Positions 1-64,000 of a stretch of 64,000 bases of DNA are shown piece after piece; the first letter of the stretch is position 1; every line of letters begins with the position of its first letter. The stretch is from Neopestalotiopsis rosae. Its lineage: Eukaryota > Ascomycota > Sordariomycetes > Amphisphaeriales > Sporocadaceae. Under the pieces are notes generated by a model. That model was not told the origin of the DNA and did no database searches. It saw only the letters and a program-made list of their open reading frames with translations. The translations under genes and the position numbers were made by a program. The DNA lies in NCBI GenBank assembly GCA_023078685.1, contig JALGAS010000009.1, positions 1,550,001 to 1,614,000 of the forward strand, given 5' to 3'.

Positions 1-751
1 TTCCAAAAGCTGGATCAGCTGCGTATTGTCCGACTAAACACTTGAATGACGGCGCCGAGTTGCTTCACTACTTGAGCTTGGTGATTTGGCCAGACTGCTG
101 GACAGTATGTGTTCGGAGTTATTGGTTCTCAGAAGACAGATTGGAGTTCCCCGAGTAACAGCAGTCTCTTGGTTTGCTTCGGCTTCTCGTTTTCAACGTC
201 AGCTTTTTAATCTAACCTCCAACGCCTGCACCCTAGTCTCATAGTGGTTGGCACAGCTCTTTTTCAGCGCAGTAACCTTCTCGTGCTCGAACTTTTAAGA
301 ATGGCATTAGGACAAAGAGGCCGTCAATGACCGTGGCCACCGGCAGCGACACGTAGTTGAGTATGACGCCCGTCTCGTCCGTCATCAAGGGCACGGGAGA
401 AGCAGGAGTGCTGCTGGAGTCGTTGTTGTTCATTGGGAGGCCGATGGCATGGCTAGTGTTGCGGCCAAGCAAAGCCAGGTTGTCTGGGGGAAGGATGTCG
501 TCGACACGTTGTGGAAACAGGTGATGCGCCGAATTGGGTTGGCATAAGGATGGGAGGTGGAAAGGAGAAAAAAAAAAAAAGGTGTCAAAATGGCATTTAG
601 TATTGATCATCGGAGTCAAGAGAGCGTTGTGGGCAAAGTTGGGATCTGTATTTTCTAGGGATTGGGAAGAGTGATTATTTGACTAATTAGCTACCTTGCC
701 TAATCAGCACGTGACGTAATCACTATCCCGCTAATCAGCAATGTCCTCGGC

Positions 752-1520
752 GTGCCACACACTTCTTCCCCTGTAGCCATTCTAACTTTCTCGCTCAACT
801 CAACAGATCTACATACCTGCTGTTGGCTCAATCTTGACCTCATCAGGAACTTGGGGCTTATTGCGCGGCCTGACAGAAATGCTGTCGTTTTCCCACAGGG
901 GCTCCCGTTTCTCGGGGCGTTGTGTCGCAACAAGAAAATCTAATACCGCGCGCCGAAAGCTATCAGGTGATATCTTCTGGGGTATTGAGATAAATATGTC
1001 CCGCTTCCATTCGGAAGCATGTATGAGATACCGAACTGGAAAGGGAACATCCGCTTCAAAATCAGTCGCATACTGCTCCCATACAACGTCCTTCCAAGTC
1101 TTATTCAAATTTCTAGTCGTCATGGTGGAAGAATAGCAGCAGTTTCTGATTGTCGATAACGTTGCGCAAGCAAGGATTGGTTACTTTCACATAAACGAAC
1201 GGCTATTAAGTTAGCATGCTACGTAGGGTGGTTGAATAGTCAGCGTCTTGCAAACAATCATGCAGTGGGTGAAATGGTGAAATCATTTTACCTTGGAAAA
1301 AGTTTTACCCTTGCGATATTTGCTGGATAAATTGAACTTCAAGCAAAAATTTTACAGATTCAAAATGTCCTCGAGATTATATTTATTTGACAACATAGCC
1401 GAATCCTGTCGCATGACATTATGTGCTGTCACGGGGGTCCCAATACGACATGCATGCAGCTATTAAATTTGGTAAATGATCGGCAGGCGCACTAGGCGCC
1501 AAATCACCTTGGCCTACAGG
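752..1520 (-). repeat. Dispersed repeat R1, copy 1 (inverted relative to copy 2)
   Basis: Read on the minus strand, this stretch matches about 32615-33366 on the plus strand. The match covers a 104-codon ORF and several hundred bases of 5' flank. The flank is visibly more diverged (about one change per ten bases in the stretch compared by eye) than the ORF. Homology ends abruptly just 3' of the ORF, where copy 1 continues with unrelated sequence. I do not see terminal repeats or a target duplication, so the unit could be a piece of a larger element or a segmental duplication. Confidence 0.8.
809..1123 (-). CDS. Duplicated 104-aa hypothetical protein, copy 1
   Basis: The ORF starts at an ATG at 1123 and encodes 104 residues rich in aromatic and charged positions, including the stretches LNKTWKDVVWEQYATDF and FPVRYLIHASEWKRDIFI. 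I do not recognise the family. The second copy at 33021-33335 differs at about five bases by eye; four are synonymous and one changes residue 25 (Ala here, Glu there). A GTATGT donor-like sequence overlaps the last codons in both copies, so the true C-terminus could lie in a further exon. There is no signal peptide or membrane segment. It could be the remaining coding part of a mobile element or a duplicated host gene. Confidence 0.5.
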   Translation of the reverse strand: MTTRNLNKTWKDVVWEQYATDFEADVPFPVRYLIHASEWKRDIFISIPQKISPDSFRRAVLDFLVATQRPEKREPLWENDSISVRPRNKPQVPDEVKIEPTAGM

Positions 1521-1575
1521 TTAGCGCAACATAACAAGAAGTGAAGACGTTCTATCGGTGCTTGCATCTGCAACA

Positions 1576-2346
1576 ATGAGCAGACAATTATCAGCCCATC
1601 AACTGCGAGCCGGTCAAGGAGTAAATTCTGATCCGGAAGACAAAAATGGCATTCCACCTATCGTATATGCGGCTATGGCGGGACAGAGCACAGTTATCCG
1701 AACACTCCTTTGATTGGGAGCTGATATCGAGGCAAAAATCTCACTTGGTGTCTGTGCACTGATGTGTGCGGCGATCGAAGGTCACGAAGAAATTGTTCGT
1801 CTACTTCTCGATCATGGCGCAAACGTCGAATCGAGGGATGACAACGGCACCTGCCCTTTGGCTTACGCAGCTTTGGAGGGTTACGTGGCAATTATGAGAG
1901 TTTTTTCCGATAGAGGAGCAAGGATTGAGTTAGCAGATGATGATGGCGCTCGGGCGATTATGTATGCGGCTGAGATGGGCTATGTAGAAGCTATTGGGCT
2001 GCTTCTTGATGAAGGCGAAAATATTGAAGCGAAAGATACAATTGGGTGGGGAGCTCCGGCTGCACTACGCAGACAGACGGGCGACCTTACCTACAAAGAG
2101 TTGGCCTCTAGAGGTCCCTGGATCCTTATCGTTCTAGCGCCCCCCGTACCGGTGCATGGTGGCTGCACTTGTCTCCATTCTAGCACGAAGCGAACGGACA
2201 CTTCTTGCTCGGCAGGAGTCAGGGAGGACAGCCACAGCACAGTATTTGAGTCTGCACCCTTTTTCAGCGGGGCGCCCTGGGCTGCTCTGCATCACCTTGT
2301 GGCCCATTCTGCTGAGCGGATATTACAGTATATACTTAGCCACTGA
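1576..2346 (+). pseudogene. Ankyrin-repeat protein relic
   Basis: From an ATG at 1576 the frame encodes degenerate ankyrin repeats. Recognisable repeat cores include GADIEAK, GHEEIVRLLLDHGANVESRD and YVEAIGLLLDEGENIEAKD, giving about four repeats. The frame is interrupted by TGA at 1711-1713 where the ankyrin pattern expects a residue between LL and LGAD; CGA to TGA would explain it. Homology ends near 2060, after which the open frame encodes non-ankyrin sequence, so the gene is also 3' truncated. Ankyrin arrays of this type are often the sensor half of fungal NLRs, but no nucleotide-binding domain is visible here. Confidence 0.7.
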
Positions 2347-3780
2347 GTGCCTAAGATAGCACTAGCTGTAGCAAACCGTATTAGCAGCCTAGGCACCGCT
2401 AATTAGGACTTCCCTCCTGATTCAATCAAGCTATAACTACATCGATTCCAATGGCAATTATAACACTTCGATTGCGACATACTACAATTCACCGGTCGCT
2501 CCATACTGATATAATAAGGAATAGATTCAGACACGGTAGGTATATACCCATACTTGATAGATTTATTTCTGATTATCCTCAGACATACCCGATCCGTCAT
2601 TATGGACACGATGAGTCAGGAAGGTGATGATGTGTAGCTGAAGGAAGTTCTCGTCACAATAGTTCGTGCGAATTCTTTGGTAGGACTATCGGGAAAGCGA
2701 GGTGCTCACCTAATGAGTCGGTAAAATGGTCGATCGCCTTTTGTCGCAAGGTTGTTGGTAGAAACGGCGCTGGTGCATCGTCGTTCGCCAAATCTTCTCA
2801 AGTAGTTGTAGAGGGCGAGTAGAGAGGATATTGCTTTGTTCGATTTGTAGGTTGCGCTTGAAGACCCTATCTTCACCGAGTTACGGGCTGTCCAGTTGCT
2901 TTGTGGCGAATTACCTTCGCTTGATTGGGATGTGAAAGTATACGAGCTTATCCAAGCAGACCATGCTCGGCGTAGGGCTTCACCTTCGAGTTCGGCGTTC
3001 GATATATCGCGTCTGAGTCGTTTCTTCGAGTGGGTAGAGGTATTCGACACCGGCGGTGATAGAAGTCGCTTTTTCTTGGGGAGTCTGGTATGAATGTGGC
3101 TCGCACGGTGGTAACCAATCTATCGTCATTCTTTTCGTGATTGTACATTAAAACGCACGGAGTGTTGAAAGACGTGCGACATACGATATGCGACATACGA
3201 TGTGCGACTGAACAAAGAGACAGCAAGAAGTGGTGATTGAGCACTGGCAGCATTAATTAGTTTCTCGCATTTCCGCAGAAGTGTCTACCCTTGGATACCG
3301 CGGCGGGTTGCTGCGGTGATGGTTAGTGGACACGTCGCTATTATACTAGCTGGCATAACCTGTGGCAAGAGCACTAGCCCGCTATCCGCTGCAGGTCAAG
3401 CACGGCGCGCTCTCTAGTCAGTGAGCTGGTCGTTTTCCGTATGCAGACCGCATCATCAACAGTAGGTAGCCACGAACCTTTATAGAAGTCCTGTCAAGTG
3501 ACAGAAATATACATCTGCCAGAATTGATTAGCACGCCTCAGTTAACTCGACTTTTTATTTCCACTGTATACGAGCAAATACGATGACGGTGATTAACATG
3601 AACAAGGCTGCTGAAGCACACGTGGTAAATTTTGACGTGACGGTTGATATGGATGCCCAGAAGCCGGCAAATCGGGTACGCAGGCAAGACTTTGCCGTAT
3701 TCCGATGTTGAGCACCTTCATTATGAAAACCAGCTAATAATACGAATAACCTAAGCTTCGGGGGCCCACGCCTTCAAGAC
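2347..3780. other. Gene-poor stretch, no recognisable gene
   Basis: Only short open frames occur. Overlapping frames at 2706-3050 (minus) and 2896-3093 (plus) both look moderately protein-like, but I recognise neither and neither has a convincing start, intron or partner exon. A short direct repetition of the ACGATATGCGACATACGA type lies near 3175-3205. Nothing else is supported. Confidence 0.4.
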
Positions 3781-4776
3781 TCAGCCCGGGTGGTCGCTCC
3801 TCCAAGACCCCATAAAGATATGTACGACTAGTATCCTGGGGTCCATCTCCATCAAGGTGTGCGTACTTAACGTCCAGCCAAAGTAGTCCCTGGGCAGAAT
3901 GAGGACGTCGCCGATCAGTTTGGGATCTCTAAGTCGGGTCAATTCGCTGCCGTTGTGCTTAACTCCGGTGATCTCTGTCAGGTAGTCCATGGCTGCCTTG
4001 GTGAAAGCAAGGGCCCGGTCGTGGCCATAACATCTTCAAAGTCGATAAACTGGTCATGTGATTTCGAGCGCATGAGCCGTCTCAGGTTCTTGCTCACTTG
4101 GTTAACTAGCGAGACAAAGATGGGATGGCCGGGTTTTGCCAACATGGTGTATTGTGCTAGCTGCACGAATATGGGATGCCTTCCCAGATGGGCCTCTTCT
4201 CGTGTTCGTTTTCGATGCCAATCACCATATTCACGAATGGTCTCTGCTCTTCTCGCACCCATTTTGATATAGGCTGGCGGGGCAGAACGTCAATGTCTGC
4301 CCAGAGGCCACCCTCGCGGAGCATAATCAAGTACCGCAGGAAGTCGTCGCGCAAAATGGGGTCCGTCAAATTCGAGAACAAATCCGATATGTCTCCGCTG
4401 AACCGGTCCTGAACATAAATATCGATATTGTCATTGGTGAGACGTTCATAGCGATGGTCTGGATTCAGCAGGCGCCATTGACGCGGAACGCCCTTTGTGC
4501 GATCTGTCGGGTCTTCGGAGTCATCTTTCCAACTTTGCCATATCTTTTTCGGAAATTCCGACATCTCTGCATGTTTGAGATTTGGCTGGTGTGATGTAGT
4601 AACTGCCGGGGAATACAAGTGAGTGTCGCTCAGAAGTCAATCTGTTGAGAGCACATACGTGTCAAGACAGACGAAGACGGAGAATAAGAAGTCAAGCGGG
4701 CTACCAACAGAGCCGTGACACCAATACTTGCAAAGAAAAAGAGCACTGTTGTCTTGTGCCTTACTAGAGGCCACAT
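3781..4776 (-). pseudogene. GT32-family glycosyltransferase (Och1/Sur1-like), two frameshifts
   Basis: A type II membrane glycosyltransferase read on the minus strand. Exon 1 (4776-4659) encodes a short basic head and a hydrophobic signal anchor (VLFFFASIGVTALLVA). A 56-bp intron (4603-4658) follows, then the catalytic part. That part carries the GT32 hallmarks PKKIWQSWK, the region LRDDFLRYLIMLREGGLWAD and the DXD metal-binding motif in ADIDVLP. The family transfers sugars, usually mannose, in the Golgi. The frame breaks twice by what look like single-base deletions, near 4167 (after IPYS) and near 4008 (after TGPL). The protein-level homology continues smoothly across both breaks to the stop at 3781. 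Either this is a young pseudogene or the assembly has two indel errors. Confidence 0.75.
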
Positions 4777-7700
4777 TATTCGTTATGGGCCTACCAACAA
4801 GGGGTGAGGAGCAGGCAGTAAGGTTGTAGATATAGGTACAATTGGGATAAGAGTGACGAACATATTCTGGTGGGCTGCAGCCTCATGTCGTCCACTATAA
4901 CATACTTATATGTGCCGGCAAGCCCACAACGTTGCATTCAAGTCTCAATCTCGGTCAGGTCCCAGAACTGTCCCAGGCTTTCTGTGTCTTTAAACAAAGA
5001 AACCATATAAAACTCGCATGCTAGGGACCTCTCCGCTGCCAATGACTACACCAATCTACGTGGAAGAATGACGGCAACCCGAACCTTGATACTTCCTCCC
5101 ACGCTACGTTAAAGGCGTACCAGCTTGCTGCTCGACCAGCGCATTTGGATGAATCTTTTTGACATTTAAGACCAGATCTAAAAAGGACTAATCGAACATT
5201 ATTCACGAACATTGGATACATGGGTGTTCTTATCTCTTCCGACAAGCATGTGAAGCCGGCACCTGTTAATGCCAAGAGGGAACGCTGACGTCTTCGAAGT
5301 TAACCACTATAGAGCCCCAAAAATTATAGAGGGTAGGACGACCCTAACTAGTTTGTCTGACAGACAGCATGCATGTGCTGAGCTTGACAATGCGGATGAT
5401 GGGGGGAATTAAAACTTTATGTTAGAACTTTTGTTTTTTTCAGATCTCATAAACATAGGCTGACGCGACTCGCTCCTCGGTGTTCCATCTGTACTCCCAT
5501 TAAGGTATACCCACCACCCTCGAGCTTATATGCGAGACTTGTACTCATCTCTTATTTTGAGTTTGAGCATGTCTGGAGTTGTGCGGCGGGTAACTCTGAT
5601 CCGATAGTCGATACTGGAGCCCCCATTATTATCAGCAGTGCATATTAGCAGTCGGTCCAGAATCGGCGGATTCTCTCAGTGTTGCCAATGGAGGATCCGG
5701 CCTGACCGGCAATGATGAATGCCGTCACGCTACGTAAGTTTAAGCCACTACACTCGTCGAGTATGGAGCTTTGCCACATAACGAAAGTGGACACAGTACA
5801 TTGGCCGATTTTTGGAGCCTTAAATTACTGATATTCACTATCCTGTTAGCCAGAAACCGATATTGGAATATCTTCACGATTCTTTACCAGAGTACGATAT
5901 GTATACGAGGAAGAGACAGGTTATTTATCAAGTCAAATGGCGTGCATACGTTTAAGTTTAGAGTTTAGAACTAAATTTGGACATCTAAACACAATTAATA
6001 CATCTCGCCCTATACATCCCAGAATCATCGGGCACGGAGACCGGTATGGCTTCGGATATGGTGAAAGGGAGAGAAAATTCTAGGGGCAATTATCTACCAT
6101 GCCCTTTGCCGTACTCATGTAAGCGCTTTCTGTAATATGGATGGGGTTTGGGCATACTTCTGAAGATAGTTAGCCATGTAGCTGCCGTCACGTGGAGAGT
6201 CCACAATATCATCACGCAGCTCCAGGTTTTCCCAATTACTCATCCAACTGCTTCCAAGTGCTGATAGTCTGCAACGCAACGGACTTCATGGGTCCAGCAC
6301 CAGGGTGCGACACTAAAAAATCAGAGTTGTTTGCGGGACAGTAGCGAAATGCCATATCGATGCTTATGGCAGTTGGCGACCAGCTGGTGCATCGAAACAT
6401 CTTTCTCTAGTGGCTCAGTGCGGGGTCGCTGCTCCATGCATCCTCATCTTCTCACGCATAAGCAATTAGTGCTTCGACCCTTTCCGTGGCAGTCTTTGAC
6501 AGCTTTTTAGTACCTCTTCTTTTTCCCCTACAGAATGCCGAAAGAGGAAAATTTGAAATGACCTAGTATTCGTCCAAATTACGCCAAGCGAGTCGAGAAG
6601 GTAGTCAGAAACAGCTGGGATCGGCATATTCGACGCCATACGCAAAAAGTGAAACAGGAACTCGAGCCGTAAGGCATTGTAGATGATGTCCTCGACATAT
6701 CACGTACTTCGATCTCCTTCATTCGAGTACTACAGTCAGGGAGGCCTCCTGGACACCGGCAAGGGGGAACAGCTGAGCAGTATGTTCTTACAACCGCCCA
6801 ACAAATCAGTGTGCTGAGTACGACTTCATGGCCACGTAAACATTTATCCGTGCATCCGATCGAGCCAACAAACATCTTTTCCCCTACCTCCACCACACTG
6901 GTAACGGATCTTCCCGCCTCCTTGCTAGCACAAGACTCGCTCAATCCTTACCTTGATTGAGTTTCAACCAGGCGGGACAGCTCGGCAGATTCTTTTGGAC
7001 CACAAAAAACCACCATAATATACGCACGAACTGCGCGATTAGTGAGCTCAAGACGGTATGCCAGAGGCATATACATGGGATAGGATTACAGTCACGACCA
7101 ATAGCAAAGTGGCGGGCCACCTCAATTTCCATGCCAAGAGATCGGGCACGGAGAACGTTAAAGTCTAGAACAGAATCTCTTCAAACTCTTTGGAAGCTGT
7201 GCCTTAGAAATAATTACCGAGAGCCTGCCCCATCGCGTATGCTACAGGTAGCGCACAGCAGTAGATGACCAAGGGAATCGATAAAGAACATAGAGGTAAG
7301 TCAATTGATGGACCAACCGGCCCTGATCGTAGCATCTTCTCGGGAGTTCCGGCGGAGGTCCCCAGCCAAAATAGACTTTCGTTGTGCGATCTGCTATTAT
7401 ATAATTTCCGGCTGTCCCTAGTCATCCCGCTGACCGGTCCCCACTATCCAAGGATACGAAATCTAAATTTGCTCGGATACGCAGTGTGGATGAAATGTAC
7501 TACAGTATTTGATACCATTTATACAATAGAAGGCGAAATGGGTGTCGCATATTTGTTTATACAAGAATTATAGCGGGAGCCCATTTTGGAACCTAGGGCT
7601 GACAATCAGAAACTGACTCGTACCTACATGTAGATGCACCGGTACTTAATTCTGATAACAGTGACAAGCAAGAGCCAGAACAAGCTTATGTGATTGCGTA

Positions 7701-7869
7701 CATTATTGCCACTAATCAGTGCATTTGGATCTAGACATGAGTTTCCAACCATACTCGCGGTTGAGAACCCTTATCTATTGTATTAGACCCGGCTGGATTA
7801 TCAAACGTATTAAGTAATTACTGCAGTACATTCCATTCACACTGCGTATTATTGACAACCATGGCAGCT
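4777..7869. other. 3-kb gene-poor stretch
   Basis: No recognisable gene or domain. Short frames on both strands (for example around 5021-5275 minus, 6579-7132 minus and 6957-7573 plus) lack credible starts, introns or family motifs. I see no inverted or tandem repeats comparable to those elsewhere in the window. The stretch immediately left of the Fot1-like element belongs to the target sequence. Confidence 0.4.
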
Positions 7870-7871
7870 TA

Positions 7872-7915
7872 ACGTCCGTCACCTACTTCTTGGCACCCCC
7901 CACATTTCGGCACCC
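7872..7915 (+). repeat. Left terminal inverted repeat of the Fot1-like element
   Basis: Forty-four bases beginning ACGTCCGTCACC, identical to the reverse complement of 9686-9729. The preceding TA (7870-7871) is the target duplication. The repeat contains a run of six C and ends in CGGCACCC. Confidence 0.97.
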
Positions 7916-8016
7916 CTAAAATCCCTCACCGCCATGAATACCCTCCTTCTTCAAATTTTTATTCTTTCATCAATTTATGTTCAATTACCACCAAACTTTG
8001 CAGAATGCTTAATTAG

Positions 8017-9639
8017 ATGACAATGCCTTCGTATACCGAAGATCATATTACTCAGGCTCTTGAAGAGGTCGCACAAGGTCAATCTATTAAGAAAGCTGCG
8101 ATAAAATGGGGTATTCCACGATCAACACTTCAAAGTCGGATGCGAGGCACCCAATCAAGAGATATTGCCTTTTCTGATCAGCAGAGGCTCTCACCGACTG
8201 ACGAGGGCCACCTGGCTACCTGGGTTCGAGTTCAGGCTGATCTAGGGCTGCCGCCGTCCCATCAACAACTGAAGGAATTCGCTGAGCGCATCCTGAAGGT
8301 CCATGGAGATGGACAACCTCTTGGAAAGAACTGGGTGCAGTCCTTTATCAAAAGGAACCCATCAGTAAGGGTCCATAGGAGCAGAGCCATCGATTCACAG
8401 CGTGTAAATGGAGCTACAACTAATATTATTAGGCCATGGTTCAGGCACCTCGCTATACCTGAAATTATGGCTATTAAACCCACGAATCGATACAATATGG
8501 ACGAGACTGGTATCCTTGAAGGCAGGGGATCAAACGGGCTTGTTCTTGGATCATTAGAATCTCGTTCTATTCGAAAGAAACAGCCTGGGTCCCGTGCTTG
8601 GACTACCCTTATCGAATGCATCTCCGCCAGTGGCAAAGTGCTTCCTCTACTTGTGATATATAAGGGAAAGAGTGTTCAACAGCAATGGTTCCCTTTAGAT
8701 CTCACTCCATTCGGTTCTTGGAGGTTTACGGCAACAGATAATGGGTGGACTTCAGACCCTACAGCTCTCGAATGGTTGCAAAAGGTCTTTATTCCTTCTA
8801 CCCAGCCAGCCGACCCTCAAGAGGCCAGATTGCTTATACTAGATGGCCATGGAAGCCACGAAACCACGGAATTCATGTATATGTGCTTTGAGAACAAGAT
8901 ACACTTGATATTCTTGCCGCCTCATGCGTCGCATGTTCTTCAACCTCTTGATCAGTCAGTCTTCGGTCCTCTCAAGACAGCATATAAGAAGGAGCTTGGG
9001 AACCTTGATCAATGGGATGGTAGCACTGTTGTGGGCAAAAGGAACTTCCTAATATGCTATGGCAAAGCTCGGAGAGCAGCCCTAACAAAAAAGAATATCA
9101 TCAGTGGCTGGAAATGGACTGGGTTATGGCCTGTGAGCATGGCTAAGCCCCTGATGAGCCCCTTATTGCTTGAGAATGCGAAAACTCCTGCTAAGCAAGC
9201 TGGAGAGGTTCACAAAGGATATCTCGATAATCAGGGAAGTGGAAAATGGGCAGTAGATATAGCAGCAGTGGCGTGGTCAACTCCTCGAAAGAGGAATGAG
9301 CTTCGTGATCAATTCAGCTTATTCAGCAAGCTCGATATCGATACTCCCACGCAACGTCTACTATTTCGAAAGGTTCAAAAAGGCTTTGATGGGAAGGCTT
9401 ACGAATTGGCAGTTGCCCAACGAAAGATCGAGGTATTGCAGGCACAGGTTGATGCCAGTAGGGCCAGGAAGCGTAGGAAGGTTAAGATAAGCCCAAATTC
9501 GAAGTTTGCCGACATTGAAGCTATCCGGAGGACTCAAATCGAGGTTGGCGAGGTTGACGATAATTCTGATGAATCCAGCGACCTTGAAAACCCCGATGAT
9601 CTTGAAGAATGCATTGTTGTAGCAGCAGAACCAGAATAG
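8017..9639 (+). CDS. Fot1-like pogo transposase (DDD catalytic triad)
   Basis: A 540-aa transposase of the Tc1/mariner superfamily, pogo/Fot1 branch, which would excise and insert the element in the nucleus. The N-terminus holds a psq-type helix-turn-helix (IKKAAIKWGIPRSTLQSRM, about residues 24-42), followed by a CENP-B/Tc5-type DNA-binding region ending near GKNWVQSFIKRNP. The catalytic core shows YNMDETGI (D162), LLILDGHGSH (D276) and HVLQPLDQSVF (D312), with 35 residues between the second and third Asp. The C-terminal tail is acidic and carries a basic patch (RARKRRKVK) that could be a nuclear localisation signal. ATG at 8017 is the first in frame. Length matches the family and no residue is missing. 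Confidence 0.95.
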   Translation: MTMPSYTEDHITQALEEVAQGQSIKKAAIKWGIPRSTLQSRMRGTQSRDIAFSDQQRLSPTDEGHLATWVRVQADLGLPPSHQQLKEFAERILKVHGDGQPLGKNWVQSFIKRNPSVRVHRSRAIDSQRVNGATTNIIRPWFRHLAIPEIMAIKPTNRYNMDETGILEGRGSNGLVLGSLESRSIRKKQPGSRAWTTLIECISASGKVLPLLVIYKGKSVQQQWFPLDLTPFGSWRFTATDNGWTSDPTALEWLQKVFIPSTQPADPQEARLLILDGHGSHETTEFMYMCFENKIHLIFLPPHASHVLQPLDQSVFGPLKTAYKKELGNLDQWDGSTVVGKRNFLICYGKARRAALTKKNIISGWKWTGLWPVSMAKPLMSPLLLENAKTPAKQAGEVHKGYLDNQGSGKWAVDIAAVAWSTPRKRNELRDQFSLFSKLDIDTPTQRLLFRKVQKGFDGKAYELAVAQRKIEVLQAQVDASRARKRRKVKISPNSKFADIEAIRRTQIEVGEVDDNSDESSDLENPDDLEECIVVAAEPE

Positions 9640-9685
9640 AAATTAATTGAAGTTCATAGTTGAAGTATAAGCGCATCGAAAATTA

Positions 9686-9729
9686 GGGTGCCGAAATGTG
9701 GGGGGTGCCAAGAAGTAGGTGACGGACGT
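9686..9729 (-). repeat. Right terminal inverted repeat of the Fot1-like element
   Basis: Forty-four bases ending GGTGACGGACGT, an exact inverted copy of 7872-7915, followed by TA at 9730-9731. Confidence 0.97.
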
Positions 9730-9731
9730 TA

Positions 9732-10374
9732 TACTTTGGTAAATTATGCAAACGACCAGGTGATTTTGCGACACTCCACATCATGCACTTGCCCCAGTAC
9801 TCGGGGTCGGTTCGCAATCGACCAACATTGTCTAAGACTACTTCCAAAAAGAGTACTCACAAAGAAGATTGCGCAAGATCATTCAAAAACTCTGTGTCCA
9901 TTTTCGTCTGTTAGCTTTGATAATCAAGTCGTGCAGACTGGGCTAGACCAAATAACTCTGTTTCGTCATTAGTTCACAGTGAGAAGACACTTAGATGTGG
10001 CTCAGGGCTATCGGAGTCCTCACCTAATGCTTAGTACACAATGTCGATTCTGGATCTGCCATCGAGGTTGGTCGGATCCTGTTTTGGAGCAAGTTGAACA
10101 CAAAAAGTTTGTTTCGAGTGGATTCCTGCGCCATTTCTGCCTGCTGAGAACCGAGTGACCACAGATTATACCTCCATATTTCGGCTCTGCTGCAGTGAGC
10201 GGAGTCACCAACCGCCTTGTTTGCTGAAGCCCCTAGCTTGTTTATCTAATCACGATATATGCATCGTAAAGCAACACAAGTAGGCAGTTGATTGATAGCC
10301 TTATGGAAGATAGAAAGCACGCTTTCGCCATGTGCCCATACCCAAAACCCATGCGAAGCCTCTGTTAATAGATG
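9732..10374. other. Intergenic stretch without recognisable gene
   Basis: I see no domain-bearing frame and no repeat shared with the rest of the window. Short frames at 9688-9972 and 10020-10211 look like chance openings. Confidence 0.4.
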
Positions 10375-10683
10375 CTAGGAGGACCCCATGACACCATCAA
10401 CTTCATCGAGATATACCGATTTCTTCTGCATTTCCGAACTGATACTTTGAGGTTCGATTGCCGGCTTCTCGTCCTCAAACGTCACAACAGTCGTCGTTCC
10501 GACCTCCGCTTGTGTTTCTGGAAAGGTAGCGGCCCTACACATAAATTCTGCCCTCTCCTTGAGATCCTGTGCCTCGGACTCAGCCCAGAGTCGCAGCGCG
10601 TCTTGCCTGCGCTCCTCACTCCGAGGCTCAAACGCCATCTGAAAAGGGTCGGGCTTAATGATGAGAAGTGAAGAAATGGACAT
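10375..10683 (-). CDS. Hypothetical 102-aa charged protein, possibly a gene remnant
   Basis: An ATG at 10683 opens a 102-codon frame. It includes a charged, probably helical segment (PRSEERRQDALRLWAESEAQDLKERAEF, quoted here only in part: EERRQDALRLWAESEAQDL) and an acidic end. No family is recognised. The start lies 15 bases from the inverted repeat beginning at 10701, so the repeat may have cut off upstream exons or promoter. Amino-acid composition is compatible with coding, but there is no independent support. Confidence 0.3.
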   Translation of the reverse strand: MSISSLLIIKPDPFQMAFEPRSEERRQDALRLWAESEAQDLKERAEFMCRAATFPETQAEVGTTTVVTFEDEKPAIEPQSISSEMQKKSVYLDEVDGVMGSS

Positions 10684-10698
10684 GTAATTACTAAGTGT

Positions 10699-10771
10699 TA
10701 GTTGCCCTCTAGGGGAATAGCCCGGGCGTAATAAATTGTGTGTGTATGTGTGTGTGTGTGTGTGTGTGTGT
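10699..10771 (+). repeat. Left inverted repeat with (TG)n microsatellite
   Basis: The sequence GTTGCCCTCTAGGGGAATAG followed by CCCGGGCGTAATAAA (10701-10735) is repeated in inverted orientation at 13871-13906. In both places it abuts a dinucleotide run, TG here and AC there. TA sits directly outside both ends (10699-10700 and 13907-13908), as in Tc1/mariner-like insertions. A related sequence occurs at about 36207-36230. The pair brackets a 3.2-kb block holding a truncated transcription factor and two MITEs. Confidence 0.65.
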
Positions 10772-10779
10772 ATCCTTCT

Positions 10780-10915
10780 TGATACTCCTCTGGTTACTCT
10801 TCTGGTTACTCTTCAATGCTGCGCTACTGTTTTGTGATAGGATGCTGTTCTGTAATGGGATGTGATGGGATACTCTTCTGTGTTGGAAGACTCTTCTGTA
10901 TTACAGATAACAAGT
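10780..10915 (-). repeat. Degenerate 18-bp minisatellite (family R4)
   Basis: Repeated units of the type GGGATACTCTTCTGTGTT with substitutions, plus the related GATACTCTTCTGGTTACTCTTCTGGTTAC. The same 18-bp motif, often on the other strand, occurs near 39640-40060, 41640-41700, 45370-45430 and 52940-53030. The block immediately precedes the truncated transcription-factor exon and probably marks the breakpoint that removed its 5' part. Confidence 0.55.
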
Positions 10916-10985
10916 GTTTTGTTCCGACGATTTCTCAACACTTGAAGCTCAACTACTGATATAGGTAGTGGAAACACTTTACTAG

Positions 10986-12227
10986 CCACCCTGAGCTCTG
11001 GTATCAAGCTGATGCCCTGTCGTTGATGGCTCTCGTCTACGGATGCTTGGCCTTGACAGCTTTGTATCTTGACCTCAGGGACGAACATCTTCCCGGCCAT
11101 CTCGGCTCCACCAGTCACATGCTCGAGGTGTTTATTGACAGGTGCTACCAATGTGCCCACCACATTGACCTCGAAACGCCAGGGAAATACAAGGTAGAAG
11201 CGGCTGTTGTGCGCATCGCAACTTTGGTATATTGCAAGCCCGATCTGAAGCGGGGCTTCGCAGCGCTCGCGCAAGCGATTGGCCTGGCCCAGTCGTCCGG
11301 CTATGCGAACCCTCGAGATCCGAGCCTGGAAGGCTTGGGCCTTTCCGAAATGCAAATCGAATATCGCAAGAGAGCATGGGAAAACCTGCAGTCTTTGAAA
11401 TACCATATTAGTTTCTATTGCAATCAGACACAAATGGTCCGTCCCGAGTTCAAAACAGAGGCCCTCACGAACTTATTTGATGCCGACATGCCGCTAGATC
11501 ATCGCGCTGATCTTCCTCCCCCGCGGCCATTGACCCAGTTTACGCCAGTACTCCCTCTCATCCTGAAGCGAGAGCTTCAAAGGGTATCGACAAAGATCGG
11601 GCTTGCCATATTCTACAGAGAGGGCATCACTTTGAAGGAGATCGATAAATTCGACGTACTACTCGACAACGCACATCGGAAAGTATCTAGTTCTACGTTG
11701 AGTGGAAGAGGACTTCAACATTTGACTCTCAAATACTCACTGTCAATCATCTATCATACCGCCAAGATCGTGCTTCACCGGTGGTCCCTCCTGGCTGAGA
11801 AGATAAATGATCAGAGCCCCTCTGCAAAGAAGTCACGCTTACGATGCGTCAGCTCTGCCATCGAGGTTCTCAAGATCCAAGAGGCTCTCCTTGAAAACCG
11901 TCGGTCGCAAGAAGGTAGATGGGAACTTGATCCATTGGTGATGTATGAATTTCTTCTGGCAACGACAATTGTGTGCCAGGAGCTGTCTCATTCCATACAA
12001 TCGATGCGACCAACAACAGCTGAGGGAGACTCACCGACCGTCCCTCAGCCCGAGCTGTGTCATTGGCTCGGGTGTTCGATTGAATTTTGGCAAGAGGCTA
12101 GGAGTTACGGGGTTTCCCCAGAGGCTCAATGGCTGTGTGCCATATTTTGTGGCGTGCTTCAACGAGCCTACCCTGCTTATGCTCTAGGCGATAAGCACTT
12201 GGGTTCACTAGCAGATAATTCTTCCTG
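10986..12227 (+). pseudogene. Fungal transcription factor, middle homology region only (5' truncated)
   Basis: About 414 codons matching the Fungal_trans (middle homology) region of Zn2Cys6 regulators. The frame includes ELWYQADALSLMALVYGCLA, the SSGYANPRDP / EIEYRKRAWENLQ-type segment (here MQIEYRKRAWENLQSL) and MVRPEFK. An acceptor AG at 10984-10985 opens the exon in frame, and a donor GTATGA at 12228 closes it. The DNA-binding Zn2Cys6 exon expected upstream is absent: 10780-10915 is minisatellite and 10701-10771 is inverted repeat. Without its zinc cluster it cannot act as a normal DNA-binding activator, so I call it a truncated gene. No internal stop is seen. Confidence 0.7.
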
Positions 12228-12978
12228 GTATGATTTATTATGTTCTTTTTCTTTATCTTTGTCCTTTCTATTAACCGTTTTGCCACGTTTTGCCATCCGT
12301 CATTTTAAAAACATCAACAAGTGCTCCCAACACGAATAATCGCTTACTCAATACAAAGTTTCCCATCTGGCGTTAGTGCTATGACCTGGTCTTTCGAAGG
12401 AGAAGACCAGGATGTCTTTCTGGATACGGTAGTGTGGAATATGACCAGTAGTAGCAGTATCTGGGTAAGTCTATCTATCCACTTGTTTTCGGGTTGAACT
12501 GTATAGTTAAACAAAATTTAGAACGACCTCGGTAACCAGTATACGCAGAGCTATCCTTCCTCCGGCGAGCAGGGGTAGACTTCCGCATCCTACCTGGCCG
12601 TATCCATACCTTCCAATTTTTCTTAGATGCACGAGATACGCCAGCAGGATAACCCTAAATGGATCATACTAACTAGGCACCGGAAGTCTGTTCAGCAACA
12701 AATCAACACTTCCGCACATCGACTTATGTTATATATCAGCCGTAATCAGAATTATAGCATGGACACCAGTTTCTGGCGTACTATTTGATTGGATAGCATA
12801 GTTGCCAGTCAGTTGATCAGTGTGATACATATCCTGCTCCAAATGTGGAGTTAAACTACATAAAACGACCCTGGTATTTGAGTCTATCTGCGCAGCGGCA
12901 TTACGAATGTTCCAAAACATCAACATTGAGGCAATTTCTAGGAAAAGATATTGGCAGAGACATCACCGTAATCACCTA
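12228..12978. other. 3' flank of truncated transcription factor, no further gene
   Basis: Follows the exon end at 12227. A possible intron from GTATGA could run to an AG near 12320, but no downstream coding segment is convincing. The remainder up to the MITE at 12979 holds only short chance frames. Confidence 0.4.
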
Positions 12979-13308
12979 CAGACAGAATTAAAATCGGCTT
13001 CTTCTTGTTGGCGCTCGTCTCTTGTCTTTAAGCACAGACGATCCACATCTGGCGCTGACATTCATGTGCATCAGTCAGACCCACTTGGTAGTGTCATCTA
13101 TGAGTACTCCGGCAAGTCAAAGGTTATCAACATGACAGTAGAAAATTGCTTGTCAACCAGAGCCGGTTTTGGCTGACTGAAGTACTTATGGATGACAGTA
13201 CTAAGTGGGTCTGGCTGAGGTACATCAAGGTCAGCGCCAGATATGGATCGTCCGTGCTCAGAGACGAGAAGAGAGACGAAAGACAAGAAGCCAATTTTGA
13301 TGGTCTCT
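12979..13308. mobile_element. Foldback MITE, copy A (330 bp, TA-flanked)
   Basis: A 330-bp non-coding element with long imperfect inverted arms of about 130-150 bp around a short loop. The left arm contains GGCGCTGACATTCATGTGCA and the right arm its inverted counterpart. Ends are of the type CAGAGACCATCAAAATYGG. TA lies on both sides (12977-12978 and 13309-13310). A second 330-bp copy is at 44874-45203 and a truncated one at 13552-13816. TA target and terminal CAG suggest mobilisation by a Tc1/mariner-type transposase; its ends do not match the Fot1-like element in this window. Confidence 0.8.
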
Positions 13309-13551
13309 GTACAATCAACTTTCCATCGTGTGTCAGCGTTGAATTATTGTGCATATCATACTCTTCTCGGGCATGATACATCATCTCCAAGACTTGCGGA
13401 AGGTGCAACCAACGTTGGAGTATACAGAAGATAGCGCGACACACAATTGTCTCGACGCAGCTTTCGAACGACTTTCCTGGTTCGTGTTCTCAGCGATGAC
13501 GTCCATCATTCCATGTTGGGCGACCTCTGGAAACAACACATCTCAGCTAAC

Positions 13552-13816
13552 CATATCCGGCGCTGACATCCATGTACCTCAGCCAGACCCACTGGTACTG
13601 TCATCCATGAGTACTTCGGCCAGCCAAAGGTAATCAAGCTGACAGTAGAAAGTTGCTTGTCAACGAGAGCCAGTTTTGGCTGACTGAAGTACTCATGGAT
13701 GACAGTGCTAAGTAGGTCTGGCTAGGGTACATATAGATCAGCGCAGAATATGGATCGTCCGTGCTCAAAGACGAGAAGAGAGACAAAAGACAAGAAGCCA
13801 ATTTTGATGGTCTCTA
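13552..13816. mobile_element. Foldback MITE, copy B (left arm truncated)
   Basis: The same family as 12979-13308, beginning inside the left arm at about 13552 and running to the right end at 13816, followed by TA. About 65 bases of the left arm are missing relative to the 330-bp copies. It lies in the same orientation as copy A only 244 bp downstream. Confidence 0.75.
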
Positions 13817-13846
13817 TATTCTTCTTGATACTCTTCTGGTTACAGT

Positions 13847-13908
13847 ACACACACACACACACACACACAAGTTTATTACGCCCGGGCTATTCCCCTAGAG
13901 GGCAACTA
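13847..13908 (-). repeat. Right inverted repeat with (AC)n microsatellite
   Basis: An AC run (13847-13869) followed by the inverted copy of 10701-10735 at 13871-13906, then TA. The bases preceding the AC run (CTTGATACTCTTCTGGTTAC) also follow the TG run at the other end, in direct orientation. Sequence beyond 13908 to about 14000 resembles 36240-36310, so this boundary may be internal to a longer repeat. Confidence 0.6.
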
Positions 13909-14190
13909 ACGCTATAGTACAAGATTGCTTCTAAAGTTTCCGGCCTAACTCCGATTCAGGCCCGTACCGACTGGCTATCTCAATTCTGTCCAACCCATCT
14001 TGCGTTCATGACATTCCTGTATGATACTGTTACCGTATTTAGTTGTAGTATGTTGCAAATCTGCCTGAAGTTGACTTCTCCAAGTGAGCAGAGTCCTATC
14101 CTCGGCGACTGAAGCGCGACCTGCGGGGTTAGTATTATTTTGAAATGTCTGTTACATGATCTCGACTCCCTGCATACCCAGGCTATCAAA

Positions 14191-14729
14191 TCAGAATTTC
14201 AGAGCAAAGTTCCAAATAATGCTTTCGGGTTTTTGCAGATGCTCGACAAGCCCCTTTCGCCCAAGAGGCAAGAGACTCAAAAGCGCCATGTTTCCTGCTC
14301 GAAGAGCGAAGTCCCGAACTGAATGAGTACGGAAGGTTAGACAAAATATGTGAAGTGCGATATAACCAATGTGCACAGCCAGTGAAAGTATTGTGATAGG
14401 ACCTATCAGCTTATGTCGGCGCACTACGTCCCGACAAAGGAAAAACTTCAGTGGGTGCAGAAGGATGGACCTTGCGAGCCTTTGTGTCTGATTGCCAAGT
14501 TGACAACTATGATCAAAAGGAATAAGCCACACCAAGATATGGCTATGTAAGGGTGACATTCATCTCCATATAACTTCTGCGTAAGAGTAATCACAGTGTT
14601 GGTGGCTCTTGATTCATTGCTGTGGGAGGAATCGAATCGTATATATTGATATTTCCCTGGTGAAATGATGATGCCGAACGCACGTTTCAGAGTATCATAC
14701 ATAGATAATGAAGTGAAGTTGGGGTACAT
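14191..14729 (-). pseudogene. Ferric-reductase-like membrane protein fragment
   Basis: From ATG 14729 a frame of 93 codons ends in a membrane segment (CGLFLLIIVVNLAIRHK). It continues after an apparent one-base frame change near 14490 with RRHKLIGPITILSLAVHIGY and TFRTHSVRDFALRAGNMALL. The RAGNMALLSLLPL stretch resembles the start of the ferric-reductase-like transmembrane domain of fungal metalloreductases. No heme-binding histidine pairs, FAD or NADPH domains follow, and the frame stops at 14191. I read it as a truncated, frameshifted relic; the family call rests on one short motif. Confidence 0.35.
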
Positions 14730-15284
14730 CCGGAAATGAAACCAAGCGTCAGTGGCATACCGAAACGATCCAAAGAGCTAGTAGTGTACAGTAACGGAAT
14801 CGGCTTCCGCATTCTTTAACTGGAATGTTTTCCAACATGTCCGTTTTCGGCGCTGACACGGTGTCGTTATTTGTCGAATTACTGTATACAAGGAACTACA
14901 TCCAAAATGTAGTCTTTGGATTTGCCAGAGAGGCCATCTGTATCCTGTTTTTGATCGCATTGAACGCAAGCAACACGCTTCTGCAAATGTTTGTGCTTCT
15001 TCCCGCTGCTAAAAAAGGGAGTACAGATCCAATCCTCACATTTTGAATCCGTTGCAGTGAACACGATTTGTCTTCTCGCTGTGGCAATACTAATTTGCGA
15101 CGGACCTTGGCTCCCAAGACGATTTCTTTACCCACGTTGACCGCTGGCCAGCTTTCCTCCAGCATCAGTCCGTAGAGTCATGCTGGAATACTTCTTAGCA
15201 CGATTGCACAATCATTGACAGATCTTGACTGCTCAACGGATACGTTAGATGGAGAAGAATAGTACCGGTCGGCTGTTCTCGTTC
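14730..15284. other. Intergenic stretch without recognisable gene
   Basis: Several overlapping short frames on both strands around 14825-15165, none with a family motif or a plausible start and intron structure. Confidence 0.35.
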
Positions 15285-15450
15285 TCACTTCGCGAGTCGG
15301 AAGAGCTTGGTGACGCCCCTCGCCGTTGATACCATGTTGCGAGTGTTTCGGCGTTTCACAACATCCGGAGCCGCCGTGTCACTCTCACTTCGCAAGCAAA
15401 GAACGGGAAACTCATGTAGTACGTGCTGTATCTGTGGAAGCTCTGAAATT
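15285..15450 (-). pseudogene. Relic of the nuclease-like family present intact at 54561-56077
   Basis: Two minus-strand frames together reproduce a short conserved block of the intact gene. YYMSFPFFACEVR corresponds to YFMYFPFLACEVK. After a frame change, APDVVKRRNTRNMVSTARG and TKLFRLAK correspond to ALDIADRQNTHSMTLAARG and VELFRLVK. Only about 55 residues survive, the ExK lysine is replaced by arginine, and no start or stop context remains. Confidence 0.65.
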
Positions 15451-15761
15451 CGCTGGTATTCGAGTAAACTCTTCTCCGCAAAGATAGAGGCTGTGCAGGA
15501 TAATTGGGTTGAGTCCATATACAGAATGTCAAGTACATAACTAATACAAATTGCTTGCCACCAAACAGGCTCGCGCTGGGTAACGCATGCAGTTTAAGCT
15601 GTAAAGAGTGGACAACTATAGTATATGGTCACGGTTCGCACATACCATGGATCTCCATGAATACGGACTCGTATACATTTGCGACTCATGGATCTTCTTT
15701 CTGGAACCTGTACTAAAGCGATTATCTTGATTAGCTAGCACGACGGTATTTGAGGAGGGGA

Positions 15762-15763
<2 letters not shown>

Positions 15764-15796
<33 letters not shown>

Positions 15797-15806
15797 AAAA
15801 AAAAAA
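15764..15806. repeat. Poly-G tract (31 nt) next to poly-A (11 nt)
   Basis: Thirty-one consecutive G from 15764 to 15794, one C, then eleven A from 15796 to 15806. Read on the minus strand it encodes a proline run following the conserved small gene at 15831-16214. Runs of this length are unstable and often mis-assembled. Confidence 0.95.
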
Positions 15807-15830
15807 GGACCGGCGCTCCTACCAAATGGT

Positions 15831-16214
15831 TCAATTATTTGCCATTCGTCGACGTGACTTTCGTCTGTGAGCGATAGGCTTCCTTGTGAAGAGAATTGAC
15901 GGGTTTTCATGGCGGCTGCGTAGACCTTGGAGCTCATTGTCGGTTGTTGCCATTTCGCGCCTGGCCTTCTCGACTGTTGCAGGATACCTGCCACTTTCTT
16001 CCCACCTCTCAACGTCTTTTTCCAACTTCTCTAGCTTACGCTTTTTTCTGGCCATTTTAGGGCATATGTGACAGTGTCTTTCGGTATGATGGGTGATTGC
16101 AACAAGCTTGAGTCCGCACGTCTCACCTATGCGGCTTTCCTTTTCACATTGGGACTCCAATTTGCCCCATGTCCAATATCCGCAGCCCCATCTTGTTTGC
16201 TCGAAGAAGCACAT
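15831..16214 (-). CDS. Small conserved fungal protein with coiled coil (hypothetical)
   Basis: ATG at 16214 opens a 127-codon frame. The N-terminus (MCFFEQTRWGCGYWTWGKL) and the segment RHCHICPKMARKKRKLEKLE resemble a small Cys/Trp-rich hypothetical family that I recall from Sordariomycetes. The Cys/His spacing could bind a metal ion. A basic, heptad-like helix (KLEKLEKDVERWEESGRY) follows. Near 15920 a second frame (RQFSSQGSLSLTDESHVDEW) continues the protein-like composition into the poly-G/poly-P tract, so there may be a frameshift or an unrecognised intron at the C-terminus. Function unknown. Confidence 0.55.
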   Translation of the reverse strand: MCFFEQTRWGCGYWTWGKLESQCEKESRIGETCGLKLVAITHHTERHCHICPKMARKKRKLEKLEKDVERWEESGRYPATVEKARREMATTDNELQGLRSRHENPSILFTRKPIAHRRKSRRRMANN

Positions 16215-17710
16215 TGCCTCTTCGGCTTTCCTTGGAAGAGATCAAAAATTTTCGCAAAAGAACGGGTTTTCCCACAGGATATGCAGTCGTGAGAAGTTTA
16301 ACTTTTGGTGGTTCCAGCAGAAAGAAATTATACAACTTATGGTCAAACCGGACGCAACCCTTTATCAATGAGTGGAGTAGTAATGCAGTTGGCTGCAAGT
16401 TTGACCTATCCAACTTGTCGGTATCCAATCACGTCGTAGTGTCCTTGCGCATCGGCTAGGAACAAGGGCAGAAAATTAGCATGACCCTGCTCCTGCCTTC
16501 CCCACCCATAGGCCAAAGATAGCTAACCTAGCAAGTGATAGAAATTGGTCCAATGTTGACAACTAACCTAGCGATGTGGGACCGAAAGTCCATCTTAGTT
16601 CTCTGCTCAAGCGCATACTGGGCTTCGCCGGACTCCAAGCAGAGCACGCAATGCCAATGACAAAATTCATGCGGTTCCCAATACATAACTACTATGTGAT
16701 CAAAAGTGCTGCCAACTAATTCGCAAAATGCATCCTAGTTAGGCACTCATCTCCCGCATTCATGGTCCGGATGACCTCGAAGCTCTTTTTTTCCTCATCA
16801 ATTTCTCCAAAAATGATCTTAATCATCTATAAGTTGCATAGCGTACATAATGGGCTCTTCGAGTTTTGCGATGGCTGAGAGATGAATTGATTCTAGGGGC
16901 GCTTGATTTTGAAATAGAAGTCACTAGGAGATTGGGTCTGTGGAGCCCAAATGATTTACAAAAATGACTCCGTGCCGAAGGTGTTGGCAGACCTGACCAT
17001 ACCAAAATGGACACTGTATATATTCGTGCTACATTACATAGGCAGCCAAGAAATCTTTTCCATGGTACAGTCCGGAAAGAAATCGGCTTCCCCCCTTGTC
17101 TGGTCGAAGTTTGGGTCAGGTGATCCATTTTTGGCCATACACAATATCCATCGTAGTGTCAGACTCGCTACTTCCAACTGGTGGGCGGAAGAATAAGTGG
17201 TGTCCCCAAACGCACGAAACAATCTCTTGCTGGACTATTGGCAAACTATGCAGCACAAACAAGTCTACGGTACATACGTGGTCAACCTGCTGACCGAGTA
17301 TGGATTATAATCTCAGCGTGGTGGTTACTTAAGCCAATTTTGGATCTTCATTTAGATTATGTACAGTGGTGTCTAAAAATAGCTTTATTATGTACCCTCG
17401 AGAAAAGTCGCAGCCCGATCTCGATTCGTATCCGAAAAAAGGGATCACCTACGCCTACAGTAAAGTCATGTCATGACTCGGCAGGCGTTACATATAACAC
17501 AATTATGCACAACTACCGCAATCGCGCGCTTCATGAGAAATGCCTCCTTTGGGAAGTAGGGGGTCGTCTGAGTTAGTTAACTATCTAGCTAGTACATTGG
17601 GCATCGCCAGTCCAACGGCGTCGACAAATTGTCGTTCTCGCTGACCCCTGACGAGACACACACCACCGTGCCTCTGCCCTATCCGCTGCATCCTGAGTCG
17701 TCTTTGTGTC
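16215..17710. other. Gene-poor stretch with transposon-end-like traces
   Basis: No recognisable gene. Sequences such as CCAAAATGGACACTGTATA (about 16994-17012) and TACAGTGGTGTCTAAAAATA (about 17360-17379) look like ends of Tc1/mariner-type elements. I cannot find a matching opposite end for either, so no element is annotated. Confidence 0.35.
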
Positions 17711-18770
17711 TCATCCAGGAACCTGTGGCATCGCCATCCCGTGGGCACCTGCCTTCTTCTTCTTCTTCTTCTTTTTTGAAGGGGGGGGGGGGGGGGGGGG
17801 GGCGGGTTTCCAAGGCAGCCCTGCGCCGGGCGAGAAGAACGGGATGAAGGAACAGTCCTGAACGACACCGCCGGTAACGATGAAGCGTAGATCGGGATCC
17901 GCCAGCTTCGCAGCACCAGCGATGGCGTCGGACGCGATGAAGATCTTGGTGGCGTCGCCCTCAATATTGCAAGCGATGACGTAGAAGTAGTTCCCCATGG
18001 TGTCCACGGCCATGTACACGCCAGGCGTCGAGCTGGACTCGTCGTAGTTCACAGGCATCAGGTCGAGTAGGTCGGCACCATTAGGGATCGCGTCGATGCT
18101 GCTAGGGCGGATGCGCGACACGCCAAAGGCAGCCATGGTGTCGGGGTAGTAGTAGAAGATGCAGGTCGTCGCCTCGGACGACTCGGACTCTTTGTAAGAG
18201 CCGTAGGCGGCGCTGGGAATAGACAGGGCGTCCGCCGCAGCAGTCTTTGGGTCGCTGGAACCGTCGCCCTGGGCCAGGCCCAGATTGCCGTCGTCGTCGT
18301 TGATCAAGATGTAGGAGCCGCTCTGGTCGACGACGGCTATGTACACAAGGTCGTACTGGGTGGCGTCGCCGTTCGAGTCGTCGCTAGAGTCGTTACCGCC
18401 GGTCGAGTTGTCATCGCCAGTAGAGTCGCCACCGGATCCAAGCAGCTTGCAGCCAGAGACAAGATCAGGCGAAGTGAAGGTCGCAAGCGACACGGTATTG
18501 AGCTGGAAGAAGTCAAGGCTGGTGTCATTAGCTAGGGCTATATTGTAGGCGATGCCATTGGCACAGTCTGCCTCCGTGGAATACTCGGCCTTGAGGCTGA
18601 CGGACGGCTCATTGATGACAGAGATCAGTCGGCAGCCCTTGGTTCCAAGCAGGATAAGATCGATACCGACATCGACGTGAATGGGAAAGGCAAGCTTTGA
18701 GCTGACAGTGATCAACCCTTTGGCATCGAATCGGGTGGTGAAGACAGGCGTGAAGGGTGTCGCCCGTCGA
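17711..18770 (-). pseudogene. Fragment of an unknown, probably secreted protein
   Basis: An open minus-strand frame encodes a protein with conserved-looking segments: LLGTKGCRLISVI, a Cys-containing stretch DCANGIAYNIALANDTSLDF, SPDLVSGCKLLGSG, a Ser/Gly/Asp linker, and TPGVYMAVDTMGNYFYVIAC. Composition suggests an extracellular fungal protein, but the family is not identified. The coding part ends in an artificial-looking tail (proline then lysine runs) created by the poly-G/TTC tract at 17754-17802. At its 5' side it is fused out of frame to a PNP_UDP fragment at about 18770, so both ends are damaged. Confidence 0.5.
17754..17802. repeat. TTC repeat plus poly-G tract (22 nt)
   Basis: A TTC trinucleotide run (about 17754-17772) and six T are followed by GAA and twenty-two consecutive G (17781-17802). 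This is the second very long G tract within 2 kb; both read as proline runs on the minus strand. Confidence 0.95.
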
Positions 18771-18894
18771 GCATCGCGATGGCTGCGGTCTGCTCCTTGG
18801 GCAGGGCGCAGACCCATCCGACTGTATAGGCATCGCGAGTGCGCGAGGGTGTCGCCATGGTGGGTGTGTTGGTAAGAGTGCTCTCGGCGGTCAT
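18770..18894 (-). pseudogene. N-terminal fragment of a PNP_UDP-type NLR or effector
   Basis: From ATG 18894 the frame reads a short Ser/Thr-rich leader and then AYTVGWVCALPKEQTAAIAM-LD. This is the characteristic first strand and helix of nucleoside-phosphorylase domains at the N-terminus of many fungal NOD-like receptors. Homology stops after about 45 residues at a junction near 18770 with an unrelated gene fragment. The intact PNP_UDP gene at 43218 shares only the general pattern (YTVAWIAPLEIETQAALHML), so this is a separate paralogue's relic. Confidence 0.7.
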
Positions 18895-19039
18895 CGATGG
18901 CTAGAGAGTCAATCGAAAGTATCGGTGTCATGACCAGGCAGTCAGGGAAAGAGTCAAGAAAGTCCTACGTAGCCTGGCAGGCTGACTGCGCGGCTCTTCA
19001 TGCATAATGCATCGCGGCGGTGATTGGCCAGCAGCGTAC

Positions 19040-19800
19040 ACGGCGACTTTGAGCGGCGTCTCGTCTACGAATATTTTCTGCGCAGGATCGCAACGACGAT
19101 CTCTATCCCACTCAGTGCGACGGTAGACGTTGAAAAGGTCCTGATAAACACGCCCAATCGCGCAGATGTAGGCATTTCATGTTGCTATGAGCATGTTTTA
19201 GGACGTACAGTGACCATATGACGCCGGTCTACTACATCATTGCTAGCGAGAGCAACCGATCGTGTCCTCACTTCCAAACGGTCAGCAAACGTTCGTGACG
19301 GCCGCGCCACTTGCTTAGGCAAGCGCAACTCGATTTGGCTGTCGCAACCGGTCTCTTCATTCGCCAAATCCCGCTTCTTTGCTAAGAAAATGATGGCCGC
19401 ATACAAGACAGTCAGATCTATTCCGAAAAGAGCTAGACCCGGCAGCACCCGCTACACTCCACTGCAGTCAAGCTCATTTTTACACTTCTGTCCTATGCCA
19501 CGACTACCAATTCGGACACGGAAAAGAATAATAAAATAATGCCCCCGACGTGAAACTTGCACAGTCATCAATTCGTCACCGATCTGACTACTGGGCGGGC
19601 GGCCGCAGGACATGTCTACCTGGTGAAAGTGGCCCGTTTTCGCCACAGCCTGTGACACGGAAACCTGTAGCTCTTGCACCGCGCTAATAGCGGGGTAGTC
19701 TACCGTCTATAACGCTATACATCTTACTGAGAGATACGGGCACTCAAGCGTTATGTGACAGTTCTTGATACGCTCGTTCAGCAGGCTGGGCAACAATTTA
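19040..19800 (+). repeat. Dispersed repeat R3, copy 1
   Basis: About 700 bp shared, with considerable divergence, with 31860-32500 (same orientation) and 37490-38080 (inverted). Conserved blocks include CAGTGCGAC(G/A)GTAGACGTTGAAAA, GGACGTACAGTGACCATATG and CGGGCGGGCGGCCGC. Translations of copies 1 and 3 agree over ATVDVEKVL followed by NT, ADVGIS and GRTVTI, so the family has a protein-coding ancestry. All copies are broken by stops. Family unknown. Confidence 0.7.
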
Positions 19801-21271
19801 CTCCAATCAGATGCGAAAGCGTGGCCATCTCAAAAATGCAATGATCTACCATGCATTTGCGGATTTGCCCAAGCACAGCCTAGAACCCCCAGTAACTATT
19901 GATGTTGAAGATGCCCCAAACACAACTGATTAGTTGTCGAACTTCGCATTCATAACCCAAAAGTGAGAAGCAAGACGTCTTTGAGTCGTTTTTTCTTCTT
20001 CTAAATAAGAGGCCGTCTCAATGGCAAGCTCTAAATCTTGCCCAACTGAGGGACAACATGTGTTAAAATCTATCGGCGAGTTGTCACTAGCTGGTCGTGG
20101 CTGGGTTCAGAGGCTGGTTCCGGGCGAGCCTTCCCAGAGTCCCTTTTTGTGCGCCAACGCATGTTGGCCTTCTTGCAAATGTGCATCTTGAAATAAGAAA
20201 TCCTAGAGGCATGTTCCAGTATTACACCTTAGGATAAGACCAATGCCAGCCATATCGTCCCTGGTAGTTTTGCGTCACAAGTGTCACGAATCCAATGGTA
20301 GGCTGAATATCTTATCGCGCCTGAAATAGTTATATGAAGATCTACTGATCCGATCAGCAGATGGAAAAGTCGGCGCATTGCATTGTGCCAGCTCCGCAGC
20401 TCCGTGAGATCCTGGTCAAGGTCTTGGATCAACTGATTATGTCGTGGCTTTCATATTTATTTGATAGTATTGAGGCGCAGAACGAGAACCTTATTGTCTT
20501 GACGCTGTCTGAAAATGACAAGATTGCGTCTCCAGCACTGTATACGGCTGCAGCATGTAGTAGAGGCTTCTGATTTCCTGGTATAAATTCATCTGCTATT
20601 CAAGGGGTTAATGGTAACAATCGAGCAATGGCCGCTACGATCTCATGCCTATTATCAGGCTTCTCGGAAGATTGAGAGAATCTCTAGTAGTCTGAGCACG
20701 AAACCATCCTATGTTCTGCATCTAAATCAAGGGATGAAAAGCACGTCCAAGAATGCCTGTACTGTAGTAGAAAATTATATGTCGTTGATCAAAACAATTG
20801 ACTATTGATATCAATGAAGAAGGGCCACATTGGGAGAATAACAAACATGTCTAGGCCTTATGATAGTGGTCTTTAAACAACCAGGATCCGTCGTATCAAC
20901 ATACGATGCACGCATGGACCTCTTGGTGGCATCCAGTGCCCCCTAAGACATCACGGTTCTGAGTGCCGTGTGGCGGTATTGGAAGATCTGAAACGTTACT
21001 CATGTGGTTTTACGTCCTTGAACACATAGTCTGAGTCAATCCGACTCGTGATCTGATGTCTGAGACCCTGTGATGGAAGAGAACAACCAAGAAAAAGAGC
21101 TTCAATAGAGCCGGAGTGGAAGTAGCAAAAATAAATAGTAGGAAGACATTATTTAAACTCTTCTTCTCGGAGGCACTGCGCACTACTATACCACCTTCTT
21201 CACTATGAATTGTCGGGTGACATGATCCGGGATAAAGCACAACGAACCAGGGACGAAGATTCTGAGTAACT
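19801..21271. other. Intergenic stretch, no recognisable gene
   Basis: Short frames only (for example 20229-20432 minus, 20361-20573 plus). A stop in frame at 21263-21265 bounds the start of the next gene. No repeats shared with other parts of the window were noticed. Confidence 0.4.
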
Positions 21272-23065
21272 ATGCAGGGCCAAATTACTCTGCAAGACGA
21301 CAAAATGATAACACTGGCATCTGTGCTGACCGGGCGCACGTATACAGATGGCGTAATCAGCTTTCCAGCACTGCCGCCGCTGGGTGCTATAGATCATTCC
21401 ATGAACGACCGCAAATATCACTGCAAAGTAATCAACGGTATTGCCGACAACAAATTAGGAGAAAAACGTGATATCCAAGTATCAGATTGGGATAAGAGTT
21501 ACCGCAGTCTCAAATCCAACCTGTAAGTTGTACTGACCAGTAATTCCGATTATATCACGGCAGCTCATCTGTTAATAATTGCTTGCGTAGGGACACTCTT
21601 CATGATGCAGGACCAAAGACTACGTTGTTGTCTGACGACCAATTCACTCACAAGCCTGCCAATGATCTGGACTCATCTATGCTGAAGAAATTTGATTGCT
21701 GGAGAACCTTTAACAGTCGGGTACCGTATAAGTCGGGTCCACTGGGTTCCTTGATATACGATGACGCCCGACGCCAGATGCAGACGGATCAGGGCAAGTT
21801 CATGCCATCTACAATCTGCAATCCTGGTGAGAGAATGGCAGAGTCCGCCGCCGCAGCAAGGAGAGAGTTGGACGGTAACTGTGCTTGTTCTCCGTTGTAT
21901 CGTAAGCTCATCGGCCTTGAGCATCAGCCTGGACTGTTAGGCAAGACTAGTCACAGATGTCTAGCACACACTGCTACTATTTTCACGCAACGTACTTGTG
22001 ACAATACCGATTCCACTAATTTACACGTGGACGAGGCAGACATACCTGCGTTGTGGATAGATTCTCCCGAGACTAGGCGACATCGACGGGGATCTTTGTC
22101 ATCAGCTGGCACCACATCCGGGTCATACCGCGCGAAGGCTTCCGGAGTGCTATCACCCGACTGCCTGCCCCCACTGGTCGACGGCATTGCCCATGCACCT
22201 CGGAACAAGCCAATTTCACCAGCCCATCCGCCCCAGAGCAGTTTATCGCCGATCCCTTACCAGTGCCAGCTTGACAAACGCCAGCATCTATCCTCATTAC
22301 AGAATTCGCCTAGCGAACCCGGAATCATCTGTATACAAGGCCTCTACATATGCAGGTGCTGCCCAAAGAAACCGAATAAGTTTCAGACGGCCAGAGAGCT
22401 ACGGTGAGTTCCCTTGCCGCCTTCAAACCCGTCATGGCTTCAAAGCTCTGAGCGTCTCGAAAATCTAATGTAATTTGTTCAGCGCTCACATGGCCCAAAA
22501 GAGATATGAATGCTCACATTGTGGCAATCGCTTCAAAACTAAGCATGAGGCAGCACGCCATGAGATTAGTCTACACATTCAGCGTCGCAGTTGGTCATGC
22601 TCATCGCTGCATCTAGCAGGTTATGACAAAGCATTCCACCAAAGCGCGACCCACCCCGACGACGCTGATGTATGTGGCTATTGCGGCGAAGAATTCTTTC
22701 GAAGTGGTAACACAGGCCACCTGCGTCTTCCAACGGAACAGGACTGGTACGACAGGCTGCGCCATCTCCACGACGTTCACAGGTTCATCGAGTGCAACTC
22801 GAGCAAAAAGTACTTTTGGCCAGACCATTTCCGGCAGCATCTGAAGCATAGTCATGCAGCCACTACTGGTAAATGGTCAAGCATGCTCATAGCTGCGTGT
22901 ATGATGGAGATGGAGCTACCTCGACCATCGACGCCCAAAGAGTCGAGCAAGCCACCAGCTATTATATCCGTTCCCTATCATACTGCAGATAACCATGCAA
23001 GAGAATCTTATGTGGGAGAGTGGCATGGACTGCAGACCACGAATAGCTTATGTGAGAGAAAATAG
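21272..23065 (+). CDS. C2H2-type zinc-finger protein (three exons)
   Basis: Exons 21272-21522, 21591-22403 and 22483-23065 join in frame to about 548 codons. Introns are 68 and 79 bp with GTAAGT and GTGAGT donors. ATG at 21272 follows an in-frame stop at 21263. The N-terminal two thirds is low in recognisable structure. The C-terminal region has a degenerate finger (C338/C341, ending LRAH), a canonical C2H2 finger (C365, C368, H381, H386; YECSHCGNRFKTKHEAARH), then a Cys/His-rich block with CGYCGEEF and FRQHLKHSHA. This matches a large fungal family of putative nuclear C2H2 proteins, probably DNA-binding regulators. The second exon junction splits the two fingers, which supports the splice model. 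The gene appears intact. Confidence 0.75.
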
Positions 23066-23787
23066 ACATCGGCAGAATAAGCAGTGCTCCTGTTGCAAGA
23101 GTATATCTTTAGACATAGCGACGAAGACCTCGCGTACGGCCCAGAGACACTGAAGCAGACACAAAATAGTAGTGCAGAAACTTTCGCAATGCGACATCGT
23201 TTATCTGCTTCTCTTCAATAATTCTGAACTATTTTCGATGTTAGCTTCACTTCATCATCCCAAAATGGCCATTTTTTTTAAGAGCATTGCCTGCACTCAC
23301 CAACCGCTTGAGCATGTTTTGGATCGGTGAAGATTAGCGAATCCACAAAACTTGCAAACTGTATATTCTTTTCTTTCACGAACTCTGCTTAAACCAGGGA
23401 TATTTAATGATAAATAAAACAAGATTTATTCGTTTGTTGAGACTGGATGAGATTCCTGTTTCTATAGTTGACTGCTTGATCCAAAAGGTCTCTCCCCTCT
23501 TAACTAATTACAATAACTGAATCGAACATCTTAATCATCGTATTAAGACCCGTAGTTGCCATCGACCGCCAGGAAGGCAAACATATCCGCATACTCTCGT
23601 TTCCTGGTTTCCGGATAAGGCTGCTTAACTCATTCACGAAACAAAATGGTATACACTCCAGGCGGAAAAAAGTAGTGGAGAAGAATAAGAGGTAAGGAGT
23701 AGAAGAAGAAAGCTGTTTACATTATTACACGCTAATATTAAGTTATGTAATAGAAAGTAAGCTGTACTTGACTGTAAGAGATTGATT
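23066..23787. other. Convergent intergenic region
   Basis: Lies between the 3' ends of the C2H2 gene and the GPI-type gene, so it should hold both terminators. It is AT-rich with homopolymer T/A stretches. No gene recognised. Confidence 0.4.
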
Positions 23788-24609
23788 TTAAAAAAGTGCC
23801 ATAATGGATCCAACAAATATGAGCAACGATATCGATCGGGCGGATACTTCAGAAGCCTCGCTAACAGTAATGGGCTTGGTTGCCTGCGCCTTGTACCCAA
23901 TAGTATTTTCAACAGCGGCAGCACTCTTTGTGCTTGCCGGGTGGGTTGCGTTGGCACCTCCAGTAGGCTTCTCGGCGTGGTAGCTGGGGGACGACTGCTC
24001 TGGTGCCATCGTCTTGGTGATTGTACCCGTAGAGGTGCCGTGGAAACCAGATTCGCCTTCGGCATAGGGCTTGCTGGTGGCGGCGGCATGATTGTCGGTT
24101 GCATTCTTGCCAATAGTGGGATATGCAGGGAGGACGGTATTGAAAGCGTCAGTCTCACTGGCATAGTAAGTGGAACCGCCGCTGGGGCAAGTGATGACGG
24201 TGGTAATGGGCTGCTCGCCACAAACATCGCAAGTAGCATGGCTGGTGGTGAAGCCATACGGAGTCGTGGTTGGCTCTGCAAAGGTGGGCAGTTCGGGGGC
24301 TCCAGCATATGTCTCCGTGATGGTATACATCTGTGTCGCCGTACCTGTGGGGCAGAGGATGGGATAGGAAGTGGTATAGACACTAGTGAATGTGCATGTC
24401 TCGCAGCCGCAGGCACAAGACGGCATGCTATAGGCTGGATACCCGTGGTTTGGCTGTCCAGTCTCTACAGGCGCGGCCTTTGTCGTGTACAAGTCCGTGC
24501 CATTATCACACTCTGTAACTGCAGAGGTAACTAGAGAGTACAATTGTGCTACTGAAAGACCTGGGCGAGTGACCAGCACAGCTAGCGCAAGCAAGGTAGG
24601 AGATCTCAT
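23788..24609 (-). CDS. Putative GPI-anchored cell-wall protein
   Basis: Using the ATG at 24609 the product is 273 aa and begins with a signal peptide (MRSPTLLALAVLVTRPGLSV, then AQ). An upstream in-frame ATG-like extension to 24684 would bury the signal, so I prefer the internal start. The middle has eight or more Cys in pairs (SCACGCETC, TCDVCGEQP) within Thr/Tyr-rich sequence, including TTVITCPSGGSTYY. A Ser/Thr/Ala linker follows. The C-terminus ends in a hydrophobic tail (SISLLIFVGSIMALF) preceded by small residues, as for a GPI attachment signal. It would be secreted, glycosylated and attached to the membrane or wall. It is transcribed divergently from the giant surface protein at 25483. 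Confidence 0.75.
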   Translation of the reverse strand: MRSPTLLALAVLVTRPGLSVAQLYSLVTSAVTECDNGTDLYTTKAAPVETGQPNHGYPAYSMPSCACGCETCTFTSVYTTSYPILCPTGTATQMYTITETYAGAPELPTFAEPTTTPYGFTTSHATCDVCGEQPITTVITCPSGGSTYYASETDAFNTVLPAYPTIGKNATDNHAAATSKPYAEGESGFHGTSTGTITKTMAPEQSSPSYHAEKPTGGANATHPASTKSAAAVENTIGYKAQATKPITVSEASEVSARSISLLIFVGSIMALF

Positions 24610-25482
24610 TGAAACGAAGTCAACAAGTGTGGGTAAAAGAGTGTGTATGCATGGAATAGAATGGTAAAATTTGATCTTCTGCAAATCGAAGCGCCCCTAT
24701 TCATATATCCCATCGATCCTTTCTCGCAGGCAGAAAACTAGCTACTTAAATGGCGATCGAGATGATCTCGTAATCATTAATTTTGTGCATGTAACCATAC
24801 TAGTTTTAGACATGAAACAGTGGAGGCCTGAATTGTACTCATCTGACTAGAAAGAAGATTATGAGGGTTTGGCGATTTCTTGGCAATCTATGGAAATACG
24901 AGCTCGAGCGAATATTAAGCATAAATGTTTATTTCTTGATCTATTTATCTGCGCCAGGTCTGGAAACTCTGACTTGATCTGACAGGTCAGGGGCAAAATG
25001 CCAAATTCTTTTGGAGCAGGCTGAATTCGACTTTGCTCGATAGTGCCGAAGCATAATCGCCAATCAATTAAACATTTTCCTTTACTTTATAATATAGTGC
25101 CATGTATTTCATCACAGAGACTCAGATCGATTAGACATTAATAAGAATTTACGTTTACGACAGTCTTATCTCATTATGATCTAGCTGAGCTTGGCTTATG
25201 AGTGAGCGTTTTTAATGAGCAAAGTCTGAAACCTCGCCATAAAAGTCTCAGACGAGATGGCACATGAAGAGTTTGACATCAGCAGTTGGTGCTAGAGGCC
25301 CGTCCTAGTTAGGACAATGATTATTTATACGTACAAATGTCTATATATACTGACAGCGAGGAACTTTCTGTTTTCGAAAATGAATAACCGAGCTGGACGT
25401 TTTCCAACTTTGTCATTCCTTTATTTCTTTTCTTTTGCTACTCACACACACTCTTTTTGATTATTGAATACTTGCAGCGACC
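24610..25482. promoter_or_regulatory. Shared divergent promoter region of two surface-protein genes
   Basis: An 873-bp AT-rich interval separates the two start codons. On the plus side a TATA-like stretch CTATATATA (25342-25350) lies about 130 bp upstream of ATG 25483, followed by a CT-rich, CA-rich leader (CTTTTCTTTTGCTACTCACA type) typical of fungal 5' ends. Whether both genes are co-regulated from here is inference. Confidence 0.45.
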
Positions 25483-28400
25483 ATGCGCGCGCTCTCGGCG
25501 TTCTTGCTCTGTGCGCCGCTGGTTTTGGCCACGAAGCGAGGGCAGGAAGATGCAGGCCAGTGTTCTGTGCGAACAGTCACTTACCTTGCTCCTTATACCT
25601 CTCCAGCAAACTCATACGAAACCGGCGGCTACACTGCCCCGGGTCATGGAGCAGACGATCCTCATGCGACGGATGGCCCCTACGCAGGTGGTTTTTATCT
25701 AGACGGTAGTTCTGGCCCTGATGACTCTTACCTAGAGGATGGCTCCAACCCTGTTGGTGGTTTCTATTCAACTGGCATCGTGGACCCTAACCAGGGCAGT
25801 GGCTACCAAATTGATACCAGTGAGATATACGAGACAGCAACATCTTATTGGTCCTATCCCACCGAGATTGAAACTGTCTTGCCGATTACCACTCAGGTCT
25901 ACTCGACTTACAGCTCTTTCGAGCCCACCGTTATTACCACCACTGTTGTGTCCACGACAGAGGTGCCTACGACCATCACCATTGACAATACGGCCACCGT
26001 CACTTCTGTTCTTACTTCTGTTGTCACCTCGGTTTCCACTTTCTCCACCAGCTTCCCTGTGACTTTTAGCGTAACGCTCACCACGACTGATACTACCTCA
26101 ACTGTGATTACATCGCTTGTTACCACTTCGTCTATTATCACATCCACTGCTACTTCTGAAGTAACCATCAGTGGGCCTATAGTTACAGAGCCTGGACTAA
26201 CAGTCACGGGACCTGGGCTAACCATTACGGGACCTACCATTACTGGACCTACCATCACAGGCCCTGGTATTACCGTCACGTTGCCTAGTATCACTGGCCC
26301 TACGGTTACCGTCATCCCGACGGGCTTGCCATTCCTTGAGATCGTCAGTGTTCGTGTCAACCCTGCAGCCACACCAGCCGCCGTTGCCAAGAGATGGCTT
26401 CCAAGATTTAAACGCCAAGCGACCGAACAACTACCACCCCAAGGCTATTTCGGAACTCCCGACGATGTCGCTCCGCAAACCTGCGACAGGGCAGTTCAGG
26501 TCGAGTTTGATGAGGGCAGAGTGATTGCGAATGGACGCTTGATTGCGACACAGCCAGACCTTCCATTCCTCGATCTTACTGTTCCGACGGAGGGCTCAAT
26601 CCAGACCAACTTTTCCATCGAGAATGACTTGATCGTTTGGGCAAACGATGCCTTCTTTGGCGGCGTTGCTCGCTTCTGTCAAGTCCTAGATGGTAGAATC
26701 TTTGGTCTTTTTGAGGACACAACTGGGCCTGCGGATTGTACCCTTATAGACTTGGTCGTGTATTCATGTAAGTTACTACTACTGCCAATCGCCGATAAAC
26801 AGGGTCTAACCTCTAGAGGCTAGCTGGGCAATGCCAGAATGGTACCCTCGTTGGGGGCGGCCCAACATCTCCGGGTGTTTCTACCTCTCTTACTCTGCCA
26901 GTGACCTTGCCCACGTCAATCACAGGTGCTGAGATCAATCCTCCATCTTCCACTGAGAGCTCGGCTACGGAGTCAGAAACTTCCGAGACCAAAAGTCCAA
27001 CAAGTCCCGTATCTAGTACCGAGACTTCAAGTGCTACCAGTCCCGTATCCACTCCGGAGACCTCCAGTCTCACGAGTTCTATAACTACTCCTGGAAACAC
27101 CAGTACATCGCCAACCACTCGGTCTATTTTTGATTCTACCTCGCTGATTACTAGCCCTGAGTCCAGCTCTTTACCTGCCGCGCCAGAATCGGAAACCGCA
27201 AACCCAATCTTCTCCCCTACTAGTGTCATAGGTACAAGCTCAGGGTCGTTTTCCTCGACAAGTGGAATTTCATCTCTTCCCAGCGTCCCCCTCAGCAGTG
27301 TTATCAGTGAAGCTATAAGTAGCTCCATCACGAATCTGCCCATCTCATCTGCTGTGCCTTCTTTGATTCTCAGTATTCAGTCATTAGAAATTGCTCCCAC
27401 CCCGACACAGATCCCCGCGCTGGCACAGCGAAGCGGCTTATTTATACAAAAGCGTCAAGTCTCAGCGTCGCTAAATGGCTTCGTCGGAATAGGTGAGACG
27501 TCAGAAGGCTGCTCGAATGCTGCAGTTATAACACAGGCAAATGGACAACTACTCATACAAGGAAACTTGTTGTCTGTGGATCCGGGAGTCCCGTTCATTA
27601 ATCTGTCAAATTGGGCTCAAGGTTCCATTACAACGGAGTTTCTCATATCAGATGGCGCACTGGTATGGAGAAACAGCCAATTCTTCAATGGAACCGCAAG
27701 ATTCTGCCAAATCGCGAGCGGGCTCGTGTATATCTTGTTTACAGAGAAAAACGAACCAGAAAATTGTTTGCCCATCATTCTGGAAGCGTATCCGGGTAAG
27801 TGATATTCCATAAGCATGATGTGGCGGCCGATACTGAAACAAGAGATATAGCCGTTCAATGTGTAAATAATGTGCTCGCTGGAATATCAAGCACTGCCGC
27901 AAGCTCTGATGGGCAGGTGACCACGACGATCAGTCCCACCAGAGTGGCAAGCACAAGTGCTGCACCGACTACGACAGGCAGACCAACGGATCAAACTTCA
28001 CAGATGACAGAATCAAGTGATAACAGCGTGACGCGCAGTCTAACGATCCCAAGCACGACCGAACCCCATGGCCAGTCAACCAGTGTGCCAACTGATCTAT
28101 CAACCAATACTTCAAGCAGTATATTATCTGAGCTCACCAATCTACCAACCAGTCTGCCAACTGATCTGCCAACCAGCGTACTAAGCAGTATTCTATCTGA
28201 GCTCACCAATCTACCAACCAATTTACCAACCAGTCTGCCAACCAGTCTGCCAACTGATCTGCCCACTAGCGTACTGAGCAGTATTCTATCTGAGCTCACC
28301 AATCTTCCAACCAATCTGCCAACTGATCTGCCAACCAGCGTACTAAGCAGTATACTATCTGAGCTCACCAATCTGCCAACCAATTTACCAACCAGTCTGC

Positions 28401-31400
28401 CAACCAGTCTGCCAACTGATCTGCCCACTAGCGTACTGAGCAGTATTCTATCTGAGCTCACCAATCTACCAACCAGTCTGCCAACAGACCTTCCTACCAG
28501 CGTACTGAGCAGTATACTATCTGAGCTCACCAATCTACCAACCAATCTACCAACCAGTCTGCCAACTGATCTGCCAACAGACCTTCCTACCAGCGTACTG
28601 AGCAGTATCTTATCTGAGCTCACCAATCTGCCAACCAATCTGGCAACTGATCTGCCAACCAGCGTACTAAGCAGTATCTTATCTGAGCTCACCAATCTGC
28701 CAACCAATCTGCCAACTGATCTGCCCACTAGCGTACTGAGCAGTATTCTATCTGAGCTCACCAATCTGCCAACCAATTTACCAACCAATCTGCCAACCAG
28801 CCTGCCAACTGATCTGCCAACTAGCGTACTGAGCAGTATTCTATCTGAGCTCACCAATCTACCAACCAGTCTGCCAACAGACCTTCCTACCAGCGTACTG
28901 AGCAGTATACTATCTGAGCTCACCAATCTACCAACCAGTCTGCCAACCAGTCTGCCAACTGATCTGCCCACTAGCGTACTGAGCAGTATTCTATCTGAGC
29001 TCACCAATCTACCAACCAGTCTGCCAACAGACCTTCCTACCAGCGTACTGAGCAGTATACTATCTGAGCTCACCAATCTACCAACCAATTTACCAACCAA
29101 TCTACCAACCAGTCTGCCAACTGATCTGCCAACAGACCTTCCTACCAGCGTACTGAGCAGTATCTTATCTGAGCTCACCAGTCTGCCAACTGATCTGCCA
29201 ACCAGCGTACTAAGCAGTATCTTATCTGAGCTTACCAATCTACCAACCAGTCTGCCAACAGACCTTCCTACCAGCGTACTGAGCAGTATACTATCTGAGC
29301 TCACCAATCTGCCAACCAATTTACCAACCAGTCTGCCAACCAGTCTGCCAACTGATCTGCCCACTAGCGTACTGAGCAGTATTCTATCTGAGCTCACCAA
29401 TCTGCCAACCAATTTACCAACCAGTCTGCCAACCAGTCTGCCAACTGATCTGCCAACCAGCGTACTAAGCAGTATCTTATCTGAGCTCACCAATCTGCCA
29501 ACCAATCTGCCAACAGACCTTCCTACCAGCGTACTGAGCAGTATACTATCTGAGCTCACCAATCTACCAACCAGTCTGCCAACCAGTCTGCCAACTGATC
29601 TGCCCACTAGCGTACTGAGCAGTATTCTATCTGAGCTCACCAATCTTCCAACCAATCTGGCAACTGATCTGCCAACCAGCGTACTGAGCAGTATTCTATC
29701 TGAGCTCACCAATCTACCAACCAGTCTGCCAACAGACCTTCCTACCAGCGTACTGAGCAGTATACTATCTGAGCTCACCAATCTACCAACCAATCTACCA
29801 ACCAGTCTGCCAACTGATCTGCCAACAGACCTTCCTACCAGCGTACTGAGCAGTATCTTATCTGAGCTCACCAGTCTGCCAACTGATCTGCCAACCAGCG
29901 TACTAAGCAGTATCTTATCTGAGCTTACCAATCTACCAACCAGTCTGCCAACAGACCTTCCTACCAGCGTACTGAGCAGTATACTATCTGAGCTCACCAA
30001 TCTGCCAACCAATTTACCAACCAGTCTGCCAACCAGTCTGCCAACTGATCTGCCCACTAGCGTACTGAGCAGTATTCTATCTGAGCTCACCAATCCGCCA
30101 ACCAATCTGCCAACTGATCTGCCAACTAGCGTACTGAGCAGTATACTATCTGAGCTCACCAATCTGCCAACCAATCTACCAACCAGCCTGCCAACCAGCC
30201 TGCCAACTGATCTGCCCACTAGCGTACTGAGCAGTATTCTATCTGAGCTCACCAATCTGCCAACCAATTTACCAACCAATCTACCAACCAGTCTGCCAAC
30301 TGATCTGCCAACAGACCTTCCTACCAGCGTACTGAGCAGTATCTTATCTGAGCTCACCAGTCTGCCAACTGATCTGCCAACCAGCGTACTAAGCAGTATC
30401 TTATCTGAGCTTACCAATCTACCAACCAGTCTGCCAACAGACCTTCCTACCAGCGTACTGAGCAGTATACTATCTGAGCTCACCAATCTGCCAACCAATC
30501 TACCAACCAGCCTGCCAACCAGCCTGCCAACCAGCCTGCCAACCAGCCTGCCAACGAGCCTGCCAACAAGCCTGCCAACAAGCCTGCCAACAAGCCTGCC
30601 AACGAGCCTGTCAAGTATTCTACCCAGTGGCCTTATCCCGACCTCTACGACTTCATCTATGGGGCCGTGTGGCACAAATCCTCCGGCGTACCTTATTCAA
30701 GACCGGGCACTAGTGCGCGCTGATTTGGCCACAACTCTATTGATTCTCCCTGCATCCGGCTTCACAACCATCAATCCTAATGTCGCTGGCGGTGCCGCTA
30801 CGATTGACGCTATGGGTTACAATGTCGCGGACGGATTTCTGTACGCTGCTTTAGGGCCCTTTCCGTCACGACTCATTCGTATCTCTACTACAAATGGCTC
30901 AACTACGGACCTCGGCTCGCTCAATCTGACTGCTACTGCTATTGCCGGCGTAATAGACGAAAATTCGCAGTATTGGCTTATCAATGCTGATAACAGGCTC
31001 TGGACCCAAGTAGACCTACGACCCGCTTCTGCCACATTTGGACGAGTTGTAGCTTCGGGAACGTCAGTAGCCCCAGCTCATACTGTTTCAGACTGGGCGT
31101 GGGTTCCGGGTACCGTTGGTGGCAATAGTTTGTACGGTCTCTCCACTCAGAATGGATTATTAGGGACGTCTACAACATATTTGATGGCATGGAACAGGTC
31201 AACCAAGGCCTGGACAACAGCATCCTCATTTCTGAACGTGGTGGCCGGCTCCAATTGGCAATCTGTTTTTGCTGGCCAGAACCTCCTTTACGGTAGCGAT
31301 TCTGTCTCTGGTGGTATTTTCAGTTTCCCACTTCCTGGGGCTGGCATTGGCCTACTGGCTGGAACTGTAGGGACCGGTGTTGCGTCAACCTTGGCTGATG

Positions 31401-31426
31401 GTGCGCGCTGCGCTGCAAACACATGA
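25483..31426 (+). CDS. Giant secreted repeat protein / adhesin-like cell-surface protein
   Basis: Three exons (25483-26767, 26824-27795, 27852-31426) join in phase to about 1,943 codons. Both introns are 56 bp with GTAAGT donors. A signal peptide (MRALSAFLLCAPLVLA) is followed by a Thr/Ser-rich stem. Two related globular modules of about 110 residues follow (about 319-435 and 647-760; PFLDLTVP..GSIQTNFSIEN and PFINLSNWAQGSITTEF, each ending ARFCQ). They resemble a fungal extracellular domain of unknown function (I recall DUF7908; unverified). Residues about 835-1675 are a tandem array of VLSSILSELTNLPT units with interspersed LPT[NSD] tetrapeptides. The last 250 residues form a beta-rich domain (AYLIQDRALVRADLATTL..GYNVADGFLYAAL) reminiscent of DUF6923. 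No transmembrane or GPI tail is seen. Likely role: wall or matrix adhesion; inference only. Confidence 0.85.
28101..30620 (+). repeat. Coding tandem repeat with higher-order structure (about 31 units)
   Basis: Thirty full SVLSSILSELT units and one degenerate first unit, each followed by two to five LPT tetrapeptides, so units vary from about 57 to 105 bp in multiples of 12. A larger block carrying the silent variant GAGCTTACC recurs three times, at about 29120-29360, 29810-30050 and 30300-30540, indicating recent multi-unit duplication. The array ends in a run of about ten LPTS tetrapeptides. Length is always a multiple of three, so the frame survives, and the antisense strand is also open through the array. 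Confidence 0.95.
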
Positions 31427-31859
31427 TTGCGAGCTTAGTTCAATTTTTCCCGTTCGTAAAACCACTGTTTTGATAGGTCTTCGAGGTTAGCCTCTGGACC
31501 TGTTCTATTGTGCTTTATAATAATTATACTTTTTAGGTTCGGTTCTCCTTAAGGGAGCCAGATCTGCTTAGCCTCAGAGCACGGACAATTTGACATCAAA
31601 TTACCCCTCGTAGTATGCGGCAAGTTTCTTTCTTCTAATCTGCAGACTGTTCGGCAGGTGTGCCCGGACTCCAAGCTAGTCCAGCGCGGGTTTCCCAGCA
31701 GTCCGTTTGATCAGAGATTGCAAGTGAAAGATCAGAAACCGCGCGAAACTTAGTCTTGTTCCACCATGGTCTGATCTCGTTTCCTAGATGTTCGAGTGCA
31801 TGGAATTAGCCCGCAATTATGTTGGCGAAAATCCCAAATGTCTTGAGTGTTAGTCGCAA
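31427..31859. other. 3' flank of the giant surface-protein gene
   Basis: Contains an AT-rich stretch (about 31510-31535, TTTATAATAATTATACTTTT) suitable for a 3' end. No gene recognised. Confidence 0.4.
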
Positions 31860-32500
31860 CAGCCGGTAGACACTTTATGTTGCTAGGAGGATGCTTCAGG
31901 ACGTACAGCGACCATATGACACCGGTCTAAACGAGCTAGAATACAATTGCTAAAGAGAGCAACCGGCGGACAGCATTGATCGCCTATCCCCACGTCCGAA
32001 CGGTCAGTTGTAACGGCCGTGCTGCGTCTTTAGGCACGCGCAACTCGATTTGGTTGTCGCAACTTTCGTTGGCCAAACCCCATTACCCGGCGAAAACGAC
32101 AACGGGCCGCACAAAAAGCAGTCAGATCTATGCCTGAAAGAGCTAGACCCGGCAGCACCCACAGCAACCCACCGCGATCAAGCTCATTTTTACACTTTTC
32201 TCCTATGCCACAACTACCGATTCGAACACGCAAAAAGTACTGGAAGTTAGCTAGGGATATTAGAAACTTGCACAGTCATCAATCCGTCACCGATCCGACT
32301 ACTGGACGGGCGGTCCCAGGACATGTCTACCTGGTGAAGGTGGCCCGTTTTCGCGATAGCCTGTGACACGCTAACCTGTAGCACTTTCACCACGTTAGTG
32401 GTGGGGAAGCGTTCCGTCCATAACGCTGCGCATTTTGGGAGAGAATACGGATATAGAAGCGTTACGTGACAGTTTTTGATACGCCCGCCAGAACTGGTGA
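31860..32500 (+). repeat. Dispersed repeat R3, copy 2
   Basis: Matches 19180-19800 in the same orientation over GGACGTACAGCGACCATATG, a block translating as RARPGST and SSSFLHF, and CGTTACGTGACAGTTTTTGATACG. It is followed about 115 bp later by R1 copy 2. The coding-type 5' block seen in copies 1 and 3 is interrupted here by TAG. Copies differ by many transitions. Confidence 0.7.
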
Positions 32501-32614
32501 AGCATGGCTTCCCACCAATCGAAACCGAGAACGTGGCCGCTTGGCACCAACCCTTGCCTCGAATTGCATTTTCAGACAGCTCAGTACGCTGTATATAACA
32601 CAGAACCGTCACGT

Positions 32615-33366
32615 CCAGGGTGATTTGGCGCTTAATGCGCGTGCCGATGATTTACCAAATCTGATAGCTGCATCCATGGTATGTCGTATTGGGACCCCGC
32701 GCGACAGCACATAATGTCATGCGATAGGATTCGGCTACGTTGTCAAAAAAAAAAAAAATTATAATCTCGAGGACATTTTGACTCTGCAAAATTTGTGCTC
32801 GAAGTTCAATTTATTCAGTAAATATCGCAACGGTAAAGCTTTTTCCAAGGTAATATGATCTCACCATTTCACCCATTGCATGATTGTTTGCAGGATGCTG
32901 ACTATTCAAACACCCTACGTAGCTTGCTATGAACTTGATAACCGTTCGTTAATGTGGAAGTTACCAATCCTTGTTTGTGCAACGTTATCGACAATCAGAA
33001 ACTGCTGCTGTTCCTCCATCATGACGACTAGAAATTTGAACAAGACTTGGAAGGACGTTGTATGGGAGCAGTACGCGACCGATTTTGAAGAGGATGTTCC
33101 CTTTCCAGTTCGGTATCTCATACATGCTTCCGAATGGAAGCGGGACATATTTATCTCAATACCCCAGAAGATATCACCTGATAGCTTTCGGCGCGCGGTA
33201 TTAGATTTTCTTGTTGCGACACAACGCCCCGAGAAACGGGAGCCCCTGTGGGAAAACGACAGCATTTCTGTCAGGCCGCGCAATAAGCCCCAAGTTCCTG
33301 ATGAGGTCAAGATTGAGCCAACGGCAGGTATGTAGATCTGTTGAGTTGAGCGAGAAAGTTAGAATG
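32615..33366 (+). repeat. Dispersed repeat R1, copy 2
   Basis: The counterpart of 752-1520 in opposite orientation. It starts near GGTGATTTGGCGCTTAATGC, includes a 13-nt A run (about 32746-32758) absent from copy 1, and ends just after AAGTTAGAATGGCT. The two copies are 31 kb apart and inverted. Confidence 0.8.
33021..33335 (+). CDS. Duplicated 104-aa hypothetical protein, copy 2
   Basis: ATG at 33021 and TAG at 33333. The translation is identical to copy 1 (809-1123) except for Glu in place of Ala at residue 25. The concentration of base changes at synonymous positions, with a more diverged 5' flank, suggests the frame has been under selection. Family not recognised. A GTATGT sequence spans the stop, so splicing to a downstream exon cannot be excluded. 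Confidence 0.5.
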   Translation: MTTRNLNKTWKDVVWEQYATDFEEDVPFPVRYLIHASEWKRDIFISIPQKISPDSFRRAVLDFLVATQRPEKREPLWENDSISVRPRNKPQVPDEVKIEPTAGM

Positions 33367-34654
33367 GCTGGGAAGAGGGCGACCAGCAGGAAGTGAAGTA
33401 GGACTGATGCGGAAAGGTCTTTGCTGCATGAATCTTTTCGCAGTTTATGTTGTATAGTTAAATCTTTTTCTTTTCCTTTTTTACGTGTCGCCGTGTTTAA
33501 CTGTAACATACTTGCTTATGCGAGGGAAAAGACGGCAGGTGCAAAGTCAATATGGTAGAAAGATTTAAGCACGATACTCTTCTGCTCAGCTGAATACCAG
33601 TCCCAAGCTTCTCGGCGATGCGCCATTGTATCGTTGCGTTCTCCCCGCAATACCAGGCTACATGTGATGCCCCTTCCTTAGCGGCGGGAGTGTGTACGGA
33701 GAATTTGGATCATCCGGCCCAACTGTTGATATTCGTGCTACCGGTAAACTTTGCTCCTCTATCACGAACGGCTCCAGGCGGGACGTTATTTTATTCTGTT
33801 CGTACATCTGTCGATATTCCTCGTTCCGGTATAAAGGAGCTGGACATCATAGGAACCGTGTCGTACGGCTGTGTATCACATAATTAGGCATCTCATAGGT
33901 GGCGTGTTCTCGTTCTCTTGTATCTGGCTGGGGATTGCCAGGAGCGACCTCGGACATGGGGTCGTACGGGATTGACGTTGTACATAATTGGCCTTTCCTT
34001 CAATGGTGTTACGGAACACTTTCGACCTGTTTTCGACTGTCTCGGTCGTGGGAGCTGGTACAGAAATCGTGGGAGTTGGTGCCGGCACTAGAGTGCTCGT
34101 ACAAGAGGCTGCAGATGGTGTTCCTACGAGTTCTGTCTACCGTGAGATTGCTGAAAAACAGTAACCTCGCCGCTGAAGACATCCAGAATCGCACGCTTAA
34201 ATGGTTGTGCGACATGACTGAATTGATGCATTGTCCATCCTCAGCAATTTTCTTGATATAATATACGGGTAGTGGGAGGGAAGTCATATGTTAGTATTCT
34301 TCCACGAGCTGACCGATACACGTATCAATATTCCTATAGATAACGACCTTGGCTGTGCGGATGCTGGTAGCCGACAGCCATACCGTGGCTGTGGTGGCTT
34401 GTTGTCAGCATCCCGATCTATCATGGCTGCCTAAATGCCATCCTCGTACGAAGCCGCGAATGGGTGTAATCCAACGGTACATGTACTTGGATTCTTTACG
34501 CTACCAACATACGCACCTTCACACCGAAAGCCTACATATCTACATTTCCGAAAGGAGAACCCTTCGACATACTTCGACCGTAGCTATTCACTTGGAATCA
34601 GTAACCTTGTTATATACATCGATAATTTGTGCTGTCGGCCAAGCTTGATTTGAC
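33367..34654. other. Intergenic stretch with unrecognised short frames
   Basis: Frames such as 33618-33887 and 33899-34261 (plus) are open but lack family motifs. A frame near 34003-34160 reads FSTVSVVGAGTEIVGVGAG but stops soon after. I could not connect these to the hydrolase pseudogene that follows. Confidence 0.35.
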
Positions 34655-36088
34655 ATGGATCATTCTCGAATACGGTGGCTTCTGCTCGCCGTTGCAGTTA
34701 TGGGCCTGCTCGTTGGCCAGAGCTTTGCGGTGGACATTACGGACTTCGATTGGGAATCCATCACGCCAAGCTCGACACTCTCCTACAAGCCATGCTATTA
34801 GGATCTAGAATGTGCGCGTCTGTTGGTACCGTTGGATTGGCAGAACTCCAAAGTTGGCCATAATGTCACCCTAGCAATCGCGAAACTGCCGGCTACCGTT
34901 GCCGAAAGTGATTCTGCGTTCGGTAGCACTTTGTTTACGAACCCGGGGGGTCCGGGTAGATCGGGGGTTAGCCATATCGTTCACAGCGGCCGCCAGTTGC
35001 AGAACATCGCTGGCGGCCAGTACGAGATCCTTAGCTGGGATCCGCGCGGGGTCGGGTTTACGACGCCCAGAGCAGACTGCTATGATGGAGATATTGCGGC
35101 CCGCGATGTCGCCGCCATTTAGGTCAGTGCTTCTTCACTGTTTTATTGTGGACAAATTTCCTCGCCACAAACGAGTTCGCCTTTATTATATTCGTGCTTA
35201 ACTATCGAATAGATAAATGCAATTGGGCCTTTGGATGCCAGTGATGACGCTTTTAGACGGCGATGGGCTGCAGCAAAGGCCGCTGGTAAACTGTGTGAGA
35301 CAACTATGACGGAAGGCTCCATTCTCCCCTACCTGTCTACTGCGAGCGTGGTAAGAGATATGGTGGAGATACTCGACCAAATCCATGCGCTGAGATCGCC
35401 ACCCGCTCCTGAGTATAATTCCTTTAGTAGGGAAAAAGTCCTGAAGCCTGCGGATGCGCCGCGAATTATGTATTGGGGGTTTTCCTGTGAGTCTTATAAC
35501 GTTATTACCTTCTGGCCTTTCTTCTTCCTAATATCGTAAGCTGACACTCTGTTGTTGTATCTGGGATTAATTGACACATGTGAAACAAATGGATCCTTCT
35601 TGGGTAATACCTTTGCTTCGATGTATCCTGGCCGAGTAGGGCGCATGATTCTCGATAGCATCCTCGATGCTGATGACTATGTCAAGGGTGTAAGTCCACG
35701 TACTCTTTATAACGACCTATGGTATATCGTTTAACGAAAGATCAAGACATTCTTATCCAACCTCCAAGATGCCGAAGACATTGTGGACGATTTCTATAGA
35801 GGATGCTTTGATCCGGATCACGATTGCTCCTTGAAAAGACCGTCGGATACTCAATGGGAAGATATCAAGAAGAGAGTAGAAGATTTCATAACACTGACGA
35901 ATCAGGAACCCATTACCATTATCGAAAACCACGAGATCACACTAATTACTGGAGCTGATATCCGCCGGGCCTTCATCGCCCCTCTCTACGCACCCGTCGA
36001 TCTCTTCGTGCACCTGTCCAACTTACTGTTCTTCCACTGTTACGAGAGGACCTTTCTGAGTCTGTCTGCCACGTCGGCAATGAACTAA
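34655..36088 (+). pseudogene. Secreted alpha/beta hydrolase (TAP-like) relic
   Basis: From ATG 34655 a signal peptide (RWLLLAVAVMGLLVGQSFA) leads into a serine hydrolase of the tripeptidyl-aminopeptidase-like group. Visible are CARLLVPLDW, TNPGGPGRSGVSHI (oxyanion region), ILSWDPRGVG, MYWGFS before an intron with YG-SFLGNTFASMYPGRV after it (nucleophile motif GxSxG), and ILDADDYV. Three in-frame stops interrupt it: TAG 34799-34801, TAG 35120-35122 and TAA 35732-35734. Each can be explained by CAG or CAA to TAG or TAA. The second intron (from GTGAGT at about 35488) lacks the AG expected just before ATGGATCC at about 35588; the sequence reads CAA there. Homology ends near 36030 without the C-terminal catalytic His region. 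Confidence 0.75.
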
Positions 36089-37489
36089 TCAGTGCATATT
36101 CTACGAGATATATAGTATGTAGCGCGCCCAAAAACTTGCTGTGCTTTTAGGTAATTTTGGCTATGGGTCGACCATGCAGCCAGCAATGATTAGTGCACAC
36201 ACCCATTACACCCAGGCTATTTCCCTAGAGGGCAACTGACAGATCCATTTCTCAAGTTTCTGTCCTGACTCCAATTTGAGCCCAAAGACTAGTCCATTCT
36301 AGCCTTTCATGGTTAGGGGAAAACCCATGTGGATGGAGCCATTTCGCGCGTTGTGCATAATTAGGGTGGAGCCTAGATTTCGCAATTAGCGTCAGGCATG
36401 GAGTTTCAGATGTAACGGGCGGCAACAACATCCACAAATTGCTCTTATTAGTCCCCGCACTTCTAGCACTAGCTAGGGAGCAGCAACTTTACGTGCACGT
36501 TGGGGTCAAATCGATACATTCTGAGAAGAACCACTTTTCCATTACTCTATACAAGGCTACACAATCCAATACCCTGCACAGGAGAGTCGTAGGAGGATCC
36601 AGCAGGACGTGTCTCGACACGATGCTTTCCGATTTACTGACGGTCATAGAGTCATAAGCGCCAACAAACGTGCCTGGGTGACTGGCGGATTTCGCGCCAG
36701 ACGTGGCTAACAACTTGAGACTGGGGAGTAGTAATGCCATACTGATCGAGGCTGCAAAGACTCGAGGGGGTGGGCTACCTACGTTGAAGCAGGGAAAAGA
36801 GAGTGACGATTCGCAGGCAGGTTGGGCAAATCAGCGCCAATGAGGAAGCTGCATGCATCACGACATCTGTACTGCGAGACGCAAACATAGCGTCGACCCT
36901 CGAAGTTGGTTTCTTATGCACACGATTCATCGCGATGTCAACCGTCGGTTCCAAGCGATACAGGAGCACTGGTGCGCTGGCCCTCACGAAAAGCCTGAGA
37001 TTCATCTATCGTGGTTCCCGCGTACATGTGAACCTACGCCAGGTGAGATACGCGCATTGCATTAGACAATTGGGACCATGCTGCTTGGAGCTTTGGCGCC
37101 GCATCCAAAATGGCTAAGGTTAGCTTTTTGGAGCATCCTATCCCTTTCAATTGGAGCTAGCAATAATAGCGCCGCAAGCAGCCTGGGCGACCATACCATT
37201 TACTAGCATCTGGATGTTCAAGACCTCAATCAATAATCAGCAAAAGCAACCAGGTAAGTTCGTCACTGCTAAATATGCCGTGGTGGTCGAGACATTGTAA
37301 ACAAGGACCATGCATGCGCCTACGCGCCGACGGGGACCAGGAGCGCTGCGATATGAAAACTTCTGAGGAATAGCTTAAGTTATGCTCTATTATTAGAAGT
37401 GCACTATTGTTGTTGTCACATATGTAGGATACAATACGTCCCAAAATCCTATTGAACGAAAACGTAAAAACCCGGGCATCAAACGTTGA
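36089..37489. other. Repeat-derived and gene-poor stretch
   Basis: About 36190-36310 resembles 13880-14000: CTATTTCCCTAGAGGGCAACT, then shared AAGTTTC and CTGACTCCAATTTGAGCCC versus CTAACTCCGATTCAGGCCC. The rest shows only short frames, none recognisable. Confidence 0.45.
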
Positions 37490-38080
37490 TGCGCTCTCCT
37501 GTAGATAAGCTTGCGGCCGCCCGCCCGGTAGTAGGATCGGTGACGATTTGATGACTATGCAAGGCTTTAATGGTCGCCGTTTTCTTTTGCATATTCTTTT
37601 GCGTGTTTGAGTCAGTGACAATAGCATTGACAGAAGTATAAAAACGTAGTTGCGATGCGATTGTAGCGGGGTCTACCATGGCATTTATCGGAGCTAGCCG
37701 TTCAGGTACAAATCTAGCCGTTTCGTATGCAGCCACGATCTTTTTAGTAGAGAAGCGGGGTTTAGCCAACCAAACTACTGCTAAATCGAGTTGCGCTTGC
37801 CTGAAAACGCAGCACTGCCGTTACGACCAACGTGCCCTGGCCGTTTGGAAGTGGGGTTAGGCGATTAATATTGTCCGCTGGCTGCTCTCACTAGCAATTG
37901 AATTCCAGTTCGTGTAGACCGGCATCATATGGTCACTGTCCGTCCTAAAACATCCTCCAAGCAATATGAAATGCCTACATCCGCGCGACTGGTTGTGTTC
38001 ATCAGAACCTTTTCAACGTCTACTGTCGCACTGGACTGGATGGAAATCGTCGCTGCCTTGCGAATTCTGTGCAGTTCAGA
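37490..38080 (-). repeat. Dispersed repeat R3, copy 3 (inverted)
   Basis: Read on the minus strand it matches copy 1 from ATTTCCATCC..GTGCGACAGTAGACG through GGCATTTCAT, the GGACGGACAGTGACCATATG block and HSHQIVTDPTTGRA. The coding-type block is the best preserved of the three: ATISIQSSATVDVEKVLMNT and RADVGISYCLEDVLGRTVTI are open. It ends near 37490 shortly after the CGGGCGGGCGGCCGC block, so it lacks the 3' third of copies 1 and 2. Confidence 0.7.
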
Positions 38081-38374
38081 TTAACTTGCTTACGCCTGTA
38101 AGTTGTTGGGGCCATATTCAGATTTTCTTCATACTGCTCCAGAATGCGTCAACTTCCCAAGGCCGACGGGCCCATTTTCAAGCCATCAGGTGGTATCAGA
38201 AATCTGATTACAGTATATCGACCCTAAGTTAGTTAATATAGTTATAGTGAGGAATATGATACACTATCACGTCGTGATGCCTGGGCGCTGCCATAAGGAA
38301 CCCATAAACCGATGGAGAGGGAAATGACTCTCCTGTCATCGCGCGAAAATTTTCTAAATTTTATTTCTACCTCC

Positions 38375-38985
38375 TCACCAAGTCCCAACTAGATAGGTGT
38401 TCGAATTTCCTTCTATCTGCTTAATACCCTCAATATGGACACCATCGAACCAGGACACGCGGTCTTTCGTAAACTGCTCCCACTGCGGCTTCAATTTCGT
38501 CTCGTGCAGACTCAAATCATCCACGCTACCAATTCGCAAGATGGGAATGCTGGGAAATGCCGAGCTGATGCGGTACATGAGAGTGCCGCACGTAGAGCAG
38601 AAGTAGTCGGTCATGGTGGTGTCTGGTCGAATTGGCGTGACGTTGTTGGCCCAGCTCTTGAGGTTGTCCCGCCCGCGCACGTGCGTCAGGTGTTTATCAT
38701 CGATTGCGAAGTTTGATGCGAACATACTCGCAGTAAGTTTGCGGCAATCCACACAGTTGCACACGAAAGTGTTGACCAGCCCAGGGCCCTCGGTTGGCTA
38801 AGGAGCATCGTTAGAGAGCATGAATAGGTCGAGTGGAAAGGGTATGCACTCACAAAGGCTAGTTGAACGGTACCACACATACAAGTCGCTGTTGCATTGC
38901 CATCGTGGTAACCACGATCCTCGGCGACGCTGTTGTTCGCGACGTAGGGTTTAGTCTTATCAGCGGCGGCGAATCCGGTGGACAT
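38375..38985 (-). CDS. GFA-type (CENP-V/GFA domain) zinc protein
   Basis: Two exons (38985-38854 and 38797-38375, 56-bp intron with a GTGAGT donor) encode 184 aa. The GFA fold is shown by its zinc ligands: C35 and C37 (CMCG), C57, C59 and C62 (FVCNCVDCRK), and C111 and C114 (YFCSTCG), in the usual order. The family is named after glutathione-dependent formaldehyde-activating enzyme, but most fungal members are of unknown substrate. No signal peptide, so probably cytosolic. The frame is complete with no defects, which makes it one of the few clearly healthy single-copy genes here. The gene just upstream is not evident. Confidence 0.85.
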
Positions 38986-39479
38986 TGCGTGGTCTTCTTA
39001 TTTTCGATAGAGGTTTGTCGGAGTTTGAGATGCTTGAATTCAGAGATTATGACGAGTGTTTACGGACGCAAGTGTTTTGGTTGCGGGGAACAATATGGAT
39101 TGCTTGACAGTATGGTAGTAAAGCTGACCTTGAGATGAGGAGTGTAGTATAGAATCAGCCCGCTCTTTATAGACCACAAGCTGGCAGTTTGATTCGGAGG
39201 AAAGCTAATGCCCCGCGCATACTCTGGAGTTCTCTCAATGTTGTCGTAGTTGCTGGTTTTCGGTTGGCTTCCGAGCACCCCATTGGAGATACTGCAGCAG
39301 GCTGTTGCCAGTTTAGTCTAGCTTAGATACTCACGTCAGCGTGACTCAGAGGCAGACATGCATAGATGCTCGTTTTTGGTTGAGCTGAAGGTCAGTCGAG
39401 TGACTTCCAACGTGCATGATCCATTTTGTGCGGTAAATACTTTTCTTCTGCTTCGTTCGAAAAAGCATGTGACATGAAC

Positions 39480-40060
39480 GGAGCTTCTTAAGCCATTGCT
39501 AGAACTGTCGTCGAAGCGTGGGACCCGTGCATCATCGTCGCTTATGTTGCTTTCTCGTTACGATGTTCATGTTCCGGCAGTCTGGTACACTAAACCACGA
39601 AAGTCAGGGGAGCTCCACAACATTCATACAATTTCGAAAGAGAACCCTTGTTGTCCGAAGCACAGAAGGGCATCCTAGTACACAACAGTATCCAAGGCAC
39701 AGAATAGTATCCCATCACAGAATAGTGTTCCACCACGGAACAGTATTCCAGAAGAGTATCCCAAAAGAATACCCCAGCACAGAAGTTATCCCAATACACA
39801 AGAGAATCTTAACAACAACCACTCTGCCTCCAACAGTCTAGAACGGACATCCTTCCGAAATACGACGATTGAGTAGAATATAATGATTATTTCAGAATGG
39901 CACCATCTCGACGTAGTCTTCTTTCCTGTATATCTATGCTACTCTTCCGTGTTAGGATACACTTCTGTGCCGGGATACTGTTCTATGCCTGGATACTGTT
40001 CTGTGTTAGAATACTCTTCTGTGCTGGGATATTTTTCTGTGTTGGGAACAAACGATGACT
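39480..40060. repeat. R4 dispersed repeat with 18-bp minisatellite
   Basis: A unique-looking head (39500-39650: TGTTGCTTTCTCGTTACGAT, then GTCAGGGGAGCTCCAC) is followed by degenerate 18-bp units of the type GAGTATCCCAGCACAGAA (39650-39820). After a spacer come inverted units AGGATACACTTCTGTGCC and the like (39945-40050). Heads of the same type occur at 41470 and 45240. The inverted arrangement of the two minisatellite blocks could form a hairpin. Confidence 0.65.
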
Positions 40061-41127
40061 TGACAAACTCGTTCCATTCCCGACAGCCTGCAACTTGTCA
40101 CATTAATAGCTAAGCTTTTGTACTAGGGAGCTGCTTACGTGACTGATCATTTTCGTACCCGTTCTGGGCTGGGAACCCCGAATTAGAGTTCTATTTGGGC
40201 TCCACCGCAAGCCATGTTGGTGCAAACTTGACCGCCCTTGGATAAGGACAAACACGCGGCTGCAACTGCAGTTCCAAGCTAGTTACAGACCCGAGCCAGG
40301 CAGATCTTGGGGTTCATATAAGAGAGCATTTGCAGCTCCATGGCCCGATCCTTCATCGAGCGGTCGGCATGCTTTTGGGCCATGCAATAAACATCCGTAC
40401 TGCGGTCCAACTTGGAAGTGCGAGTGGGCGAGCACGCTTGATGGAAGCCAGAAGGAGTTGAGTCATTTTCCCATGCCAGCTTTGCGCTGAACGCCCAAAC
40501 TTTGTCCCCACATGCCAAACAGCCATGGTCGCAAACATGTTGGTGCTTTTGTCTACCCCCGTCTGCCTTTTCTCAGAGGCGACTGTTCCATGCATTGGCG
40601 ACAATCAAGGATCAGGCTGATTATCGTCTGGTCCTACAGTAGCTGTGCTATGTGTTTGGATTGTTTTGATGTTGGTGCTCGTTGCCTGGTAGACACTCAC
40701 ATATTGATGTTGTCTGTTAGTTGTTTCAAGCTGTGACTTGAGTTGAGACTTTGTATACAAAGAAGGTATGTTTGGAAACATACAATCGCATCTACATGAA
40801 TATGAAGGAGCTACAATTTACAGAACCCAAAAGCTTTGCATAAATTCAAAAATTGCAACTCTAAGTGAACTCCCTGATGGTAACCCAATCTAGCTCGAAT
40901 GTTGTTCGACAAAGCCTTCCTCACCCGATCTGTCGCCAGGGCCAAACTCAATCAACATGGATGTTTTGTATGTGGAGATTCCATTATACGCTTCATAGGC
41001 CTGATATGCAACTTCACTCCATGAGTAGATTATAAATATATCGTGTTACTTTGCATGCTCTGCTGCCTTCTTGATCCTCTGCCGATCAAGACTCTGCTTC
41101 CTGTAGGAAAATCTTGTGAGTCCATTC
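40061..41127. other. Repeat-derived stretch without a gene
   Basis: About 40490-40720 shows loose similarity to 44640-44860 (GACAGCCATAGTC..TTGGTGCTTTTG, TTATCATCTGGTCCT type blocks), suggesting a further diverged repeat. No gene recognised. Confidence 0.4.
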
Positions 41128-41397
41128 TCAACGTAAGTCCTCCTCGTTTAGCAGTTTTCCAGCCAGGAGTTTCCCCATATGCGTTTTCTCGATCCCTTCA
41201 TTGTTGCGTCGAATTTTAGCCATCAGTTCATGCAAGAACTTGGCAGGACTGCACGTGTAGCGACCATTGTTTATGCACGAACCTGCCGCACAGCCAGGCG
41301 GTACGAAGCCATCCGCCTCAATCAAGGCATCACCGTTGACAGTTTCCCAGGTAAGGCAAAGGGTGTCACAGATTTGAGTGTATTCCTCGAGAGACAC
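41128..41397 (-). CDS. Coding-like fragment, Cys-containing (partial)
   Basis: The frame reads YTQICDTLCLTWETVNGDAL, GFVPPGCAAGSCINNGRYTC, SPAKFLHELMAKIRRNNEG and ends GKLLAGKLLNEEDLR. Composition is strongly protein-like and includes five Cys in two clusters. There is no ATG: an in-frame TAA lies just before the GTG at 41397, so this would be a 3' exon or a gene fragment. Family unknown. R4 repeat sequence begins just upstream (41440) and may have removed the 5' part. Confidence 0.35.
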   Translation of the reverse strand: MSLEEYTQICDTLCLTWETVNGDALIEADGFVPPGCAAGSCINNGRYTCSPAKFLHELMAKIRRNNEGIEKTHMGKLLAGKLLNEEDLR

Positions 41398-41439
41398 TTA
41401 TATCATGCTCTTTTAATACTGTACGCTATCAGCGTGTAT

Positions 41440-41830
41440 GATCGATAGTTATGACGTGGTAAAGACAGTTTCTTCTTCAGTCAATGCTGAAAGTGTCATA
41501 GAGACGCGAGATCCGTCCACCATTATCGCTTGTGTTGTTTTCCCGCTGCGATGGTCATGTCCCAACATATGGTACACTAAGAAGAGAAATGTCAGGGGAG
41601 CTCCACGACATGTATGCATTTCCGAAAGAGAATCCTTGTTGTCCGAAGGACAGAAGACTATCCAAGACACAAAAGAATATTCTGACACAGAAGTGTATCT
41701 CAGCTTCTTTAGAAACCATTTAATACAGCCTCAGCTCCCAGAGCCTGAATAAATGTGCCGCAGTACCTCGAAGGCCTGGGAGAGCGCAATACTGATAAGC
41801 AGGGGACCAGCATGGTTACAAAGCCGGCCA
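41440..41830. repeat. R4 dispersed repeat, copy 2
   Basis: Shares the head with 39500 and 45240 (GCTGAAAGTGTCATAGAGAC, then GATCCGTCCACCATTATCGC), the block GTCAGGGGAGCTCCACGACA, a few degenerate 18-bp units (41650-41700), and the tail GAGCCTGAATAAATGTGCCG with GATAAGCAGGGGACCAGCAT. The tail is also present at 53070-53150. Confidence 0.65.
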
Positions 41831-42408
41831 TAGCCTATGGAGTCGACAGTGTGTATCTTGACCATGTTGCAGAGCAACAGCAAAGGATTCAACCTAGCCC
41901 ATGTGGATCTTATAACCGTATTCCGCTACGCTAGTACAACGCTTTCCACTGGGTCCTTAGTTATGATCCGCCTCAGACAAACACAGTATAAGTTAGTATG
42001 GCACTGTGCATGATCTATTTTTGTGGAGATCATGTCCGACTCCCGTCCAAGGGCAGGAAGTGCTTGTTCGGATGCAGAATATGACACAGTAGATGATTGA
42101 CCTGATGACGCAGCGTTTGTATTTCACACCTCAAATGATACCGATACAAGATAACACTCAACACTCAAATAATGACAAGCAACTTTCCACTGACAGTCAG
42201 GACGAAGAACTTATGAATGAAGCGGGCGACTTACGATTGTCATCAAAAAGAAAAAAAAGAAAAAAAGCCGACATCACTGGGCGTATTGTGAAACTAAATG
42301 TCATCCACCAGCATTGACACATATAACTACGTGACGGAGTCAGCTCCGACTTTAGCTTTTAAGCAGAGATTGGGTTGATGACGTTCGCACGCGAAATGAG
42401 AACGCTGG

Positions 42409-42900
42409 TCATCGATTTGATTTGCCGTTTGCCCTACATTCCAAAGCATTCCAAAGCATTGTCTGCTCTGCTCTATACAGTACTCTACAGATAGAATCGG
42501 CGTGCACCCAGAATACATATGTGCTTGGCGACTGCTTTCTGATTCGATGCGCGTATTGGATGGCCACCTGGGATTTGCTTGATATGTCAAGTTAGAGAGG
42601 AAGATGGATAGAGGCAGCGTCATCGGAAACTCACCCGACCCCACCCAGGCCGACAAGGGCAGCACGGCTGCCTGGTGGGATAAAGGTATCATGCAGCCAC
42701 GTCGCAATATTCGTTCGCTCGATAAAGTCGGGGTCGGGTAGAAAAGGCACGGTCGAGAAGGGTTCGCGCCGTTGCGGTGGGTGGCGGCTCGGTTCGTGGA
42801 TGGGTTCGTGGATAGTGACGTTTAGGCTGCCGCCGGAAACGTGGGTCCCCGCAAAGACGGTCCGCCCAGCGACCCGCTCATACGTCGACGGTGGGTTCAT
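42409..42900 (-). pseudogene. Amputated NB-ARC NOD-like receptor with N-terminal amyloid-type motif
   Basis: Exon 1 (42900-42635) and exon 2 (42577-42409) flank a 57-bp GTGAGT..AAG intron and join in phase to 144 codons. Residues 12-30 (GRTVFAGTHVSGGSLNVTI) match the C-terminal motif of the neighbouring PNP protein. A linker follows, then FLPDPDFIERTNIATWL and the NB-ARC start: P-loop GLGGVGKSQ at 84-92, split by the intron, and YVFWVHAD. After about residue 116 the sequence no longer resembles NB-ARC and TGA follows at 42409-42411. The rest of the ATPase and the sensor repeats are missing. NLRs of this plan switch on an effector by templating an amyloid fold. It could still make a short motif-bearing peptide, but not a regulated receptor. 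Confidence 0.8.
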
Positions 42901-43217
42901 CGGGTCGGCATGTGGAGAGTCGGTAATAACAGAAGGGGTGGTATCCAGGAAAGATTCTTCAGAATTCGGTCATGAATGCCAATTTTATGACTTGCGAGCT
43001 GGCATGGAGAGTGAGTTTGTAATGGCTGTCAGTAGATCCCCCAATCCAGGGTGCGGCTGAGTCTGGCAGAAACCCCAGGCAGTCATCATGTCCCCGCACC
43101 AGCTAGAGCCTCGTCCAAGTCCCTGCTTACCTTCGTCTTCAAACATCTTCCCTTCGCTCAACCTCCCAATGATTTCATTCATCACAATCAGTATTAAATT
43201 GTCGTTCGATTTTTACC
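42901..43217. promoter_or_regulatory. Divergent promoter between NLR and PNP effector genes
   Basis: A 317-bp interval between two head-to-head start codons. It contains a CCAAT at about 43041 and a CT-rich tract (about 43110-43175) before ATG 43218. Head-to-head clustering of receptor and effector is usual for fungal amyloid NLR pairs and suggests joint regulation; the latter is inference. Confidence 0.5.
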
Positions 43218-44267
43218 ATGGCAGAACTCAATCCGGCCCATTACACCGTAGCGTGGATTGCCCCACTGGAAATCGAGACGCAGGCAGCTTTGCACATGCT
43301 GGACAAGAGGCACCGTGGCCGTTTCCCTGTTGCTCGCGGCGACGACTATGTTTTCTACGCAGGCATTATGGGTGGACACAATGTAGTTATTGCAACCCTA
43401 CCTGCTGGTCAGGAATATGGCACGGGATCGGCGGCCGCTCTAGCTAGTCAGGTCAAGAAGTTCTTTCCTAATATGTGGTTCGGCCTGCTCGTAGGTGTTG
43501 CCGCTGGTTTGCCAAAGCTCTCTGATGCCAGGCCACGAGATATCCGTCTAGGTGACGTTTTGGTTGCTCTTCCAGAAGGCGACAATGCTGGACTTATTGC
43601 ATATGACCTTGGCAAGGAGACTGGGAAGGATGGATTCCAGCTCTTACGTTTTGGACACGTCCTGGCCACTACTGAGACAATCGTCAGGTCAGCAATCGGA
43701 AGCATCAAGAACAACGCGCCGAATGATGCGGCAATTTTTCTTCCGTTGTACAACAAGATAAAGAACCAGGAGCATGCGACTGGGACATTCGCTGATCCGG
43801 GCCAGGACAACGATGTCCTGTACGAGACGAATGAGGCTGGTATCGAGCAAACGGTGACTCGAGAACGGAGACCAGATACAAGACGTACCCGTGTGTGGTA
43901 TGGACCAATAGGCTCTGGGGAGAAGCTCATGAAAGATGCACAGAAGAGAAATGAACTGAGAGATAGGTACAATGTCATTGGGCTCGAGATGGAAGCGGCC
44001 GGGACAATGAACCGTGTTCCTGTCGGAGTTGTCCGAGGCGTTTGTGATTACGGGGATGTACACAAGAATAAGGAATGGCAGCCATATGCAGCTGCTATGG
44101 CAGCCGCGTATGCCAAGGCTATTCTGCTAGAGATTCCGCCTAGGAAGATCCAGACGTCGGACAGTTTACAACCGCACGGAAATAACTTCACGGGGCCGAT
44201 CTCGGGACACAATGTATTTTCGGGAATGACCACATCAGGTGGAACGGTTAACTTGAATATCTCTTAG
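43218..44267 (+). CDS. PNP_UDP (nucleoside phosphorylase-fold) effector with C-terminal amyloid-type motif
   Basis: A single-exon gene of 349 aa. Residues about 9-320 form a nucleoside phosphorylase / nucleosidase fold as used in fungal NLR-associated proteins: YTVAWIAPLEIETQAALHML at the start, WFGLLVGVAAGLP (87-99), a GLEMEAAG motif near 255-262 (base/ribose-contacting glutamates), and RGVCDYGDVHKNKEWQPYAA. A short linker leads to residues 330-348, GHNVFSGMTTSGGTVNLNI, at the extreme C-terminus. This aligns without gaps to residues 12-30 of the divergent NB-ARC gene. The frame is intact with no stops. Expected role: soluble effector activated by NLR-templated aggregation, possibly cleaving purine nucleosides or nucleotides. 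The catalytic output is inference. Confidence 0.88.
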   Translation: MAELNPAHYTVAWIAPLEIETQAALHMLDKRHRGRFPVARGDDYVFYAGIMGGHNVVIATLPAGQEYGTGSAAALASQVKKFFPNMWFGLLVGVAAGLPKLSDARPRDIRLGDVLVALPEGDNAGLIAYDLGKETGKDGFQLLRFGHVLATTETIVRSAIGSIKNNAPNDAAIFLPLYNKIKNQEHATGTFADPGQDNDVLYETNEAGIEQTVTRERRPDTRRTRVWYGPIGSGEKLMKDAQKRNELRDRYNVIGLEMEAAGTMNRVPVGVVRGVCDYGDVHKNKEWQPYAAAMAAAYAKAILLEIPPRKIQTSDSLQPHGNNFTGPISGHNVFSGMTTSGGTVNLNIS

Positions 44268-44873
44268 GAACAGACGTCAATGATGTTCAACCATCGAATT
44301 TTAAATTAGACTCCTTTAACCAGGTCAATAAGATCATACAAATGCCGCATCGTCTGGCGGTATCCTCATCTAACTTGTGCTTGCTTCATTACCACATCGG
44401 AGCTACTGGAGCCCTATGTTGCGGAGACGCAACTTCATCTTGCTCCCACATCCATCCTGGTCCTCCCGCATTGGGTCCTGCTCACTTTCTACCACCTGCT
44501 TCTCGCCTATCTGCGGCACCCATGGCTCCAATGCGTATGTCCCTGATACAGTAATTTGGTTCTTTCTCTTCCTGCCGCTTGTTTTCCTGCCTGAGGGAGC
44601 TTTCACTTGAAGGCGGAAAGACTTGGTTGTATTTCCATACTCGCTTCGGCCCTTGTATGATCGGACTTGGTCCCTACATGCACTAGGGCCAGACAGCCAT
44701 AGTCCCGTATATATTGGTGCTTTTGCCTGCCTTTGTTTGCCTTTGTATCCACACCTAGTTCAATTCTATCTGTCAGCAAGGAACTTTGTAAAGAGGATCA
44801 TTTCCAGGTATTGGTAACAGCCAGTATCAATCTGTTTATCATCTGGTCCTGGCAATAGGACACATGACTCGTG
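44268..44873. other. 3' flank of the PNP gene, repeat-derived
   Basis: No gene recognised. The second half (44640-44860) is loosely similar to 40490-40720. It abuts the MITE at 44874. Confidence 0.4.
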
Positions 44874-45203
44874 CAGGGACCATCAAAATTGGCTTCTTGT
44901 TTGTCTCTCTTCTTATTGTCTTTAAGCACGGACGATCCATATTCTGCGCCGACCTATATGTACCCTGATCAGACCCACTTAGTACTACCATCCATAAGTA
45001 CTTCAGTCATCCAAAATCGGCTCTGGTTGACGAGCAATTTTTTACTGTCAGTTTGATTATCTTTGGCTCGCCGAAGTACTCATTGACAATGATACCACGT
45101 GGGTCTGGCTGATGTACATGAATGTCAGCGCCAGATATGGATCGTCCGTGCTCAAAGACAGGAGATGATCAAAACAAGGAGAAGCCGATTTTGAATGTCT
45201 CTG
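44874..45203. mobile_element. Foldback MITE, copy C (330 bp)
   Basis: Exactly the same length as copy A (12979-13308). The ends are CAGGGACCATCAAAATTGG and, inverted, GATTTTGAATGTCTCTG. TA follows at 45204-45205; the left flank reads TG, a one-base change from TA. Inverted arms carry CACGGACGATCCATA and its complement. R4 repeat sequence starts immediately to the right. Confidence 0.8.
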
Positions 45204-45205
45204 TA

Positions 45206-45500
45206 AATGCATTGTTCTGCTTCATTGGAGAGAGTGTTGCATGAGCGAAAATTCTCCAGCCGATGCTGGAAGTGTCATGGAGGCACGGGATCCGTCTACC
45301 ATCGTTGCTCGTGTTGCTTTCTTGTTGCGATACCGTATCCCGACAGTTTCGTACTACAGTTCCCAAAGAGAGCCCTTGTTGCCCGAAGAACGGAAGAGTA
45401 TCCCAGCACAGAAGAGTATCCAATCATCCATAGACTATTGAGCACAGCTCCAAAACTTAGATCCTGGAATAAATGTGCTGCAGTATTGTATAAAACGTGT
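45206..45500. repeat. R4 dispersed repeat, copy 3
   Basis: Head GATGCTGGAAGTGTCATGGA, block GATCCGTCTACCATCGTTGC, two clear 18-bp units (GAGTATCCCAGCACAGAA, 45389-45424 region), and tail GATCCTGGAATAAATGTGCT. This is the most compact copy and looks close to the ancestral arrangement. Confidence 0.65.
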
Positions 45501-47104
45501 CGTGCACAGTAGTACATTATATCCACACTGCGTGTCATTGACAACCATGGCAACCTAATCTTACCACATAAGCAGGTGACAAAATAGGTGAGTCTGTTGC
45601 TTTTTTTGATGACTACAGACGAAGTGGGTTTCCGCCTAATCGTCGACAGAAGTCTAGTGGTGCCACGTAACAAGATCCAATTCAGGATTGAGCATGGGCG
45701 GTAAGTCCAAAAGGCGAGATCAAGACACTGGGTCTCGGGCCAAACCCTGTAGGCAGCTATCTGAGTGCGACCGCTGAAGGACCTGTCACTGGAAACCGAT
45801 CGACAGCTGTTTACCGCTATGATAGCGCCAATCGTAGTATTCGCCCTATGGTTGAGCAGCAATTCGACAAAAAGGTTTCGTCCAACAAAGCGAGCTTGAC
45901 TGGAAGAAATTGCCACAAGACCGGGCCACAGCGGCATTGTTTTGGCCGAATGGGGATGTCAGACAAGCTGAAATCCATGTTTAGCAGCGTTTTGACATTG
46001 TTTGCCAATGGTCAGTCTCGAATGGCCAAGGTGGCATCCTGTTGGCCACTCCCAGGCTGTGACAAGATCCAATTGTTTGTTTATCAATGCAAAAGATAGA
46101 TTATTACGCGAAGCTATCAGTAGATCATTTACACGACTCTTTCCTATCTAAGACCCAGACCTTGACTGATTAAATAGGGGAACCTTTCTCCCTAGAGGAC
46201 TAAGATAACTAACTGCCTGTTTTATCAAATGAATGGGCTTCTTCCAATGCGGTCTTCTGACTCGAAAGCCTTGTCTTTGTGAGTGAAACTATGTATCTCA
46301 TGGTAGCAAGATCCTCTCCGTTTTGGCATAGCTCAAAAATGTTTGTGAAAGAGGTTCGTCGCTGCACCATTGTATTTCCGCCCGCCAGTTGGAATCTCCG
46401 GTCAGATCTATCTACATGAGACAGGCCGCATTATCAAGGCAGCCATGGTTGTTTGTCGTCCTCAGCAGGAAAGGTGCCAAAATTAAAGTTACTTAGCTTA
46501 TGATGAGGTAGCTTTTAGGCTTCCCAGAAAATAATACAATTGTGCTTAGGCGTCAATCAAATTCTCGAGATTCGAGTTGGTCAGTCGCAAATAGCGAACC
46601 AGATACAACATTGAGCCTATTAATAGAATTAAACATTCAATGGGTTACTGTGCGGGACGCAATACCCATATATGACAATCATATACTCCCAGTAAACCCC
46701 AACTCGCTAAGCAGTCTGTATCGCTGTAGTATTGTCTAAGTTGAGAAGCGTTTCAAGCTTAGCCAGGATCACAAAGCCTTCTTTACTTGATTGCAATGGT
46801 AAACATAGCTTGCGACGCCACTTCGGGGGAAGTATTAGCGCTTTCTTAGGATGATCCCTAATCAAGCCGTAGATATATACTCGAATCTCACCGACGGTTG
46901 AGGCTTATCATCCCAACCGAGCAGTCTCGCGGGTTTGCGCAGTGAAAGGCATGGTCAGAGTGCCTTCTGCTTCTGTATCTTGAAGTGACAATTCGTGAGT
47001 TCTTTCACGGGTACCTTGAGGAGAAACAACTCTCAAGTCCTGTCGGTCAGAAACTTTTCGGCGAACAACTCCCCACTGAGATGCTTTCTGAACCTTTTCA
47101 ATTT
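45501..47104. other. Repeat-derived and gene-poor stretch
   Basis: A 213-codon minus-strand opening (45296-45937) crosses R4 sequence and is not credible. CATTGTTTTGGCCGAATGGGGATGTCAG at about 45945-45972 (shown here in words: CATTGTTTTGGCCGAATGGG then GATGTCAG) resembles the inverted-repeat arms at 48580-48608 and 48990-49025. CTCCCTAGAGGACTAAG near 46192 is distantly like the 10701 repeat. No gene recognised. Confidence 0.4.
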
Positions 47105-47824
47105 TTAGCTTGGACTCTTCCTAAGAGATGAGTCTCGACTTACTGCAAAGTCCTTGGGGCAGGTTCGTCGGACTTCCAACTGGTCTTGCTGGGATCGTGT
47201 CCTTGGCTGCCGCTTTTCTAAGATGTTTTTTACCTCTTCGAGTGTCCTCAAGAGTGCCTTGTCAGCCGAATCAAGTGCATCTGATGCTGTGTCCACTAGT
47301 TCTCTGCATCCCTCCTCGGTGAGGTAGAAGTAGTCTGGTAATTCATACTCAAATTCCTTGATTTTATCGAAGTCAAACAATATTGTTATGTCTTCGAGTC
47401 TCGGCAAATATTCTCCCGTTGAGTAGCAAGTAGTTATAGTCAACCGTTCTAATGGCTGATACCATAGCAAAGCGAAGCCAGCCGTAAACGCTTCGAAATC
47501 GCTTTCTTCATCTACTGGAAATTCAACAGTTATCGATGAGATGAGGTGAAAAGTCGACTCCCGAAGCCCGTTCAGAAAGACAGGAAGGTTTCCAGGGTAT
47601 TCGTCAGTTCGGTAGAAATGGAAGGTGGATTTAGCATAAAGCTCTCTCGTTGCTAGACTAGAGATTGTTTTATTGACCAGTGAAAGGGATCGGAAGTCTC
47701 GATATTTTGAATCTTGAAATGGTGCGCGAGCAAAATATGCAATCAAAACCTCAGGCTCACGATCAACGACATATTTGATAACCTCAGACTGGAGCTCAGT
47801 AGGTAAAGTGGCAAGAGACGGCAT
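47105..47824 (-). CDS. F-box-like protein
   Basis: A 239-aa single-exon frame from ATG 47824. The N-terminus LATLPTELQSEVIKYVV, followed about 30 residues later by FRSLSLVNKTISSLATRELY, has the F-box pattern, which docks to Skp1 in SCF ubiquitin ligases. The remainder has an LLWYQPLERLTI segment and helical, charged C-terminal sequence (ALLRTLEEVKNILEKRQPR), without clear leucine-rich repeats. It is shorter than most fungal F-box proteins, so a 3' exon may be missing. Substrate unknown. Confidence 0.6.
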   Translation of the reverse strand: MPSLATLPTELQSEVIKYVVDREPEVLIAYFARAPFQDSKYRDFRSLSLVNKTISSLATRELYAKSTFHFYRTDEYPGNLPVFLNGLRESTFHLISSITVEFPVDEESDFEAFTAGFALLWYQPLERLTITTCYSTGEYLPRLEDITILFDFDKIKEFEYELPDYFYLTEEGCRELVDTASDALDSADKALLRTLEEVKNILEKRQPRTRSQQDQLEVRRTCPKDFAVSRDSSLRKSPS

Positions 47825-48542
47825 AATGGGAAGCGGCGAAAGGGTAATGATCTTGGGGTTGCATCACAAGTGCAGTATTGAAGGTGTGTTGGATGTTTCA
47901 GACGCTTCGCATGATAATTGAGGAACTGTGAAATCTTGCACGAAGGCGTACGGATTCCATATTTAAGACATTTAGGCCGCCCTGTCATTCCCTGCGGAGG
48001 TGGATTTATCATAGGATGGCCGCGTCCTTCTACCTAATGCGCACAACTAGCACGAGTCATAACATCTTCCATGTTGGACGTGTAGAGACGTGACTCGATC
48101 ACTCAGGGTTACCAGAAACCCCACGGAAATAGTTACAAAATACGACCAAGATGTGTGTACAGGCTCTATGTTATGATTGCTTCAGAGAAAAGAAAAGAAC
48201 AAGTTATGTCATAGGTTGAAAATCAAAGATAGTTCGACAGCATTACATGCTCTCACCGCTATTGCATATATCTTAAAGAAACCCTGAGGGAAACTCATGA
48301 TTGGTGCGCTCAAGCATCCCAGCGTTGTTGTTATCTGAGGGCAAGGTTCGCCGTGGTAACAAACCATCACGTTTTGCTGCTTTTTGAAGATGCGGCTGTT
48401 TCGGAACCTCCGCGTAAGGCGACTTTATTTTATCCCTTGGACCGTTAGTGATGTTTGCTCAAACTCTAGCTGCGCTGTGATCGCACCTCCAAACTGGCAA
48501 GCCATTCCGCGATCCGCTGGGGACTGTTTGGCGACTATGGCA
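47825..48542. other. Upstream flank of the F-box gene
   Basis: No gene recognised. The minus-strand frame 48425-48637 partly covers an inverted-repeat arm and resembles a frame at 45817-46008 only because both contain that repeat. Confidence 0.4.
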
Positions 48543-49043
48543 GTGGAGAATGGATGATCCACTTCACGATGACACGAACATTGTTCTGGCCGAATTTGGA
48601 TGTTAGTCCAACTGCGTCGTATCGTCGAGAAGACCAATTAGCCTGGGTCTGGGAAAGGTATCGAATAGCGCAGTCAATTTTAGACGCTTTCCCGTTCGCT
48701 GAAAGATTCTACGTAGCCAGTGGTCCCGCCAGTGCTGACAACATGCAACATAGAGCTTCCAGTCGCTCATCCTTGTCTTTCTCTAGGCAACGACTTCCCT
48801 AGGCCAACAATTGATCATAACTGGATTTCGCTATTCCCACATTTCAGCCTCTTTCGAAGATGGAGAAGAAGAAATCGATAGATGCACAAACTGAGTACAA
48901 CTCCAACTGCTCTTGATCAACGATGTAATCTTGGTTATGAACCCTTGAATCCGTTGGCTGTCCCTCAAAGCTATGCCGGATGCGGATGTCAGTCAGACTG
49001 ACATCCAAATTTGGCCAGAATAATGTTCATCCATTCTCCACCA
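48543..49043. repeat. Inverted-repeat element R5 (about 500 bp, degenerate)
   Basis: The left arm GTGGAGAATGGATG .. GAACATTGTTCTGGCCGAAT-TTGGATGTTAGTC (48543-48608) pairs with the right arm at 48985-49043 in inverted orientation; the left arm has about 19 extra bases. A third trace of the arm is at 45945-45972. No coding capacity. It could be a decayed MITE of a different family from the 330-bp one. Confidence 0.5.
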
Positions 49044-49739
49044 CCCTGGCCCAGCTGCTCGCGGGGGTGCGACCGCATTAGTCAAATATCGCCTGTATGA
49101 ACAACACGACGCGATAGATTTTTACCATGACGAGTCTCATCCTCAAACAGCAGCAATCCTGAGATGCTTCAGAGCACCAATTATGACTTTTCCGCACGAC
49201 TTCTTTGCGATCCACCACGAAAGCCAATGGAGGGTCTCGATTCTAGATTATCAGCCGAAATAGCTCTTTATCGTCATCCCCTGCTTGGGCGCCTGACGAT
49301 TCAATCCGATACCAAGATAGGATGTCACGTCGTCGCGCTCTCGGGATCAGTCCGCCGGTAGGACAACCCTATATTATCAGTATCGAGCTTGAAGCGCATG
49401 TGTTTACCCCTGTCAACAACCAGGAGAAGATCAGGAATCAAAGACGCACGGATAGGGAGGAAAATCAAGGTTCACCTTCACACCGCCACTGGACTTGATC
49501 CTGATCTCAGATAACTAGTGCCTCATCTGGTATGGCGAGAGGCTCTGTTGTTTTGATGCTTGATGACTCGTGATATAGTAGCCGGCAAATTGTAGGTTAG
49601 TCCATAACTATTTTGCTGATATCTGGATGATCGTAGCTTTCTGCAGTATAACACATTTTGCATGGCTTCTAGTTTTGTCTTGATTCCCTCTTTCTCAATC
49701 ATATCATCACACATGACCAAGGCCTCCTGTCTCGTGTCA
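49044..49739. other. No recognisable gene
   Basis: Short frames only (49164-49361 plus, 49523-49720 minus). The latter could include decayed 3' sequence of the Fta2-like pseudogene but shows no matching motif. Confidence 0.35.
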
Positions 49740-50264
49740 CCGGCATCAGTCGACTAACTGGCGTTGGAAGGTTACGCCTAGTTTACCAAGCTGCCGTTCA
49801 TCTCGATCACTTAGAAAAAGATATCCATGGCATGATACGACAACAGTCGAACTAATTTTTCTGCTGAGCTGGACCTCGTGTACCCGTCCGTAAGCACGGC
49901 ATTCTGCGTAAACTGCGTAAAAGGGTTCTGTGTAGTATAGAACCTTTACAAAGGAAATATTGCACCGAGTAGCGGGCCCCAATAATAATGGGTTTTGAGG
50001 ATTAACTTAATTGTGAAGGGAATCTTAGGTCAAAGCTGATATCGTATCTATCATGGCTGCTTCCACTTTCAGGGCATACAAGCGAGACTTGATCTTTACT
50101 TTGAAGACCACGCCTTCTCTTTCCGATTCAATTCCACGGTCAGTATCGAGTCTCTTGAGCCATTGAAATGGTGAATCCCGGTGCTTGAACTCGTATATCT
50201 TCGGACTGGGGCACAACTTCATTAATGTTTCAGCACAGTTGAGGCTGTGGGTTGGTTCGGCCAT
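49740..50264 (-). pseudogene. Fta2-like protein relic
   Basis: From ATG 50264 the frame reads FQWLKRLDTDRGIESEREG and VVFKVKIKSRLYALKV. After a gap with stops it continues YYTEPFYAVYAECRAYGRV and VVVSCHGYLFLSD. This matches the order of conserved blocks in the intact paralogue 50969-51857 (YAVKIFKF, DPFFAECRAFGLL, LAVRCYGYAYL). No splice pair restores the middle, a 9-bp tandem duplication (TTTACGCAG) lies inside the ECRAYG block, and the C-terminal RAIVKDY part is absent. The two genes are divergently arranged about 700 bp apart. Confidence 0.65.
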
Positions 50265-50968
50265 AACTGAGTGCTGTTTTTCAAAGATGCGACCACTATG
50301 CTGCCATCACGGGAGCAAACAATTATGGTGAAACTGTGGTGGAGAGCGACATGCTGCTGCTCTTTTGAAAGAAAATTCAAACCCGGTCGGTATGTCTCGC
50401 GGTGGCGCGTATGTATGGTTATCCACAACGGGACTGCGATCCACGGGAAAGGGAGCAATCTAGCCAACCACGTATGCTTACTGCTGCTAATCATGATTTT
50501 CGGACGAGTTCACAACTTTCGCAGCGTTTCAGCCAATCGTCACTCGTGACAAGTGGGCGAAGCTCGGATAGCACGTTGGCAAATGACTCTCAAGGATTAC
50601 GCTTTGCTTCCCCCTGGTTGTTTACCCGCGCTTGTATGCTATTTCGTATCTGTTATTTGTGTTCTGCGCCGTAGGTAAACTGTCATAGGGAGACGCGCAG
50701 CGAGAAGCGTGGTTGTGCATCTGAGACGCTGACCTTGTACCCATGGAAACTATTCGTTGGTGGCTATTCGTTGGCGGCGATCCGTGCTCAGCACACCGAT
50801 ATTTGAGTCATGGGGCTCGATGCCTCAATTTGCATATGTCGTAATCTGCTGTTTGTGAGTTGAAATGGTGCCCAAGCTTGTTTACCCAATTGGAAAGTCT
50901 CGAATCAAAACATCGTACCGAGCCTGTTTGGATATTCCAGAGAGTTTCTTGATTCTGTTATTTGGAAT
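50265..50968. other. Divergent intergenic region between two Fta2-like genes
   Basis: No gene recognised. Overlapping frames on both strands around 50222-50674 lack motifs. Confidence 0.4.
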
Positions 50969-51857
50969 ATGATGTCGTCGAGCCGCGATCAGAACTGCAG
51001 CTCAGAATTCCCGCATGATGCGTTGGACTCAGAGAAGACACGCATGATGTCGGATTCCATACCGAGTATCAGAGGACCCAAGCTGTTTCCGTTTAACGAA
51101 GATTTTGCCGATGCCCGTTTCATCAAATTGCTGGACACTGAGAATGAGAATGCCTCCACTGGAGGAGCACATAGCCGAGTGTTCCAAGTGAGTATCAAAG
51201 GCAAGATTTATGCAGTCAAGATTGTACGTAGAGAGTACAAGTTTTGTCATCTCACTGACGCTGACAATATCAAAGTTCAAATTCGTCGGTATCAACGAGA
51301 TTCGCCCGTTGTTGTTTGGGTACAACACGAAACCTATCAGTGACAACGTTTTTCGACATCAGCTGGACCCTTTTTTTGCCGAATGTCGGGCGTTCGGGCT
51401 TCTGTCAGCAGAGAGGAAACACGAAGACCTCGCTGTTCGGTGTTACGGTTATGCGTATCTACAAGAGTCCGTAGAGCGCCGGATTAAACAACAATTCAAT
51501 ATCTATAACTGGAATCGATCATCCGAAAATATGCATGAGCCATTGAGGGCTATAGTAAAGGACTATATCCATTATCATTCGTGGTACAAGCCATCTGAGC
51601 TTGCATTCATGAAGGGCCGTCTCGAGCAATTAAACAAATTGGGAATCTACAACATGAACATTCGAAAGGAGAGTTACCTCAACGGCAGTCTATACGATTT
51701 CAGTAATGCTATTACTGTACCGCATATCGTTCTTTCATTGGATGTTCGTCCGCAGACGTACATCATCCGTGATCTGGAGTATGATCTGGCTTGCTTCGAC
51801 GCCATGGCAAAAAAGGAACTCCAGAAAAACAATCAGAACAGCCCGGTTGAGGAATAA
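50969..51857 (+). CDS. Fta2-like protein (Sim4 kinetochore subunit Fta2 family)
   Basis: Two exons (50969-51223, 51276-51857; 52-bp intron) encode 278 aa. The join restores GKIYAVKIFKFVGINEIRP across the intron. The Fta2-like pattern is GAHSRVFQVSIKGKIYAVKI (kinase-like N-lobe), then DPFFAECRAFGLL, LAVRCYGYAYLQE, EPLRAIVKDYI, a helical segment, and a late VRPQTYIIRDLEYDLACFD. Fta2 in fission yeast is a Sim4-complex kinetochore subunit. Filamentous fungi carry many divergent copies of unknown role, and this is more likely one of those than the core kinetochore gene. The fold resembles protein kinases without a catalytic loop. The frame is intact. Confidence 0.75.
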
Positions 51858-52919
51858 CAGGTCACTCTTTGAATTACACCACTGTGGTATGTTGAGTCAT
51901 GATTGTAGGAGACCTTGTTGTCCTATAGGAGGGTAGTACTAGGGTATGATAAGTTACTTGACCTAGTGACATTGCTCGCCTCAGAAACTGATCTAACCGA
52001 CGACTGAACAGTTCCTTGAGAAATCGTTTCCTCTAGCCAAGACAGGACGCTATCTCGGTTTGGACTTTCTGCACTGGTCAGGCACGCTTGGTGATCGCAC
52101 GTGATGCATTTAAGAACTGCTAGGTTTGCTTCAGATGTTAGGTATGCCCAAACGCACACTGTCTCTATTGGCAGGAACAGTGACAGCTGCCATGATTGTG
52201 TTTGTGACGGGTGAAGCGGCTGTCTCAAAAATGCTAGAAAGCTGAAAATTTGTGAGAATACGTACTTACTATATCTCGATCCAACAATTGTACTTCGAGG
52301 AGGAAGAAAATAAAATAGAATCAATCACCCAAGCATAAATCCCCGACTACTACTGTGATTCCTTACGAGAACGAGAATTGCTTTCTGTACTTCTGTACAT
52401 AAAGCCAGCCGTCAGCGAAGGGCTTGTATAGCCGCGATGTGCAAGGAGAATGCGCTCACCGCAGCAGGGCCGAAATGTAAAGGCAGAATCTGTGCTCACT
52501 CAGCTCTCAGCAAGCATAGATGCCGGAAGAATCTTCTCGAATCAGAATTGAAATTTTAGCTATACATAGTGCCTTGCTTGTTGTTTGTTCCGAGCAGCGA
52601 AATTCCAGTAGCATGCAAACGGGAATGGTTTCACAGGCTCGCGGTCGTGCAAGGGGTAGACTTGAGTCACTAGACTAAGCCGTAGATCCATTCTAGGCAC
52701 TCTTCCGTTCGTCGCTTCATTGCGTCATACTTGTTTGCAGTCTGACATGAGAAACGGGTTTGCCACTGAGAAGTGCTGGGATTGCATCTTGCCGCTTCGG
52801 TTTTACGTATATCTGAAAAGGGATGTTCGATCTAGCGTCGGAAATGGAGCATCTGTGCCCAGGAGCAAAGAGACAGACGAGCATGCATGTCTAGAATGTT
52901 TGCATTTTGACGACTGGAG
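51858..52919. other. No recognisable gene
   Basis: A 133-codon minus-strand frame (51923-52324) has no family signal, and its N-terminal part is low-complexity. Otherwise only short frames. Confidence 0.35.
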
Positions 52920-53150
52920 TAGGCGAAGAACATCCCCAAAAACATTCCAGAAGGGTATCCCAGAAGAGTATCCCAGCACAGAACAGTATCTAAGGCATAG
53001 AAGAGTGTCCAAGACACCAAAGGGTATCCCGGTGTCTATACAAACTATCGACCAAAGCCTCAAAACCTAGAGCCTGGAATGAATGTGCTGCAGTGTTTCA
53101 AAGGCCTACAGTTTGAGGTCCCAGTATTGATAAGCAGCGGGCCGATATGG
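52920..53150. repeat. R4 dispersed repeat, copy 4
   Basis: Contains 18-bp units (GGTATCCCAGAAGAGTATCC, CAGCACAGAACAGTATCT and similar, 52945-53035) and the tail GAGCCTGGAATGAATGTGCT, then GATAAGCAGCGGGCCGATAT. It lacks the head seen in the other copies. Confidence 0.6.
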
Positions 53151-53858
53151 CTACGTTCTCTAGATCACGATCTATAATTTCGGCGTTAGGGTGCCAGATA
53201 TTGAAGGTTAGCACGCTTGATAATGCTTCCAGTACTGTAACCAGTACTTCCAGTGCAAGCGTTTACGGAAATCAGAGCCGCTACCATGATGAATGACGAC
53301 AAACATTCCGAGCAAGAGTCATGAAGTGTGGATCAAGTCGCCGCCAGCCGAAGCTGTTGTGGGCCTTAGCTCCGGCTTCCGGACGTAGTCCGTGGGTTCT
53401 GTTGTGCATTCCTTTGAACGATTTCCAAACGTCTTGTCAGCATTGTTTACCTCCTGGGTGCAGTACTACACAAAACTCTAGACCCGATAGAAAACAATAC
53501 ACTATCGGCATACGGTAATAAGACCCACATTGGCCAGGTCATATCCCCCTTGCTCAGGCTCTTTGCTGGACGCAAATGCACAAACACACAAACACTCGAG
53601 ACTCCAAGGTTTTCATCCACGATGCCGGAGCTAAGGTCCCACAATTTGAGTTCAACAGCTATGGGCGAGGTTCGCTGCTGGGGTTGAAGGGTCTTACAAG
53701 TAGTTCTAGCTCGCAAACAAGTACGTAATGTGTGACCTTACCACTACTGGTAAGATAGATGTCATTGCACAGAAAAATGATATCTCCAAGAAAGAAAAAC
53801 CCATTTATTTCTCTTCCTATAATCGCGTCCGTTGGTGTAATGAAAAGCCTGGTGCAAC
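53151..53858. other. No recognisable gene
   Basis: Short frames only. Probably includes the promoter of the chromodomain-like gene at 53859. Confidence 0.35.
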
Positions 53859-54318
53859 ATGAACACATCAGGATCTTCTTCGAAAAATATGACATCGAGA
53901 ACACCAGGTAAGTTTCTTCGAAATTGACGTGTTACTGTTGACTTATGAATGCTGATGACCTACCATGCTAGACCGCTTGGACGTAGACGCTTCCTCACAA
54001 TCAACTCATAGTTCCGTGGAAGTTGGAGCCGAGAACGAGCTCCTCGATCTACCCATCACTGTCACAAAGAAAGGCAGATCTCGAAGTGTGCTCGAAGATG
54101 AAATGGTTATATCTAATCGAGACTATCCATGCGAGATCATCGGAGAGAAACAGATCAGAGGGAACACTTGGTATCTTATCAGGTGGGGGGCGACATTGGA
54201 GCCTCAGGAAAGTATGAGCTCGGCCGCAGTCAAAGCTTGGCAGGAGGAGAAGGACGAAGAGGAAAGTCGGTTGCGTGTACGTTATGTACAGTCAAGGAAA
54301 AAGAGAAAGCAGCGGTGA
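53859..54318 (+). CDS. Small chromodomain-like protein
   Basis: Exons 53859-53907 and 53972-54318 (64-bp GTAAGT intron with CTAG acceptor) join in phase to 131 codons. After a Ser-rich head, residues about 70-115 read YPCEIIGEKQIRGNTWYLIR, then W and LEPQESM. This follows the chromodomain pattern (first aromatic, ExI, WYLxxW, xxEP). Chromodomains bind methylated histone tails. The usual TWEP is LEP here, so one cage aromatic may be missing. The C-terminus is basic (QSRKKRKQR), a possible nuclear signal. It is short for a chromatin protein and could be a stand-alone reader or a remnant of a chromodomain-bearing retroelement. Confidence 0.55.
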
Positions 54319-54560
54319 CTGTCCGAAGTCGCATTGTTCTTCGTAGATGGCTGTCGTCTTCGCTGATTCAGCAATGGTTAGCATCGAAGATGTGCAACCG
54401 ACGTTGAATGGTGTTGCTACAAATCGACAGAGGTGACGGGTAAATGATGCTACATTAAAACAAGCTCTAAGATCCAAATAGTTACGCTGTAGACAAACAC
54501 ACGACGACAAGGAATTATTCTTCTTTACTTTCACTGAAAGCCGACAGCATTGCCAAACTC

Positions 54561-56077
54561 CTACGCTTTCTTGACTGGGCTCCGCCGCCTCTTGGGAGGT
54601 GGCGCTTGTTTCGAAAACGACGTAGCTGGAGATTCCATCTCGCCGGCTTCTCGCGACTGGTCGTCCTCGTCCGCAAATACTGACGCTGAGTCAGCCTCCG
54701 ACCGCCCCAGACTTTCTAGGTGTTGGGAGAGACCGGTTGACTCAGACAGCGCCGGAACGTCAAAGTTCAACTCTGATGGCAAGTCATCGATGGCTGAGCA
54801 GATTCTCTTGAAATGTTGAGGCATCCAGGTGTCGTAGATGTTTTTGGTGAAACGATATGCAGTCCATTTGTCCTTTCCGTCCAGCTCCGTAAAGTCATAT
54901 TTACGAATAGGATGGCGATAATATTTGCAATCTTTCCCTTCGATCACAGGATAGTAGCCATAGATCCGAACTGACTGGTGGTCATGGGAGATAGAGAAAG
55001 ACAGAATCTGCCGGTTGATCTCATCTTCCCGCTTTACAAGACGGAAGAGCTCGACGATGCCCCGTGCCGCTAACGTCATGCTATGGGTGTTCTGGCGGTC
55101 TGCAATATCCAACGCCGCGGCGCCGCACTTCACCTCGCAGGCAAGGAATGGGAAGTACATAAAGTACGTAGCCATAAAGAAGGACAAATCGCCAGCAATG
55201 AAATCTCCGATGAATGGTGATAGCTTGCTGAGCTGCTCATCGGTAAATGCCTCCATCCGAAATCCAACTGAATAGTCTGGCTGTGGACGAGTTCCAGTCA
55301 GAGGAATCGAGTTATTCCACCCTTCATTCGTAGTCTCGATCAAACACTTAAGATTGGTCGAACCGTAAATGGCAAGTATTTCTGCCGAGGGAACGATCAG
55401 AGGCGTGATGTCCCGTAACACCCTCGCTTCGTTCCTATCCTCCACACTCCGACACGTCCGTTCAAAGAGATCCTCTCGAAATAGCGATTCACTTGGAAGC
55501 TTCTGCTCCGTATCAAGCAAAGAGTAATAAGCTTTCTTGCTCGCTTCTGTGATCCCGAGATCGGATTTGTCCATGAAACTACCCTTTGTTGCAAGCAATG
55601 TTTTGTAACGGGGATCTCGGTATTGAGCGCTTTTTTCTTCGCGTGGTCTTTGGTCGCTCGGCGTTGTGGACGTCGCAGCATCTGATCTCTTGCGTCGCAG
55701 TGAGGACGTCGATCTTTTACGGGCCAGCGCATGCTCCATGTCGGCCTCCAGGTATTCACGCGGCCAGTGCCCTTTTTGAATCCAAGAGTAGATCGGGCTA
55801 TTCGCTACTTCGCTGGGTCTGTCGTCGATAGAAGATTTCGGTCTGCGCGCTCGCTTGAGAGTGGGCTGAGACTTGGAGTCGTTCTCTTCGATAGGTCGCT
55901 TTCGATGGTTTTGTTGGATAACACGTTCTCGCGATGATTGAGGTATGTCCCGCCGTTGACGCTTGCGCGTTCGGTCTGATGATTGTTAATTATGCTATAA
56001 GGAGCTTCGTGAGACATACCTTGTTTCTGGGAAGTATGAGCCTGTTTCGTAGCTCGTTGAGATCGAGTTTCGGCCAT
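54561..56077 (-). CDS. Fungal-specific protein with PD-(D/E)XK nuclease-like core
   Basis: Exon 1 (56077-56020) and exon 2 (55975-54561), separated by a 44-bp intron, encode 490 aa. The head is very basic (RTRKRQRRDIPQSSRER; later LKRARRPKSS) and nuclear-like. Then comes SPIYSWIQKGHWPREYLEAD, typical of a large fungal hypothetical family (I recall DUF7924; unverified). The core has PDYSVGF (D253), a helix ending FMYFPFLACEVK (E300, K302), then DIADRQNTHSMTLAARGIVE, matching the D..ExK layout of restriction-endonuclease-fold proteins. The tail is Ser-rich and ends with a basic PPPKRRRSPVKK. The frame is intact. A relic of a paralogue lies at 15285-15450. Nuclease activity is inference. Confidence 0.75.
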
Positions 56078-57460
56078 GATGGTGAGTAGGTGAGGGAAGG
56101 TGGAAAACATTTACTTAAATGACTGCCGCTCGTTAGAAAGCTACTAGTAGCCGGTAGGCCCGGTCCACTGCACTAATCCACGGTGGCCCGCCATTACGCG
56201 CGCGCTTCGTTGCACAGGCAGATGCTGTGGGGAAAGGTAGGTAATAACGTAACGGGTTGGACGGGACCTAGTCGCTAGACCCAATACACTTCGAAGCTTG
56301 ACTGTTTAGAAGCTCAGTCAAGTATTACCCATTGGCGCATCGCCAACATTAACGCACGAATGTTTTTCGAGGATCATAACCATACTATACTAAGACATGT
56401 CATCGCTTTTATCTGATGTCAATTTGTTTTACGCTTGCTTGCTACTGGGACTTTTCTAGCCGCCGGAGGTAAGAACGACCGTCGCACCGACTGCTGACAT
56501 GCACAACAGCGACAACTTCTGCCATGAAGAAGTTTCTTGCCTATATGAACGTCAGATGCTTCACTCGTAAGAATCTCCACTTTTAATAGGCGTAACGGTC
56601 AGTGAGGCGCACGCATGCCGAGGCAAACTCGAGTACGATCACCAAATCGGTAGAAAACACAGAAAATTTGGCCCTATTTGGCAGCAGTCTACTCAGCATA
56701 CCGCCTACAGTTAATCCGGACTGGGACTATGCAGCATCTTCACAAACGCAGTGGCAGCCAATGCCCTACCCCGCGATATCCGACAATGATCGCGATTGCG
56801 ACACGCGCTGAAACCACTGTCATAGTGATCCTGTCATTTTGGGTTGCTAAGATAAGGTCGCAGGCATCGTCCTATGATCAAGCTCCACAGAGGCATCTGC
56901 AGATACAAGGTGTTCCAATGTTGCACTTCACGAGCGAGGTCACCGATGCCCGGCTTGAACAGGCGCATATTCGAGCCGGTATCGCATCTACCGCTGGGGT
57001 GCTCCGCAAGCATTCGCAATATTGTCTAGCTCGGTATCTCCCCGGTCTGGAGTTTGCCCTGGTTGCGGATGGCGAATTCAGGATGAGGAAAGCTTCATCA
57101 CCTCGGATCACTGCATTGGGTGCGGAAAGTTAACAGAAGGGGCTGTGGAAGTTTTATGGAGACTAGTGTACATTGTGTAGTGCAGCAGCCCCAAAATTCC
57201 AATCTTTCCACGGCAAGTTTCTCGGCCTCAAGGTGTTCCTGGTTCTGCAAACTGACATCCAGGAAATAAAACGCGGCTTTCCATGCTGTCATGCCCCTAC
57301 GATCTCATATTTTTTTTATAACATTGTAATAAATACTCTACTTGAATAGTAATCCATCAGGTAGAACACAGATTTTGACAGTTGTCGTGTGTAAATTTCC
57401 TGCAAGCTCTGACCGAAACAATGCACCAAACCCCATGCACGAGCAATTGTAAACGTGGGT
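56078..57460. other. Intergenic stretch without recognised gene
   Basis: Contains the promoter of the nuclease-like gene (CT-rich sequence just above 56077). The plus-strand frame 56678-57133 has a moderately protein-like second half (LHFTSEVTDARLEQAHIRAG) but no family match and no coherent start; the minus strand is also open there. Confidence 0.35.
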
Positions 57461-58282
57461 TCATTCCTCAGAAAGCCATTTGCGCAAGAATTGAATTGCC
57501 AACATGTCACAATTGACTGAGGACACTTCGAATACCTGTCCGTCGTCAAAAAGAGGTCCTCTCCAGCCCGTCACGTGGCCCCCCTTAATTATCTTGCTTC
57601 CAAGAGGAGCACATGCGTCGAAGTCCGACAGGATTGGCTTATTGTCATGATCAAACATTATGTTTGGAGGGCAGATATCATTATGGGCCAAGTTAAGTCG
57701 ATGCAGATGCTTGGCCACATCCTCAATGCTGTCCATAGAATTACTGCGCTCCTGAGCGGAGAATTCGGTGCCGCTCTTTGCACTGGCGACACGCTCGGTA
57801 AGCGTTTTGATGTACCTCCGGAACACCAGACTGACAATCAGACCATCGCGCACGAGGCAACCAGCATAAACAGCTAGGTTAGGATGCGGGTGCCTCAGTA
57901 ACTTCTCATTGATTTGCACTTCAGCGAGTACCGCTCTGGCGATCAAATCGTTGCCACGATAGCCAGAAAGGTCTGGCCTCTTGTAAAAGTAGTTTTCGTT
58001 AAGTGCTGTTTCTTCCACAGTCCCATGAAATTGTGTCATGTCCTGGTCGAATCTTGGATATATATGCTCGTTGGGAACTTGGTGAAGCTTCTTGCGAATC
58101 TCTTCGAATATGGTACTATCATCCTGCAAACCGAGACCGTAGTGTTTGCGATCTTCCAGTGGAAGAATGCCAATATAGGCGGTATAGCGATCAAACGCTT
58201 TGACAGTCAAGTGCGATCGTTGGCCGTTCCGCCATGTCTCTGAGATATGCATAGATATCTGATGATGGTCGGGATGTGCCAT
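57461..58282 (-). CDS. Divergent fungal protein-kinase-like protein
   Basis: A single exon of 273 aa from ATG 58282. The C-terminal half carries a kinase-like catalytic loop AHNDICPPNIMFD (H200, D202, N207), and the metal-binding DFG is DFD (SDFDACAPLG, D220). An AEVQINEKLLRHPHPNLAVY segment corresponds to the alphaC helix and following strand. No glycine-rich loop or VAIK lysine is obvious in the N-terminal part, and the protein ends soon after the activation segment (QFLRKWLSEE), so the C-lobe is short. It belongs with the many small kinase-like proteins of filamentous fungi. Activity is uncertain. Confidence 0.6.
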   Translation of the reverse strand: MAHPDHHQISMHISETWRNGQRSHLTVKAFDRYTAYIGILPLEDRKHYGLGLQDDSTIFEEIRKKLHQVPNEHIYPRFDQDMTQFHGTVEETALNENYFYKRPDLSGYRGNDLIARAVLAEVQINEKLLRHPHPNLAVYAGCLVRDGLIVSLVFRRYIKTLTERVASAKSGTEFSAQERSNSMDSIEDVAKHLHRLNLAHNDICPPNIMFDHDNKPILSDFDACAPLGSKIIKGGHVTGWRGPLFDDGQVFEVSSVNCDMLAIQFLRKWLSEE

Positions 58283-58932
58283 GTTACCGCCGTTGTGCTT
58301 GGGAAGATGGTTGAAGAGGTGCTCAGGTGAAATTATGTTATTCGCCGCGAAGCACTAGATCCCTTTAAACACAAGCTTCATTAGTAGCGGCAAAAGACCT
58401 CTGCGGCAAGATGGGAAAAAATGCGGGGTCATGCTGATCTTGCACCACTAATATGTACTTGGACTTGATCCTGTGATGTGACGATCGCATTTAGTGATAA
58501 TCAGGAATTGGGAACGAAAGTACGAGAATCTTGCGATTCATTTGCCTTTCCCCGATTGATTGGGGTATATTCATTATGGTAAAGACTGTGTATTCAAGAT
58601 CATCCTAGCGAGTGACGCCTCCTTATCTCCAATACTGTCATGTTATTTGAAGAAATGTGATTCCAACCCGTGCACCAGCATCACAACGATCGACGCTCAC
58701 TTCGGCTCTTCCTGAGATTCCTCCTTCTCCTCTTCCTCCTTCTCTCTGTACGAATTCGACGTGATGCATGTTGATTGTTTGCAATCTTCTTGGATGGAAG
58801 TTACGTATTCGCCATTTTCATCCCTGACCGAGTCCCATCTGCAGTGATTGGTATTGGTGACAGGCTCTTGCAGAGCCATTGTAGGACTTCTGTCTGTATT
58901 CGTTAGTCAGTTGAGGTGGTTTTTTTTTTTTT

Positions 58933-58976
<44 letters not shown>

Positions 58977-59903
58977 GGAGAGAGAGAACCACCCACTCCC
59001 CCCCAAACACCCTCTTGAGTGGGCGCGTGGCAGAACTTCACTTACATGAAATGAGATTTAGCTGAAAACACTAAAGACGCTTGTGATGGAATATCTGTTC
59101 ACATTGATTCAATATTTTCACCTGCCTGCTTTTACCGTCTGCCAGTCTCTTGTATTAATACTCAATATGAAGTCGCTCCCCGACTCGAGAGTGACAAGGC
59201 GCGACCCCTAACTTGGAGGGGTGACAGGAGGCATGTCTCCGGATCATTCAGGCAGCTGTGACCTCAGGCCAAGCCACGTCTCCTATTCGAGGTGTGGTGA
59301 CACTGCAGGAACTAGTGGTCTGTTTGAATACATACTCAAGGTCGTATTGTCGGGCATGGCAGAGGAATGAACATTTCTCAAAGGACAGAGCGCGTAACGC
59401 CACTACAGCGTTCTCATGCATTAGGATGCTTGAAGACGTGTCCTGGGGTTTGACATGTGGGGTACGCTAAAATAACTGGACCTGCCATTGATATGTACTC
59501 TTGACGAGCTCAATCTTCCCCTCCATTTCCCCTAGCTACTTACTACTTGCTACTTAATCCTACTCAAATCCTAAACAATCCTACGAAATTCTACGAAGTT
59601 CTACGAAATTCTACTAGAACCTACTGCTTGTTACTGCTCTGTGCTATATTACTTTCTACTACTCTCTACTACTCTCTGCTGCTTCGTACTAGTTTGTATC
59701 ACTCTCTACTACTTTCTACTTTTTTCTATCACTTTCTACTACTTTATATCACTTTCTACTACTTTCTATCACTTTCTACTGCTTTCCACGATTTTCCACT
59801 ACATACTGGCGTATTCGATCAGTGTCAATCGATCCTACCTAGCGCTTTGCCATCTGAATCTTGCAGCCTCGACCAATTCTTAACATTTGAGACGGCAATC
59901 ATT
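58283..59903. other. Intergenic, low-complexity region
   Basis: Contains a T tract of 13 nt, GG, then 41 consecutive T (58920-58975), and a pyrimidine-rich stretch of repeated CTACT/TTTCTACT-type words at about 59530-59810. The pyrimidine stretch creates a long plus-strand opening rich in Leu, Ser, Thr and Tyr that I do not consider coding. Confidence 0.6.
58920..58975. repeat. Poly-T tract (13 + 41 nt)
   Basis: T at 58920-58932, GG, then T at 58935-58975, followed by GGGAGAGAGAGAA. Read on the minus strand this is a poly-A run, compatible with the A tail of a retroposed sequence or with an assembly artefact. No reverse-transcriptase remnant is seen next to it. Confidence 0.95.
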
Positions 59904-60637
59904 ATGCCTTGGAAGCCAACTCCAGCAATCGATGTTGTTGTCAACAATTTAGTAGATGTCTCGAATGTTATTCACAACCGCATGGGTCTGCGTGCCCACG
60001 AAGAAAGGCGAGTCAATGAAGCATTTACATTACTTGCTGCTAGCGAAGCTCCTACGCAGAAGAATGTCAAGATGTATCTTGAGTTTCTCCAAAGAGTGAA
60101 AACAACTATCAGTATTGACTTCGTGGTATTGATAGCGGTAGGATTGGGAAGAGCTGCTGTGAATGGGATGAAGGACCGGTTGCGGGTCGATCTGCCTGCT
60201 GCGATCAAGCCGAGAGAGAAAGAGTTCACACTGGACGTTGTTAAAAAGATCGTGGCGAAGTATACTGCGAAATGCAAGTTCGATCATTTCCGTCCTCGAG
60301 TGGTACGCTAACGTAATCAGATTCTGTCTCGAGCCCTCTTGATCATGAAGCGGTTCCGCCGAACATTATTCCGCTTCCTACACACGCCACTCCACGAGAT
60401 GTAGGACTTACAGTCCAAGGGCAATCTGCTTTCACAGGTGACGCGTATGAGCTGGATTTGGAAGATGTCAAGGATATCGCTTCTTCAGGACAGATCGTTG
60501 GCCAAGTATATCTTATAGATACGTACACCGAGTCATCCCACTCGTTTGCACTTGTACCCCTCTCTTCGAACCTGGCAAACCACTTTGCTATGCTTCGCCG
60601 AAAGGTACAGGATGTGAGCATTAATCCCGGGGAATAA
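59904..60637 (+). CDS. Hypothetical protein, two exons
   Basis: ATG at 59904 follows low-complexity DNA and starts MPWKPTPAIDVVVNNLVDVS. Exon 1 is mostly helical with a hydrophobic segment (ISIDFVVLIAVGLG). A frame open from about 60334 to the stop at 60635 reads VPPNIIPLPTHATPRDVGL, DVKDIASSGQIVGQVYLID and FALVPLSSNLANHFAMLRRK. The junction that keeps frame is GTATAC at 60260 to AG at 60333 (74 bp, with a GCTAAC branch-like site at about 60308), giving 219 aa. The donor is non-canonical after GT, so the join is tentative. Family unknown. Confidence 0.5.
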
Positions 60638-60830
60638 CGTATGCGACTTGTGGAGAGCCTAATACCCTGAACCACCATTTATTACTCCAAGGAATTATCA
60701 CATTGTACCCGGCGCTCTCTGTCCCAACGGTGCCTATATGCTTATCGGTGTCTTGCTCGAACACCCGGATTGCTCCTGTATTCTCTGATATTTTGACGAT
60801 GACGAAACTCGTGCCTTCGGTTGGCACCAT
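60621..60830 (-). CDS. Possible small protein overlapping the previous gene's 3' end
   Basis: ATG 60830 opens 69 codons reading VPTEGTSFVIVKISENTGAI, RVFEQDTDKHIGTVGTESAG and WWFRVLGSPQVAYVIPRD. This is beta-strand-like and plausible. A second frame just upstream (60951 on) has a membrane-like segment (SLTLALLILAVVGNI) and could be a first exon or a frameshifted 5' part. Convergent overlap with 59904-60637 is about 17 bp. Family unknown. Confidence 0.3.
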   Translation of the reverse strand: MVPTEGTSFVIVKISENTGAIRVFEQDTDKHIGTVGTESAGYNVIIPWSNKWWFRVLGSPQVAYVIPRD

Positions 60831-60951
60831 TCTTGTTCCGATCGGCGGCGTCGACCATGTACTTATGGCATATTCGGCTGATGTTTCCGACTACAGCTAG
60901 TATCAGCAATGCTAAAGTGAGCGATACGTAGTGATTACTTTGCTTTTGCAT

Positions 60952-63900
60952 TCGGCGATGAGTTCATTATCGGTTTGCTTCTGTACTCTGATCTTTTCAA
61001 ATTGCCGGTCCATGCTCATCTGTTCCTTAAGCTGAACGAACAACGCGAAGTTTCACAACCGAGGTGTCGTTTGAAAGGCTAGTTCGGGGTAGCTCGGTGT
61101 CAGCTATGTGTCTGGGAGGAAGGCCTCTGAGTGTACTGATAGATAGTTCATCAGAGAAGGAAAGAGGGTAAAGAGTTCTACACATGTTCTGATGTAGTGA
61201 TCTTGCTGTTTACTGAGGTCTTGGGCCGAAGCAATCACAGCAGATTCTGCAATTTGGGTATCGACGTATCGTGGGTCTTGCACTCGGCTCGGAATAGCGT
61301 GCTCCAGGTCGTTGCCGTGATTATCAAATATCCCAGTCCAACCCTGTGCAGCTGTCAAGTTTGGATGCTCGACGTGTCTGGGTGAGGGACTGCCCCGCAT
61401 CAACAGAAACCATCGCAACTCTGTGGCCACAAAGTAGCTGTGGGACCGGACTGTGGCTTGTGACTAGTTGTGGCTGGTGATCAATTATGGCTGAATCTGA
61501 GCTACTGACCAAAGATCGTCATGCTTCAGCTACTTTGCGAAGGGTGAGTAATTTTCAAGGAGATTCTGAATGATTGGGGAAGTCGTTAGGAATATCACTG
61601 CTAGGTCATTTTTTCTGGAAGCCATAATATTGTACGATGGTAGCAGGTGGAAATAAAACATCCCTAGTCGAGTACCGGTCAGATGGGGCCGCCCACTCGA
61701 CAGCTGCCAAAGCGTGCACAAGGTCTACACAAGTGACTACAAGATAATGGCATGGAGTACTTCACCCACCCATCCTACCATAGTATTTGAGATAATATGG
61801 AGACTATCTTGTGGAGTTTGCAGGGGCTTGAGCCTGGTCGAAGTAGATCAAATTTAGTAGAAATATGCCAAATTTAGTAGATGTGTGTCGAAATTGGTAG
61901 AAATGTGTCGAAGTTAGTAGAAATACGCCAAATTCAATCAAAATCCATGGAAGTTTCATTTCTATACAGTACAGTTAGACATGATATACAACAGCGAGAT
62001 CCTTGTCAGTGTGCACTTAGGCCAGACCAAGCAGGGTGTGCGTTTGAGCTCAAGTTCAGATTAACGATCATGCAGGTGAGCTGGCTCTATTCATGGGACT
62101 CTACAACGTGACTCATCTCACTGACAAAATTATGAACACTTGGAGTGAGCCAAAGCAATAACAATCCTGCGAAATTAATGGCACCGCATCTATTTCAGTA
62201 GCTCTCAGCTTTCTCAGTCACGTAACATTGTCTATACATGGTGTAAAGCATGTAATTCATGATGAATTAATGGAATAGATGCGTTGACTTCAACTGCTGA
62301 CAAACGCCCAGGATCTGAATAAGACCTTGGCAATGTATTTGTGGACCCATAGCGACTTTTCTTCTTCCTCTTTCAATTTGCTCGTTTTTAGCTATATCCG
62401 GCATACTGCGAATGGTATACCATGGCTTCAGTCTACCTAAAAGCAAGTTGGAAGCCCTAGAGGCCGAGGGCGAGGGGAAATACCATGTTCTTGCAGATGT
62501 GAACGCTGTCGCGACTTGAGGCAGTCGAAGGAAGGAAGGTATGTAGAAAAGCTTAGAAGATCATTCAAGTCGATCTGGTCGGGTCCGAGGCCATAAAAAT
62601 AAAGCAAGATGCCCGGCCAGATGCCCAGTCAGAAGCAAAGAGACTAGGGGAATACGGCTGAAATGCGAAAACGGTCTTACGTATCACGCGGAAGGGTAGG
62701 TTCGGTCGGATATTCACCACCGAGGATAACGGTAGCAGGGTTCATACACCTTTATTAAATCACCATGTAGATACACGGTACATTTCCAATCCAGCTACGA
62801 CTTGCGAATGGGAGGTTCCCGAAACATCGAAACTGAAGGATGCCTTGGTATGCAGACTAAATCATCTCGATATCGCATGCTTGGCTAGATAGTAGCTTTA
62901 TGACATGCATATGCTGGATCAACCATTCATGCCTGCCATGACCCCCCGCAGCATCTAATCACTGAATACAGGCCTAGACAAGGAAATAGACACACAGCGA
63001 CATGATGAAATGACACTTGGCCTAAGACCTAGTGTAACATAGCATGAGTACCCACAGTTACCAGTCGTCCGAACACCTCTAGCGGAATCGCCTACACGAC
63101 ACCATCGATATGTCGGTAGTCCGGTAGCACCACCAAACCATACCGCATACATGATGTTTTGAAAGTCCGCCGTTGCTGGCCCATGTCTATTGGGCTAGTC
63201 AATCTGCGGCCTGCTGGTTTCCGAGGTTATTGCCTGGTCTATTCTACTTCCGCATCACAAAAATTGATAAGTTGGCTCCAAATACATATACCGAGGTGCA
63301 GCAGCACTGAAGCTACTTGCCGCCGGATGCTTGTAACGTGGCTTGGACTAGGGCCTTCGTGGTTTGCTGTATCTTTGGACACCGGTGAAGTGTGTTGTGC
63401 ATACATAGAGACGACGTAGATGTATAAGTAGAGACGTTCAATCTGCTGTAAGATTACAATGCTGCTGGCAACATAGCAATCAATCAGTGGAAAGTCCTCA
63501 TACTTGCATCCATTCAGGTGAGACCGAGTCATACATCATGTATAAAGTAGTTCGTCAAATTGACCTTATCTAGTCCAGGACACTCGACGTGTCTTTACAG
63601 ATTCCAATAACGTTCCAATATTCCGTCGGTCATCATGCCGGACGCTCAGCCCGATCCAGGAGTCAGGCAAGGCGGCACCGCAAATATACCAACAGGATCA
63701 GAAAATACTTCGGAGGGGCGGATATAGGATGTAGTCATTAGGGATTCTGCTTTGGGATTCTCTTGGCTGAAATCTACAGGAACCGTGATGAAGATTACAT
63801 TACAGTTGTGAATCTGTTGTTCACGAATATGAATCTTGTCAAATACACTAAGAACAATTTTTCAATGGGTACAAATGACGTCGCGACCTGTTCATGGAGA

Positions 63901-64000
63901 GTCGGCCTGAGATCATAGCACACACTAAGATCTCAGTTGAGGTGAACACAATGAAACATCAATGCATGGGTTTTGAGTTGTGCAAATTCTGTTCATAGCG
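60952..64000. other. 3-kb stretch without recognised gene
   Basis: Contains the tandem repeat at 61850-61935 and otherwise short frames on both strands (61104-61430, 61530-61721, 62955-63152 and 63239-63532 minus; 63159-63419 plus), none with a motif. A gene could begin outside the window. Confidence 0.4.
61850..61935 (+). repeat. Short tandem repeat, about 20-bp unit, four copies
   Basis: Units of the form AAATTTAGTAGAAATATGCC with substitutions (TCAAATTTAGTAG, CCAAATTTAGTAG, CGAAATTGGTAG, CGAAGTTAGTAG). Confidence 0.7.

Follow-up and report, generated by a model that had tools for sequence, protein, structure and literature searches.

We describe a head-to-head pair of genes in Neopestalotiopsis rosae that probably represents a split switch, in which the N-terminal motif of an NB-ARC receptor would template the matching C-terminal motif of a separate nucleosidase-like enzyme as amyloid, with death or arrest of the cell through the enzyme as the likely outcome. 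The receptor gene found in this genome is cut short, and the enzyme is probably orphaned. The pair lies in the window, by which we mean the whole stretch of 64,000 nucleotides that was analyzed (C17:1550001-1614000, in a genome of 53.8 Mb on 17 contigs), and its features are listed in Table 1.

Table 1. Features of the enzyme and receptor genes, in window coordinates
Feature	Position	Strand	Basis
PNP_UDP-type (nucleosidase-like) effector gene	43218..44267	+	349 aa, one open frame (ORF list)
Effector C-terminal motif, residues 322-349 (NNFTGPISGHNVFSGMTTSGGTVNLNIS)	44181..44264	+	41.7 bits (PNP-tail profile) and 22.9 bits (NLR profile)
Divergent intergenic region, start codon to start codon	42901..43217	.	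317 bp, from ORF coordinates
NLR exon 1: motif, linker and first half of P-loop (GLGGVG)	42635..42900	-	79% identity to P0121 over the whole of exon 1
Receptor N-terminal motif, residues 5-30 (STYERVAGRTVFAGTHVSGGSLNVTI)	42811..42888	-	11.2 bits (PNP-tail profile)
P-loop intron, 57 nt	42578..42634	-	GTGAGT at the donor and AG at the acceptor; reading frame resumes as GVGKSQ; join spanned by P0121
NLR exon 2 and stop; NLR-derived to 42496-42484, then non-homologous tail	42409..42577	-	
42 bp of foreign sequence at the receptor break, matching the margin of a C1 minisatellite (10-bp unit)	42437..42478	.	98% to C1:1438577-1438618
Dispersed repeat past the break	41400..42141	.	89% to C17:3163483-3164264

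Matching motifs at the ends of the two genes

The preliminary description of this DNA had proposed a PNP-like reading frame, a facing frame that starts at 42900 on the minus strand, and a truncated receptor adjoining an intact effector. All of these were confirmed, as was the head-to-head layout, in which 317 bp separate the two start codons. The two 19-residue segments that had been aligned between the proteins also lie at the residues given for them, and are identical at nine of 19 positions without gaps. The best ungapped pair of 19-mers is displaced from that alignment by two residues (residues 328-346 of the PNP and 10-28 of the NLR; BLOSUM62 score, 49). None of 2000 shuffles of the whole proteins reached this score (best, 46), nor did any of 20000 in which just the two 35-residue ends were shuffled (best, 42). 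In addition, the NLR of a relative, P0121, finds the window PNP tail by itself in a tblastn search (residues 8-30 to 44193-44261; E, 0.02). The motif extends beyond these 19 residues, to about 26-29 residues. It is single-copy in the window PNP and in the PNP tails inspected.

We then considered homologues of both proteins. The PNP set comprised 120 homologues listed among the 844 found, and 23 stand-alone PNPs of these 120 carry a motif resembling VFNGPISGRNVVAGxSxSGGTxNxNFS at their end, behind a variable linker; 21 of the tails came from a pattern, and two (P0020 and P0046) were added by eye. The NLR set consisted of the proteins matching exon 1 of the receptor, 47 of them long and eight short. 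A profile was built from the 23 PNP tails with the window excluded, and the best score among 1100 shuffled decoys (5.2 bits) was taken as the threshold. With this profile, 21 of the 47 NLR N-termini scored above the decoys (best NLR, 28.6 bits), and one more tied with them; the two window proteins scored as given in Table 1. Four of the eight short NLRs were also above 5.2 bits (15.8, 12.3, 9.8 and 5.4). In the reverse direction, a profile of 21 NLR N-termini, which were picked by eye for the motif and again excluded the window, placed 27 of 122 PNP tails above all of 2440 decoys (best decoy, 4.9 bits), a total made up of 25 database proteins (out of 120), the window PNP and its sister. The remaining 95 PNP tails and 26 long NLR N-termini show no motif by these profiles.

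Because the profiles recognize NLR N-termini and PNP tails in both directions, we conclude from these alignments that the motif is a conserved family, located at the start of NB-ARC-TPR receptors and at the end of stand-alone PNP_UDP proteins. It had been suggested that the pair would be coincidental if the segments were not conserved in homologues of either protein; the motif is kept in homologues of both, at the effector C-terminus and the receptor N-terminus. The mean pairwise identity was 0.58 in the motif columns, 0.21 in the 15-residue linker and 0.78 in the core, in rows that were chosen for the motif and hence favor it. Judging from organism names, the NLRs come from Sordariomycetes, Dothideomycetes and, with Tricladium, Leotiomycetes. 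The relatives that are named (Microdochium, Apiospora, Xylariaceae and Pestalotiopsis) and the intron in the receptor gene are in keeping with a filamentous ascomycete. In a tree of the PNP core, 54 of 122 inner branches were open, no single origin of the motif-bearing PNPs was shown, and the label test was uninformative. One PNP relative, P0045, has a tail that resembles PUASM (RGQGIQQTGGNF) in place of the window motif; therefore, related PNPs bear different end motifs.

A second pair on the same contig

About 73 kb away (C17:1664701-1669621), a PNP gene and an NLR gene again lie head to head and bear related motifs at their ends. Its putative start codons (1666720 and 1667126) are 405 bp apart, its PNP ends in SVFNGPINGRNVVAGSSMTGGTYTFG, and its NLR starts with MAAPNSFGSIEGRNVLAANQFHGTTINIGD and continues into NB-ARC and TPR matches. 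With the PNP-tail profile, these motifs scored 45.3 bits (PNP) and 16.9 bits (NLR). A composite motif peptide searched against the genome found the PNP tails of the window and of the second pair and no others, in a search that misses weaker copies, the window NLR itself among them. The local scores between the four motifs were 63 for PNP1-PNP2, 53 for PNP1-NLR1, 48 for PNP2-NLR2, 43 for PNP1-NLR2, 40 for NLR1-PNP2 and 37 for NLR1-NLR2. In other words, each PNP motif scores highest among the NLRs with its own NLR, by small margins, and the likeness of the two PNP motifs exceeds that within either pair, so that cross-talk between the pairs is possible. We do not claim co-evolution within pairs, as the four motifs have no uniform preference for their own partner. 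Across C17:1592000-1745000, many PNP and NB-ARC matches are grouped near one another, as in an NLR cluster. Elsewhere in the window, we observed a weak PNP-like fragment (18751-18834, minus strand; 28 residues, 54% to a paralogue) and a strong local GC skew of -0.389, with an AT skew of 0.115, at 28001-30000.

The effector enzyme

The best Pfam family for the effector was PNP_UDP_1, at 20.6 bits and thus below its cut-off of 25.1. The effector has EME and CDYGD signatures, and across the family EME is present in 116 of 121 proteins and CDY in 118 of 121. We take EME and the catalytic Asp to be signatures of MTA/SAH-type nucleosidases. When the family profile was compared with solved structures, MTA/SAH nucleosidases ranked first (E, 1.7e-4); a PDB search with the single effector sequence gave no match. 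The nearest NCBIfam model is likewise an MTA/SAH nucleosidase (E, 3.7e-9), although its 36.4 bits fall short of the curated-family cut-off of 169 bits. PADLOC returned PDC-M60C (E, 1.4e-10) and, as a weak match, ‘Effector, PN-superfamily’ (E, 3e-10). A structural model of the effector, of low confidence (mean pLDDT, 61.8), has two strands in the motif (332-337 and 343-348) with a turn. A fold search with this model gave an MTA/SAH nucleosidase as top match at an rmsd of 10.2 Å, which we do not count as evidence. PNP_UDP relatives are described as immune ATP nucleosidases in two reviews (PMC10197012, PMC12881547). The window effector may act in this way, on a nucleoside or on ATP.

Intron and truncation of the receptor

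The receptor had been thought to stop shortly past its P-loop. This was a misreading, since that TGA sits inside a canonical 57-nt intron (42634-42578; GG before the junction, GTGAGT after it). Splicing out the intron yields GLGGVGKSQVAIQYAHRIRKQSPSTYVFWVHAD, and exon 2, after GLGGVG and the intron, continues the NB-ARC domain as KSQVAIQYAHRIRKQSPSTYVFWVHAD. The same join is crossed by P0121, an annotated NLR of 769 aa from Pestalotiopsis fici that shares 80% identity with the window receptor across residues 1-115 and has NB-ARC and TPR domains, both above the Pfam cut-offs. The short reading frames of four relatives (P0168, P0169, P0170 and P0175) stop at the same point as the unspliced window frame, as is expected where the intron is left unremoved. 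P0121 also scores 354.9 bits (cut-off, 300) with the NCBIfam model FxSxx_TPR, which is named for a TPR protein of the bacterial FxSxx-COOH system.

Even so, the NB-ARC domain of the receptor is incomplete, with the break not at the P-loop but about 27 residues past the intron join. Homology to P0121-P0123 stops between 42496 and 42484, the stop codon is at 42411-42409, and the resulting stub of 144 residues keeps just the start of NB-ARC. When an NB-ARC-TPR NLR is defined by the presence of both domains, the stub falls outside the definition and its orthologue P0121 falls within it. The 42 bp from 42478 onwards match the margin of a minisatellite on contig C1 (10-bp unit, ATGCTTTGGA repeats; C1:1438577), and 47 repeat matches, self included, were listed for 41200-42420, most of them at approximately 41471-41700. 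The remainder of the receptor was not found elsewhere in the window, with the NB-ARC reading frames of the genome and P0121-P0123 as queries. An intact close orthologue was likewise not found elsewhere in the genome with P0121 (81 matches; 58 of 79 candidates scored). Outside the window, the best of the 81 matches had 64% identity over the TPR part and 44% over the NB-ARC part. The sole other close copy found is a relic (C1:6014473-6014946) in which the motif region is readable and the first 154 residues contain 14 stops. The DNA around this relic is about 24% GC, with RIP-like dinucleotide ratios, whereas the window stub shows no such composition.

Fused and neighboring relatives

Of the four PNP paralogues in the genome that are nearest to the window PNP, three (72-74% identity; on C12, C2 and C10) directly precede NB-ARC matches on the same strand, and the fourth (65%) lies within a frame of 580 residues. 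In the database protein P0010, the PNP, the motif and an NB-ARC linker occur in a single frame, and this protein nests among the motif-bearing stand-alone PNPs in the tree. Two other PNP-NB-ARC fusions, P0049 and P0104, have no motif. In Microdochium trichocladiopsis, a PNP (P0002) and an NLR (P0171) both bear the motif and are each assigned to a contig with a length of 3671400; hence they are probably located on one contig. P0171 is annotated at 145 residues and ends inside NB-ARC.

Proposed mechanism and alternative explanations

We propose that, in an intact pair, an activated NB-ARC receptor would turn its N-terminal motif into an amyloid template, which would convert the matching C-terminal motif of the neighboring nucleosidase-like enzyme. 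The assembled enzyme would then likely destroy a nucleotide pool, acting on a nucleoside or on ATP, with cell death or arrest as the consequence. In this genome, where the receptor end is gone, the enzyme is probably orphaned, or it may be served by the neighboring pair, and the 144-residue stub would be inactive rather than a free template.

Several lines of evidence point to this split-switch reading. The motif exceeds chance in the shuffles and is cross-recognized in 21 of 47 NLRs and 27 of 122 PNP tails, and P0121 finds the window PNP tail (E, 0.02). The genes are divergent neighbors both here and in the second pair on C17, fusions of PNP with NB-ARC occur at three of the four nearest paralogues and in P0010, and the two Microdochium proteins with the motif probably share a contig. 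Nearly all of the 121 family proteins retain the catalytic signatures (116 and 118, respectively), and MTA/SAH nucleosidases are the nearest structures. Furthermore, a PNP_UDP/NLR motif with the same layout has been published as making fibers and prion-like foci (PMC9815663), and the two motif strands with a turn in the low-confidence model agree weakly. Counted against the reading are the broken receptor, with which the pair cannot operate here in the proposed way, the 95 PNP tails (of 122) and 26 NLR N-termini (of 47) in which the profiles show no motif, the poorly resolved tree without a single origin, and the missing uniform preference of motifs for their own partner.

We also considered that the motif may be a docking peptide, or a hinge left over from a split PNP-NB-ARC fusion in which both halves kept the joining segment, with no amyloid involved. 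The single frame of P0010, in which the motif separates the PNP from the NB-ARC linker, and the nesting of this protein with motif-bearing stand-alone PNPs would fit such an origin, as would the NB-ARC matches that follow the three nearest PNP paralogues checked. However, the fusions P0049 and P0104 do not contain the motif, and its conserved glycines, asparagines and alternating hydrophobics, in a short segment at the protein end behind a variable linker, appear more like known amyloid signaling motifs than like a hinge. We regard this explanation as unlikely.

Two further alternatives concern the fate of the locus itself. If the locus were dead, with a broken receptor and a drifting enzyme, then the truncation at 42484-42496, the foreign DNA and dispersed repeat past it, and the RIP-like relic of the same receptor elsewhere in the genome would all be expected; however, the PNP keeps its frame, signatures and motif intact and is 81-83% identical to its nearest relatives over the full length, which makes a dead locus quite improbable. 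If, instead, the stub is expressed, its free motif might seed the intact enzyme without regulation or act on it as a decoy. The stub has intact exons, splice sites and motif, its composition is not RIP-like, and the Microdochium NLR P0171 is annotated at a similarly short length. Nevertheless, harm would be expected from permanent seeding of an enzyme that kills the cell, and P0171 may be merely a short gene model, so that we give this possibility a low probability. Finally, chance resemblance of the two segments, with just nine identities in 19 positions of glycine- and serine-rich sequence, can be dismissed given the results of 0/2000 and 0/20000 in the shuffles and profiles that work from either side to the other.

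In the literature examined, experiments on fungal amyloid signaling have dealt much with pore-forming effectors, and enzyme effectors have been studied less. The truncated receptor copy, under the split-switch reading, is a natural deletion and poses the question of how an effector of this type behaves once its receptor is lost.

Comparison with known amyloid signaling motifs

The locus has the general layout of fungal amyloid motifs, that is, the same motif at an NLR N-terminus and an effector C-terminus in neighboring genes, and so does the second pair. Amyloid pairing of an NLR with a PNP_UDP effector is of an already published kind: such pairs are reported with PUASM, with the rarer PF01048_015 (four pairs) and with the HRAM3-like NLR12 (PMC9815663). 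PUASM resembles the window motif in its place at PNP_UDP C-termini and neighboring NLR N-termini in Pezizomycotina. However, its pattern FxGxGxQxxGxGxF fits none of the 27 motif instances, whereas the published PUASM peptide itself fits this rule and scores just 0.5 bits with the PNP-tail profile. The receptors also differ, as PUASM NLRs are of NACHT or NACHT-WD40 type (PMC9815663) and those with the window motif are NB-ARC-TPR proteins.

The adjacent NLR/effector genes of HET-S/NWD2 and HRAM pairs carry motifs at the same ends (PMC4518210). Their effectors form pores through a HeLo domain and carry a 21-residue motif in two repeats, whereas the window effector is of enzyme type, has one copy of its motif and lacks the HRAM spacing; single motifs are, however, reported for the NLR12 type (PMC9815663). 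The HRAM rule (hydrophobics at 5, 8, 10, 16 and 18, and G at 19; PMC4518210) fits 0/27 instances, likewise when T is allowed, and the PP core NxGxQxGxN also fits 0/27. Searched against Pfam, including sigma, the 27 motif peptides matched no model at E up to 10, with HMMER filters that drop weak short matches. The preliminary description had left it undecided whether the motif belongs to a named class or is new. The rules of HRAM, PP and PUASM separate it from these three classes, and the likeness to PUASM 2 and NLR12 was judged by description only.

By that description, PF01048_015 and NLR12 are both single motifs at PNP_UDP C-termini (PMC9815663). NLR12 is much like the window motif, with 26 residues usually at positions 5-9 of the NLR, but it is called HRAM3-like, whereas the window motif misses the HRAM positions. 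PUASM 1-2 are mentioned in PMC12261475, where ‘PUASM 2’ is apparently PF01048_015, and this motif, compared by description only, may be the same as that of the window. The window motif is not named in the accessible text of the open-access literature examined, including PMC5485727, PMC12258605, PMC4986451 and PMC8086366. It is conceivable, but rather doubtful, that xxxFxGPIxGRNVxAGxxxSGGTxNxNFS defines an undescribed fungal amyloid-signaling family by which NB-ARC-TPR receptors in several classes of ascomycetes are wired to nucleosidases encoded as separate proteins, and that the window is at the same time a natural receptor deletion in which the template end alone survives, with the enzyme left orphaned or facing a free seed.

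The nearest comparison within the genome is with one-piece PNP_UDP-NB-ARC NLRs, three of which have a PNP part 72-74% identical to that of the window. In these, effector and receptor belong to one polypeptide, so that a templating step is unneeded, whereas the window has two genes. A further motif joining NB-ARC-TPR receptors to a nucleosidase-like enzyme, with fused relatives, would offer a direct test of whether templating replaces covalent fusion.
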